From Xenopus tropicalis (lineage: Eukaryota; Chordata; Amphibia; Anura; Pipidae): 64,000 bases of DNA. Made by a program: the position numbers and the translations under genes. The notes under the pieces are model-generated. The model ran no database searches. It was not told the DNA's origin and saw only the letters and a program-made list of their open reading frames with translations. This document shows positions 1-64,000 of this stretch, one piece after another. The stretch is from contig NC_030679.2 of assembly GCF_000004195.4 (NCBI RefSeq), positions 19,046,712-19,110,711 of the forward strand, given 5' to 3'. Positions within the stretch are counted from its first letter, which is position 1; every line of letters starts with the position of its first letter.

Positions 1-2990
1 TTGATCATTTTATAACTTACTAAGGTATTTATCTATTTACATATTTTCTGTGTAATAAAAGCTATGGCCTGTTGCATCCCATCCTGGACATCATTATTGG
101 GGGTGGGGGAAGGAGCTAAGGTAAGGAAGCCTGCGTAATTGACACTGCACTGTCATATCTGTGCTCCATTCTTTACTTCACTGTGTCTGTTCAATGTTGG
201 ACTAGCTCACCAGAATACCAGGGAAACCCCTGAACTGTCCAAATGTCAGTGGGTCCTCCTGCTCCATTGTGCCTCGTATGCCTATATCTTGCCCATTAAA
301 TTTTTTTGTATGAGGACAAGAAGGAGTAATAGAGAGAAGGCTAGATGATATTACAGAGATGTATGGAAAAGCGAAGAGACTAGGAGAATAAAGGTTCTAA
401 GTGAGGAGGATACAAAAATAATATAGAGAGTGGCCCCTTGGTCAAAGTTTTTCTGGTGGGTCCTGGCATCCCAGTCTGACGCTGCATTTCTTGGCCCAGC
501 CTGTAATGGGAGCCCCGGAGCTGCCACCACCTCTTAGAGTGGCTGTAGCCCCAGTGTTCTCCTGCATCAATAGGCATTATTTCAGCATAATTTCCTGAAC
601 GAATGGACAGGAACGTAGCACAACTACACAGAGGTGCAAGGAATGGCTTTGGACACAAGTTTTTCCAAGGAACAGCATTTTATTTTGTACAACCAATTGC
701 GTTACTGCTACTGCACTTAGCAGCAATAAATAACCCCTAATTTTTATGTTGCCAGGACAAAGATACAAATTATTTACATATATTATGCTCAGATCTAAAC
801 AACGGGTGCTCTTAGGCCTGCAACACTCATCACCCCCTGCCCACCCCTTTGCATCGAACGTGTGCTGCAAGCTTGTATGCACAAGTTTTTTCTTGTAGGG
901 TCTGGAGCACCCGGGATTGGTGCGCGGGAGAGTTAAGGAGCTATCAAATCTCCTGCACATCCCCAGTGCTTTGGAATGAATTTAAATGCAGCTGGGTGGC
1001 ATGCCACCCTTAAAATCCTGCCGCCCTAGTCCCAGGCCTTCTTGTGAATCCAGGCCTGATTACTCTTCCATCAATACCTTTCCCTCTTTGTGATATAGCT
1101 TCCAAAATACTTCTTTCCTGTTTCCGCTGGGGGCTACTAAATGTAAGGCACTCCCCAGTAATCATAATGTATAATGTATAACATTAATATATGTTAGAAT
1201 GGGTTCATCACTGAGTGGCCCTTGTTTCCAGAGTCCAGGAAGGTATCAGTTGTCCCAGTGTTTTTGTTATAGTTGTGTTATTTGCTCCCTTCCTTCAATA
1301 CAAAGACAAGAGTTCAGGTTATTACCAAAGGCAATCAATAATATTCATCACAGCTAAGTGGAAGGGGATGTAGCTTATATAATATTGGTATAGTGTAATT
1401 GTAGCTATTAGACAAAAATGCCCTTTATTATGCTTCTCTTGGTCTTCCTACCCTGTGCCGTACAGAGAACCATTCCTGTCTAGGTAGAGAAGGGAACCGA
1501 TTAAATGCTCAGCTATTAAACACAGTGTATAACATGATGATGGAAAGCCGTTTAACGGCTACATTGCATTTTATATTTTAGAAAGATGATTCAATCTGAA
1601 TCAATTTTATCCTCAATTACTGGGCGAATTTGAAGGTGACTTTGTCAGGCTGTTTCTGTTATAACCAGATATATGTCTTCTTTGGGCGAAAGAAAAATCA
1701 GATATGAGATTGCTTGGTTAAGAAAAGCGGCAACGTGCCAAGATATTTTACTGAGATACATTAAAGAAAATAAATGGTGATTCCAAAGTATTTGCACGAG
1801 GGGGAAAAGAATTACAGACGGCAGCTACATTGCAGATGACAGTGACCTGGTTCCAGGAAAGCAGTTTCGGGAGAAGAATGAGCTTTTACACAAATTACAG
1901 GATTTGAAAATGCCCCGTGTCTGCCACTTGATAAATAATATCATCTACAGCAAGACTGATTTTTCCCTTTCATATTTGTTAATTAGAATATTAAGAGCAG
2001 CATGTATAGTTATTATCCTCTTATTTTCCCTAGCTTCCATGAAAGTGTCCAACAGATCCACCCAAAGGCTGAATGGGCAGGTTCTATACAATTACAGCAG
2101 CCTGAGCAATATTTACTTCCTTATCTGCCACTGCAACATGCACTTTGCCAACATGCTGAATCCAACATGTCTGACTACCGAGCCAACCAACATCCATTGT
2201 ACAAAGACATTGTTCATGACCAAGTTCCATACAAATTTATCACCATGTATAACCAACTGTCTCAGCTTGATTGCACCGATACTTTTTTATTATCTCCTAT
2301 AGTGCTTCTGGTTTTCGGCCCCAGACTTATAATATGTGGATTCAGGCAAATGCCAGAGGGGCTGCTGTAAGATGCCATAGACAGTCACCATTTATTGGGC
2401 TGGTGGGGGTGTTTGGGCTTCTGAGTATTTGAAATGCCAGGGCCTATGGCCTAGGGTTCTACAAACCTTACCTGGTAGTTTTCCCAGGAGGGTCCTTAGC
2501 CAGCTAGAGTGGGTCCTTTAATACAGTTAGGAGGGGGAAGCAGGTCCCTTAGAAGTGTAAGGTGTCAGGTTTCCCCTAGGTTATAAAAAGGCGTACCCCA
2601 CTTGCTGGAGGAGATTAAGGGTACTCCAGAGGGCCTGGGTGGAGGTAGGCTCAGTATAGAAGAACTAAGTGCAAGGATAGAGTTTGTAATAGTTCATTCT
2701 AGGAGTAAAAGGAAGGATCAGGGTATTTAACAGAACAGTCAGAAGCTCAAATGAGGAGGCTACTAAGGCTTAGAACCCTGTGGTATTGATGCTGCCTTTA
2801 TAGTTACCCAAACATTTTTGGTGCATGAGAATATGTAGATTCCAGAAGTAAATCACTTCTGTGAGCTCTGCCTAGTGATTAAGATCAAGTTCAAACTGGT
2901 AGACTGGACACAAAACTGAGTGTGCATTGACAACTTATACAAATGTACTTTGGCTGTGCCAAATTGTTTGCATAGACCCTAGGGAACCCT
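1..2990. other. non-coding stretch, no gene recognised
   Basis: Only short, overlapping frames on both strands occur here and none resembles a known family. No convincing acceptor-donor pair encloses an open frame. The only recognisable item is a small repeat fragment near position 1000. Confidence 0.5.
980..1061 (-). repeat. fragment of a CAGGCCTG-ended repeat
   Basis: The stretch reads, inverted, like the start of the element at 58911-59098. Both have a CAGGCCTGG end, then CTAGGGCGGCA, then a GTGGCATGC/GCATGCCAC core. Only one end is present, so this is a truncated copy. Confidence 0.4.
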
Positions 2991-3040
2991 GCAATTACTT
3001 CCAGCCTGGACCACGTGGTACCCACAGGGTTTCCCTAGTG

Positions 3041-3300
3041 CAGTGATCCCCGACCAGTAGCTCGGGGGCAACATGTTGTTCACCAACCCCTTGGATGTTG
3101 CTCCCAGTGGTCAGTAGTAATTTTTGAATTCCTGACTTGGGGGCAAGTTTTGGTTGAATAAAAACAAGATTTACTACCAAATAAAGCTTCCTATAAGCTG
3201 ATAGTGTACATAGAGGCTACCTATTAGCTCTACAATGTTGCTCTACAAGTCTTTTTACATTTGACTGTGGCTCACGAGTAAGAAAGTTTGGGGACCCCTG
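3041..3300. mobile_element. hAT-type MITE with perfect 8-bp TSD
   Basis: The element starts CAGTGATCCCCGACCAG and ends TTTGGGGACCCCTG, imperfect inverted ends of CAG...CTG type. The 8 bases CCCTAGTG stand on both sides (3033-3040 and 3301-3308). The 260-bp interior has no coding capacity. Partial relatives lie at 38541-38771 and 53119-53412, sharing GGCAAGTTTTGGTT and the GTGGCTCA motif. An 8-bp duplication with CAG...CTG ends is diagnostic of the hAT superfamily; family placement within it is inference. Confidence 0.85.
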
Positions 3301-4159
3301 CCCTAGTGGGTAGTGACCATGGATCCAACTGACTTGTAACAAGGAAACTAATGCTAATACATTATTAACAACCCACGCAATGGCATGCCAGAAAGTGACA
3401 TCATCCCAAACCTGAAACCGGGCACCACAACTTCAGAAAGCGGGGACATCACATGCAGGTTGTACTGCTTAGTACCTGCTATAATGCTGGAATTATGGCA
3501 AAAAAACACTTAATTGTGGGTTAATTAAGATTTGACTTGCACTACATTGCACTTGCTTTGTAAACAAGCATTTAGGACTCACTAAGTTCATACTTGTTGC
3601 TTTCAAATAAGAATACAATATCAGTTTCTATCTCCTCTGTACCAGCGGGAAAATGGATCCACACCACAAAATCATTTTCTTGAAACTTGCGGTTGAGTTT
3701 GTTTTGTCCTCAGGGATTCGGCAAGTTAACTCTACTTATAATGCAAATTTGTTTTTCCACTTAAGCATTTTATTTTACTTTGAATCTCCTGAGGCTACGT
3801 AAAATAAATGATAATGTCAGTGGATTTAAATATACCACCAGGAAGTAGATATAATCTTCTAAGTATCAGATTTTAAATGCTAAGATTAAATATATCAACA
3901 TTTTACAGGATGTTTGATGCAAACAAGGAGAATTTGTATTTTTGTTGGCAGGATTTAACTCTAAGCATGAGGCCAAAGCTTGGAGGTTCCATTTGATTTA
4001 AGTAGGGAAGCAAATTACTCTCAGAAGGCTATTTAGAACTTCTGGGTTAGGCCAGCAACGTGCGCCTGTGTGCTAGCCCTATACATCAAAGCTGATATGG
4101 TGATGGAAGTATCATTGTTGAATTTATTCCTTATCCGCCTATTGTCCTGCACTAAAGAC

Positions 4160-4365
4160 TGGTCATTTTTTTTTATATGACTACTACTTTTTTGACAGGA
4201 CAGCTACTTATTTGAAGCAACCACAACTTATCTGACGTGACTTATTCCTCACTTGCAAAATTTTTTGTTGCAAAGACTTTTTAGGACAGTTCAGCAAAAA
4301 AATTGCAGAATGTGGAATTTCGCAGAGAATCCATGCCTGGCGAAAAAAAAACTACTGAAGACATA
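4160..4365. repeat. degenerate interspersed repeat with AGAATCCATGCCTG motif
   Basis: The segment ends with a cgcaGAGAATCCATGCCTGgcgaaa motif. Much the same motif occurs at about 63680-63700, and the loosely similar segment at 13710-13930 looks like the same family. Poly-T/A interruptions and drift suggest an old copy. Boundaries are approximate. Confidence 0.4.
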
Positions 4366-5003
4366 TGTATGCTGGTTTGTCCTCTGCAAAAGCATTCTCA
4401 TTGCAGTCATTCAGCTGGCTACAGCATCTGGCTTACACCCAGCCCACAATGTGGCATACTTCTTTGTAAGGTGGATGCTTTATAAATGACAAATAATAAT
4501 AATGTATGATGTGGCCCCAGAGTACATGAGTGGCACATCACTCCTAAAACTTGCCACTGTAGACCCAGGCCTTTGACAGGCATGTCACCCATAGTAACAG
4601 GCCCATCACTTACTGTCAGTAATTTTCACCTCAAACATAACTTCCCAGTTGCACAGAATTGTCATCCAGTGTCCTCTGATCTCTATCCGAAGCAGTGGAG
4701 CAGGAGTACAGCAGGAGTTCCTATGTGGAATGGGGATGGGACCAGGGCAGAGCCAAAGGCGGGGCAGGCATGACTAAGATACAGCCAAATCACCTCTGAT
4801 CCTGATTGGCATTTCTATTTTGTGACTATCACACAGATTCAGGCCTAAATATTCTGTATCCAGTAATCTAACTCTTGTGAACCACAATTTTCCACAGACT
4901 TTTGTGCTTTCTGCTGCAGATAACTACATGGACACAGATCTTCAGCAGTGCCATGAAATTGGGAATGTTTGCCTGAATTGAAGAATTCTAGATGAGGCAT
5001 TTT

Positions 5004-5239
5004 CAGGGCCAGAACTAGGGGTAGACAGAAGAGACACGTGTCTAGGGTGCAAAAGTGGGGGGGGTGCTAGGCACATACCTCTTCTCTCTACGCTTCCTTG
5101 TTTGGGTCTAAAATGGCAACACTTGCGGTCCCTTGCACTATCCCACCCCCTCCTCCAGCTCATCAGCACACGCTCGTGCACAGGGGGCATGGATGCTCAT
5201 GCGTTATCTAGGGTGCCCATTTAACTTAGCCCGGCCCTG
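5004..5239. mobile_element. CAGGGCC...GGCCCTG-ended hAT-like MITE
   Basis: The ends are CAGGGCCAGAACTAGGGG and AGCCCGGCCCTG, which pair as short inverted repeats. The flanks (GGCATTTT left, GCAATTAA right) match only weakly as a decayed 8-bp TSD. A related fragment of the left end is seen near 33915-33965. No coding sequence is present. Confidence 0.5.
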
Positions 5240-6174
5240 GCAATTAACATGCACTCAAGTCAAGATATCAATTGTGCCAACAGTAACAGGCACTAAGCTA
5301 AGCCAGGCCTAGCAATCCATGGCAGAACTGAACTGTGTAGTGTTTTGAACAAAGAGCGTCAGTCAGTGAAGTATGGCACAACCAAATTACACACCAGTCT
5401 TTGCTGCACAGAATACATGTCACTGAAATAATATCAGACTGAAACCATTTGATCAGCTCTTGTTCTGACTATGAATATAAATTCTGGAGCCCATGCTGGG
5501 ATTATTTTCTGAACATACACATTTAGTGCAAGATAAGCGTTTTATATTTGACTGTTGGCACCTGTGTTTTGCTTGAGGAGCTGAGATTTTGGAACCAAAT
5601 ATAACTAATTCAAAACACTAATCACGATCAATATGTGTAGCTGCCGGGTCTCAGTAACACTGAAAGGTCCAATATCAACAGATTTCTAAAATAATTCTAA
5701 GATGAAATGTTTTCATTTTGTTAACGGAGGGGATTTTTCTAAATAAACACTATAATGCTGACATCTGGTTTCAGCCACTGGGACACCTTCACGTACACCA
5801 CACAATGACCCACTGAACCCCACGTGGCTTGGCGCTGATCAAAACTAATGTTTTTATGAGACTCAATTACACTCTCTTCTAGAGCTATCAACTCAACAGC
5901 TATGCTTGTCTGGGGAACCGCAGAGCCATTTATTCTTCCCCATACACAGAAGTGACATCGTGTCTTGCATGCTTCTGGAAGTGATGTCACGCAAATGCAT
6001 CAAATGCAGCCACAAAATGCTTACTGCGCATGTGTGCCCGAAATTCACCACAGGACTTTGTGTGACAAAATCAGGAGAATGCTGTTGGGGGACGGGAGAA
6101 TGTGGATTAGCTTTCAGCATGTTTGATTAATCCCCCGGCTTGCAGCACCCAGGCTGGTTAAATACAATTGGTTT

Positions 6175-6440
6175 GAATTTTATTTTTTTTAATTATTTGC
6201 CTCCTCTTCTGGCCTCTACTCTTTCCAGCTTTTCAATTATTCACTGACCCCAGCAGCAAAAAAAATATTGATCTGTGAGACTACAACGTTATTGTTATTG
6301 TTACTTTGTATTACCTATCTTTCCATTTAGGCCCTTCTCTAATCATATTCCTGTCTCTCATTCAAACCACTACCTGGTTGCTAGGTTAAATTGAACCCTA
6401 GCAACCTGATGGCTGCTGAATTATGGCTGTTATGCTTACT
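6175..6440. repeat. palindrome-centred Xenopus repeat, copy 1
   Basis: The copy shares order and motifs with 48126-48559: a TTTTAATTATTTGCC block, TTATTGTTATTGTTAC, CTCTCATTCAAACC, then a palindromic centre GGTTGCTAGG...CCCTAGCAACC. Both outer ends are lost or diverged. A further trace of the centre (GACCCTAGCAACC) is near 12635-12650. Confidence 0.55.
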
Positions 6441-6889
6441 TTGGAGAGGTAGGAGGCCCAAAAGAGATTATGGTTATGAGTATTGAGGGTTATGGGAGTT
6501 TTACATTCCCTTTAATTACAGGCGTAAGACAAGGATCCTGCCTACCAGCTGAACATCAGCCATCTTGCTGAAATCTAACAGAGTAAGATTAGTAAAAAGT
6601 ACTGGCTTGCTGATAACTACATACAATGAAATCAAAGTTGAGAAAGAGGGATAGAGTTCAGCTATGAAAGTCTTTAGCCAGCTGTACGCAGAGCATACAG
6701 GATCCTTGTTGAGGGATCCTCTATCACCCATGATAAAATGTTGGAGTTGTAGTTCAGCAAATATAATATAGTGTAATATAATGAAGCCACAATGGCACAA
6801 TAATCTGTGAATGTAAGATAAGAGCTAGACGGCTGGCATAGTGCTGATAATTAGCATTCTCATTTATGAATTATCTTGTAAATATAGTA

Positions 6890-7220
6890 CAGGTATGGGA
6901 TCCCTTATCCGGAAACCCATTATCTAGAAAGTTCAGAATTACGGAAAGGCCATCTCTCATAGACTCCATTATAAGCAAATAATTCTAATTTTTAAAAATG
7001 ATTACCTTTTTCTCTGTAATTATAAAACAGAACCTTGTATTTGATCACAACTAAGATATATTTAATCCTTATTGGAGGCAGAACAGCCCTATTGGGTTTA
7101 TTCAATATTAAAATAGTTTTTTAGCAGACTTAAGTTATAAAGATCCAAATTATGGAAAGATCCTTTATCCGGGTCCTCTACCCAGGTCCCATGCATTATG
7201 GATAACCGGTCCCATACCTG
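6890..7220. mobile_element. CAGGTATGGGA palindromic MITE, copy 1
   Basis: The element begins CAGGTATGGGATCCCTTATC and ends with the complementary ATAACCGGTCCCATACCTG. It is bounded by TA on both sides. Its arms carry the paired motifs ACGGAAAGGCC... and ...GGAAAGATCC. Related copies are at 18763-19086 and, more decayed, at 54536-54790 and 55275-55510. I recognise it as a very abundant Xenopus repeat. The TA flank would suit a TA-targeting superfamily, but I do not assign one firmly. Confidence 0.75.
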
Positions 7221-7222
7221 TA

Positions 7223-8262
7223 TAGTTTTTGGTCAGTAGCATTCTTATTGGTGAATGAGTAATTACATTATAGAGAAGTACTGTAGGTGGCACAGTGGGA
7301 CAGGCTTACAGTTGGGTTTAGTGTCCCTTTAAAGAATGATGTTTGGGGTGTCTTAATGCAACCCATTATATACTGTAGGAAAGGGGGGAATGGATTTTCT
7401 CTTACAGTAATATAACAATTTAAGTAACAGGGGAACTTATTTTCCTGCCCAATGTTATGCTATGGCTGATCAACTAAACAGCACATTATTTCTGCATTCA
7501 TCTTTGTAAATATTTGACTAAGAAGAAAATTACTCAGGATGCAATCACAACCATATGTGTCTGCAGCTAAAGCCTTAGCTGGCTGCCTTTTACTTACCTG
7601 ACAATCTCCCTAGGTACCCCCAAATTCTCACAGGACTTTGTGTAGCACTGAAAGTAGTTTTATTACGTGGCAAAAGGCATTGTCTATAGTATTGTTTTAA
7701 TGGATGTTATACCAGGGTATAGTGTCCTTTTAAGAATACAGTTTGCATGTTGCTGGACTACAGATCACTGCATGTTTTACCCATAACAATATGTGGGAGT
7801 GTGTACTCCAGCAAGTGTAGTATAATGCATGGTTGAGAAACAATGTTTAGATCCCGTTTAAATGAGAAAACTGCAGGTTTGTGTTACTTATGTGAATCAG
7901 TACTGCTATCTTGTGGCAGAGATATGAAAGTACCAGATGTGTGTAAAATGAAAGTCAGGCTTATGTCTTATAAAACAAGGTTTAGCTGAGAATCGTCACT
8001 TTGGTTGGCTATGATGGTTTGCACTTTTATTTCCCCCTCCATTTATTCCGCACACACAAAGAAATAAATGGCACATAAATTTTGTGAAATCACTATTTAT
8101 TAATGGTGAGCGAAACAAGTGCTTTACGCTTTGCTATTTGTGAAACTGTGGAAAAAATGGAGTCCCTTCTAATTATCCTATATATCGAGTGACTCACCAC
8201 CTAAATAGGGAAGGCTTGGTATTGTAATGTCTCTGGGAATCCTAGCTGTATCTATCCTTGTG
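7223..8262. other. non-coding, no feature recognised
   Basis: The segment is AT-rich with no open frame above background. A good donor-like GTAAGT on the minus strand near 7597 follows CTGACAATC-type sequence, but no convincing open exon precedes it. Near 7320 and 7725 there are CCCTTTAA/CCTTTTAA motifs that could be ends of decayed TTAA-type MITEs. Confidence 0.4.
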
Positions 8263-8270
8263 GTGGGCCT

Positions 8271-8915
8271 TAGAGATGTAGCGAACTGTTCGCCGGCGAA
8301 CTAATTCGCGCGAACATCGGGTGTTCGCAAGTCCGCAAATTCGCGAACTTTTCGTGATGTTCGCAATTTGGGTTCGCCGGCACCGAAAAAATCGCAAAAC
8401 TTACGATAACATTACGAATGCTCCGAAAAAGTCGCAAAACTTACGATAACGTTACGAATGCTCCGAAAAAGTCGCAAAACTTACGATAACGTTACGAATG
8501 CTTCGAAAAAGTCGCAAAACTTACGATAACGGTACGACTGCTCCGAAAAAGTCGCAAAACTTACGATAACGTTACGAATGCTCCGAAAAAGTCGCAAAAC
8601 TTACGATAACTTTACGAAAGCGCCGGAAATTACGAAAAAGTCGCAAAATTACCGATCATTTCGAAAAACAGCGTGTGTCAATTTTTCAGAGAAATTTTTG
8701 CTTGATCCCCCTCCTGCATGCCACTGTCCAGGTCGTGGCACCCTTTAAACAACTTTAAAATCAGTTTTCTGGCCAGAAATGGCTTTTCTAGGTTTTAAAG
8801 TTCGCCTTCCCATTGAAGTCTATGGGGTTCGCAAAGTTCGCGAATATTCGCAATTTTCGGCGGAAGTTCGCGAACAGGTTCGCGAACTTTTTTTTTGAGG
8901 TTCGCTACATCCCTA
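8271..8915 (-). mobile_element. short non-autonomous hAT derivative, copy 1
   Basis: The element runs from TAGAGATGTAGCGAACTG to GGTTCGCTACATCCCTA, 645 bp. A perfect 8-bp TSD, GTGGGCCT, lies at 8263-8270 and 8916-8923. Its left end matches the right end of the large hAT at 39310-46095 in reverse complement (GTTCGCCGGCGAACTAATTC, then CGCGCGAACATCGGGTG). Its right 200 bp match the large element's left end, including CTGGCCAGAAATGG and the GCATGCCACTGTCC block, so it is inverted relative to the parent. The middle is replaced by a 40-bp tandem repeat. It encodes nothing and would depend on transposase supplied in trans. Confidence 0.9.
8385..8624. repeat. 40-bp tandem repeat inside the short hAT
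   Basis: Six units start at 8385, 8425, 8465, 8505, 8545 and 8585. Each contains GAAAAAGTCGCAAAACTTAC followed by GATAACGTTACGAATGCTCC with a few substitutions. The array is CpG-bearing and occupies the place where the parent element carries its gene. A partial, diverged seventh unit follows to about 8660. Confidence 0.9.
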
Positions 8916-9030
8916 GTGGGCCTGACTCCCCATCCTATGGTTGCGACCTGTCCAGTTTTGACCCTGACAGCCCTTCCAAAAACTGCCTGCCTGGGTTTCC
9001 AAATAAGGAAATCTGGACAGAACTCAGAGA

Positions 9031-9414
9031 CAACCTTAGTGAGAAGGAGGGGTCATGATGACAAAAGATGAGAGGCTGGTTTGGCTGGATGGGGAAGGGT
9101 TGCCACCTTTGGGCAGCTTGAACTCTGGGTAGGGGAGTGGTGACATCACAGGGGAGGGGCAGTGACATCACTGGGTGGGGCGTCATAGTGACATCGAGGG
9201 CAGAACCATGACATCTCGGGGGCAGGACTATGCCATGGCAATCAGCAATTCGATGATGACTGCGCCACTCTGAGTGATGTCACTGACCCTCTCCTGTGAT
9301 GTCACCACTCCCCTACCCAGAGTTCAAGCTGCCCAAAGGTGGGAACCCTTCTCCATCCAGCCAAACCAGCCTCTCATCTTTTGTCATCATGACCCCTCCT
9401 TCTCACTAAGGTTG
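9031..9414. repeat. 140-bp inverted repeat with 104-bp spacer
   Basis: The left arm 9031-9170 and right arm 9275-9414 are near-perfect reverse complements. Each includes CCTTAGTGAGAAGGAGGGGT, GATGACAAAAGATGAGAGGC and GTGGTGACATCACAGG or complements. The two arms therefore give almost the same conceptual peptide from opposite strands, which explains the coding look; it is not evidence for a gene. It is probably the arms of a palindromic MITE. Confidence 0.8.
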
Positions 9415-10025
9415 TGCTCCATGTATGTGCCAACAGCGCATATGAATTTTCTCAGTTGCCAACTCACCTTCTGCCAACAGCGCCCTCGTCTTCATATTAT
9501 CTGTCATAATTCTGTGCCCAGAGATTCAATGCAAAGATTCAATGCCTTAGAGAATATTCTTATACAAATGCCAGACACGGATAAACTTCTTCCTTGCCTG
9601 CACCGGGAACCATTGCATCAGCCCAGGTGCAGGCACACACAGTGGATTTCAGCTTCTAAATGTAGACTCACGTTCTGATATCCGTTGGGTGTGCCTGCAC
9701 GTGGGCTGACACAGAGGTTCCAGGCACAGGCAAGGGGCTGATTTGTTTGTGTGCAGGCCAAGATTCATCCCTGTGTGGCATAAGCCTTACAGTAACCCCT
9801 GAGCCACCCTGTGCCATAGCAAACAGCAATCATTATGTGCTGTCAGAGCCCCAGCAATAACTTGCCCTGATAGGTGCCCTGGGCTCACAGCAGGGGGGCG
9901 CAATCAGAAACAGCCTTGAGGGAAACAGCTACAAATATGAAGTTTCTTTTTCAGGCAAAACAGAGGTTATTTTTCTCATGTAAGGTTTAATACACAGTTG
10001 ACAGAGATCGTCCACTACCTCCCCT

Positions 10026-10078
10026 TCAGGTGCCACTTATTCCTCCATTGATGTTCCCTCCAGCACTTCCAGTTGTTC
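10026..10078 (-). CDS. candidate 3'-terminal exon of an unidentified minus-strand gene
   Basis: On the minus strand a pyrimidine tract ends in TTTTCTGTTACAG, an excellent splice acceptor, directly before GAACAACTGGAAGTGC. Two frames are usable. One reads EQLEVLEGTSMEE and stops with TAA at 10037. The other, entered after one base of a split codon, reads GTTGSAGGNINGGISGT and stops with TGA at 10026. A possible ATTAAA poly(A) signal lies at 9986-9991 on this strand. The segment follows the exon at 10948-11062 with compatible phase for both frames. I do not recognise the protein, and a non-coding transcript is also possible. Confidence 0.4.
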
Positions 10079-10142
10079 CTGTAACAGAAAAGAAAGTAGC
10101 AGGGTGAGAAAGGTATCTAGAAATCGGTGCTATTACTCTTAA

Positions 10143-10446
10143 GCTGGCCATACATGCGCCGATAATATTGTACGAAACTCAGTTTCGTACGATATTCAGT
10201 GCGTGTATGGCAAGTCAGTGAGTAGACCGATATCGTAGGAGGCTGCTGATATTGGTCGACTCGCCGTTCGGGCCGGTTTAAAGATTTTGATCGGGTGCCA
10301 TAGAAGGCGCCTGAGCAAAATCTGTCTTCGGGGCTGAATCAGCAGAAGGAGGTAGATCAACAATCAACAATCCTATTGTTTCTATCTTCTTATCCTTGAC
10401 CGATGGTCGCACAAAAGATCTAAAATCGCCACGTGTGTGGCCACCT
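10143..10446. mobile_element. TTAA-flanked MITE (GCTGGCCATACATG ends)
   Basis: TTAA occurs at 10139-10142 and 10447-10450. The inside ends are GCTGGCCATACATGCGCC and CGCCACGTGTGTGGCCACC, inverted with mismatches. A central palindrome TACGAAACTCAGTTTCGTA is present. The size and TTAA target suit piggyBac or Kolobok-type MITEs. It sits in the putative last intron of the minus-strand gene candidate. Confidence 0.55.
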
Positions 10447-10947
10447 TTAAAATCAGGCCTATAAGGGAAAGGCTGGATCCCAGAGTAAGCTCTCCAAGGC
10501 CAAGTCATTTTAATGCTTCCCCATTATAATTGTGACACACTTTCATTTACAGTAAAAACACAGCAGCAATATCATCTCACTATAGGCCACTTCTTTACTC
10601 CAAATGGATTTGGCACATAAATTGTACCATTTTCATTGATCTTACATAAACTTTTTGTTTTAAAAGGAGGAGTGACTACCTCACATAGCAGCTTTACGCA
10701 CTGACATGTGGCTCTGTTTAAGCCCATTATCATTAAACTAGATAAAGAGACTAGTTATATAAACAGCAGGGTTAGTTAAATTCAGTGCAGCTCTGGATCT
10801 TCTCATCCAATTTTATTGCATAAGCCTTGTGTTATTTTACCATGTGGAGTCTGGATCCAGCAATAAAATATGCAGGGACCAGAGCTGGCAATCTAATATC
10901 ATTGATTCCCTATTTATCTAAATATCTATTTTGGATTTCTTTCTTAC

Positions 10948-11062
10948 CAGATGTTGTATCATCGTCAGATAGTTGGCGATGTTGTTCTCTCCGCCAAGCG
11001 GAGCGCAGGTGGTCAAAATTGCTATTTTCTTCCCTGAAGTCCTCCAGGGCATAGTGCAGCAA
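10948..11062 (-). CDS. candidate internal exon of an unidentified minus-strand gene
   Basis: This 115-nt segment is bounded by a strong acceptor (CTCTTTTCTTCCACTTACAG) and a strong donor (CTG then GTAAGAAAG). Two minus-strand frames are open throughout. Frame one includes LLHYALEDFREENSNF and later SAWRREQHRQLSDDD. Frame two includes APLGGENNIANYLTMIQHL. Both continue open into the next candidate exon at 10078. Frame one looks hydrophilic and charged; frame two joins naturally to EQLEVLEGTSMEE. I recognise neither. The local base composition is higher in GC than its surroundings, as expected for an exon. Confidence 0.45.
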
Positions 11063-11410
11063 CTGTAAGTGGAAGAAAAGAGCATTAGAGACACAAAGCT
11101 AAATGGATATAAATGCTGCTCACAATTAGTCTGGCTTTAATGAAAATAGTGACAGAAAAGGGTTGGCAACTTTTACAGCATGCCAGGCATAAGGGCTATG
11201 GTACATGGGGCATTTTACTTGTCACTAGCCCCCCCTCAACCTGTCACCTCTCTTAATATTAGTGAGAACTGCCATACCGCTTGCTTTAGATGTCTGTTGT
11301 TTAATCAGACTATATGTTTCTTCAGGCTATATTTTCCATTAAACTTGTGTAAAAAGGAGAGTGTATAATTTACCTTATTTTGAAATGATAAAAGAAATAG
11401 GGACATTACC

Positions 11411-11445
11411 TGAAGGGATGACATGTTCCTTGTTCTACAGCAATC
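11411..11445 (-). CDS. candidate small exon upstream of 10948-11062
   Basis: The donor is CCCTTCAG followed by GTAATGTCC. Two acceptors are possible: CTTGTTTGCCTTTAG before 11445 (35-nt exon) or GATTGCTGTAG before 11435 (25-nt exon). The first has the better pyrimidine tract. With the 35-nt form the frame reads IAVEQGTCHPF into frame two of the next exon; with the 25-nt form TRNMSSLQ leads into frame one. ATG at 11425-11423 (MSSLQ) could be a start in the second case. It is a microexon-sized prediction and uncertain. Confidence 0.35.
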
Positions 11446-11647
11446 TAAAGGCAAACAAGAGGTACAAATGAGCATTATATCAGGAACAGCAATAGGGAAG
11501 GTTTCAAGACTGTGACAGGAATGCTACAGTGCTTATAGCCTGCAATTTATATATTATCTAGCAAAAAGACATACCAGTTAGACATGAGCTGCCTGCAGTA
11601 AACTCCCCTGGGGCAGCGCAGGCCCAGGAAAGCAATAAGCGACCTAA

Positions 11648-11816
11648 CAGTGGCGTAACTAGTCACCCCTAAAAAAATCTTCAGAGGGTCTATCCCCTGC
11701 CCCCCCACCTTTAAATCCCCACCTGCTCTACTACCCGGGACCCAGCGTGGGGAGCAGATTTACAGGCAAAATGGAGGAAACAGACAGATTGTTATGAATC
11801 TATTGTTATGCCACTG
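11648..11816. mobile_element. hAT-type MITE (CAGTGGCGTAACTAG ends)
   Basis: The left end CAGTGGCGTAACTAG pairs with the right end TTATGCCACTG. The flanking octamers CGACCTAA (11640-11647) and TGACCTAA (11817-11824) agree at 7 of 8 bases. The 169-bp interior is non-coding. Confidence 0.75.
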
Positions 11817-11863
11817 TGACCTAACAAAATGGCATCCCCAGCGTACTTAGGGCAGACTTGCTG

Positions 11864-12029
11864 TAAGGGCAATGACACATTAAGAGATTTGTCCCCCGGA
11901 AGACAAATCTCCAAAAAAAATTAACTAAATTTTGGATTGCCACATGTAAAAGATATTTTAGGAGACTTGCCACCGCTAGAGTGTAGATTTCTGATGGGTG
12001 ACTTATCTCTTTGTGTGCCATTGTCCTAA
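11864..12029. mobile_element. TAAGGGCAATGACACAT-ended MITE
   Basis: The left end TAAGGGCAATGACACAT pairs with TGTGCCATTGTCCTAA. Internal arms AGATTTGTC and GACAAATCT form further inverted repeats. The shorter element at 34094-34183 has the same design (TAAGGGCAGTGGTACACG ... TGTACCACTGCCCTAA). Confidence 0.6.
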
Positions 12030-12239
12030 AGTAAATCATGACTGTATAAATTGGATTTGTAAGATTACCTCTAAAAAGAAGTTTCTCAGATGATGTCCCT
12101 TGGGACCAGAAGCCTGAGATGACTTTTGGATTCTGGGCGAAATGGAGGGTCCGGCACAAGGCCGGAGTACCCCAAGGGGGTCTCCCTCAGTAAAAAAAAC
12201 TGACTATTCCCTACACTGAACTGGGAATAGCCAGAAAAA

Positions 12240-13290
12240 TACAATTGATGAATGCAAGCAAAGCACCAAAAAGTCGATCTGAAGGTCGCACAACAGCTGT
12301 ATAGGGAAGAGAATAAAAAGTTAGTTTCAGGGATAATGCATTTAGCACTTAATATTTCCTATAAGGTATACAGAGGAAGGCAGAGACCTGGCTATTTTAC
12401 CCACACATCAGATTGTACTTTTGTTAATCAATTATGGTTCTTGTCCCCAATTCATGAAAAGCCCCATTGTTTTTGGTTGCTAAGCTCCTTTGCCATAGCA
12501 ACAATGCATTTGTGTGTCAGATTGAAGTATAAATAGGAGATGGTTTGAATAGAAAGATAAGCATTAAACAATGCTAACAATGGCAACAATTTTGCCCAGC
12601 CATTGGCTTGGTTTCCAGTTGCCAGAGCTACTGACCCTAGCAACCAGTTGGTATGTTATGTTTCACCTTGAAAAGTAGGCAACCTAAAAAAGGAAATAAT
12701 ATATAAATTTACATTAAAAAATAGAAACCAACAACAATTTTGCTCTGAAACATAATTCAGGGATGACTTCTACTGTACCATAGATATAGCGTTATCTAGG
12801 AGATCTAAGTTTCAAAGTCCAATTTAGGTGCCTACTTGCAAAAGTGCAGTTGCCAGTAGCAACCAGTTGGCAAACCCAGAACCACTGATTTGCTTTGTAA
12901 ACTGTTGTTTGTAAAATTATTATAAGATCCCTGTTGGAGGCAGAAAGATTGCCAACTTCAGATAGAAACAAAAAGGCAAGCATTCAATTGGCTGCCATAG
13001 ATTACTACCCCAGTTCAGATTTACCAAGTGTTCATAAATGCCCACCACCATAGAGATAATTTAAAGAGGGTAGAGGGGTAAATAAACCCAAAATGAGATT
13101 AGTTATGGGGCTGAGAGCACAAAGAATGTGACATGTGGCTAGTAAGTGCTCAGGGGCCAACATGGCCATAGTGCTGTATATTACTGGGTAACTGGGTAAG
13201 GCGTGGCAATTAAATATTTTATTCAATAATGCCCCTACCATTTTCCCTATAACCCGCCACAGCCGGGGTTGAGTGTATGCAGTTTGTTAA
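12240..13290. other. non-coding stretch
   Basis: No gene is recognised. The segment around 12590-12660 carries the GACCCTAGCAACC centre of the palindrome-centred repeat seen at 6175 and 48126. The rest is unclassified AT-rich DNA. Confidence 0.4.
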
Positions 13291-13299
13291 TACACTTTA

Positions 13300-13707
13300 T
13301 TTAGTCGATAGTTCACATTTATATTATTTCTACCAAAGTGCATAACTTTGCACTTGTCAACATTGAACCTCATTTTCCAGTTTGCTGCCCAGTTTTCCAG
13401 ATTAGTCAAATCGCTCTGCAAAGCGGCAGCATCCTGCATGGAACTTATAGTTTTGCACAATTTACTGTTGTCAGCAAAAATAGAAACAGTACTGTCTATG
13501 CCCCCCTCCAGGTCATTAATAAACAAGTTAAAAAGCAAAGGACCAAGGACTGACCCCTGCGGTACTCCACTAACAACACTGGTCCAATCAGAAAATGTTC
13601 CATTTACCACCACTCTTTGTAATCTATCCTTCAGCCAGTTCTCTGTCCAATTACAAATATTATGTTCTAGGCCAATATTCCTCAATTTGATCATTAACCT
13701 TCTGTGA
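13300..13707 (-). pseudogene. CR1-type LINE reverse transcriptase fragment
   Basis: The minus strand encodes a stretch of LINE reverse transcriptase: HRRLMIKLRNIGLEHNICNW, then SGVPQGSVLGPLLFNLFIND, then FADNSKLC, then WKMRFNVDKCKVMHFGRNN. The order and wording match the CR1 clade. The catalytic F/Y-A-D-D box reads FADN, so the second metal-binding aspartate is lost. There is no endonuclease domain, no fingers N-terminus and no 3' end, and both sides run into other repeats. It is a dead internal fragment. Confidence 0.85.
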
Positions 13708-13709
13708 GG

Positions 13710-13930
13710 TATAGTGATGAGCAAATCTGTCCCGTTTCGCTTTGCCATAAACACATTTGTCGCGTGATTTTTTTTTGTCGCCCACGTCTTTTTTGCCGCC
13801 TGCGTCTATTTTTTTTTTTGCTCATGTCTATTTTTTTGTTGCCGCGCTTTTTGATGCAACCGCACCTTTTTTTGACGCTACACGCCCAATTTGACGCGCG
13901 ACAAAAAAATTTATACGCAACAACATAAAA
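13710..13930. repeat. ATGAGCAAATCTGTCCCGTTTCGC-type repeat
   Basis: After the CR1 fragment, the sequence changes abruptly at about 13708 to GATGAGCAAATCTGTCCCG, then T-rich blocks alternating with GTCGCCCACG, GCCGCCTGCG and GACGCGCGAC. This resembles half of a long palindromic MITE, and a weaker copy is at about 63560-63710. Confidence 0.45.
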
Positions 13931-14503
13931 CCATGCTGGCACAAACTTATAGTATTGTGAACTGCCATGCTTTCCTACTACTGATGTCAGACTAACAGGC
14001 CTATGTTACAGAAATCCGAATAACACAGGGAACCCTTAGTTGGTGACTCCCTCTGTCCCCATAAATATGTCTTTTTTGTTGCTTATATATAAGCAAAGGT
14101 AGTGTCCATTAGGAATTTATTTAGCAGTTTTAACTATATCAATAAATTAACTATGTGCATCCATAATTAGCTGATTTCCTGGAACTGGGCAGGCTGATAC
14201 CTAGGGCTGCTCAGCATCTTACACCATTGCTATTGCCATTAAGTATTTCCATGGAATTGCAAGTCTGGAAGATCCCCAGTTTGTTATGCTCTATAACCTG
14301 ATCTCCCTGTAATGGAAAGTATCTGACTGGCCTGTGCACATCAATGCTCTCAACCTCCTTGCCTATTAAAGGCCAAGTTGCTCTTACAGGGCAATACGAC
14401 TTCTGTTCTGTGGTGTGCAGTGGATCTCAAACATTGACTTTTATTTGTGGTATGAGAGAGATTATGAGAGGGATTAGTATGTAATAGATCTTTTCTCTTG
14501 CAG

Positions 14504-14566
14504 GTTATGGAGGATGGATATAGTCAAACAACACTAATGGGAAGTGCAGTATTCAGCATACAAATG
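14504..14566 (+). CDS. candidate internal exon, plus strand, unidentified gene
   Basis: A strong acceptor (TTTTCTCTTGCAG) precedes and a consensus donor (ATG then GTAAGT) follows this 63-nt segment. The frame entered at the first base is open for 21 codons and reads VMEDGYSQTTLMGSAVFS and so on. The next donor-acceptor pair lies only 68 bp downstream. An ATG at codon 2 might be a start. I do not recognise the peptide. The two minus-strand candidate gene segments flank this site (11445 and 26491), so if both are real this would be a gene on the opposite strand within an intron. Confidence 0.4.
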
Positions 14567-14634
14567 GTAAGTCTCAAAAGTTCCTTTTGGTCTTTGTTAA
14601 GATGGGAAATAGTAATGGAGACTCTTCTTTGCAG

Positions 14635-14657
14635 GAAACAGATGAAGAACACCTCAG
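14635..14657 (+). CDS. candidate 23-nt microexon, plus strand
   Basis: The acceptor ACTCTTCTTTGCAG and donor CAG then GTAAGTCC bracket GAAACAGATGAAGAACACC plus four bases. In phase with the preceding candidate it reads ETDEEHL and ends with two bases of a split codon. The intervening intron would be 68 bp, near the lower limit for vertebrates. Both splice sites are close to consensus; function is unknown. Confidence 0.35.
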
Positions 14658-16789
14658 GTAAGTCCTACGCTGAAGTTCTAAGGAAGTTCTATAGAGGTAT
14701 ATAAGTAATTTAGTGATTGTTGTAAAAATAAAAGAAAAAAGGTTGTATCAGAACTTAAATTAAGAGGCAATGTGAATCCCATTAAATAGGACAAGGCCAA
14801 CTTAATAGGCAGCAGGAAAAATAACTTTAATCCAATTAACAGGCAAGGTCAGTCTGGGAGATTAGTCCAAAGAGCAAGGGGTTACCAAAAGTGGGAGATG
14901 CAAGAACAAACTAAAGCGAAAAACTGGGGACCAAAAAGGAGTGGCAAAAAGGAGAGTTATAGATTGAAAGGAGAGCAGAGAGATATGTAACTAAGGAGGG
15001 CTAAGATTATGTATGAAAGGACCGGACCAGACATGGGAACCAAATAACTACACCGTGTTTTAGGTGTGTGATGCAACTTCATACTATTAGGGTAGTGTGG
15101 CAAATATCTGACCAAGTGTGTGACAGTTTGTCTCGGTGGTGCAAATGGGGTGACCTTGGGGCGCCCCAGCAACAAATTTGGTGCTGGGAATAGTGCCTGT
15201 GCGTCATCACAACAATTTATAGTGCGCTAGCACCAACATTCCATACATGTGTCATTTGTCCAGATTTGGCTTCTGCCAGAAACTTCCATAGACCCCTACT
15301 GTGTGTGAGAACCGAGGTGTATTCTATACAGGGATATATATTACATAATGAAAGCAAATTGAAGTTTAAGCAGCCTTCATTTACAGAGTCTCAATCATTT
15401 AAAAGGTATTTGTAAGTGTAAGAGTTGAGAGGAGGTGATTTTGCACAGATGAATATCGCTGTTTGATTGGCAGCACATGTAATGCCTTTTTCTGGTGGAC
15501 AAAATGTTTTGCTGCTTTTATTTGTAAAGAAACCCCTACCCCAACAGTTCCCATTCTATACCGAGTTCATCAAGAATTCTGAATTAGCTCTATCCTGCTG
15601 GGAGACATAGTGCAGTCATCATGAATGTTTTATGTAATCTGTCAGTCAATTATGATTTAGGCCTGTAGATGGAGCCACCATCTTGCGTTCGCAGTTTGCA
15701 TGGTTTTTTGTTATTTCACTATTTGGATTAGTGTAAAAAACATCTGATTTGCTGATACAGATTATAGAACCAGAGCCATACCTTGGTCAGCCAATATGGC
15801 ACCTCGTATTCTGATAACTGTTAAGGGAACTCCAAAATACATTTTCTATATCAAATGTGTGCCCTGCTATACATGCCTTGAGAGAGTGGTCATTGGATGT
15901 TAGAAAATGTTAAATTTGTCAACAGCATGCTAGGAGTTAAAGATGTGCAATATTTTGGTGGTGCAACAGTGCTATGTAAGTTTTATGTCACCTTTCAGAG
16001 GGGTGCTGTCACCCTAACTAATTGCAAATTCTATTGTATTTGCTATTACATATGTATTTACAGTATATAAGTTATATAAATCTTAGGGCTCATATACAGC
16101 CAGAAGTGCAGTTGCAGGCCTCGTGCTTTCCCTGCAGTCAGTTGAGTATAAAACAACTTTCATTAAAGGAAATTGTGTCAAAATGTACTCCTTGCACTTC
16201 CATATACTTGAGCTTAAAACTGTTCAGTCCTTCCTGCCATCTGTTCCGAACTGAGTGCTGCCGTGGCTATTGATGCAGGGGACCCTGGAGCTACAGCAAC
16301 CTCCAGAGCATGTAATAGCTCCAGGGTTTCCTCAGTGCCTTGTTGCAATTTGGCTGCGCCAAAAAATAGGGCGCACAGTGACACCAAATTTTCACTTTGG
16401 TCACGGCACTTGTGAATTAAATTGTACCGCCTTGTTTCTTTCAGTCTGGGAATTCAGTCACAGCAAGCAGAGAGTGGGCAGTGTTATTAAGGCAAGCTTT
16501 TCATCATCATCCCAAAATTGTGTTCATGTACCAGAATGGGGGACCTGATACTCATGCCCATGCACAGGATACACAATTAGAGAGGAGAATAGGGAGGGGG
16601 AGTACAGTGAGATCTAGGAAGTGCTGAATGAAAAGTGAAAATCAGAAAGATCTGTGAACAGAAAATATCCATCAGTATTTCTCTCAATACGCGCACATAG
16701 ATGGTCACAGGACGGTAACTGTCTCACATCTAAACATTTTATACATATGGAGCTCCATCTTTATGGTTTGACCTCTGCTTCTCCTGCAG

Positions 16790-16840
16790 GCCAGGTCCTT
16801 CTACAAAGCCACTGATGGTCTCACCTTAGATGCGTATTAG
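16790..16840 (+). CDS. candidate terminal coding exon, plus strand
   Basis: A good acceptor (CTGCTTCTCCTGCAG) precedes. Entered in phase 0, as it would be if the 14504-14566 exon spliced directly to it, the frame reads ARSFYKATDGLTLDAY and stops with TAG at 16838-16840. Entered after the 23-nt microexon it would read RPGPSTKPLMVSP and stop at 16828. No AATAAA was seen close by, so the 3' end is not supported. Confidence 0.25.
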   Translation, partial: ARSFYKATDGLTLDAY

Positions 16841-17910
16841 AGGAAGGACAGTCAGAGAGCTCCAAGGTTGAACTACTCTTAGCACCACTCTTACAAATAG
16901 ATGATGCAGGTAGTTATTTTGGTGCTGAAGACCTGCACCAAGAAGGGCGAAACCGGACTGTAGTTGGGAATCTGATCAGCTCTTATCCTGGCTTTTGCTT
17001 TAAAAACCCAGTGGGTAAGCGTTAGCCTATAGGATAAACCCATGTAAATGGGATTTTTCTAGGAGCCTTAAGGAATTTGTTCCCAGAATCCCTTTGACTT
17101 ATTTGGAGTACTAAATGCTACATGCTATTGGTTGCTATAGGTGATCAGACCTTTATTGTTGAACCTTTAACAAATACCACCTAAATCTCTAACTAATGCA
17201 ACAGAATCATCCTCCTTTGATAAAAAGGAAGCCAAAAGAGGGAACATGTGTTCTGTCCATGTATGGACTCCACCATAGCATGGCAGAGGCATCAGTACTA
17301 GGTCTTCCTAGGCCCTGATGCAGGACGTGCAACCGAGCCCACCACTCCTCCTGGATACCCATTTTCTCTCTTACGGAACGTGTGATGTGGCCTCTGGCAG
17401 GTCACTAGGGGGTGTTGTCCTGGCACCCTGGGAGTTACACCCCTAAAAGTACCTTTTTGCTATACAACAAATCCTAAGATCAATCTTCATGGTTAAGAAT
17501 CACTGGAACCCCTTTGTTCTGTTCTTTATACTGTCACAGCACCTAGCACCTAGTCACAGCACCTAAAGTTACAGTTCCAGCAAGGGCTCAAGGAGACAGG
17601 CGCACAATATAACAAAGCCTTACTATTAAGTAGATGTATTTTTGAAGGGAAATCATTCACCCCCCATTCAGTACTGCATCTTTTCAGCACCCAAGAAACA
17701 AAGGATGGTTCCAGTCACAGAAAAAATGTAATGGCATACTGCTCACACTTTGGGGCATATTTACTAAAAGTTGTTTATTTTTGTTTTAAAAACTCACATA
17801 AACTCCTGAGAGTTTTTTTATTAAGAAAAATTTGATCAATGATATATTTATTAACACAATAAAATTTCTCGAAAATAAAATAGAGAATTTTAAACAGATG
17901 TGTATTTCTT

Positions 17911-18240
17911 TGAAACAGAAAACAATAATGCATTTAACATCCCCTTAAAATTGGGTAAAAAAGAAAACAATAATGTATTTAACTTCCCCTTGAATTAAGC
18001 TTCCCCTTCAAACTGTGTGAAATAGAAAACAGTGATGGGATAAACTTACCCTTGAAACTGTGAGAAATAGAAAACAATGATGGGATTATTTTCCCCTTGA
18101 AAGTGTGTGAAATAGAAAACAATAATGTGTTTAACTTCCCCTTGAAATTGTGTGAAATAGAAAACAATGATGGAATTAACTTCCCCTTGAACGTGTAAAA
18201 TAGAAAACAATTATGCATACAACTTCCCCTTGAAAATGTG
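17911..18240. repeat. 45-bp minisatellite
   Basis: About seven units of 45 bp repeat the order CTTCCCCTTGAAA, TGTGTGAAATAGAAAACAAT, then GATGGGATTAA. The period is 15 codons, so a minus-strand frame (17979-18218) stays open and repeats the peptide FKGKLIPSLFSISH. A single further unit lies at 18545-18600, outside the array. GGGGCATATTTACTAA at 17754 and paired TTTGATCAATGAT motifs at 17832 and 18348 suggest the array sits inside a larger MITE. Confidence 0.85.
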
Positions 18241-18762
18241 TCAAGAACAGGCTGTCAGTGGTTCTAGGCATCTTAAACCTTTACATTACGTTTTATAAAT
18301 CTAGAATTTTTAGAGAAAAATAACCAGTTTTTTAAAACTCACAAAATTTGATCAATGATGTATTTATTAATAGTCGCTGATCATACAAAAGTTTCCTGAA
18401 CAATATGCACATTTTTGTAAAAGTTTAATTACATTTTCAAGAATATAATAGTGAAATTAAAACAGCAATTAATTTCCATGAATCCTCTTTATTTTTCCCA
18501 AATAAGAACTTCTCCAGCAGCCATTTTAGGAGGAAACAATAAGTTTCACTTGAAACTGTGTGAAACAAAAAACAATGATGGGGTTAACTTCTCCTTGAAA
18601 GTGTGTCAAAGACAGGCTGTCACTGACTATTCTATTTCTCTACTATTCTAAGCCTTCATAGGACTCAAAACGTTTGTGGTTTTGAAAAGAAGTCTCAAAA
18701 TTTTTGAGAAAATACTCATAATTATCTTGAAGTTTTCGAAAAAAAAATTAAACATTCGTATA

Positions 18763-19086
18763 CAGGTATGGGATCCCTTATTTGGAAACCCATTATCCAG
18801 TTCCGAATTACGGAAAGCCTGTCTCCCATAGACTCCATTTTAATCAAATAATTCAGATTTTTAAGATTGATTTTCTTTTTCTCTGTAATAATAACACGGT
18901 ACCTTGTACTTGATCCCAACTTAGATATAATTACCCCTTATTGGAGGCAAAACAGTCCTATTGGGTTTGATTAATGGTTTATTGTTTTTTTAGTAGACTT
19001 AAGGTATGGAGATCTAAATTACGGAAAGACCCCTTATCCGGAATACCCTTGGTCCCGAGCATTCTGGATAATGGTTCCTATACCTG
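18763..19086. mobile_element. CAGGTATGGGA palindromic MITE, copy 2
   Basis: The ends CAGGTATGGGATCCCTTAT and ATAATGGTTCCTATACCTG are flanked by TA at 18761-18762 and 19087-19088. Internal blocks TTGGAGGCAAAACAGTCCTA and CTCTGTAATAATAACA are shared with the copy at 6890-7220. Confidence 0.75.
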
Positions 19087-19224
19087 TACTGCCAAAAACA
19101 CATCCGTACAAAACAAAGCAAAAAAAATGAACTTTTCTCACAAAACCTCAGTAAATGGAGCACGGGTGAGGGTCTTCAACTTCCCCACACAATGAACCTT
19201 TCCATTTTAACTTTTAACAAAACA

Positions 19225-19932
19225 GAACTCCAGGCTGTAGTTAAAATGCCTTTATAAGTAGCACTGGGCACAGAGTAGAACATTTCAAGCCCCCGTGGGA
19301 ACACGATAAAGAGCCGTACAGGCTGTTCAGTGCCCAGTGCTGCTAATAAAGGCAGCTTTAGTGCAGTTTGGGATGCTGTCCGGAAGCCCAATGACCCGAG
19401 TGAAGCAAAAGGGAAGAAGGGCATGACTAAGCTAGGAGGCAACCCCCCCTTTCCCCCTCACTCTCCGGATATCCCAGTGTTACAGGCCAGGGCAGGAATA
19501 AAAGAAGGTCCCTCCCCGGATGTGAACTCACCAGATTTTCGGTGGGCAAGAGGAGCAGGAGTTGACAGCATCCCACCCTCCCTCTCCAACAGGTTGGAGT
19601 CGCAGTGTGGGGTCAAGTTTGAGCCCCAGAGGATATTAAAAAGGTGCAGTGAGTGGGTAACCGGGTAGGCCTGGGGTCCCCAGGAAGGTGGATAATCCCA
19701 GAATGGGACTTGGGTAGTAGACAGGACACAGGCTCTGGGCCTGGGCTCAGTGTCAGACCTCTTTGGAGGATATAAGTTAGTTGACTGCTGTTTAATGTTT
19801 GGATTTACAAACGGTTTAATAGTAGTTATGGTTGTTTATATATATAATTGCTAATTTATATTAAATAATTTGCAATAAATAACTGCGGCCTTCTCTCCCC
19901 AATTAAGTGTCCGTTGTTTTATTGTGGAACAG
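19225..19932 (+). other. possible solo LTR or promoter-like unit
   Basis: The segment is richer in GC than its surroundings. It carries a TATA-like ATATTAAAAAGG near 19635 and AATAAATAACTGCGGCC near 19873, then a pyrimidine-rich tail and GGAACA before a purine run (GGGGGAGGGAAAGGGGG). That order (TATA, poly(A) signal, short U5-like tail) is what an LTR shows. An open frame at 19330-19668 (Pro/Ser/Lys-rich) has no recognisable domain. No direct terminal duplication was found, so an unrelated promoter region is equally possible. Confidence 0.25.
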
Positions 19933-20327
19933 GGGGAGGGAAAGGGGGCGCAACAGGCTCGACGCTGCATTTGTCATGTAACCGGTGTTACTAAATAAGG
20001 CATTACCCCCAACATGATTTGGATTAGGATTCTCCAGGAAATAATTCAGCTGCTTCAACAGCCCTATGTATTAACAGTAATAAAACCAAGCTCACAAAAG
20101 GAAAGTTTTTATCACATTTATTTGAATAAAACTGTGATACAATCTGTTAATAAATAAAACTGTGTCATGTCACCGAAAAAAAAAGAAAAACTCAAATACC
20201 TTTAAAAGAGAAATGACACATTCCTACATTATTGTCAGTTAGGACACCCCTGACACTTGCCAGTCACTAGATTTAAATCAAAATATTAGTGTGCCTTGGT
20301 TTTATTCTTAATGCAACCACATCTTTT

Positions 20328-20860
20328 GGACTTTTTCTGATCAAGCACCCATTTCTGGGGCACAACATTTGGCCAACGCCCCCCCCCCTTAACCAATTAG
20401 AATGTTGCAGATTTATGTAAACATCACAGTCTCAGCCATTCAGCCATAGTTCCAGGAATATCTAGGACAGCAGATAAGTGTTCACCCCCGAATCTCACTC
20501 TGATTAATCATCGTTCTGGAAGTATCTAAGGTCACTCTACCCAAATCTGTAGTACCTTTCTCTCCAGCCAAGGCTCAGGCCCCCTTAATGGGGGACAGAC
20601 TTTTTGTGATCAAGCACCCCTTTCTGAGGCACAACATTTGGCCAAGGCCCCCCTTAACCTATAAGAAGGTTGCAGATTTATGTAAACATCACAGTCTAAG
20701 CCATTCAGCCATAGTTCCACGAATATCTAGTGTTCACCCCTGAATCTCACTCTGATTAACCTTCATTCTGGGAGCATCTAAGGGCACTCTACCCAAATCT
20801 GTTGTCTTCTTTCCCCTCCAGCCAAGGCTCAGACCCCCTTAATGGGGCCAGCCCCGCAAT
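20328..20860. repeat. tandem duplication, 269-bp period
   Basis: Two diverged copies follow each other. GATCAAGCACCCATTTCTGG starts at 20339 and GATCAAGCACCCCTTTCTGA at 20608. Both continue with CACAACATTTGGCCAA, GCAGATTTATGTAAACATC, CAGCCATAGTTCCA and CCAAGGCTCAG in the same order. A 16-bp stretch (GACAGCAGATAAG region) is present in copy 1 only. Confidence 0.85.
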
Positions 20861-21055
20861 TAGGGAACCAGTAACCAATATCATGGCCACTATCTTGTAA
20901 TGTAATGTAAAATAATGTATCTTCTTCTGGCCTGCTCTCTTCAGTTAAATAGGGAAAGTTAGGTAACGCTTTCAAAGAGTGTATATTGCTTTAAGAATAC
21001 ATCCCAAGAGTGTGCCAATCTCTAGTCAAAAAATATATAGATAAATCATGGTTAA

Positions 21056-21467
21056 AGGAACAGTATGCCCTCTTTTCAGTATGATGAATAGGGCTTGTGC
21101 TGAACATACTTTTTGCCACTCATTTCTTAAGCTTAACATTGCAAACAGGGAAGTTGAAGCTACTCCATGGTCTTTGTGAAGCAGATAATTAGATTACTAG
21201 TACATGGATATTCTCCGCCTGCTTACAAAACAGACTCAACAATGAGTGAATAGGTTTTGTTGTATGCTGGTAATGTAATGATCTACCTTGCAAGACCAAA
21301 CATGGAGGAGCTTCATTTTCCCTCTGTAGGATTTCAAATGATGCAGAAAGAAAAAAACTGTTTTGAAGTCGGGTTTCAGCATATAAAAAAGGTATTTATC
21401 CATACTTTTTGAAGGAATAGATTACAGTGATAGGTATATTAGGGATTTCTGTGTTGTGTAGGGCACT
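21056..21467. mobile_element. possible TTAA-flanked T2-like MITE
   Basis: TTAA at 21052-21055 is followed by AGGAACAGTATGCCC, and GGGCACT precedes TTAA at 21468-21471. The left end resembles the T2 terminus at 36622 (AGGAACAGTAACACC). Inner inverted motifs (GAATAGGGCTTG, TGAATAGGTTTTG) are only partly matched, so confidence is modest. Confidence 0.4.
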
Positions 21468-21880
21468 TTAACAAATTTTGGTTTGGATGTCGGAATTCCG
21501 CTATAATAAACTGTAATAATAATGTAATAAATTGAATTTCCCCTTATTGAAAATCATTTTTCTCCCATTTTTTATACAAAGAAATCATGGGATGTTGGCT
21601 GTTAGCCCATTAAATACTGTGTTCTTTATATCTATGTCTCAGACATTTGTGCATCCATTCCTTTTGGTTGAAATTGCTATATCGCCAACAATGGTGACAA
21701 GGAGTGTTCCCTGAAAAAGAACAGAGGAATAAAGAATGATAAGAACAATGTTAAAACCAAAGGCAATAATTAAGACAAACTATATCTGGATTGAAAAACA
21801 AAGAATATACTGTATATTGCTGTAAATATAGACAAAGCAAACCATATATTGACATCAACCAACACATTATGCCACAGCAT

Positions 21881-22375
21881 TAGGGATGTAGCGAACATCG
21901 CCAAAAATGTTCGCGGACCCGTTCGCGGACTTTCGGCAAAACTCGCGAATATTCGCGAACTTTGCGAACCCCATAGACTTCAATGGGAAGGCGAACTTTA
22001 AAACCTAGAAAAGCCATTTCTGGCCAGAAAACTGATTTTAAAGTTGTTTAAAGGGTGCCACGACCTGGACAGTGGCATGCAGGAGGGGGATCAAGCAAAA
22101 ATTTCTCTGAAAAATACTTTGTAAAAAAACCGCCAAAAAAAAAAACGCCAAAAAAAAAACCGCCAAAAAATAACGAAAGAAAAAAAAAAAACGCCCAAAA
22201 AAAAACCGCCAAAAAATAACGAAAGAAAAAAAAAAAACGCCAAAAAAAAACGCCAAAAAAACCCGCGGCGAACCCAAAATGGCGAACATCGCCAAAAGTC
22301 CGCGAATTTGCGCGAACGCGAACACCCGATGTTCGCGCGAATTAGTTCGCCGGCGAACAGTTCGCTACATCTCTA
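21881..22375 (+). mobile_element. short non-autonomous hAT derivative, copy 2
   Basis: The element runs from TAGGGATGTAGCGAACAT to ACAGTTCGCTACATCTCTA, 495 bp. The octamer CACAGCAT is duplicated at 21873-21880 and 22376-22383. Its left 230 bp match the left end of the large hAT (GCGAACCCCATAGACTTCAA, CTGGCCAGAAAACTG, GACAGTGGCATGCAGGAGG) in the same orientation, and its right 60 bp match that element's right end. The centre (22120-22260) is a run of AACGCC/ACCGCC units embedded in A-tracts. There is no gene. Confidence 0.9.
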
Positions 22376-23266
22376 CACAGCATTCAATGGAAAAATGTTG
22401 CAATGGAGGAACATGGTGAGGCATAAGTGTTCAGTGTATGCTGAAATGTGGTTAGTGCCTCACATTAACAAAATAAAAAACAGGATGTTGGGAGGATCCA
22501 GAGCAAGCAGGGTTCTCATTGGATACTCCACTAGAAAACCATGGACAATCGAAGAGAGGTTATATATGCACAGTACCGATTTAGGATGTTGATGAAATAT
22601 ATCTATGCCTTAACCCAGCAGCTACCAGGCTTTTTCATTTCACCATCTAAGGTCAAACCCTGGTCAGTGGCCCCCTTGGAGGTCCAGCCATGGCTCAGGT
22701 CCACCTTAGCCCTTTTAGGTATCTATGAGAGCAAAAGGCCATTCTCCCCAGTTTTCACCATAACTGTCCTTCAGAATGAGCCACCCCCATACCTCCTGCA
22801 TACCCCACAGTTTCACAATGAGTGCCTCAAGCTTTGCTATGTTGGGAGTTGTAGTCTGCTGTCAATTGGTAACAATACAAAATAAAATTCAGCCAGTTTT
22901 ACTGTACATTCAGGAACAATAAAGAATTTAAATGGCTGTTAAAGCCCTGCCAAGCTGGGAAGTTACTACTCATCACCTGCCTTTCAGTAGATAAAAACCT
23001 CTTTCATACACTGCAGTATTGTTTCCCCCTGGCACAGTCATACTAGACCCCCTAGGGGCCAATGAATACAGAGCCACTATAAACACAGGCATAAATCATT
23101 AACTTGTAAGCAGCACAACAGAGACACTACAAATGTAGCTCGTAAATCACACTCCAGCAGGCTTCCCCAGATAACCCTGAGCCACAAATACCTGTATCCT
23201 TGGAATGCATGATGCACATTTGCATTTGCGTCTGCTCTGTAAATTCTGCAAATAGTTTAGATTTCT

Positions 23267-23480
23267 ACATGGAACTGGCACTGTATTCACCCTGCCATGT
23301 GTTCTGGGATATTATACATGAAACTGGCACTGTATTCACCCTGCCATGTATTCTATGGTAAATATACATGATTCATTTAGTGCCAGTTCCATGTATAACA
23401 CCCCAGAACATATGGCAGGATAAATACAGTGCCAGTTCCATGTATATTTACCATAGAATACATGGCAGGGTGAATACAGT
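23267..23480. repeat. compound direct-and-inverted repeat
   Basis: The core ACTGGCACTGTATTCACCCT occurs as a direct pair (about 23273 and 23323). It then occurs twice more in reverse complement (about 23405-23440 and 23465-23480, with AGTGCCAGTTCCATGTAT and GGCAGGGTGAATACAGT). The two halves form an inverted repeat about 100 bp per arm, each arm itself made of two units. Confidence 0.75.
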
Positions 23481-23599
23481 CCTTATAAAAAAACATAAAA
23501 AGTATTTTGGTTTGGGTGTAAATCAGTTTTCACTTTATTGTATAATATGTATTTGGTAGCATGATGTGTTCCTTTTGCAATGCATGCAGCTGCATGCAG

Positions 23600-23631
23600 A
23601 AAAAAAAAAAAATATATATATATATATATAC
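23600..23631. repeat. A-run and (AT)n microsatellite
   Basis: About eleven A bases are followed by roughly ten AT dinucleotides, ending at the ACTATATGTAC boundary. Confidence 0.9.
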
Positions 23632-23645
23632 TATATGTACTCTAT

Positions 23646-24178
23646 GGGGCACATTTACTAATCCACGAACGTCCGAAAAGCGTCCGAATGTGCTTTTTTC
23701 GTAATGATCGGTATTTTGCGATTTTTTCGTAAATTGTCGCAACATTTTCATACCCATTACGACTTGCTCGTAAATTGTCGCAACTTTTTTGTAGCCATTA
23801 CGACTTGCTTGTAAATTGTCGCAACTTTTTCGTAGCCATTACTACTTGCTCGTAAAATGTAGCGACTTTTTCGTAGCCGTCGTGCCGAGTACAAAAGTTT
23901 CGGATTCATTCAAGCTTCAGTATCGTGACTTTCCTTGGGCCAGGTTGGAGCTGCTGAGTGCCATTGAGTCCTATGGGAGGCTTCCAAAATCATGCAAAGT
24001 CGCAAAGGTTTGCCCGCCGTTTACAAGCGCTCAATACGAAAAAGTCGCGACAATATACGAGCAAGTCGTAATGGCTACAAAAAAGTCGCAACAATTTACG
24101 AAAAATCGCAAAATGTTCGTTTCCAATCCGATTTTTTCCCATTCGGGATTCGGATTCGTGGATTAGTAAATCAGCCCC
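23646..24178. mobile_element. GGGGCACATTTACTAATCC palindromic MITE
   Basis: The left end GGGGCACATTTACTAATCC pairs with the right end GGATTAGTAAATCAGCCCC. Both arms contain blocks such as CGTAAATTGTCGCAAC and GTAGCCATTACGACTTGC, the right arm in reverse complement (GCAAGTCGTAATGGCTAC, GTCGCAACAATTTACG). The left arm repeats the block three to four times. The spacer includes CTTGGGCCAGGTTGGAG. Related end sequence stands at 17754. The TSD is not clear (TAT on the left, TAA on the right). Confidence 0.7.
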
Positions 24179-24558
24179 TAAATGTACCTTTACACAGCAG
24201 GGCACAGTTTACACAAGACTGTCAGCTGCACATACAAGGTAAAATAAATACTGAGCACAGACCTTCCTACAGTGGAGCCAACAATTCCCAGCATTGTGTG
24301 GGTCTCGGAAAGCTGAGGTTTCAGCGGTTCAGGGTAGTCATGCAATTCAAGCATATTTTTTAGCAGAAAGCATTGTGAATATGCAAGACACAGCCCCATC
24401 AAATACCTATCTGTGTTATCCAACACATTCCCTAGCATATGGTATTTAAAGTAAACAGTAAAAAAAAATCTGTAATTTATGTCCAGTGGATAACAATTAG
24501 GTGAGCAGCAATGTGGGTGCTGGGGACAACCTAGTAAGCACGTGCGATCACCCTAGAG

Positions 24559-24729
24559 CAGGGCTGTCCAACTGGAGGCCGCGGGCCAAATTTGGCCCTT
24601 CAAAGAATTTTTATGTCCCTTAGTCTGCTCAAAGGCTCCATAGACTGCACTGTGTGGCATCATCATTTTAATCTAGTCAGGCCCTCTAGCATGATTGGCC
24701 CACTACATGTAATAAATTGGACAGTACTG
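24559..24729. mobile_element. hAT-type MITE with perfect 8-bp TSD
   Basis: The ends CAGGGCTGTCCAACTGG and AATTGGACAGTACTG pair as inverted repeats. The octamer CCCTAGAG is duplicated exactly (24551-24558 and 24730-24737). At 171 bp it has no coding capacity. CAGGGNTGTCCAA ends are typical of vertebrate hAT (Charlie/Buster-like) elements. Confidence 0.85.
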
Positions 24730-25750
24730 CCCTAGAGAAATCCATTGCTTCATGTAGATACTTAGAGTGCAGGACATCCACAAGTTGGAGGGGATCACAG
24801 AAGTACTTTTTGTTGGGGGGTGAGAACATATGATCCTATGTATGTCACAGTGGGTGACACTGGAAGTCTGTGGCAATTAAACAGAAAGTAAATTTAGCAC
24901 GTCACCTTCCAGCCGAATGGACAGACCTGACTAACATAACCAGTTTAGGCTCTAACAGGCTATAGGGAATAAAAGGCTCATTTAATATTGGTTTGCCAAT
25001 TTGATTTTTCAGTAGTTTCTGAAATTCTGTTGAAGAATTTGCAGTAGCTTTGCCAACTTTACTATATACCCAATATTTTTACTGCACATCTGCTGTAGTC
25101 TTTATTAGTGGTTTATTGTGGGGTAGTGCAATCAGCTAATAGTGTGGAACATGCCTACAGTTTGCTTCGAGTAGATCCTAACCTTATTGCAAATATGAAC
25201 TTAGCCTTTATCTGAGGATCTATCAGGAATAAACCCACTGAAGCCTGTATTGTGTGCATTGTGTGTATTTCAGGCTGCAATTCCTAGAAAGAAGCAGTTC
25301 TGTAGACAGTGGACAGTAGGGGCTGAATATACTCGTGTTGTAAAAGGTGTCTCATGAATATTGGAGGAGGCCGGGTAGCAAGCTGAGATGAATAGATGTT
25401 TGACATTTGACACTACAATATAAATATGCGCTCAATGTAAAAAAAATTAGAGCTTTCTGTATTACAGCATTAATTATGCAGTTGGCTGTCTCAGTGCATC
25501 ATTTATAAAGCCATAAGAAGCCTTGCCAATTATTAAACACTTTCAGATTGCTATGTTATTTATCAAGCCTTTATCCCACATAGGGAAACACTGAGATACT
25601 TTGATAATGAGGTGTCGCTCCATAGTTTTTTTTTTGTCTCAGATCTGTTACACCAGGCATGCAACACAAATATTTGTTTAAGAAAACTATATGTATCCTT
25701 TTATATAGAGGCATGACAGTTCTGTATACCTTTATTTAGTGATATAAATA

Positions 25751-26208
25751 ATACATGAGTGATACTCAGAGTTTCCTGTATTACTCAGCCTGCAGCCTTG
25801 TGCCTTTATATGGTCACAGAACCCCTCAGTGACTGCTAATATCCTTATCATTTACAGTAGGGGGATACATTATCACTTATAATACATGAGTGATACTCAC
25901 AGTTCCCTGTATAACTCAGTCTGCAGCCTTGTGCCTTTATATCAGTGGTTCTCAACCATCCTAATGCGACAACCCTTTAATAAAGGTCCTCATGTTGTGG
26001 TGACCCCCCAACAATAAAATTATTCCTAAGACCATCGGAAATATGTGTTTTCCAATGGTCTTAGGCGACCCCTGTGAAAGGGTCGTTCGACCCCAAAAGG
26101 GGTCCCGACCCACAGGTTAAGAGCCTGCTTTATATGGTCATAGAAAAACTCAGTGAATCCTAATATCCTTGTAATTTACAGTAGGAGTTACATTATCCTT
26201 TATAATAC
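25751..26208. repeat. 131-bp tandem duplication, second copy split by a hAT insertion
   Basis: Copy 1 is 25751-25881. Copy 2 begins at 25882 with the same ATACATGAGTGATACTCA and continues through CTGCAGCCTTGTGCCTTTATAT. It is then interrupted by the element at 25943-26127 and resumes with GGTCATAGA and the ATATCCTTGTAATTTACAGT block. The two copies are roughly 90% alike outside the insertion. Confidence 0.85.
25943..26127. mobile_element. hAT-type MITE (CAGTGGTTCTCAACC) with TSD and adjacent empty site
   Basis: The element starts CAGTGGTTCTCAACC and ends CACAGGTTAAGAGCCTG, a decayed complement. The octamer CTTTATAT is present on both sides (25935-25942, 26128-26135). The uninterrupted equivalent, with CTTTATAT once, is at 25804-25811 in the neighbouring duplicate. 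The interior holds paired CCTAAGACCATCGGAAA/CCAATGGTCTTAGG arms. It is non-coding. Confidence 0.9.
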
Positions 26209-26490
26209 AGTATAGTTATATTTAAATCTCCCTAGCCCAATACAAAGGTCTTGTGCCTTTGTATTATAAATGTACATAAGAAATTCACTTTCTATTGTGC
26301 ACTGTAAATATTTCTTCCAAAATTACATTAGTGAGATAATGGGCTTAGAAGGATAGCTACAGAGTCAGGTTGTCCAACCATAAGTACAATATCCAATGAG
26401 CCAATGCATCAATGAGGCCCTCCTGTCCATCCAATCATTTTGCCTTTTATGCTTGTACCATCTTCAGTGAAGATCCCCACTTCTGCTTAC

Positions 26491-26545
26491 CTGTTTGAGT
26501 GCTCCAGAGTCAGCCATGTGGGGACCGACACTAGATCCAAATATC
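26491..26545 (-). CDS. candidate exon, minus strand, possible first coding exon
   Basis: On the minus strand an acceptor (CCTGCTTCTTTAACAG) and a consensus donor (CAG then GTAAGCAG) bracket 55 nt. One frame reads IFGSSVGPHMADSGALKQ and ends in phase 0, with a possible start methionine at 26517. Another open frame reads YLDLVSVPTWLTLEHSN. The phase-0 frame is compatible with the 35-nt exon form at 11445, and the other with the 25-nt form, so it could belong to the same gene across a 15-kb intron. I recognise neither peptide. Being a lone exon it could be spurious. Confidence 0.35.
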
Positions 26546-27904
26546 CTGTTAAAGAAGCAGGAAATTCATCTCGTAAGTTTATATCTGCTCCTTCACAGCT
26601 CATCTCTTACCATCCTATGTGAGAAAGACAGGGAACATCGATTAATGCTAGAAATAAGCAAACATTTTCCCTACCCGAAGATTTAGTTTGCTAAACTGTT
26701 CTGAAAAGTGTCATGTCCATTTATGAGTTCCACATTCCCTTTTCCACCCCATGCTCCAAATTGGTAGTTTTGGGCTTAAATTTCACAAAAACACTGAAAA
26801 TACCAATGTTTATTTGATATCTGCTGAATTATTTTCGTGAATTCTCCCTTGTAGTCAATGAGAACCCATAGTGACATCTCCACAGTCATGGCAAATTGGT
26901 ACCACCTGGACTCCCATGGGATCAGAAAAAGGCTTATACAATATGGGGGCCTGTTCTGAAATGCTCTGGGTAGGAAACAATACCCCTTACATTTTTACCA
27001 GTTATTAAAAACAGAGGTCTTTATCTTTGATCTTCACTACATACCACAAGTACCGGTAGATTGTATTGTTCTTTTTCAGGGCCAATTTTTTTTAAAGTAT
27101 ATATTAATACTTAAATATATATCCTTGTACTGCATTCATCACCATTTCTTTCACTGCGCTAATTTGCAGTTGCTATTGGAAAGAGATAATCAGACATCTG
27201 TCACCGGCACAGAATTCTTATGTGAAAACAGCCATAGCTCATTATAACATGCAGCGCAACAGCAAAACTTAAATGAGATGTTGCTGCAACTGTTGCCAAG
27301 TCAGAAAGTCCCTCTTGGCAACAGAGCTGATAGGAGAGCACTCACAGCTCTGCCGCCCTTAATCGGATTTGCCAATTAGTCATAAAAGGTGAAGCAACAC
27401 ATCCTGGAATATAATTATGACCCTTTGCGTTCAGAAAGCTATGGTAGATTGATTTAATTACTGGTTAAACTGTATTTGCTCTATCTAGGCTCAGCTAAGC
27501 CCCATTTTATATCAAGGCAAGACATTGTTTCACTTCATATTCAGTGCTAGGATACAAGATATTTGTCTGCTCCCAGTTACCATCATGTGGGCCTGCTCAC
27601 TAATTAGTCTGAGTGAGAACAAGAGCACAGAATTTTATATGTTTAATGGACATTTAAGCAGCACCAGGTTATTTAGTATTTTGGGGGGTAAGCCAGTGCT
27701 ATGTGCAGCAAGCGGTAGTGCCAATGCACTGCACCCTAGGCTGCTAGGTGGCCCCAGAATGTGGTGTATAGGCATTCCCTAGATATAAATTCTTGCTGAT
27801 TTGGGTGGAAATTTACAAATATTGTAGTAAATTTGACCCTTAAGTTGTGACACATAGCAACCAATCAGAATTTCGCTTTTATTAGTCTTGCTGCAGTTGA
27901 CAAG

Positions 27905-28415
27905 GCACTATATAGGCAAATGTATATGGGCACCTGCCTGCCCAACATCTCATTCAAAATGAAGGGTATTAAAATAAGTTCATCCTCTCATTCTTTCTGA
28001 AACCACTAAGCCTTTCCACTAGATGCTGGAACATTGTTAATGAAATTTTCTTTCCTTTATAGGTAGAGGGCTGGACCCTGATGTTGGGGGATCAGGGCTA
28101 CTTCCATGTCATTCTAAATCATGCCACAGGGGTTCAGGTGGGTGGGGTTGGGTGGGTTGAGGTCAGGGCTCATGCTGGCCACCACTCCCACCTCTGAAAC
28201 CAATTTTGTATGGACTTCACTTTGAGCATGGAGACTTTATTGTGCTGCAATAGTAAAGAACCTTTCCCAAACACTGCCTTTAAGTAAGAAGCATGTAATT
28301 GTCAAGAATGGTATTGTATGATGTAGTGGAATCACAGCAATGATGGATGTGGCTTAATTGGCTAATTCCAGTAATTAAAAGGGCAATATCAATATACTTT
28401 TGGCCATATATGTGG
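27905..28415 (-). mobile_element. degenerate Tc1/mariner-like transposon relic
   Basis: In reverse complement this carries landmarks of an ancient vertebrate Tc1-like element. They are a terminal TTTGGCCATATA-type end near 28400, GCCCTGACCTCAACCCACC (the transposase SPDLNP region) near 28170, CAACATCAGGGTCC near 28080, TTCCAGCATCTAGTGGAAAGG near 28020 and TTGAATGAGATGTTGGGC near 27950. The frame is broken many times and the catalytic region cannot be read, so it is inactive. Ends are approximate. Confidence 0.7.
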
Positions 28416-28885
28416 CTCAAAGCTCTGAGCCACTCAAAGCCACTGTATTGGTTGTACATGCTCTAACTTGTTCACTGAACAAAGCAATTAATATACTTTA
28501 GTTTTATATAAATATTACCAGCCTGAAGATCATTATCAAAACCCTAGATGCACAAGTAAGTCTGCACTTGTATAAGTAGATTTATTATACTGCTAAATCT
28601 GTAAGCAGTGACCAGGGTTGGAATGGGTCAGCAGGACATCAGAAAAAAAACCTAGTGGGTCCTGCCTGACTTTTGGCACTCCACCACACAATCATAGCAA
28701 ATGTAAATAAAATGTAACCTGATATGGTGCTGCACTAGTTGGGGTCGCAAACAATCATGTTTTTACCTAATTAATTAACAATGAGTTGGCACTCACCAAA
28801 GACTTAAGTTACTTAAAAAATTAAAAAGTGATTTTTATTTCTATTTAACACATTTATGACAGAAATGCGACATAAAAATTCAATA

Positions 28886-29462
28886 TATAGTTACATAGTT
28901 ACATAGTTACATAGGGTTGAAAAAAGACCTGTGTCCATCAAGTTCAACCCATCCAAGTAAACCCAGCACACCTAACCCACACCTACCAATCTATACACTC
29001 ACATACATAAACTATAAATACAACCACTAGTACTAACTGTAGATATTAGTATCACAATAGCCTTTGATATTCTGATTGATCAAGAACTCATCCAGGCCCC
29101 TCTTAAAGGCATTAACAGAATCTGCCATTACCACATCACTAGGAAGGGCATTCCATAACCTCACTACCCTCACCGTGAAAAACCACCTACGCTGCTTCAA
29201 ATGGAAACTCCTTTCCTCTAATCTAAAGGGGTGACCTCTGGTGCGTTGATTGTTTTTATGGGAAAAAAGAACATCCCCCAACTGCCTATAATCCCCTCTA
29301 ATGTACTTGTACAGAGTAATCATGTCCCCTCGCAAGCGCCTCTTTTCCAGAGAAAACAACCCCAACCTCGACAGTCTAACCTCATAGTTTAAATCTTCCA
29401 TCCCCTTAACCAGTTTAGTTGCACGTCTCTGCACTCTCTCCAGCTCATTAATATCCTTCTTA
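28886..29462 (-). pseudogene. 5'-truncated CR1 LINE, ORF2 C-terminus and 3' end
   Basis: The minus strand encodes the C-terminal part of a CR1 polyprotein (29434-29033, 133 codons): [40 protein letters not shown], then [20 protein letters not shown] and ending [17 protein letters not shown] before a stop. About 120 bp of 3' UTR follow (GAACTTGATGGACACAGGTC), ending in a short tail of ACTATGTA repeats at 28888-28912, typical of CR1 3' termini. Reverse transcriptase and endonuclease are missing through 5' truncation, the usual outcome of incomplete target-primed reverse transcription. The surviving frame is intact, suggesting a moderately young copy. Confidence 0.85.
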
Positions 29463-29499
29463 AGGACTGGAGCCCAAATATATATAATATAACCATAAT

Positions 29500-31270
29500 A
29501 ACCATAATATCTTTCCTAGAATTTATACAATAGATCTAAGGGGCTGGAGATTTCGAAGGAACTCATTAATATCAATCTAAAAATGTAATATACAAATCAT
29601 CCCCAAATATAAAATTCATTACACAATATAAATATATACATTACATGATTGTTTCAAAATAACCAATAACACAGTCCTAATAATAGCCACCAATTCGTAT
29701 AACCTAGATCAGTTTCTGCATTTAGAGCGTATAGAGGCTTTCTATTTGATATTCCGTGTAGCCTAATAATTAACACATCCCATTCACAAATTCATTAAAT
29801 TGCAAGTAAACCTTAGAACACTAGAGAGATGTTAAATGTTAAAATACATATTTAGGGCAATTGCACCGTAAGTACTATGTAGAGAGGGGGAACTACTATA
29901 TTAGAAGCGTAGTTGTGTGTATGGTTTGCCGTTCAAACCGTTCTATGTGCGGCTGTGTTCTGCACACCCCAAGCACAGACCCCAAGGGAATAAAATGTAT
30001 ATAATGTAATCCCGGCCGGGAACTTACTTAAGAAATTGAGGTGACCAGGCCCTCTGATTTTCGCGCCGTGTACTCGCACAGCGGGCTCAGCAGTGCCTCC
30101 ACAATCATGTTTTTAACCACAGAGTAGTGTTTTGTTTCCCAGAATTCCAGTGTGATTGTGTTCACAGCAAATAATAATAATGCCCCAATTCACTTGGGGT
30201 GTCATCAATTCCAGAACACCATTAAAACACCATAATAGTCTCATGAAGGCAACCCACTAAGTAAACCTTGGAATATCCTCCAGGCCCAGACTGGGGTTAG
30301 TTCCATCACCAAAACTGTGTGCAATTCATTTGACCAGGCTAACTGGTTCCATCTGTGACCCCTGCGAATACTGCCAATGCTTGCTCAGTTTTAGATATGT
30401 CAACTCCTTATATTTGTTGAGAGTCACCGTTATTTAAACCCCTCTCCCCCCAGTCACCAATAGTAACAGGTCTGTCTCTCATTAACAGTATTTTGCATCT
30501 GAAACCTAACTTATCCACCCCATTAAAATGTATAGAATGGTCACCCAAAGTCCTCCAATATCAGTCAAAATCCTTTTCAGACAGATAGAGAAGCAACTCT
30601 TTTCCTAGCCATTAATCTTGAATGTTAAATAGGCCACTGTAACTCAGTTTGTTATGTGAGAACTGGACAGCTTTATACTCCAAAACTGGGTAACTAGGAT
30701 CTGGCAGCATTTGCAGCGCAGTTTAAAAAATATGTACAACTCAAAAAAAATGTCAAGAGAAGATTAAAAATAAACACAAGTGCACAAACACTTCCTAGGA
30801 TATTTTCCGTTATTGATAACTTTGACGTCAATTTTAGGCTGGGCCAAAAGTAACAGTAAATGACTACAGTGTGTGTGAATTAAAATAGGCTTCCTTTTTT
30901 TATCCCATGATGCAAAAGAGTAGGAGGTCACATTCCCATTTTGAACATTCCCTCATGTTTGCTGAGCAAGGTGAATAATCTGTAGCAACATGGAGATTAG
31001 AACTATCAGGTACAGAAGTGAAAGTCAACCCCTGCCAGCACTCAACTGCAGTCACTGATGTCCTGCACAAGTCTCCCCATCAGTCTCCATTCTCATGAAA
31101 TGGAGCCCAGATTAGTCACCCTACACCTGTTTTTGAACTCCCAACATCCTTCATCAGGCTCGGTAACAAAAGTATCCCTCAATTGTAATTTAACAAATGA
31201 TGGCTTTAGGCTTTTAACTGTGCTGGATTCTTCATAATTCCTTTTCACAAATAAATGAATTATTTGCTAG
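29500..31270. other. non-coding stretch
   Basis: No gene is recognised. ACAATCATGTTTTTA occurs at about 28750 and 30100 on either side of the CR1 insertion, which may mark one older repeat split by later insertions. The rest is unclassified. Confidence 0.35.
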
Positions 31271-31273
31271 ACT

Positions 31274-31297
31274 TATATATATATATATATATATATA
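31274..31297. repeat. (TA)n microsatellite
   Basis: About twelve uninterrupted TA dinucleotides. Confidence 0.9.
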
Positions 31298-31389
31298 ATC
31301 AGTCCTGATGGTGGCTTTAGTATTCTGTGGGGTGCACAGCCAAAATCTGAGTATTTAGCATGAAATAATCCATGGCCGGCACACCCTTA

Positions 31390-31830
31390 AAATTCTAAAA
31401 AAAATTTTTTATTAAAAACTCATTGTTTAAAAACCAACGTTTCGGTCCTCATTAGGACCTTTATCAAGGATAAAACAACGGTGTATCATCTCACATATAA
31501 ATACCCTTGTAATCTAAACAAGTGAAAAAGGTGCCCAATCCCCATTTCCAAACCATTATGTAATTAGCCAATGCTGTTACGTGTGCAGAAATTCAAACGG
31601 GCCAATGCTTGGCCTATATCAGTGCATATAGAATATGACAAACTCATTCAATAAACATAAATAAAGTGATCATGTCATAAAACAACCTTATATCACATAA
31701 AACCTAATATATAGCGTAATAACCATATGACATAAATAATTAAAAGTGCTTTGCCATAAAATACATTGTATTTTACCTGGACAGATCTTGGTTAAAAATC
31801 GGTGTGTGCTCTCTCACTAATCACCTGAAA
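31390..31830. repeat. possible interspersed repeat with AACGTTTCGG motif
   Basis: The motif AACCAACGTTTCGGTCC, followed by CTCATTAGGACCTTTATCAAG, is one I associate with interspersed repeats in frogs and fish. No second copy is in the window, so limits and class are not determined. Confidence 0.3.
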
Positions 31831-32875
31831 TAATGTTCTGCAACAGGAAGTAGTGTGGAAATAAAGGAACAGCTCTGCCCATTTAGTTGCTGATATAACC
31901 TAGCATATACAGTATGTGTAGCTTGGTTTGTGTGTGAGCACATTAGAAAAATATATATTTTAATGAAAAGTCTTTATTTATATGAAACAGTGTGAAACAA
32001 ATGGGCTGTGTGATGTGATTTTTATACTGAACTTGTTCAGGGTAAGAGTTTCCCCCTTTCAAGATTTTCTCATGGCTTGTAAAATCCAAAACAAACTTAT
32101 GAGACAATTATTATCTTTGAGCTGAGGAAGATGGAGGAGAATTCTTAGCTGAGTAACGCCCAAAAATACCCACACAAAGCTGATAAATCTACAGTAAGAC
32201 CCACCACATCAGCTAAAACACTTAGCCTGAGCCTGGCTTCCTTCCGACGAGAGAAAGCTTTATGACTTGCACTTCTGGCCCAAGATCTTTCTGATGACAG
32301 TTAATGTTTGGGAATCCTTCATTCAGCTGAGCTGAGTCTTCTATTTCATTCTTGCACACCAAAAATACACGTGATTCCTATATAAACATTGTCTTTGCAT
32401 AGCAACCCTTAAACCCACTCCAAGAAATCTCCATGGCAACAACAACAAATGGAAACAAACACATATTTTTTATTATATAGTATACATATATATCTCTATA
32501 TGTTTGGAATTGCTGCTCAGTTTTACAGGGTGAGGGACTGCTATTATTAAATATTTGCTTGGCAAGGAATTCTTCTTAAAAAAGAAGAGATGGCAAAGAA
32601 TGCAGGAACAATATAGGCCTAGATTACCCAGGATCCTTTTCAGTTGCACCCAATGAGATGCTACATTTTGTACTGTGACCCAGTGAAATTTGTAGCTGGC
32701 CCAGAGGCCTGCACTCCCATAATGGATAACAATTACTTTCCTCTTTCTTTGTATATAAATATATGTACAGTATATAGCTTTGCCTGCATCAGCAGCACTT
32801 TGCACAGAAGCGGAGAGCGGTGCTTACATCTGCTGGTATGCCCATAGCATACAAGCCAGGATTGCAATGCTTTAA

Positions 32876-33375
32876 AGGAAAACTATACCCCCAGAATGAA
32901 TACTTAACCAACAGATACTTTATATTAAGTGACCTATTTAAGAATTTTGCCAAACTGGAATATATATCAGTAAATATTGCCCTTTTACATCCCTTCCCTT
33001 CAACCACCATTTAGTGATGGATGGGCTGTGTGCTCCCTCAGAGATCATATGACCAGAATTAATGCAGCTCTAACTGTAACAGGAAGTAGTGTGGGAGTAA
33101 AAGGCAGAACTCTGTCCATGAATTGGCTAATAGGGCCTAGAATGTATGTGTGCCTTGGCTTGTTTGTGTGCACTGTGAATCCTGGGATCCCAGGAGGCGG
33201 CCCTTAATTATTAAAATGGCAATTTTCTATTTAGTATTACCCAATAGCACATACTAATAAAAAAGTATATTTTTATTAAAATAGTTTATTTAGATGAAGC
33301 AGGGTTTTACATATGAGCTGGTTTATGCAATATATTTTTCTAGAGACCTACATTGTTTGGGGGTATAGATCCCCT
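32876..33375. mobile_element. TTAA-flanked T2-like MITE (GGAAAACTATACCCCCA ends)
   Basis: TTAA at 32872-32875 is followed by AGGAAAACTATACCCCCAG. On the far side TTGGGGGTATAGATCCCC leads into TTAA at 33376-33379. A minor part of the interior is open by chance on both strands. The ends and target fit the Kolobok/T2 group. Confidence 0.65.
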
Positions 33376-34093
33376 TTAACAGTACAAATACAGAACTGAA
33401 AGAGCTATGTGCAAGTGGTTTGTACTACAATATTGTGACAACCTGTTGCAGACACAACAGTATAAAGGAGTAATTAATAACCTTAATTTTAGACAAATAT
33501 TCAAATCCGGGATTCACCCTTTTTTTGGCTGGATTCAGATTCAGGCAAATCCAAGTTCCTGGCTGAACTGGGCCTGGACTTATAGTGGATTTGGTGCATG
33601 CCTAATTAGGGAAAATACATCTGTACGCAAGACTGTGGGGAGGTAGTCGTGTGTATAAGTACAAGGCACCCTTCGTTAACCACTTTGGTGTTCATAATAT
33701 TGTACGGAGGGCATGGCATGTCCAATGGGCATGTCCTTGTGATGTTGATTGATGGTATGAGCATAAGCTCATTCACAGTATTCAGAATTTAATATGCATG
33801 TACACATCTGATTAATATAGGGAAAAATGACAAACTCTGGGAAATGGCATAATAGTGATGGGAGGCTGAGGAGACTGGGTAACTCCCAGGAAGCTGACAG
33901 CTATGGGACAACCTCAGGGCCGTTATAAGGGGTAAGCAGAAGAGGCATGAGCCTTGGGGGTAACTGGGTAGGGCACAATTGAAGAGACTGGCGGTAGGGA
34001 GGGTGAGGGACTGAGCAGTGTGGGGGACCTTTCCTCAGACAGAAGTGTGAGGTGGTTTACTAAAGGCAGCAAAAAGCCACCTTTGATAACTTT

Positions 34094-34183
34094 AAGGGCA
34101 GTGGTACACGAGAAGATTAGTTGCCCTGCGAGAAATCTTCCTTGTCGCGGGGAGACTAATCTCCCCATGTACCACTGCCCTAA
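34094..34183. mobile_element. 90-bp palindromic MITE
   Basis: TAAGGGCAGTGGTACACG... pairs with ...CATGTACCACTGCCCTAA. The inner arms AGATTAGTTGCCC and GGAGACTAATCT also pair, so almost the whole unit can fold back on itself. It is related to 11864-12029. Confidence 0.7.
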
Positions 34184-35783
34184 GAGCCAAAAGAGGAAGT
34201 GTAAATAAAAAACAAACAAAAACAAGACACCCAAATAAAGTCACTAAATCAGCTTGCAACCCCCAAACTGCTTTAGAACTATTTATGAACATCAATAGTT
34301 TCTACTGTATGGATATATTTCACATTGTTAAAAGGGGATTATTGGGACCAAAGGTAAGAATTAGTGGTTTAATAGAAATGCTGTGATATATTCTCCCCAA
34401 TTTTTTTCAATTGGTCTTCATTTTACATTTTGTATAGTTATTGTTCTTCTTATGTTTTAATTGCTTATCTTCTGATTTTACAGGTAATCTTATTCTAAAC
34501 TTCCCCTGTAAGGCACTTAAGGTAACTGGGTCATCTGAAACTTTTATAAACCTACATTTTATTCAATATAAACAATGATTTGATAAATAAGTATACATGA
34601 CATTAGCACATGAGAGTCCCATTGCAATTGCAGCTTCAGTTATCAGGAAACAGTTGGCTCTGCTTCAAATTCAATTGTTCTAAATTTTACACAGTGCAAC
34701 GGATCGAACAAGAGCGCCTTAGTAGTGCTGCTGATGTGTATAATTGCCTGATACCCTGCCAAGTGTATGACTATAACCTCTCTCCCATCTTCCCACAAAT
34801 TGAACTTTGTCCTTCTTATTTCCTGGCTGCTTCTGTTAGTTACAAAGGTCTCCTAGACCTTGACATATGAAGAAGCTGTGCCCTAAAGTGTTAGTTTGCT
34901 CAGTGTCTATTAGTTTATAGCAACCAATCAGACATTTGCATACATAAAGAAGCAAACCAGCAAATATCAGCCCATTGGTTGCTGTTGGTTACTAGACCTT
35001 GTTGTGAATTTTACTACATTGTACTCTTAATGAAAAAACATACTGGTGTCTACAAATTGAGATGCTAATTATGAAGTTAGTACATATGATGTGCATTATA
35101 TTAAAGGGGGTCTTAACACAACTGTAAAACAATTATATTGTGCCCCTTAATTCTCTATAGAAGTTGCTGCAAAATGAGCTATTGAAAAGCTAAAACATGT
35201 TTCTATGTTAGATAGCAGAAAGATAAATGATACAGTGGTGGAAGATAGGAGTATGCCTTTGTATATGTAATTCAGGTCACCAACTTTGGGGAGCTGGGGT
35301 GTGCTATGAATGATATTACGGAGTGCATACATCAATTTCAATCTTGCAGTACAAAGCAAGGGTACTAATTCTGATAACTAGAAGGCTTCTTACCTCCAGT
35401 TCTGGATTGACAATGGTGTAAATTTAATTAACAGAAATTAAAAAGTGACTGGTACATGAAATGACTAAAATGTAAAGTAGAAAGCTACAAATCAAACTGC
35501 CTACTAAAGTATATCTCTGTGAAATCCAACATCAGGCTGTACCTCTTGCATCATGCCGAGAATAAGAATAAAAGCCTACATGCAGAACTCTGTGCCAACA
35601 TAAATAATTATCTCACTCTGAATAAAACCAAAATAGTCCCCACAGGGATTTTATATTCAGTGGTTTTGTAAAAAGAAAAAAAAAGAGTGAAAAAGCATTC
35701 AGAATATACATGGATACATTTAGACTCTGACTTTCTAAATATTCTTCCATAATACATGGTCGTGCTTTTAGGAAAGTCTAGTT

Positions 35784-36019
35784 CAGTGGTTTAAACCCCC
35801 GTCAGAGGGCCAACTTTTGGTCAGGGTCAATGTGAGCTTATAACATGGATACATATAAAAGGAAAACTTTGTTGTATCAGCCAATCAGCCATATTTCTAA
35901 GAATCTCTAGAGGAGAAAATTAATTTTCAGCTCCTACTTTTCACCCAAAATAGCCTTCAACTTGTTAAACTCCCCCCACCACTACTCCAGGTTCCAGTCC
36001 GACAGTTTGGGAACCACTG
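35784..36019. mobile_element. hAT-type MITE (CAGTGGTTTAAACC ends)
   Basis: The left end CAGTGGTTTAAACCCCC pairs with the right end GTTTGGGAACCACTG. The flanking octamers GTCTAGTT and TTCTAGAA share TCTAG in register (5 of 8), consistent with an eroded TSD. The interior contains CCAATCAGCCATATTTCTAA, reminiscent of the CAGCCATAGTTCC block in the duplication at 20328-20860. Confidence 0.65.
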
Positions 36020-36621
36020 TTCTAGAACATTAGAACTGCCTCTTTTGATTCAACACTAGCCATTCTACCCAAAGCCTCCGCAAAGGTTTGATTGACTTCT
36101 GTAAATGTGTGGGCACTACAGTGATAGATTCAATAGACCAATTCATCCAACTAGGAGCATGCATAAGGAAATGTCTTTGTGGAACTGTGAAGTGCTACAG
36201 TTCCACCAACTGATCCTCCCTAGCAGCCTCCAGGTTGATCTGTGTTTATTAGTCATTTATATGTGGGTGGACAAACAGTACTAATAACCAGAGCACAATT
36301 TTGGTAAGGTCCCCTAGGCTAAAAAATACACTGTTGTCAATTAATTATTAGATATGACCTGGGGCAATTTAGTGAATCTTCCCACCCCAGCAAGCAGCCA
36401 CTGACCACCAATGCATGCAAGGGAGAAGAGGAGAAAAGAAGAGAACAATCGAATGGAATGGAAGCCAGAACAGGCCTGTGATGAGGCATCACGCTACCAC
36501 TCTCAACTGTGTGGCACCTTATTGGATGCAGGCCCCAGCTGGGCAAATAGGTAAAACTAATCTAAAATCAGCCTTGCTAATACTTGGCCAATCCAACTGA
36601 ATATTGGTTGGATATTATTAA

Positions 36622-37031
36622 AGGAACAGTAACACCAAAAAATGAAAGTGTATAAAAGTAACTAAAATATAATGTGCTGCTGCCCTGCACTGGTAAAAGT
36701 TGTGTGTTTATTTCAGAAAGTCTACTATAATTTATATAAATAAGCTGCTATGTAGCCATGGGGGCAGCCATTCAAAGGAGAAAAGGCACAGGCACATAGC
36801 AGATAAAACACTATTGTATTCTACAGAACTTATCTGTTATCTGCTATGTAACCTGTGCCTTTTCTCCTTTTTTCCAGCTTGAATGGCTGCCCCCGTGGCT
36901 ACACAGCAGCTTATTATATAAATTATAGTAGTGTTACTGTAGCAAACACACCAGTTTTACCAGTGCAGGGCAACAGTGCATTATATTTTTATTACTTTAA
37001 AGCTCTTTCATTTTTTGGTGTTACTGTTCCT
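36622..37031. mobile_element. T2-type (Kolobok) palindromic MITE
   Basis: TTAA at 36618-36621 and 37032-37035 flanks a 410-bp palindrome. The ends are AGGAACAGTAACACCAAAAA and its complement TTTTTGGTGTTACTGTTCCT. Arms of about 180 bp pair almost throughout, for example CCATGGGGGCAGCCATTCAA against TTGAATGGCTGCCCCCGTGG. The terminal sequence and TTAA target match the T2-MITE family described in Xenopus. Confidence 0.88.
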
Positions 37032-37039
37032 TTAAGGCC

Positions 37040-38530
37040 ATGTTTGGCCAGCCCACAAGATGTTTCTTCCCATGGACTTGAACTGCAGTTGCTGCAAGGT
37101 GCACTTCTAAGCTGATTATCAAGCAGAACCTAGTGTTTTTGAGTAACATTAAAAGCTAAAGAGACCCAAAGGCTTTTCTTTAACAATATTAGTAAAGCAA
37201 GACTCGGCAAGACAAGGCAGGGAAACTCCTTCTCACCACCAACAGTAGCTAATCATCAATTAAAGAGGAAGCTGCTGACAAGGATAATAAATACTCTTAA
37301 TCAACAAACACAAGATCTACATATAAATGAAAGATTCACAACTCTCAGAAAAGAAATCAATACACACAATCAATAGAAGAAGCTATTAAATCTATAATTA
37401 GATGATACATTACAGTAACTGTCAACAGATGCCATAAAGTATCTTTAATAGGTATTTACAGTATACCACTGGTACACAAAATGAATTTCCCATACTTCCA
37501 ATTCTTTTATTTGTCTGATGAAAAAAGAAGGAAAACCTTTCTAAATCACTTTGTTTTGGGTTAGACAATCCAAAACTAAATACAGATGTCACTCTCTGGT
37601 TGTGCTTCATCCTGTTATTAAACATAGACTAAGAGCTGTGCATATTGTTTGTCTATAGAGTGTAATAAAGGATGGCCATAGCAAACAAAAACAATATACT
37701 GAATTCCTCCAGCATTAATTACATTAATAACAAGTTGACAGAGCAGAAAGGTTTCTCATTGGATGATCCTCTTGCATTAAGCAGGCATATGACCATGGAG
37801 AGCTAGGAAAACTTAGTTTACTGGGGGAAATATCCATCCGCCTTGTTGCTGGACTTCAGCTCCCACTGTGACCATTTCTGCTTGCATGTAATCTTGGGTG
37901 GTAATTTAACCGAGTCTTTGGAGATTCCATTGAATTGCAGTTTAATTTGGATATGAGTTCATGCTCCTATACCATCAGCATTTATAGAAGCCACAGCTTA
38001 GATCAGCTTTGAAATCTGACCAAAAACTGCCAGGTCAGCGTGAGTATGACCACTTTTGGTGCTGTTCTGGTAGACTAGACCATTTCTGGAAAGACTGAAG
38101 GGTAAATCCAAAGTGTAACTTGCTTTCAGGAGGATTTAGAACAATTAATTTGCCTGAAACCAACCCCTCTCTTTCAGAGGTGATGGTGCTGCCCATTAAT
38201 GTACAGGACTTGGTGCTCTGAGAGTATTTTGAGGTTGCTGGTCAGCAGTTGCACATCTGTTGCTAGGTTGTCACACCCTTTAGCAAAAGGGAAACTCATA
38301 TTATTAATATTCATCATAATGCATTAACTATTGGGTTGCCAGCTAACTCCTTTAAAATAGCCCCCAAAAACATCCTACATGTTGAAATGGTTAATTAGCA
38401 TTTAATTTATATGTAAGCATCTGCATTAATTGATAACTAGACAATGAGCATTTAGGGCGGTTATATAATAAAAAGCACTATGTTTGCCCAGGAGCAGTAA
38501 CCCATAGCAACCAAAGGATGCTGCTCTTAG
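37040..38530. other. non-coding stretch
   Basis: No gene is recognised. Near 38485-38515, TTTGCCCAGGAGCAGTAACCCATAGCAACC is split here as a fragment of the palindromic element at 50931-51086. Confidence 0.4.
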
Positions 38531-38540
38531 TGCCCCCTAA

Positions 38541-38771
38541 CCAAGTAGTTCTTTTTGAATTCCTGACTTGGTGGCAAGTTTTGGTTTAATAAAAACAAGA
38601 TTTACTACCAAATAAAGCCCCCTATAAGCTGATAGTGTGCATAGAGGCTATCTAATAGCCAATCTTAGCCCTTATTTGGCACCTACATGAACTTTTATGA
38701 TGCTTGTGTTGCTCTCCAAGTCTCTTTACATTTGTCTGTGGCTCACAAGTAAGAAAGGTTGGGGTCCCCTG
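38541..38771. mobile_element. 5'-truncated relative of the 3041-3300 hAT MITE
   Basis: From GAATTCCTGACTTGG to GGTTGGGGTCCCCTG it follows 3041-3300 base for base with scattered changes, including AACAAGATTTACTACCAAAT. It carries an extra 35-bp piece around 38655 absent from the first copy. The left CAGTG terminus is missing. Confidence 0.75.
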
Positions 38772-40055
38772 CTTTAGTGAATCTGCTGTTCCTTTTTAAG
38801 AACCACTGGTGACCAAAAATTGTAAAAGAAAATCTTTATAAGAGTTAGAGTTCAGCCTAGAGATCCTTTACCTCCACGATTTTGCAAGGGCCCAGCCCAG
38901 TGGCATATGTCAGTGCTTTACCTAAAGAGCGTAAAGAGTTAATATACAGTATCCTATATCTATAGTTCTACAGACACATTTATCAAACCTGAAACGTGTG
39001 TCAATTTGGCAGAACGTGTATGACTGCATTGAGCCATCTGTGCACTATCATGCATCTGAATCCTGACTCCGCTATGCAATTTTCTGCACTAGAACAAATC
39101 ATTGCAATGTGGAAAATCCAAACCGAGTGGTAAAAATGAACAAGGATAAATTAACCCCTCTGGTGTTATGGGCAACGCTGTTATATGCATCCTCCATTTA
39201 CTTAAGAGAGAAAAAACCGGACCAGCACAAGTCTCCAACAAACATATTCACAGCTGGTGTACATTTCACAATATCAATTATATATGTAGTAAACAGCACC
39301 ATTTGCATGTAGGGATGTAGCGAACCTTAAAAAAAATGTTCGCGAACTTTCGCCGAAAAGTGCGAACGTTCGCGAACTTTGCGAACCCCATAGACTTCAA
39401 TGGGAAGGCGAACTTTAAAACCTAGAAAAGCAATCTCTGGCCAGAAAACTGATTTTAAAGTTGTTTAAAGGGTGCCACGCCCTGGACAGTGGCATGCAGG
39501 AGGGGCATCAAGGGCAAAAATTTCTCTGAAAAATACGTTGTTGACACAGCGTTGCGTTTTGTGCTGTTAAGGGGAGAAAACACACTACATTCCTAAACTT
39601 ATGTAATAAACTGCTTTAAAAAGTCCGGCATCTACATTCCAATCAAGTCGTGTAAAGGTTACGGCCGGTTCACACGCAAAGACAAAACGCCGCGTTTACT
39701 GCAACGAAAAAAAACGCAAAAAGCTTTAATGATACTGTCAAGTGTGCGAATATTAGTTTTTACTAGTTGCTTGTCACCTCCAGGACGTTCGTCCCGTCGG
39801 TGGGAATATTTCTGTAGTGGTGTGTTTAGCAGTCACCGTGCTTGTGCGCACGTGCATGGTCAGGCAGAGGTAATTCAATGTACAGTAACGTGAACCAAAA
39901 AACACTGATTCTGCAGTGTGGGCCCAGGTTTGTCCTACCTTTTCGATCACCTGTGGTGACCATAAAAGATACGATTTTGCCGCCGTTGCAGAACCCTGAA
40001 AAATCAGGAATGTGTACATTCCTAAAAAATTATGGTTTTTTTGTTGCAGCCACTG

Positions 40056-41345
40056 AAGCACAGAGGACAGAAAAAATATGTTAGATAGATGGTATCATAA
40101 CCAATCCTGAGGCAGAACCTTTAAAAAATCGAAGATAGCGTACCAAGCACAGAAGACAGAAAAAATATCTTAGATAGATGGTATCATAACCATGCCCCAG
40201 GCAAACCCTTTCAAAGAACTAAGATAGGGTGACAACAAGCACAGAAGACATTAAAAACATCAAAGCTAGATGGTATCATAACCATGCCCCAGCCAAACCC
40301 TTTCAAAGAACTCAGATAGGGTGACAACAAGCACAGAAGACATTAAAAACATCAAAGCTAGATGGTATCATAACCATGCCCCAGCCAAACCCTTTCAAAA
40401 AACTCAGATAGGGTGACAACAAGCACAGAAGACATTAAAAACATCAAAGCTAGATGGTATAATAACCATGCCCCAGCCAAACCCTTTCAAAGAACTCAGA
40501 TAGGGTGACAACAAGCACAGAAGACATTAAAAACATCAAAGCTAGATGGTATCATAACCATGCCCCAGCCAAACCCTTTCAAAGAACTCAGATAGGGTGA
40601 CAACAAGCACAGAAGACATTAAAAACATCAAAGCTAGATGGTATCATAACCATGCCCCAGCCAAACCCTTTCAAAGAACTCAGATAGGGTGACAACAAGC
40701 ACAGAAGACATTAAAAACATCAAAGCTAGATGGTATCATAACCATGCCCCAGCCAAACCCTTTCAAAGAACTCAGATAGGGTGACAAGCACAGAAGACAT
40801 TAAAAACATCAAAGCTAGATGGTATCATAACCATGCCCCAGCCAAACCTTTTCAAAGAACTCAGATAGGGTGACAACAAGCACAGAAGACATTAAAAACA
40901 TCAAAGCTAGATGGTATCATAACCATGCCCCAGCCAAACCCTTTCAAAGAACTCAGATAGGGTGACAACAAGCACAGAAGACATTAAAAACATCAAAGCT
41001 AGATGGTATCATAACCATGCCCCAGCCAAACCCTTTCAAAGAACTCAGATAGGGTGACAACAAGCACAGAAGACATTAAAAACATCAAAGCTAGATGGTA
41101 TCATAACCATGCCCCAGCCAAACCCTTTCAAAGAACTCAGATAGGGTGACAACAAGCACAGAAGACATTAAAAACATCAAAGCTAGATGGTATCATAACC
41201 ATGCCCCAGCCAAACCCTTTCAAAGAACTCAGATAGGGTGACAACAAGCACAGAAGACATTAAAAACATCAAAGCTAGATGGTATCATAACCATGCCCCA
41301 GCCAAACCCTTTCAAAGAACTCAGATAGGGTGACAAGCACAGAAG
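40056..41345. repeat. 92-bp tandem array inside the hAT, 3' of transposase
   Basis: Units carry GCACAGAAGACATTAAAAAC, AAAGCTAGATGGTATCATAA, CCATGCCCCAGCCAAACCC and AACTCAGATAGGGTGACAAC. GACAAC starts at 40231, 40323, 40415, 40507, 40599 and 40691, giving a 92-bp period. Two more diverged units precede these (from 40056) and seven more follow, giving about 14 in all. Units at 40783 and 41332 share the same 3-bp deletion (GACAAGCAC). The units are otherwise almost identical, implying recent amplification or homogenisation. Confidence 0.95.
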
Positions 41346-41508
41346 AGTAGAAGAGAGAAAAATTCAGGATTTACCTGTCCAAAAAGTTTGGCTTACAATT
41401 AAGCCAGTAGGATTTGCACCCTAGTTTGTACGGTGATGGAGGAGGACGGTAAAGGACAGCTGTGTGTGGTGTCAAGCGGCATGCAGAGAAGGACAGCTGC
41501 ATGGGCAG

Positions 41509-42150
41509 TCAGAACAAGTCTTCCGGCGTGCAGTAACCCTCCGAGATCCATGCCTCATTCATTTTAATAAAGGTCAGGTAATCAACACTTTTGTGACCTA
41601 GGCGAGTTCTCTTCTCAGTTACAATCCCTCCTGCTGCACTAAAGGTCCTTTCTGAGAGGACACTTGAGGCAGGGCAAGACAACAGATTTATGGCAAATTG
41701 TGACAGCTCTGGCCACAGATCAAGCCTGCGCACCCAGTAGTCCAGGGGTTCATCGCTCCTCCGAGTGTCAATATCTGCAGTTAATGCCAGGTAGTCCGCT
41801 ACCTGCCGGTTGAGGCGTTCTCTGAGGGTGGATCCAGAAGGGTCCTGGCGCTGCCTTGGACTGAAAAAACTTTGCATGTCTGACGTTACAGAGTGGCCAA
41901 AGTGCATTGTCCTTGCAGGTGTGCTCGTGGGAGGATTACCGGCACCTCTGCCCCTGGAATGTGGAGTGACATCACCCTTAAAAGAATTGTACAACATGTT
42001 TTGCAGGCTGGTTTGGAAATGCAGCATCCTTTCGGACTTGTGGTACGTTGGTAACATTTCTGCCACTTTATGCTTGTAACGAGGGTCTAGTAGCGTTGCC
42101 ACCCAGTACAGGTCCTTCTCCTTAAGCCTCTTGATGCCTTCAACAGGCAT
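41509..42150 (-). CDS. hAT transposase, C-terminal part (dimerization domain)
   Basis: Of 213 codons, residues 11-27 read EKDLYWVATLLDPRYK, the conserved LDPR(Y/F)K segment of hAT transposases. Residues 133-200 form the hAT C-terminal dimerization domain: DEPLDYWVRRLDLWPELSQF, then LSCPASSVLSERTFSAAGG, then KRTRLGHKSVDYLTFIKMN. The glutamate of the SERTFS motif (residue 167) is probably the third catalytic carboxylate, by analogy with hAT enzymes. The frame overlaps the preceding one by about 60 bases with a one-base shift, so the methionine at 42150 is not a true start. The true protein reads through from 42087-43703. The C-terminus GYCTPEDLF and stop at 41509 look natural. Confidence 0.9.
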   Translation of the reverse strand: MPVEGIKRLKEKDLYWVATLLDPRYKHKVAEMLPTYHKSERMLHFQTSLQNMLYNSFKGDVTPHSRGRGAGNPPTSTPARTMHFGHSVTSDMQSFFSPRQRQDPSGSTLRERLNRQVADYLALTADIDTRRSDEPLDYWVRRLDLWPELSQFAINLLSCPASSVLSERTFSAAGGIVTEKRTRLGHKSVDYLTFIKMNEAWISEGYCTPEDLF

Positions 42151-43703
42151 GACAGCATGAAAGACCCCATTCTCACAAGGTTGGATGCAGAGGTATCCAT
42201 CTCCCCTTCCTCGTTATCAAGGACTACGTCCTCATCCACCACCGTCTCCTCCCCCCAGCCACGTACAAGACCAGGGCTCCACAAAAGGTGACCACAAGCC
42301 CCCTGGGAAGCCTGCTCCTGTTGGTCTTCTGCCTCCACAAAGCCACCTTCCTCCTCTGACTCCGCTTCTGACACCTCTCCCTGCGTTGCAGCAGGTGCCT
42401 GGGAACGTTCTGGTGATTCCGCCCAGAAATCAGGCTCTTGGTCACGCTGGTCTACAGCGTCATCTGTCACTCGTCGCACAGCACGCTCAAGAAAAAAAGC
42501 AAAGGGTATTAGGTCGCTGATGGTGCCTTCAGTGCGACTAACCATATTTGTGACCTCGTCAAAAGGGCGCATCAGCCTGCAGGCATCGCGCATAAGCACC
42601 CAGTAACGGGGGAAAAAAATCCCCAGCTCTGCAGATCCAGTCCTACCACCCAGTTCAAATAGGTATTCATTGATGGCTCTTTGTTGTTGCAGCAGACGTT
42701 CAAACATCATTAGCGTGGAATTCCAGCGAGTCTGGCTGTCGCAAATTAAACGCCTGACTGGCAAGTTGCGCTGAATGTCAGCAAGGCGTGCCATGGCTGT
42801 GTAGGAACGTCTGAAATGGCCAGACACCTTCCTGGACTGCCTGAGAATGTCCTGCAATCCTGGGTACTTCGAGACAAACCGTTGGACTATCAAATTTAAA
42901 ACATGTGCCATGCAGGGCACATGTGTTAAATTGCCCAGTCTCAGTGCTGCCAACAGATTGCTTCCGTTGTCACACACCACTTTTCCAATTTTCAGTTGGT
43001 GTGGGGTCAGCCACCGATCGGCCTGTGAGTGCAGAGATGACAGGAGTACAGATCTGGTATGGTTTCTACTTTCCAGGCACGTCATGCCCAAGACAGCATG
43101 ACAACGGCGTACCTGGCACGTCGAATAGCCTATGTGGAGCTGGGGGTGCACAGGTGTGGAGGAGGACACAGCAGCAGAGGAGGAAGAAGCCGAGGAAGAA
43201 GCCAAGTTAGAAGACGACTTAGAAGACGACTTAGAAGACGAGTTAGAGAGCAAAGGAGGAGTAGAGGTGGTGGCAGACCCGCATGCAACCCGTGGCAGTG
43301 ACACCAACTCCACTGTTGTTGAACCACGCATTCCCTGCTTCCCAGCCATCACCAGGTTCACCCAGTGGGCAGTGTAGGTGACATACCTGCCCTGACCATG
43401 CTTGGAGGACCATGTGTCAGTAGTCATATGGACCTTTGCCCCAACACTAAATGACAGAGATGCGGTGATTTGGCTCTGCACATGCTGGTACAGGTGTGGT
43501 ATTCCCTTCTGTGAAAAAAAATTGCGGCTGGGTACCTTCCACTGCGGTGTCCCAATTGCTACAAATTGGTGGAAAGCCTCAGAGTCCACCAGCTGGTATG
43601 GTAAAAGCTGGCGGGCTAAGAGTGCAGACAATCCAGCTGTCAGACGCCGGGCAAGGGGATGACTCGGAGGCATTGGTTTCTTACGCTCAAACATGGCCCT
43701 CAC
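42087..43703 (-). CDS. hAT transposase, catalytic core part
   Basis: 538 codons are open from a GTG that is not a real start, since the frame is already open upstream through a Pro/Ser linker (PSQPPSTPPSSSCSSAPS). Landmarks are MTTDTWSSKHGQ with Asp96, VVCDNGSNLLAAL with Asp245 (first and second acidic residues of the RNase H-like core), HVPCMAHVLNLIVQ (conserved hAT Cys/His box) and SQTRWNSTLMMFERLL (conserved Trp). A serine-rich insert at residues 153-182 includes an SSSK repeat. An acidic tail (EAESEEEGG, DEDVVLDNEEGEMD) precedes the end. The frame is lost at about 42105-42185, where the adjacent frame takes over with VATLLDPRYK. A single base change in length would explain this. Confidence 0.9.
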   Translation of the reverse strand: MRAMFERKKPMPPSHPLARRLTAGLSALLARQLLPYQLVDSEAFHQFVAIGTPQWKVPSRNFFSQKGIPHLYQHVQSQITASLSFSVGAKVHMTTDTWSSKHGQGRYVTYTAHWVNLVMAGKQGMRGSTTVELVSLPRVACGSATTSTPPLLSNSSSKSSSKSSSNLASSSASSSSAAVSSSTPVHPQLHIGYSTCQVRRCHAVLGMTCLESRNHTRSVLLSSLHSQADRWLTPHQLKIGKVVCDNGSNLLAALRLGNLTHVPCMAHVLNLIVQRFVSKYPGLQDILRQSRKVSGHFRRSYTAMARLADIQRNLPVRRLICDSQTRWNSTLMMFERLLQQQRAINEYLFELGGRTGSAELGIFFPRYWVLMRDACRLMRPFDEVTNMVSRTEGTISDLIPFAFFLERAVRRVTDDAVDQRDQEPDFWAESPERSQAPAATQGEVSEAESEEEGGFVEAEDQQEQASQGACGHLLWSPGLVRGWGEETVVDEDVVLDNEEGEMDTSASNLVRMGSFMLSCLLKASRGLRRRTCTGWQRY

Positions 43704-43767
43704 AGAAACTTGGCTGGGGGCAGATGAGCAGGAACTGGAAGGCGGAGTGGAGGGTGGTTGAGACGGG

Positions 43768-44703
43768 TCAAGGACAGCAGAGGTAGAGCAGTAAGATGCT
43801 GGAGCAGAAGGAGGGTGGCTTAGCTTGGCTGCTGCCTTTGAGGTGTTGCTCCCATAGTGCTTTGTGTTTGGCGTTCATGTGCCTTCGCATAGCAGTTGTA
43901 CCTAAGTGGGTGTTGGGCTTCCCAAGACTCAGTTTCTGACTGCACTCATTGCAAATTACAGCGCTTTTGTCAGAGGCACACACATTAAAAAAATGCCACA
44001 CTGCTGAGCCTTTTGATGTGGGCTTTCTAGCAGTAACAGTAGAAGTTGGCGGGTGCGTTGGCTGGCTGACCACAGGTGCCGATTCATGTTGTTGCCCTAC
44101 TGTTCCCTGGGAGCTGTCCCTGCTTCTTCTAAGTCTTATTCTCCTCCTGCCTCTCTGACTCTCCGTCTCTCCATCTGAACTATCCTCCTCTTGCTCTCTT
44201 CTTGTGGGCACCCACAAAATATCACTCTCCTCATCATCATTCTCCTCAGATGCATCAATTTCTTCTGACAGCTCACAGAAGACAGCAGCAGCGGGGACCT
44301 CATCACACCTTATGTCCATCTCTGTTGTGTTGCCTGCCTGAATTATGATATCTGGTGTAACGTCCGTATCTCCTTCATCTTCTTCTGGCAATAATGGTTG
44401 CGCATCACTCAGTTCAACAAACTCATGAGTAAATAACTCCTCTGACTCCAGTGAAGAAGGGGCGGCGGTGGCGGAGAAAGTGGTACGTGGGGTGCCCATA
44501 GCAGAGGAGGATGAGGATGTTGTGGCAAAGTTAGAAACAGTAGAGGATGGGGTGTGCTGTGTAAGCCAGTCAACTACCTCTTCAGCATTTTGGGAGTTCA
44601 GGGTAAGTGCCTTCGGAAAACTGGGCAATTTCCTAGGGCCACAGGATATCATAGCAGCACGGCCCCTAGTGCCTCTGCGTGGCGGCCTGCCTTTGCCTGG
44701 CAT
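43768..44703 (-). CDS. hAT transposase, N-terminal part with BED zinc finger
   Basis: 311 codons start at ATG 44703 (MPGKGRPPRRGTRGR, basic). An AEEVVDWLTQH segment, a Ser/Thr tract and a strongly acidic region (100-180) follow. A basic patch (RGRRRIRLRRSR, 184-195) precedes a BED-type zinc finger at 229-280: SKGSAVWHFF, Cys251-x2-Cys254, and His275-x4-His280. BED fingers bind DNA in many hAT transposases. After residue 280 the other frame reads on in a linker (GSNTSKAAAKLSHPPSAP), while this frame runs into KALWEQHLKG and a stop. A single-base frameshift near 43850 therefore separates it from the core. The start lies about 40 bp downstream of the 168-bp array. Confidence 0.88.
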   Translation of the reverse strand: MPGKGRPPRRGTRGRAAMISCGPRKLPSFPKALTLNSQNAEEVVDWLTQHTPSSTVSNFATTSSSSSAMGTPRTTFSATAAPSSLESEELFTHEFVELSDAQPLLPEEDEGDTDVTPDIIIQAGNTTEMDIRCDEVPAAAVFCELSEEIDASEENDDEESDILWVPTRREQEEDSSDGETESQRGRRRIRLRRSRDSSQGTVGQQHESAPVVSQPTHPPTSTVTARKPTSKGSAVWHFFNVCASDKSAVICNECSQKLSLGKPNTHLGTTAMRRHMNAKHKALWEQHLKGSSQAKPPSFCSSILLLYLCCP

Positions 44704-44740
44704 TTTTTTTATTTTTACAAAACAACAACAACTTGGGTGA

Positions 44741-45630
44741 TGTTTTTGGACACGGAGTTATTATTGTTATTTAGACAGATTGTGAAAAAGCTCAGACAGC
44801 TAGGTGGCACTTGGTTGCAGACACCGGGCAACAAGGCCTGCAAGGGCAACGTATACAGTAGTGGATACGGAATATATTATTGCTGGTGGAAAACCGTCAC
44901 TCAGGTTGTGTTTCTGGACACGGAATTATTATTGTTATTTAGACAGATTGTGAAAAAGCTCAGACAGCTAGGTGGCACTTGGTTGCAGACACCGGGCAAC
45001 AAGGCCTGCAAGGGCAACGTATACAGTAGTGGATACGGAATATATTATTGCTGGTGGAAAACCGTCACTCAGGTTGTGTTTCTGGACACGGAATTATTAT
45101 TGTAATTTAGACAGATTGTGAAAAAGCTCACACAGCTAGGTGGCACTTGGTTGCAGACACCGGGCAACAAGGCCTGCAAGGGCAACGTATACAGTAGTGG
45201 ATACGGAATATATTATTGCTGGTGGAAAACCGTCACTCAGGTTGTGTTTCTGGACACGGAATTATTATTGTAATTTAGACAGATTGTGAAAAAGCTCACA
45301 CAGCTAGGTGGCACTTGGTTGCAGACACCGGGCAACAAGGCCTGCAAGGGCAACGTATACAGTAGTGGATACGGAATATATTATTGCTGGTGGAAAACCG
45401 TCACTCAGGTTGTGTTTCTGGACACGGAATTATTATTGTTATTTAGACAGATTGTGAAAAAGCTCACACAGCTAGGTGGCACTTGGTTGCAGACACCGGG
45501 CAACAAGGCCTGCAAGGGCAACGTATACAGTAGTGGATACGGAATATATTATTGCTGGTGGAAAACCGTCACTCAGGTTGTGTTTCTGGACACGGAATTA
45601 TTATTGTTATTTAGACAAATTGTTATTTAG
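44741..45630. repeat. 168-bp tandem array upstream of the transposase start
   Basis: GGACACGG recurs at 44748, 44916, 45084, 45252, 45420 and 45588, exactly 168 bp apart, giving five full units and a partial sixth. Units carry GACAGATTGTGAAAAAGCTC, GGCACTTGGTTGCAGACACC, GCAAGGGCAACGTATACAG and ATTGCTGGTGGAAAACCGTC. The period is a multiple of three, so a plus-strand frame stays open except where TTGTTATTTAG is TTGTAATTTAG in two units. It probably has a regulatory or structural role, not a coding one. Confidence 0.95.
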
Positions 45631-45640
45631 ACAAAATATA

Positions 45641-45815
45641 CAGAGCAGTAGAAAGTAGATTACTAGCCAGAAAAACTACTTAAACTCTGCCTCAAAATAA
45701 ATACACAGCTCCTCAGTCCTCTCCCCACACAAATACAGAGCAGTAGAAAGTAGATTACTAGCCAGAAAAACTACTTAAACTCTCCTTCAAATGAATACAC
45801 AGCTCTCTCCCTACA
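45641..45815. repeat. 95-bp tandem duplication in the hAT right arm
   Basis: CAGAGCAGTAGAAAGTAGAT begins at 45641 and again at 45736. Both copies continue with TACTAGCCAGAAAAACTACT and TAAACTCT, then diverge slightly. Confidence 0.9.
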
Positions 45816-46563
45816 CTATCTCTTCAAGCACACACAGGCAGAATGTAAAATGGCTGCTGGGCTTCGGTTTATATATGGAAGGGAGTGGTCCAAGGGGGGG
45901 GGGGTGGCCCAGGAGGGAGAGCTGCCTGATTGGCTGCCATGTATCTGCTGGTTTGGGGTGAGAGGTCAAAATTTCGCGCCAGCTAAGGCGAACCCAAATG
46001 GCGAACATACACCGAAAGTTCGCGAACTTCCGCGTTCGCGAACACCCGATGTTCGCGCGAATTAGTTCGCCGGCGAACAGTTCGCTACATCCCTATTTGC
46101 ATGCAATAAGATTAAAAACCCTTTATTCCATGGCTATATCCTGGATAGTACTATTGCATCCAAATGGTGTTGTTTACTACATATATAATCCTCCATTTAT
46201 TTATCATAGTAGTCTGGAACCAAGTCTTTTGCTAGGTTGCCAATAGAGCCACTTTACATTTCCACAACCAGAGGTAAGCATTAAAAATAGGACCATTGTG
46301 ACAATCATTGCACATTCCTCTCCCACTGTTCTTGGGGCCCGGCAGTTTTTTTCACATATGTAATACAATTGCACCTGTACTGTGGGTCTCTTTTGTCCCA
46401 TGGTTCTGTGCTTTTACTTCTGGCTATTCAGTAGAACAGACAAAGTGCAATGATTATTATTTCAGTATATCCTTAAAGCCGACACAGGGTGCTCATCGTT
46501 AACTCTTATTTGCTCACTTGTTTGTGTTTATTTTCTTCCCTATATTTTTCTTGTTTTCCTCAG

Positions 46564-46740
46564 GGACATATTTCCATGGAAACAAGGCTTCGTGGATCAC
46601 AGCTATGGCTGGGTATACAGTCGTATCCGTATGCTGGGAAGTCACACATTCTGCAAAAATCTCATGAGATGTCTCCATGGAATTGTCAGAAGCAGGACTG
46701 TCATACTGCGCTGTCTTCCAATCGATTTTTCCATCTCTGA
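46564..46740 (+). other. possible terminal exon, low confidence
   Basis: A very strong acceptor (TTCTTGTTTTCCTCAG) is followed by an open frame reading GHISMETRLRGSQLWLGIQS and ending in TGA at 46738-46740. AATAAA lies at 46743-46748. The opposite strand is also open here (46514-46744) with a more protein-like composition (IDWKTAQYDSPASDNSMETS) but lacks good splice sites. Either could be chance. Confidence 0.2.
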
Positions 46741-46970
46741 TCAATAAATCTGATTTCTAATGCTGTTTATGAGTGGTGCATGTTACATTTTGGACAAGAT
46801 AGTAAATTGCTTTCAAGCATGGTGACAGTCTTAAATCCAACAAAACTGTTGAATAAATCATGGATATACCCTAAATCATGCAACATTTTCAAATCAGGTT
46901 CTGGCAATTTTATCTATTTCTACAGCTTTTTTTAAGGACTATTCTATGTTATATGCGTATCTACAATGGT

Positions 46971-47017
46971 CTATCTATCTATCATCTATCTATCATCTAT
47001 CTATCTATCTATCATCT
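46971..47017. repeat. (CTAT)n microsatellite
   Basis: About eleven tetranucleotide units of CTAT/ATCT with periodic ATCATCT interruptions. Confidence 0.9.
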
Positions 47018-47281
47018 CCTTTAACCTTTAGTTATTACACAAAGCATTTACACAACATAAGCATCAACAGGAGCTCTGACGTGCTGACACATATACATAC
47101 ACAATGTAGGTCCAAAACAATGTCTCCCAATTTAATAAGCTGGCAGAACTATGTTATGTCTGGCTGACATGAAATTTATTCAGGTTCAAGTCACCTAAAA
47201 CAGACAAGTTAAAATACTACCTTGCAGCACCCTCTAACCTCTTATTTCTGGGCTACAGCACAGTACAATCCACAATAAATG

Positions 47282-47362
47282 TGAAAAACCACCTATGCGG
47301 CTTCAAATGAAAGTTCCGTTCCTGTAATCTAAAGGGGTGGCCTCTGGTGTGCTAATCATGTA
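47282..47362 (-). repeat. short CR1 fragment
   Basis: The stretch GTGAAAAACCACCTATGCGG ... AATCTAAAGGGGTGGCCTC matches 29176-29250 of the CR1 copy at 28886-29462 with about a dozen changes. It covers the [12 protein letters not shown] region of the protein only. Confidence 0.7.
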
Positions 47363-48125
47363 GTGCTAATCTGCTACCGAAAAAGAAAGCTTGTACTGAT
47401 TTCCACTCCTGTGTTTCAGCTATAAAGGAGAGCAGTTACACTATAAAATGGTGTGCCTTCACCCAGGGTCAGGACTGGGCTCTAATACCCCTCCCTGGGA
47501 ACTTCTCTGATCCACAATCACACACAGACAGGGTTGATTTGTAGGACACAGTGTCTTAAATAACTTTGATGCATACAGACTGCCAGCCAGGAGTAACTTT
47601 ATATAATATTGCAAATTGTTTGGTCTCTCAGCTGCTGGGGGATCCCCATTTATGTGCCAGTTTTTTTCTGAGCCCCGAGAAGGACTCCCTTTGGCTTTCC
47701 ATGCCCTGAAAAGAGCATGCTTTGTTCTTCACAGCCCAGACAAGGACTTCCTTTCCTTCCACACCCTAAACAGAGCGCTCTTTTCTGCACTGAGGTTCCC
47801 TACTGATTTTCTACACACAGTAATATGTGGCCTCTCACAACCCTTTCTCTTCTCTCCCGGCGTTTAGGGGCTTATTTATATATGGGCACCTGAGGGCCTG
47901 TGCCTAGGGCAGCAGCTTCAGGGGGCAGGCCTCGGGGTGCCTTTATAATAAATTAAAAAAAATAATAGTAAACACCGTTCCAGCTGACTCCAGATCCAAC
48001 TTCCCCACCATCCTGGGGTGTGATACATGGTGTGTGTGGGGGGGGGGGGGTTTGGCTTGCCATATTGTTTTGTCATTTGTTAAGATGTAGTCAAATATAT
48101 AATGATGAATATGGTATTTTTAGCT

Positions 48126-48559
48126 AACTTTAGGTATGTTATGGACTGCCCATTTCTAAGCAACTTTTCAGTTGGTCTTCATTATTTATTTCTTATAATT
48201 TTTTAATTACTTGCCTTCTTCTTCATATTCTTTATAGTTTTCAAATTGGAGTAACTCACCCCAGTACCCAAAAAACTACTGCTCTTTGAGGCCAAAAACT
48301 TATTGTTATTGTTACTTTTTATAACTTATTTTTCTATTCATACATCAGTCTTTCATTCAATCTGTTGCCTGGTTGCTAAGGTCATTTGGACACTAGCAAC
48401 CAGATAGCTGTTGCAACTCCAACCTGGAGAGCTGCAGAACAGAAATTAGAATAATTAAAAAAAACTACAAATAATAAAAAATGAAGACTAATTGCAAATG
48501 GTCTCAGAATATTAATCTCTACATCATACTAAAAGTTAACTCAAAAGTGAACAACCCCT
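48126..48559. repeat. palindrome-centred Xenopus repeat, copy 2
   Basis: The unit runs from TTTAGGTATGTTATGGA through CAACTTTTCAGTTGGTCTTC and the centre GGTTGCTAAGGTCATTTGGA...CTAGCAACC to AAAAGTGAACAACCCC, ending at a TTAA (48560-48563). The outer arms pair partially (GAAGACTAATTGCAAATGGT against the left end). The TTAA end suggests a Kolobok-like MITE, but the left TTAA is lost. Confidence 0.6.
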
Positions 48560-48569
48560 TTAAGTTAGT

Positions 48570-50925
48570 CACTGGCTTGGGGGGAAGCTTTCAAGGAAAT
48601 GTTGTAAGAATCCATCCCTGATGTTGCTGGACTACAGCCCCTAGCATGCTTAACCTATAATATCTTTCACTATTCTGGCAGTTACAATCCAGCAACAGCG
48701 TTTATATCCTCTTTAAATCATTTGCCATAATATTCCAAAACCCCTTTCTTTTCCAAAAGGGTTAACTCTTTTAATTACCATAGAGGAGACTGCCTGGCAA
48801 AATGCTGAAAATTACTAGTCGTTTTGATCTTTATAAAAACCATAAATGACTTAGGTCCATTAAAATGTCATTATTAAGTTTGTGCTGGTTTTATTCATTT
48901 ATATGGAAGACATTCTTTTTCCTGGTCAGTTTCATGGGTCAAAGACTGCAGAGGAAATTGATTTAGACTAAGAATTACATATAAGATACAATCTGTCTCT
49001 CTCAGCTGTTAATAAATTAATCTGCCACTGAAATAAATTGATGCTTTTATTATGATTCCTTTTTTGATATATCATTTTTAGTTGAAATGTGTGTAAGAGA
49101 AATTGACACTGAAATAAAGAGCAGTCAGTAGGCTTGGCTTACTAGTATCCATGATATTATACAGTGCACCAGCAAAACTGCCCCTAGCAACCAACCATTG
49201 TTTCATTTTGATCAGTGTAGTCAGACAATGAAAGCTAAAAACTAATTGGTTGGTATGGGAAAATACAGTGCTGAAGTTTAGCCATTATGGTAGTAAATCA
49301 GTGTCAGTGCCTCTTGTCAAAAAAATATGTACTCCCCTCATGCCCCTGTAGTGAATGACAGGTTTCCATTCTGCAACCAACGGATTATTATACAACGGGA
49401 GTTCAATAGTCATTACAAGGAAAGGTTATTTAATTGGTGTTTTTCAAAGGAAAAAAAAGTTTAAAAATGAAGTAGGCTAGAAATTCTCCTTAGCATGGAA
49501 GGTCAACAGCAGCCCAGGACACACTGAGCATGTGCAGTGCCACTGACACTCCTTACAAAATCCAAAAATTCAAGATGTTAGCTCCTACGGGCAATTTTGA
49601 AGACCAGATTTTCTTTTATACAGGCCACTGCAGTGAGTTCAGTGTATAAAATATGGCGTTGCTATGAGTATTTATTTTTTTGTGTTAAGTTCTTATTTTC
49701 AATGAGTAGCCTTTTTACATATGGATGAAGCCAGTGATGTAACTGTAGAAGGGGCCTGCAGAAAAAGGGGGCCTGGTAAGAACCCACTCTACATGTCCTA
49801 TTCCCCCCACTCTTGCAAGTGTCCTGGGATTACCTTTGCCCACCTTCCCCACAGTGATCACTGCCACATGAAGCAAAGGAACAGGGTTCATGGATGTAAG
49901 TATCAGGGACCATGGGTCCCAAGGATTAGAGAGACTGTTAGAGATACTTCTTAAAAACATTATGATTTACAAAGCAATACAACTCCCAGCGGTATAAGCT
50001 GTAACATACATTAGTCAGGAAGGTTCGCAGTGATGTACCTGAATTTAAAAGTATCCTTTATTTGTAATGAACCCTCTCCAACCCTGCCTTCATCAGAGAT
50101 ACTTCCTCCATCCCTGGTGTAACACAGTGTAGATGGAAACAGCTTTTTCCAAGATTATGATACAGGCTGGCAATTAAACAGTCAGGGGGTTTACTCTTAA
50201 TTTGCTAAGTGCACAACAAATGTAAAAGCTAACTCCTGAATGGCAGTTGAACTGGGGCACATTCTTTTAATATCCTGCAAGGACCCAAAACTGCTTCAAG
50301 AGCCATGGCTGTGTGTATCTCTCACTGGCAACCAGTTGCTGCTTCTGAAGTTGTGAATCCCAGATTTAAAGCAGATACAGTATCTTATGATCTGATTAAG
50401 AACCCCCAGCTTTCAATCAAATTATGCTCTAAGCTTAAAAGGGTCCAAACTGTGGACCATCTGCCCATCAACTGTATGACAAAAATCTGTTCTTCTGCCT
50501 GGAAAAAAATAAAAATGGAGACTGTGACCTATTAAGTTATTCTATGCAGAGATATCCCTATATATATATTCACTAATTGTGCCATTTTAAGTTATATATG
50601 CTCAATGGGCCCGGGTCTAGCTCATTATGTACATACGTGCTTAATAACTTGGCCGCCCACACTGGGAGCTCACTAACTAGTGTTACAACCATTTGTGCAG
50701 TAAACAGAAAACTGTATACATCCCAGTTGCTAGTGGGATTGCTAGGCTGTCTCTTCTTGATTTAAGCGACTTTCCCCGGAACAATCTTCCTTCAAACTAA
50801 TCCAGGTAGGTGTTAGGCCTTAGCTTGTAATAGAGCAAAAATATAGCATGCTGGAACATGAAATATGAAAATTTAGCAGTAACTGTAATCAAACGTCTAA
50901 AGAGGGGACCTATTGTTCTGAATCC
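48570..50925. other. non-coding stretch
   Basis: No gene is recognised. GTAAGAACC at 49781 is a fair donor but lacks a matching upstream acceptor with an open frame. The remaining sequence holds only short chance frames. Confidence 0.4.
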
Positions 50926-50930
50926 CCTCT

Positions 50931-51086
50931 TGTATGTAATAAAAGACACTAAGATTGCCCAGGAGGAATAACCCATAGCAACCAATAGGGTGTTTGCTTT
51001 CAAACAGGTGACCATTAAATTCTACCTGCTGATTGGTTGTTATGGGTTACTGCTCCTGGGCAAAGTAGTACCTTTAATTACATAAC
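50931..51086. mobile_element. palindromic MITE (TGTAATAAAAG...TTACATAA)
   Basis: The left arm TATGTAATAAAAGACACTAA, GCCCAGGAGGAATAACCCAT and AGCAACCAATAGG pairs with the right arm GATTGGTTGTTATGGGTTAC, TGCTCCTGGGCAAAG and TTTAATTACATAA. The spacer is about 40 bp. A fragment of one arm is at 38485-38515, and arm-like AGCAACCAATCAG...CCATTGGTTGCT lies near 34922-34985. Confidence 0.7.
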
Positions 51087-51136
51087 CACCTAAGTGTTTT
51101 AAGGAGACAGAAAACCCTCTCTGTAGATGTATAACT

Positions 51137-51500
51137 AATTATTATTATTAACATTTATTCATAAAGCGCCAACATATTCCGCAGCCCTGTACAATATGTG
51201 GGTTTTATACATTGGACATACAGAGTAACATATAAAGAAATCAATGACCGATACAAGAGGTGAAGAGAGCCCTGCCCAAAAGAGCTTACAATCTACGAGT
51301 AGAAAGGGTTGAGACACACGGTGTGGGAATGGGCATGACCAGAGTTGTGAGAGGTGTGGCACAGGGTATTGCTTTTAGCAGCACACTGAGGTCATGTTAA
51401 ACTAGATTAGGGTAAGCTTCTCTAAATAAATGCATTTTTAGAGATCTCTTGAAGGCAGAGAGATTGGGAGAAAGTCTGTTTGTGGGAGCAAATTCCAGAG
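51137..51500. repeat. LINE-tail-like or SINE-like repeat (AAAGCGCCAACATATTCCGC)
   Basis: The motif TTATTCATAAAGCGCCAACA then TATTCCGCAGCCCTGTACA is a widespread amphibian repeat, followed by AAGAGCTTACAATCTA and GTTTGTGGGAGCAAATTCCA. A short second trace (TTTATAAAGCGCTAATTATG, CGCAGCGCTGTAA) is at 52058-52096. I regard it as L2- or REM1-like, which is uncertain. Confidence 0.55.
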
Positions 51501-52570
51501 AAGTAACTAATATCCCCCCGTTACACACAGGCACAATGGTCCTCCACCCAAAATGCATCCATCTGTGCACCTAAAGGCCCCTGGCTCCAAGCCCTGCAAG
51601 TTGGTGGCTGCCAACCCTGTTGCACTATTTTGCAGGTTCATAGCCAGACATGAAGACTAGCATTGTGTGGGTTACGAAAACTATGACCCATACTGTCCGT
51701 AGCACACCCACACCCAGCCAAGCCTAAGGACCCATACACTGTAATGAATCCAAACTTGCTGGTGACATCATAGAAGGGGGAGAGGTTTACAACTGCTGTC
51801 ACCAACAGTTGAGGGCTTGCCAGAAGGCAATGCTCAAGTGCTCAACAGGTACTATAGGAGACCTTTAGATGTAGGCATGGATGGATTTGCGGAGGGGGTT
51901 CTGTGGGGGCTACAGCCAAGAATCATATACAACCAAATGTGCTATGGATGGTGGACTAGACCTATTTGCTTTAACTCTTTATAATATACTTAGAAATGCT
52001 GGGGATTGTAGTCTAGCATCCCCGCCATGAAAGGTTTATATGTATGTATGTATATCTTTATTTATAAAGCGCTAATTATGTACGCAGCGCTGTAATATCA
52101 CCTTTAAACAAATGCATGTTGCTCCCCACAGGCCTTTCCCCTAGCACATCTGCAATGCTGATAAGTAAATACTTAAGCTCCATGTGTTAGTTTGGATCAG
52201 ATCACCCTAAAGTCAGTCTATTAGCAGACAAGCCTAGAGAATACTAGCAGCTTACAGCAGCAGCAGGAGGGGGGCCGGGGAACTGTAACAGTTAATGTGG
52301 CATAGAAGGGATATGGGTCAATAATACACCATAAGCTATGAAAAATTAAGAATAAATGTTAGTTCTTTTTAAGAGGGAACTTCCAGGTCCATGAGAGGAT
52401 GTTTACCTTTTCATTCTGGGTACAGTATATGTATAACTGTTTTTTCTGTACCCAAAAATCAACCAGTTATTTGTGGTAACAGCAAGGTAAAGCAGCAGTA
52501 AAGGGAACCGAGCAGACCAAAATATATTCATCATGTGATATAATGTTAATTGTCACGTTTGCTTCCCAAG

Positions 52571-52635
52571 AGCCTGTGCAGCTGCTCTTATTGAGCTCCA
52601 TGCAAGCAGAAATGATTGAATTCCCACGAGCCGAG
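52571..52635 (+). CDS. candidate exon, plus strand
   Basis: The acceptor CACGTTTGCTTCCCAAG (AAG type) and donor GCCGAG then GTAAGGCC bracket 65 nt. Entered after two bases, the frame is open and reads PVQLLLLSSMQAEMIEFPR then AE, ending in phase 0. The next candidate is 254 bp downstream. The family is unknown. Confidence 0.28.
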
Positions 52636-52889
52636 GTAAGGCCAATAATTGTATCCCTGCAATACAAAAGAAAACTTCCCCCTATTGTCCCATTTGCACA
52701 TATTATCTGAAATTATACTGAAACTTTGCCTCAAATCAGCAACCTATTTGCCTGCTTTGAGAATATGATGACAGAATGGTTATAGCCCCAGGAGGGGGGA
52801 AATCATTCACATGCTCATTGCAGTTTGTAATCTTCTCATAATCCTCATCTCTTCTGATTCTATTTCCTGCCTGTGCTTTCTCTCTGCAG

Positions 52890-52984
52890 TCGTACATATG
52901 TCACAGGGTCACGGCTATAAAAACCTGCTTTTTTTGAACCAGAATCAGGCGTGCATGGGCAATACATGGAGTAGTTTATTTAAG
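52890..52984 (+). CDS. candidate exon, plus strand
   Basis: A textbook acceptor (CTGTGCTTTCTCTCTGCAG) precedes 95 nt and a donor GTGACT follows TTTAAG. Continuing in phase from 52635 the frame reads SYICHRVTAIKTCFF and stops. In another phase HMSQGHGYKNLLFLNQNQAC and onward is open to the donor. Only one frame can be real, and a non-coding exon is also possible. Confidence 0.28.
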
Positions 52985-53118
52985 GTGACTGGGCATTGTT
53001 TGTGCAGGACAGAGAGGTTGTGACTAATGCTTAATATATAGGATGCACAGCATATACTGTAGGTTGTTTTTATATATCTGCTTTATTCAACATCAGTTTT
53101 GCTATTGAGAATGTAGAT

Positions 53119-53412
53119 CAGTGTTCCCCAACCAGTGGCTCATGAGCAACATGTTGCTCCCCAACCACTTGGATGTTGCTCCCCGTGGCCACAAAGTAGG
53201 TGCTCATTTTTTAATTTCTAGTAAGGAGGCAAGTTTTGGTTGCATAAAAAACAAGTGTTATGCCAAACAGAGCCTTCTGTAGGCTGCCAGTCCACATAGA
53301 GGCTACCAAATAGCCAATTATAGTTTTTACTGTAACCTCCAGGAACCATTTTCATGCTTGTGTTGCTCCCAAGCACTTTTTCCACTTAAATGTGGCTCAT
53401 GCGTATAACAGC
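53119..53412. mobile_element. third copy of the 3041-3300 hAT MITE, right end lost
   Basis: It starts CAGTGTTCCCCAACCAGTGG and includes ATGTTGCTCCCCAACCACTT, GGCAAGTTTTGGTTGCATAA and GAGGCTACCAAATAGCCAAT. The right terminus GGGGACCCCTG is missing after TGTGGCTCATGCGTA. Confidence 0.7.
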
Positions 53413-54535
53413 GTTGCTCTATCTAGGTGTTGCTAGACTACAGATTCCAGCATTCTCCATCAAGCATATTATTATGTGTTAAAGCATCTTGGGAACTGTA
53501 GCAATATCAGGGATGGTTTCTAAAGGCAATATATTTTTGATAACGCTTCATCTAAGCCCCCAGGGACAGTAATGCACCAGATTCTATGACGAGAATCCTT
53601 TCTGACCTGTGTACACCCAGGTTTAGTGGTATACCTACTCTGGGTGCAAGTTTTGCCCCAGGGCCTGTGGTGCTGGTGTTACTGGCCTACGTCTGCCCCT
53701 TCCCTCATTGATGGCCACATGCACTGTCAAGTACAGTGCTGACTGCAAAAGATAGGGGTACCCCCCTCAGCTATGTCGCTGGATTTAACTGCAAGTATCT
53801 GGCACCCATGGGGTAGGAGGCAATTTTACATTTTTAAAGCATTTCCTCAGGGAGCCATATAGAGATACAGCCCTGATACACCCTTGCAGATGTTATGCAC
53901 TGGCGCAAAGGAGAATGCCCACTCCAGCCTTGGCCTTACTGCCTGCCTTAGAGCATGTGGTATGGACAGGGCTCTGTTGTGGCCTATGTGGCCTGTCTAT
54001 CTACTTGCACAGCTGAATGATGCATAAGATCTTAGGTGAGGGGTGCTATTCACACATTGCCCCACACAGTAAGCAAAGTGGGGCATTGTGCATGTCCCCT
54101 ATAGTCCTGGTAGGCAGATTCTTATAATATTGCTCATTAAACCTTTGCTCCAGCTTTTCAGAGCTAGCAACTTCATTAAAATGAAAAGGAATGCTCCAAT
54201 GAGAATCCCAGCTGATCTCTGCAACTGAAGCTGGTTGCTTTAAATCTAGTTTTGTAGTAGTAAACAGTGTTGCATTGCAACCCTTGTGTTAAAATTAGTG
54301 CAATTGCACTTTGCTCGAATCAGGCATTTTTTTAGAATTTCTATGTCCAATTGCCATTATTTCCAGCATTTGGCATGTGAGGCGGCTGTGAACAATTGAC
54401 TACATGGAAATTTTTGCTACTGCAACTGCGCTGCTGGTCATAAATGACCATAGAGAGCGTAGTTTACAAATGTATCATTAAAAAATGTGGATTCTTTTAA
54501 TACCTATTTAAAATGAAAATTCAGTACAGCAAGTT

Positions 54536-54790
54536 CAGGTATGGAATCTATTATGTGGAATACCTAGAACCTAGGGCTTTCTGGATAAGGGATCTTTTTG
54601 TAATTTAGATCACCATTCTAGGCTACCAAAAACATTTAAACATTTAAACATACAAGTACAAGGAACTTATATATATATTATATATTTCTATTATATTTGA
54701 TATTATTGACTCTATAGGAGATGACCTAGCTGAGCTTCCTAATTCAGAGCTTTACAGATACCGGGTTTCTGAATAAGGGATCCCATACCT
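54536..54790. mobile_element. CAGGTATGGGA palindromic MITE, copy 3 (decayed)
   Basis: CAGGTATGGAATCTATTATG at the left and GAATAAGGGATCCCATACCT at the right pair as ends. The centre is AT-rich with TATATA runs, and internal motifs are partly kept (GGATAAGGGATC, TCTATAGGAGATGACC). Confidence 0.6.
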
Positions 54791-55274
54791 TATATATATT
54801 TTATAAACAGTGCTATATTTTATATACAGTGCTATATTTTATATACAGTGCTATAAGACTGAATGCAATCAGTTTAGCCTTGAATTAGGTTAGATCAGAT
54901 AAAAGCAACATAATTGTCGAGTTGTGATTTTTAGTTTCTCATCAATATTTTATTTATTTCATCTTTTTACAATCACTGGTAGAAATTAATGAACTGACTT
55001 GCAAGGAATAAATGAAACCCAAACCATCTGATTTTTCGCATGCAGCAGAATCGGACCAGCTAAGACTTTCATGTATACAAGGGCCTAAGGCAATCGCACG
55101 TCAGAGGAGATTAACAACAGTAAATCAATTGGAGCACAGCCATAGAAAATCTGTACAAATATATTCAGCTTTCGGTAATCCTGAAATGAGCCAGAGACTG
55201 GCCTGGAATGATAAACATATGCGTAATGATGTATAGCAGCAATGCACTGGATTCGTAACAAAGGATCTATTATA

Positions 55275-55510
55275 AACACACCTATGGGATCTGCTATCCA
55301 GAAACTCAAAATGTAGAGAGCTCTGAAACGCAGCTTTGCCACTGGTTCCTATTTAAACAGACAATTCTTCATTTTTCACTGATTGCTTTATCTCCGTAAT
55401 AATAATAAGAACCTTATACTTGAAGCTGCATAAATCCATGCTGATGGCAGAGCAATCCTATTAAGGGTTTTTTATGTTCTCTATTATTGTTAAGGAACAG
55501 TGATCCACAT
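55275..55510. repeat. CAGGTATGGGA MITE, copy 4 (fragment)
   Basis: CTATGGGATCTGCTATCCAG, TTGCTTTATCTCCGTAATAA, ACCTTATACTTGAAGC and GGCAGAGCAATCCTATTA follow copy 1 in order. The outer ends are eroded. Confidence 0.5.
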
Positions 55511-55959
55511 TTCATAAGTGCCCCTTTCATAAAGGCACTACAGCTTACCCTTTGACTTATATAGGAAATGACTCACAGTACAGTAAATCTTCACCCCAAA
55601 AAAATGTGCCATTAGCTTTACATCTGACAGTGCACTGATCCAGGGTATCTTTTATACCAAGTGACACACCATCATCTTGCCTATATTTCCAAGGCCAGCA
55701 TAACTAGAACCCCATATTTTGCACACACCCTCCAACACCAGCCTTCTCCCATGCTAACCCTGCTAGCACCCCCATGCACTCACATACGTTGACCCACCAC
55801 CCTTCTTACCGACTCATTCATGGTCTAACTAGGCCATTAGGATGCCAGTAGGAATCCCAGTAGGCCTAGCTTGTCTGTGGGTAGGTGACTGGGGGGGGCC
55901 AGTGGTGTGTGGCGGTGGGCATAGGGGAGGGTGTGGGGGTGATAGGTAATCTTGAGGTT

Positions 55960-56110
55960 TCAAATACCGTCTACCGTCAAATACAGTCTAACATTGGCAC
56001 CATGCAATCTACCTCACAACTGTCCTGCTTTCCACAGGACAGTTCCCCTTTTGGTACTACATCCTGCTGTCCTGGATCATTTACTTATTGTCCTGCTTAT
56101 TCCTGCATTG
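55960..56110. repeat. repeat with ACAACTGTCCTGCTTTCCAC motif
   Basis: Alternating CTGTCCTGCTTTCC, GGACAGTTCCCCTTTTGG and GCTGTCCTGGATC resemble a Xenopus repeat rich in (C/T)TGTCC(C/T)G. Short open frames cross it, including one ending SLRRDSEERSRRLQL and so on. A donor-like AGTGAGT follows at 56203. Confidence 0.3.
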
Positions 56111-56399
56111 CCCTTGCTGGTTCACTTCGGAGAGACAGCGAAGAAAGGAGTCGAAGACTTCAGCTCTTCCGACATACAGTAGACAACCTCTCCGGTTAAC
56201 CCAGTGAGTTTTTTCCTTGCCTTCCCCTGCTCTGTTTGCTCTGGAATCCTACTGCTGCCGGTGGGGCACAGGGATACGGGTCACTGAGTAATGAACTGCA
56301 GGGGAAGTTTGGGAGAAGGGAAATCTTGGACCTTAGCAGCCTGTGGTATGGGAAGTGAAATGTTTGCAGACAGGTGAGTGACAGACTGAATGCCACCAG

Positions 56400-58900
56400 C
56401 TGGTGTATTCCAGGTGAAGGAGAGTCAGCTGTATTACAAGGGATAGAAGGGATGAAGGCCTTGCTGCCCTGCTCAGTTGGGGGTGCTGGCTGATTACAAT
56501 ATACTTTACTCTACTCTGATTACTACTTCTCTATATGATTGAGGACGGTCTTCCCTGATGGAATTCTGTCCTGTCCAGTGTATTTCAGTGAGGGCAGCAG
56601 AGAAAAGGAGGGTGCTATCAGGCAGCCATTGGATACTTGTGAAGGACTGTCTTGGGCACAGCCACGATCCCTTTCTGGACAACTACTGTAACTGCCTGCA
56701 AGTCTTAATGTCTGTCAGTAGCTCTTCCTATGTGCTGTCTATTGCTCTCCTGCTGTTGCAAATGTCATTTTTGCTCTACATTCCTTGGCCCTGACTCGTT
56801 TGCTCTCTATGCCCCTACCTAAATCTACAAGTGAGTGTTGTGTTTCCTCCTACCCACAAAGCACTCTTAAAATAACCATCCCTATCAACCTTTCTCTACT
56901 TCCCCCCCTACATTTATTCTGTCCTAGCTATTCTCCCTACTTACTCAACATACAAACTGTGTGCAAAGTATTAATGTGGGCATCCTGCAGGCATATATTC
57001 AATATCCAATAAGTAATGGCCATATGCACAAGGGAACAGTCATTGAACTTAGCAGGTGGTCAAACATACAGGGTTCTGTCGTGCCAATTATGTAGCACAT
57101 TGAGCTTTGCTTTTGCTTTTGAATAACACTAGTTTTGGATAGTTGGTCTGTAGGTGTTTTGTGCAATGCAGTATTCATATGCTTCTTATGGCATTTTATG
57201 GGCACAAATGTAGCACAAAATGTTTGTGATACACCAAGACATAAAAAGCTGGGGAACTCTCACTTTGGCTGTTATAAAATTCAGCTGTGGTGGTGTGTCA
57301 TGGAATGGTGGGGACAGTTTATCTTAAAAATCTAGTGCACATTGTGCTTGTGATGCTGCAATTCCAACCAGGAAAAAAGTATGTGTTTTTGTAAAATAGG
57401 GGCTATCATTTGGGGGTGTGGTCACAAAGTGGGCATGAAAATGTTACAGTGAGCCTCATGGGGGGGGGGGGGTTGTACCTCACGTTTCCCCCTATTTACA
57501 CAACTGTCCCTTGCAATTTCGGACTACCAGAATTGCACATGCACACAGTTCTCAGGGTGTTACTTTACTGCGCTAGAAAAGTAACTAAGTAAGGCACTAA
57601 GTAAGAAAGAATCCCAGGTCAGTGTATTTTTCCTGAACACGAGCACACAAAGTAAAAAAAATAGTGATTTAACTCATTTGGGGGGGGGGGTTAAATTTAA
57701 AATTGATATGGAAGATTTGGAAATCTTGGGGACATTAAAGCCAGTTGTAATGTATTGTTCACATCCGCTTTAAAATACATGCAAATAAGATCCCTATATA
57801 GCAAAGCAGCAATGCCAACTACTGCCTCTCTATGCATTTAAAGATATACATTGTATTTTATATACATTAGTTGCTGTTTATATAACAAACTAGGCTGCAA
57901 TTCATATTTTCCCCCTTCATCTAATTTTGGAGCTGTTTGTGTATAAATGACACCTATCTGGCAGATTTTAATAACTGCTGTTTCCTTGATTCATTTACAC
58001 CTTTCCAATAACAGGTTTGTAGTTTGAATACCCCCCACCCTTCGTTTACATCTCCACGTTTCAGACTTCAGACACATTTTACGCCCCCATTTCTCAGGAT
58101 CAGAATGAGGTGCAAGTGCTGCAGAAGCATTTTTTTTTTTTTTATTCCTCGCACCAACCTTTTCTGGAAATTGAGCAAAAACTGTGCTGCAAAAAAAAGG
58201 GCACGAGTGCTATTTGTGTACTACAAGAGAAATACAGAAAAAAGGCCAAATAATGCAGGGTGGGAGCAACATGTGAATTTCTATAAAGCCAGCTATAAAA
58301 TGCAATAAATAGATTTTTCTCTTCTTCGCTCTGTTGCCCTGGGATACCGCAAAAAAAGCCTCTCCCGTCTTATGCAGAAGGATAAATGCTTTACATATAA
58401 CAAGTACATAAGAGCAAATATTCAATATTAACTTTTCAAGTTTTCTTGAAATATATTTTTCAAACTAGACAATTTTCAAGCATTAAGAGGATACTAACCC
58501 CAAAATAACATTTTGCCTAATGAAAGTAAAAGCCACTTTCCCATACACATTCACTCAAAATGTTTAATTGTTTTGAGTTTATATGCAAGTGCAATTTAAT
58601 ATATGTAATTTATGCTAATTATAGCAGTTTTCATCACTAGAGCTGATTAATAGAAGTGTCTTGGCTCTAGGAGAGCTAACCATATGGCTAATGCCACAAC
58701 CTATGGATAACGGTTGAAGTGGAGAATCAGTCAGTCGAGTCAGCAGGTCGAAAATCAGTGCCCCCTTCCTGCCTCATATCCCCTCTCCCAGCTCCACCAA
58801 TCCCCCCTCTGGGCTCCCAAAGTTTTCTTTACTGTGGCCCATATTGAATAGCAGCTCCGCCACCCCCCCCCCCAACTTCACAGACCCACCCTTCAGAAAG
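56400..58900. other. non-coding stretch with G-runs
   Basis: No gene is recognised. Homopolymer G tracts stand at about 57460 and 57680. Near 58484, TTAAGAGGATACTAACCCCAAA could be one end of a decayed TTAA-type MITE. The open frame at 56293-56370 beside a GTGAGT donor (GYGSLSNELQGKFGRREIL) stops before the donor. Confidence 0.35.
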
Positions 58901-58910
58901 GTGGCAACCA

Positions 58911-59098
58911 CAGGCCTGGAGGCCACAAAGGCCTGGGCCTAGGGCGGCAACATGTTTGGGGTGGCATGCTGCCCAGCCGCATGTAAAATTTGCTCACATA
59001 CTGATCTACAAGGATAAGCATGCACGCAATCCTGAGTGGGGGGTGTGGCGGAAAATAAGGGCAGCCTCTGGGCACCCTGAAAAAGAAATCTGGCACTG
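58911..59098. mobile_element. hAT-like MITE (CAGGCCTGG...CACTG)
   Basis: It starts CAGGCCTGGAGGCCAC and ends AAATCTGGCACTG. The flanking octamers GGCAACCA and GCCAACCC agree at 6 of 8. CTAGGGCGGCA and GGTGGCATGC lie inside. A truncated inverted relative is at 980-1061. Confidence 0.55.
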
Positions 59099-59747
59099 GC
59101 CAACCCTAAATGAAGCTGTATGTAAGATAAGAGCAAGGTGGTAAGCAACATACTCACTGGAGATTATTATTTGTAATTAAGGTTTTGGCCATCTATGTCC
59201 CTTCATGGCCGGCATCCATAGGCACAGCACATTAGGGCACAAGCATATCTGAAAATGACTCCAGACAGACTTCTATGACTCCAGATAGGACTGTGGAGAC
59301 TTATTCCCTCCCTATCAAACTTGTCCCCTCGATGTAACGTTTGGCCAATAAAGACACAATGACACCATAATTTCTTTTTTGGTGGGTGGAGTTCGGCCAC
59401 AGCTTTATTAAAGAAATCCCAACATCAGAAAAATTAGTCCTTGCCATGTATTTAAAACTTTACCAAACATCGCAACAACATTTCTTTATAACTGTTATAT
59501 ATAACGAATGCCGGCCACTGCAAACGCAGTGGGCATGTAAAAACCATCAAACACCACCAGAGATTAAATGGCCAAGGACTATCCCCCGCCATTTGCTGTG
59601 ACGAACCAAATCTGTAAAGTATATATGTCTTTTGGGGGAAAAAAAAGTTTTTGTTTTTTTTTGAATAAAGAGAACCTGCAAAGGAAACAAACATGCAAAT
59701 TAGGCAAACTTACTGTCTATGGTAAATTTCTAATTGCTCTTAAACAG

Positions 59748-59824
59748 GGAGGGGGGGAGGGAGATGCTGCTGCCGTGCCTGCTAGTGAGACGCTGCTGAG
59801 AGAGCTGACAGGCAAGGGGAGGGG
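59748..59824 (+). other. possible exon, low confidence
   Basis: The acceptor TTGCTCTTAAACAG and donor GTGAGTAC bracket 77 nt. One frame is open (GGGEGDAAAVPASETLLREL and onward). Composition is purine-rich at the start and could be chance. Confidence 0.22.
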
Positions 59825-59829
59825 GTGAG

Positions 59830-62430
59830 TACAATTACTTTTCTTCCCGCCCATAGGCTAAGATAACTTAACTCCTTGTGTGCCGGAGGGAATTGGGCAC
59901 CTATTGGCTCCCCAGTCCCTCGGTGCTTTCTTTAGGTATTTCAGCGCCCTTTAATTTCTATGCAATTGTAAGTTTTTTATCATGAAAGATGCGGCACAGT
60001 GCTACCCCTATGCAAACCCTTGCAACCACAATGTCTCTGTAATTGTGGTAAATTCTGCATTGTGGGAGAAATAAACATGGCAATTGCACTCAATATTGTA
60101 CTTTGCTCACTGCACTAATGGGGGTAAATGAGCCCTACTGTCTCTTTCACTGTATTTAGTATTATGCTGATGTGCAAAGCCCTCTAATGTCCCCAAAAAC
60201 AATTAATCTATTGCAGAAATTGTATTACAGCGAATACACAAATTTATGCCAAGCTGTGTTTCAAGCACAGTGTTTCATTACAGGATATCATCATGTTTCT
60301 AATTAATTTGTTTATAAGCACAGATGTGATTGACTGCATCTGTAAACAAAAGCCGCACATCTTATCTGCAATTCAAGCACAGACAAACATTTTGTTAGCG
60401 GTATCTGGGCAATTTAAAAGATTAAATGGTTTCCTTTTTATGAAGAAGGGTTTGCTGAATAGCATTCATTAGTAATTAAATGTTCAACCGCAAAATCGCC
60501 ATTTTGCAAGCTATTTGCTGTGACTAATTCTAGCTCTACTGGATCTGTTCTTGAGGTCCATTCAAATGCACCATACCAAAGGCTAGTGGAGAATTTCTGT
60601 AAGTTATACGGTTGAATTTAGGCAAAACAGTACTTGACCCCACTGAGATAAGGATGGCTTAAGCCTGTGTATTGTATATACAGCATAGGGTTCATTAAAA
60701 CCCCTTTGGGAATCCCTTCCCTAGAGGTAAATAGATTTACCAAGGCAAGCATGGGGAACACGCTGCTATGCTATGTGGGCACATTAGTGACACCTCGCAT
60801 CTTCACAACTAGTGGCTCCAGAGTAATCACAACCTGATGTCTCCAAACAAATATCATTAAAAGCTTCACATGAATTAAAGACAAAGGTCAATCAGATCTG
60901 AAAAACAATCACTGATCACTGATCTATCTAGCAGCACATCAAGCCTTCACTGCCATAAATGCATTGCAATGGCTTCCATTTTGACAGCATCATGAATGTT
61001 ATCCAGTCCCTATGTGCACATGTGATTTGCAAATTTGGTTCATAGACTTTTTGTATGGCATCATTATTTTATTAGAATCCATCTGATAAATATATGATAT
61101 GATCTACAATACAAAAATGATGGGTGTCCTAGGCATACAGCAATGAAATAAACCACCGATGGTGGCAATACTACATTGCCACAACCAGCTGGGAGCAGGT
61201 GAGTAACAGCAGCAGAGATCTCCCCCAAGTTTTTATAGTAAATGGACAGTAGTGTGTAAAAAAAGAGCAGGAACAATTGTGACTGGAGAATCCTCTTGCA
61301 TCAATTGGCCCATTTTTTGGTCATTACTCATATGGGCATTAGTGGGTCTTTAACAGCTGATTAACAATCACTCCCATGGGCTGTTCATTATTTGATTGAT
61401 GCTCTTAGCCTTTCATTGTGGTCTTAAACAGCTGACCATGATTTATTAACAAAACCACTACAGAATAACAGCCCTAAAGATACACCTGTAACTCTGGATT
61501 ACTGAGGAATACATGTTCCTTCTTTCTAGGCATTTAGGTCTCTAGAACAGAGACTTGGGCTCTTCCTGATGCCATTTTTACTCATCTTTACTGGACTTCA
61601 TCCCTCCTCCTTCACTGAAAAGTTCAAAGACAAAGATGGCAACCATCTCCTCCGTTATATAAAACAGGAGATAAACCGACACCCCAGTGGTGAAGGGAAA
61701 AATGTTTGTTTGGGGAGACTAGTGGAAGACTTTCCACTGGAGAACATATTATTATATGATTATGATTAAATATGAATAAATAGCAGCTGTTCTCTTTTAA
61801 GGGAGGCTAAGCTTCCTTAGATCTTCATTATTCTCCATATATACACAAACTCCCACATCTATAGTAATGGTGCTTTTACCCAACTAAGGAGAGTTTAGTT
61901 GCGATATTAGTAAAGGAGTAGTAAAACCTAAAAAAAGTGTGAATAGAATTGCTGTGCTGTTGCATGTCAGTGGCACTGCACATGATCAGTGTGACTAGGC
62001 TGCTGCTGGAAAGCTTAGCTTAGGGGTCATCAGACATCATCAACACATTAGCAGAAAGTGACGTTAGATTTGTTATAGAAGCTGACACAAAAGGGTTGAT
62101 GCAGAAATCACTGATTTCTGAGCTACAGTGTAATGTGAATCTAAATGAAGTAATAATCAGCATTTTATTATGAATTATATATTGTATATATATTGTGAGC
62201 CAGTCCTAAAGCTTAGGTAACTGGCAGCAGTCATGAGCATGTGCTGTAAATCAACAGAAAAGAAGGTGGGGAGCTACATCAGAGTAACAGGTCTTCACTG
62301 TTAATGGGCCTAGTTCTTTGTTGAGCTTTAGTCTTCCATTCCCATTTATCAGCTTAAATACATTTCCTTGTCAGTTCATTCTGCACTAAACAGCAGCCCT
62401 AAAGCAATTGCTAAATATAAATGCCTTCTT
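59830..62430. other. non-coding stretch
   Basis: No gene or complete repeat was recognised. Short frames such as 61569-61769 lack splice support and family resemblance. Confidence 0.4.
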
Positions 62431-62443
62431 CCTCACTTCTAAG

Positions 62444-62917
62444 TAGGGTTGCCACTAGCGATGTGCGGGTCGAGAAAATCTTGACCCGTACCCGACCCTA
62501 ACCCGCCCTCTCCCAAACTGAACCCTACCTAACCCGGCTCCCTCCATTTATAGACCGGTGCCTGCCCCGCAATGATGTCACAAAAGGGGTGGGCCTTTCT
62601 GGGCGCGTGCCTATAAATAGAAAAGCCGGAAGAGTGCTGCCGGCAGTGTAAGGTATTGGGCCGGCCCACACATCACTAGTTGCCACCTCTGCCAGCTAAG
62701 AAAGCTGGGCAGGAGTGACATCATGGGGGCAGGGCAGTAACGTTGTGGGAGGAGGCCGGGCTGGGGGTATGATGCAGCGATTGCCCAATTGCCGTGTCAA
62801 TGTTACAGAGTCTTGCGTGGTTTTCTTAATTAGGAAAACCGGGCAGGAGGTTTTGGCCCAGGCAGCCCTTCTGAAAACTGTGCTGTCTGGGTCAAAACCG
62901 AACAGGTGGCAACCCTA
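62444..62917. mobile_element. hAT-like MITE (TAGGGTTGCCACCT ends) carrying a nested element
   Basis: TAGGGTTGCCAC at the left and AGGTGGCAACCCTA at the right are inverted ends. The octamer CTTCTAAG is duplicated at 62436-62443 and 62918-62925. The left end is cut by the nested element at 62456-62678, and the sequence resumes with CTCTGCCAGCTAAGAAAGCT. There is no transposase. Confidence 0.8.
62456..62678. mobile_element. nested hAT-like MITE (TAGCGATGTGCGGGTCG ends)
   Basis: TAGCGATGTGCGGG and CCCACACATCACTA are inverted ends. The octamer GTTGCCAC is duplicated exactly (62448-62455, 62679-62686). Its TAGNGATGT terminus resembles that of the large hAT at 39310. The interior has CTTGACCCGTACCCGACCC-type repeats and no gene. 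Confidence 0.8.
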
Positions 62918-63559
62918 CTTCTAAGACCAATTTGCCATTTGCCTCCAACACTACATTTCCCCTTTGTTAACTAATAAAAATTGCTTTATTTGAAATGTTC
63001 CTTTTATTTTAGCCTTTGCTTATCACCTTGTTAAAGCAACCCAGGACTCAGCATTTTGTCACATACTCCACATTCCCTGTAAGCTGCTGCAGGTGCTGGC
63101 ATGTGTTTACAGCCTTACAGTTATGACTTATGCAAAAGCACCTGCTATTCTCTTTCCGTAAATCACAGTGTTTTGTGCAAAGTGTGAAAGCAAAAAAGAG
63201 TGGCAATTCCAAGAGAAGCATTAATTGCATTCAGCAGAGGGCCATGAGATTTTATTTCTCCCACAATTGGATTTCATTTTTTTTTTAATCAAGAGGCGGA
63301 AGTTCTGGTTGCCATTTATCATATATAATCCACTTAAGGGAGGAAATCTTTACTTTATGAAATTAATCAAGTTCTTACATTGTTGTTACTGATGATAACA
63401 CTGGCTGCTTAAAATACCCTAGGAAGATAAAACAAGACTGAATAGCAAATTAAAAAAAACAAATTCAATAGTATATTATGGAACTTCAGTTTGAGGCCTG
63501 CTGCACAGTGGTGCTCTTTTTTTAATTATTAACTTTCAAGGACATGTTGCTCCACTCCT

Positions 63560-63710
63560 GCCTATTTTGATGCGATGGCACCCAATTTGACTTGACGCGC
63601 AACTAATTTTTCCACGGCAAATTTTCTTGGACATTTCACAAAACAATTCACCAGTAGCGAAATGCGGAAACTTGCTGAGAATCCATGCCTGCCAAAAAAA
63701 ATCGCTTAGC
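63560..63710. repeat. copy of the AGAATCCATGCCTG repeat family
   Basis: GACTTGACGCGCAAC, GTAGCGAAATGCGGAAAC and GAGAATCCATGCCTGCC are in the order seen in the 13710-13930 and 4160-4365 copies. Ends are not resolved. Confidence 0.4.
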
Positions 63711-64000
63711 ACTAATGCTGGACAATCTGAGCTAATATGACTGCATGGCCTCCAAGCTAACATTCAAATAACATAGGGGCCCCTACACAGTCCTTAGCCT
63801 TGCCCTATTTGTTTTCCAGCCTTCCTGACCAATACTTCTACTGTACTTAGCTTTTTGGCTCAGTCCTATGTAAGGTACCATGATAGGATTCTAGTCAACA
63901 CCAATGGTTATGATAAAGACCCATATACCTTTGCTAATAACTACCATGTGTGTTCAAACCCTGCCCAGTGCATAATGCTTCCAACTCCAGGTGCTAGTAG

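What the first reader, a model, noticed from the sequence alone, without database searches (positions are those of the whole stretch)
39302..46103. Complete hAT element with exact target-site duplication and resident transposase gene
Seen: TAGGGATGTAGCGAAC-type inverted ends, a perfect TTTGCATG duplication, and a minus-strand gene with BED finger, RNase H-like Asp residues and a hAT dimerization domain. Known: 8-bp TSDs and these domains define hAT. Inferred: a recent insertion and the likely source of the short copies here.
Basis: partly seen in the sequence, partly recalled or inferred. Interest (0 to 1): 0.75.

Follow-up and report, generated by a model that had tools for sequence, protein, structure and literature searches.

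The report
Young frog hAT jumping gene
A complete but recently broken copy of a cut-and-paste jumping gene sits in what is probably a clawed-frog genome that holds hundreds of relatives, some with unbroken enzyme genes, so the family moved very recently and may still be moving.

Summary
A 6,786-bp element (39310-46095) has exact 16-bp inverted ends and an exact 8-bp duplication (TTTGCATG); its minus-strand transposase has a BED finger, D-D-E motifs and a hAT dimerisation domain. The joined flanks match paralogous sites across the junction, so it is a real insertion. This copy is broken: deletions of 2 and 7 bp, private to it among 39 copies compared, split the gene. The family is large and young. 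A catalytic-core 24-mer matches 335 times with up to one mismatch. Of 42 full-length protein matches scored, 32 have no stop. The 30 best coding copies average 99.37% identity, about 1 million years at a published Xenopus rate. That this copy is the source of the short copies is not supported: exact short tip pairs on the sampled 20.5 Mb all end in a different right tip, TAGAG (36 of 36), and the two here have unrelated interiors. Target preference is Ac-type; the fold is Hermes-like. Nearest named family: X. tropicalis hAT-10; identity with it could not be tested. Ordinary in kind, useful as a probably autonomous, recently active vertebrate hAT family.

The parts
39302..39309 (.). left target-site duplication TTTGCATG
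   Evidence: exact match to 46096-46103; paralogous empty sites match across the junction
39310..39325 (+). left terminal inverted repeat TAGGGATGTAGCGAAC
   Evidence: the same tip was the search pattern for the 12 further copies, so its exactness there is by choice
39320..39413 (.). left subterminal GCGAAC/GTTCGC repeats, palindromic GTTCGCGAAC at 39338-39347 and 39368-39377
   Evidence: 46 of 50 such 6-mers of the whole window lie in the 110-bp ends of the three elements
40056..41336 (.). internal tandem array, 92-bp unit x 14
   Evidence: 0-18 units in the 13 copies compared
41509..42183 (-). transposase piece 3: hAT C-terminal dimerisation domain (about 41560-41757), catalytic Glu motif SERTFS 41638-41655
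42087..43766 (-). transposase piece 2: RNase H-like core, catalytic Asp motifs TTDTW 43410-43424 and CDNGSN 42957-42974
   Evidence: a private 7-bp deletion lies between pieces 2 and 3
43768..44703 (-). transposase piece 1: start codon and BED zinc finger (about 43861-44007)
   Evidence: a 2-bp deletion lies between pieces 1 and 2
44741..45623 (.). internal tandem array, 168-bp unit x 5.3, upstream of the transposase start
   Evidence: 1-11 units of at least 80% length in the 13 copies compared
45638..45805 (.). third short array (about 95-bp spacing, 2 copies here, more in others)
45868..45876 (-). TATA-like box ATATATAAA for the transposase transcript (inferred promoter); CCAAT on the minus strand at about 45933
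   Evidence: TATATAAA at 217-239 bp from the right tip in 17 of 18 copies, AGCCAATC in 9 of 18
45988..46085 (.). right subterminal GCGAAC/GTTCGC repeats incl. palindromes GTTCGCCGGCGAAC and two GTTCGCGAAC
46080..46095 (-). right terminal inverted repeat
46096..46103 (.). right target-site duplication TTTGCATG
8271..8915 (-). short non-autonomous relative, TSD GTGGGCCT, interior 40-bp array
21881..22375 (+). short non-autonomous relative, TSD CACAGCAT, interior A-rich 46-bp array

Best explanation
A full-length copy of a young, Ac-type hAT DNA transposon family, inserted by cut-and-paste into an older dispersed inverted-repeat sequence less than about a million years ago and broken by small deletions. 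Shown here: ends, TSD, paralogous empty sites, domains, fold of a close relative, and the small divergence of the sampled copies. Inferred: the BED finger binds the palindromic GTTCGC/GCGAAC subterminal repeats; the RNase H-like DDE core cuts at the TAGGG tips and joins them to an 8-bp staggered target of preference nTnnnnAn; transposase comes from intact copies elsewhere in the genome, which could also mobilise this broken copy and the short copies in trans.
Against: This copy's gene is broken, so it is not itself a source of transposase. Of 12 copies with coding sequence compared, this one included, carry a frame-breaking indel or a stop. No excision, transcript, protein or insertion polymorphism was seen; present-day activity is inferred. 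Pooled dN/dS among 24 open copies is only 0.60 (shared changes) and 0.72 (single changes), and single copies against L016 range from 0.35 to 1.23, so evidence of selection is weak. The 30 coding copies are the best scoring of 2,119 first-look candidates, which biases identity and intactness upwards.
Confidence: 0.95

Rival explanations
1. The short copies in the window are internal-deletion products of this very copy.
For: They share the left ~235 bp and right ~109 bp with it at 87-91%.
Against: They are 94% identical to each other over the left end, closer than to this copy, and their interiors do not match it. Their right tip is TAGAG in both, and in 36 of 36 exact short pairs on the sampled 20.5 Mb. 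Long copies with a TAGAG tip and perfect TSDs exist (3 of 4 tested; two of the three hold an exact core word) and are better parents.
Confidence: 0.03
2. The family is extinct: a burst about 1 million years ago, with surviving open frames only because there has been too little time to decay.
For: dN/dS is fairly high (0.60-0.72 pooled). Of the 12 coding copies (this one and 11 chosen by their tips alone), 11 carry a frame-breaking indel or a stop.
Against: Of four copies checked, two (L024, L028) have no private substitution in 3,219 sites against 39 others, the other two have 2 and 5. The closest pairs differ at 4 sites, which implies transposition within the last few hundred thousand years.
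Confidence: 0.4
3. It is a copy of the already named Repbase family hAT-10 of Xenopus tropicalis.
For: hAT-10 is described as encoding one BED zinc-finger transposase of 1033 aa (PMC9250109, passages read); open proteins here are 1064-1081 aa (24 copies).
Against: The paper's passages mention 14-bp terminal repeats for the X. laevis relatives, against 16 here; lengths differ by 31-48 residues; no hAT-10 sequence could be compared.
Confidence: 0.35

Closest known systems
hAT-10 of Xenopus tropicalis (Repbase; source of dm-W exon 4 in X. laevis; PMC9250109, passages and one section read)
   Same: hAT superfamily, one BED zinc-finger transposase gene just over 1,000 aa; hAT-10-like transposase sequences are reported in hundreds of copies in the non-caecilian amphibians examined there
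   Different: sequence not available to compare; stated 1033 aa against 1064-1081 here; 14-bp TIRs stated for X. laevis relatives against 16 here
Hermes (Musca domestica hAT)
   Different: about 20% identity over the core; transposase here about 1,070 aa with long low-confidence stretches (439 of 1,082 residues of the model under pLDDT 50); internal tandem arrays; subterminal word GCGAAC against AAGT
ZBED6 / ZBED6CL (ZBEDX) domesticated genes (PMC3606216, passages and one part of a section read)
   Same: share BED and hAT domains and form the neighbouring clade in the tree built here
   Different: the two frog ZBEDX-type proteins aligned (P0023, P0042) lack the first two catalytic Asp residues; but the one ZBED6 aligned (P0061, bat) keeps all three, as the transposon does
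Maize Ac/Ds (recalled; start of the abstract of PMC3260210 seen in a listing)
   Same: TAGGGATG-like tips (recalled); autonomous element with heterogeneous short elements that share mainly the ends
   Different: sequence, size and host

Membership tests
hAT superfamily | 8-bp target-site duplication | tested here: met
   perfect in this copy, both short copies and 12 of 14 fetched pairs; the other two look like composites of short copies
hAT superfamily | short terminal inverted repeats (10-25 bp; PMC3942097 passage) | tested here: met
   16 bp, exact
hAT superfamily | hAT C-terminal dimerisation domain | tested here: met
   PF05699 E 6.9e-17
hAT superfamily | RNase H-like core with DDE triad | tested here: met
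hAT superfamily | N-terminal BED finger | tested here: met
   PF02892 E 2e-7
hAT superfamily | usual (not defining) length 2.5-5 kb (PMC3942097 passage) | tested here: not met
   6,786 bp here; 12 further copies 2,634-8,657 bp. A usual range, not a limit of the family; the excess is largely tandem arrays and a long gene
Ac family of hAT | target consensus nTnnnnAn (quoted in PMC8961557, passage read) | tested here: met
   20 TSDs: T2 in 18, A7 in 12, both in 10, one or the other in all 20; TA centre in 1 of 20
Ac family of hAT | transposase phylogeny with Ac, Hermes, hobo | not tested
   no tree with those members was built
hAT-10 of X. tropicalis | sequence identity to the Repbase record | not testable with these tools
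   record not held; only its description (1033-aa BED transposase) seen in PMC9250109
autonomous element (this copy) | uninterrupted transposase | tested here: not met
   three pieces, two frame-breaking deletions
autonomous element (family) | copies with ends, TSD and uninterrupted transposase | tested here: met
   L016 and L049; activity itself not tested

The most novel reading that the evidence does not exclude
This family is mobile today in living frogs, carries dozens or more of intact about 1,070-aa transposases, and belongs to an anuran transposon lineage that is sister to the domesticated ZBED6/ZBED6CL genes. It would thus be a living, catalytically complete relative of the transposon from which those regulators came, and its long internal arrays may regulate its own promoter.
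Probability: 0.25. Interest if true: 0.65.

Novelty: new member of a known kind. Interest (0 to 1): 0.4.

Why it matters
[quoted passage not shown] Here a vertebrate genome has 335 matches to a catalytic-core word (up to one mismatch), 32 of 42 scored full-length transposases without a stop and a youngest layer about 1 million years old. That makes current activity, regulation and cross-mobilisation of short copies directly testable. The hAT-10 family supplied coding sequence to the sex-determining gene dm-W of X. laevis (PMC9250109), so the fate of such ends is of wider interest.

Tried and rejected
Introns as the reason for the split gene: rejected, because other copies read straight through the same places. 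Chance pairing of TIRs: rejected by TSDs and empty sites. Buster-type target preference: tested, not found. A CCAAT box as a conserved promoter part: present in only 9 of 18 copies, so only the TATA-like box is put forward. An RNA gene in the window: none at Rfam gathering thresholds. Searches of print (open-licence PubMed Central only): in the listings and passages that I saw, no paper gave this element's sequence; hAT-10 is the nearest description, and Repbase could not be searched. Placement against ZBED1, ZBED4, Ac and Tol2 was not tested: the tree used 25 of the 61 proteins held and two long-branched outgroups, so 'sister to ZBED6' is a lead only. A clean split 'transposon keeps the triad, domesticated genes lose it' does not hold: the bat ZBED6 keeps it. 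Rows dropped: pairs L009 and L022 (no TSD) and L059/L060 (no TSD) were left out of the TSD count.

Full report
What is there. The window holds a 6,786-bp element at 39310-46095. Both tips are TAGGGATGTAGCGAAC and the flanking octamers are both TTTGCATG. Six tip matches (up to 3 mismatches) occur in the window against 0.23 expected by chance; they belong to this element and to two short copies, each with its own perfect 8-bp duplication. The genome has 1.45 Gb in 167 contigs and is unnamed. That it is Xenopus tropicalis is inferred from that size (recalled) and from a X. tropicalis protein 96% identical to the intact transposase over 31% of the query.

It is a real insertion. Joining the flanks with one TTTGCATG gives an empty site lying in an imperfect inverted repeat with arms of about 38 bp. 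In the window's own genome this joined sequence has 27 matches, 4 of them the locus itself; of the other 23, 19 run across the junction with at least 20 bp on each side, at 73-88% identity (counted by hand from the table, alignments not seen). The target is therefore an older dispersed repeat, and relatives of the unoccupied site exist elsewhere.

The ends. GCGAAC/GTTCGC occurs 50 times in 64 kb; 46 lie in the 110-bp ends of the three elements. Several form palindromes, at unequal offsets at the two ends. In Hermes the BED domains bind a quasi-palindrome of subterminal repeats arranged asymmetrically (PMC10368747, passages read). By analogy these repeats are the likely BED sites; this is inference.

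The family. The 16-mer tip occurs 1,861 + 1,939 times in the genome, and never in the reversed control. From the 100 places listed, all on one contig, I took 14 convergent pairs 2.6-8.7 kb apart. Twelve are copies with perfect TSDs; two have none and hold parts of short copies. The twelve are 2,634 to 8,657 bp long. Much of the variation is due to internal tandem arrays: the 92-bp unit has 0-18 copies and the 168-bp unit 1-11 in the 13 elements compared, this one included. Stretches of their gene DNA are 94-99% identical to this copy's.

Intact genes. One of the twelve, L016, has an unbroken 1,070-aa frame. In one search, 11 of the 12 coding copies compared (this one included; L021, mostly deleted, left out) carry a frame-breaking indel or a stop. 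Searching with the L016 protein gave 2,119 first-look candidates, of which 43 were scored; 42 matches are full length and 32 of these have no stop (counted by hand). Of the 30 fetched, 24 are open; all 30 keep TTDTW and SERTFS and 29 keep CDNGSN. L049 also has both ends and a TSD. A 24-mer at the second catalytic Asp matches 335 times with up to one mismatch.

Age. The 30 coding copies average 99.37% pairwise identity, the closest pairs differing at 4 sites. With 3.0-3.2e-9 substitutions per site and year (PMC9250109, section read) this is about 1 million years. This copy has 6 private changes in 3,192 sites, which is at most about 0.6 million years. The 30 are the best-scoring part of the family, so these are ages of its youngest layer. 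Pooled dN/dS among the 24 open copies is 0.60-0.72.

The short copies. On the first 20.5 Mb of contig C1, 36 of 36 adjacent exact tip pairs under 1.5 kb join a TAGGG tip to a TAGAG tip; one more, of 1,722 bp, does too. Of 17 pairs of 2.5 kb or more, 13 are TAGGG at both ends and 4 are mixed. Three of the 4 mixed pairs have perfect TSDs, and two of those three hold an exact core word. TSDs of the 36 short pairs were not read. The 23-base TAGAG right end occurs 4,263 times in the genome. So there are two sister lineages, and the short copies go with the TAGAG one. The two in the window are not products of this copy, though the family's transposase may move them.

Target preference. In 20 TSDs, position 2 is T in 18 and position 7 is A in 12; all have one or the other, 10 have both. 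This fits the Ac-type consensus nTnnnnAn (PMC8961557, passage read).

Relatives. The closest named proteins are from frogs: X. tropicalis, then Leptobrachium, Lithobates, Rana and Hyla at 36-53% identity, some over part of the query only; unnamed sources give 31-83%. In a tree of 25 proteins the frog transposons form one clade beside ZBED6/ZBED6CL genes. The two frog ZBEDX-type proteins aligned have lost both catalytic Asp residues, but the bat ZBED6 keeps the triad. Two long-branched outgroups make this a lead only.

Verdict. A well-formed, recent hAT insertion, ordinary in kind; this copy is broken, while the family is young and probably autonomous. Present-day activity is not shown.

Noticed in passing
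8271-8915 and 23646-24178: The 40-bp interior array of the short hAT copy at 8271 resembles part of the tandem array of another inverted-repeat element at 23646-24178 (90% over 42 bp, 72-76% over longer stretches), as if the short copy had captured filler from another repeat family.
   Followed up: partly
36622-37031: A 410-bp palindromic element flanked by TTAA with AGGAACAGTAACAC ends, like the T2 MITEs of Xenopus (recalled).
   Followed up: no
9039-9406 and 23286-23474: Other palindromic repeats with TA flanks and perfect 14-bp ends, perhaps further MITEs.
   Followed up: no
G000:C1 (window's own genome): Exact catalytic-core words listed on C1 cluster: 19 of 56 in the first 10 Mb and 12 of 56 at 85-91 Mb of 217 Mb, so copies are concentrated at one chromosome end and in one interior block. 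The tip-pair sample comes from the dense end.
   Followed up: partly
L010-L021 ends: Left-end and right-end sequence variants are combined differently in different copies (for example L019 has this copy's left end but the other right end), suggesting recombination between subfamilies.
   Followed up: partly
39277-39309 and 46157-46189: The insertion split an older inverted repeat (94% complementary arms) that is dispersed in the genome; the TSD lies in one arm.
   Followed up: yes
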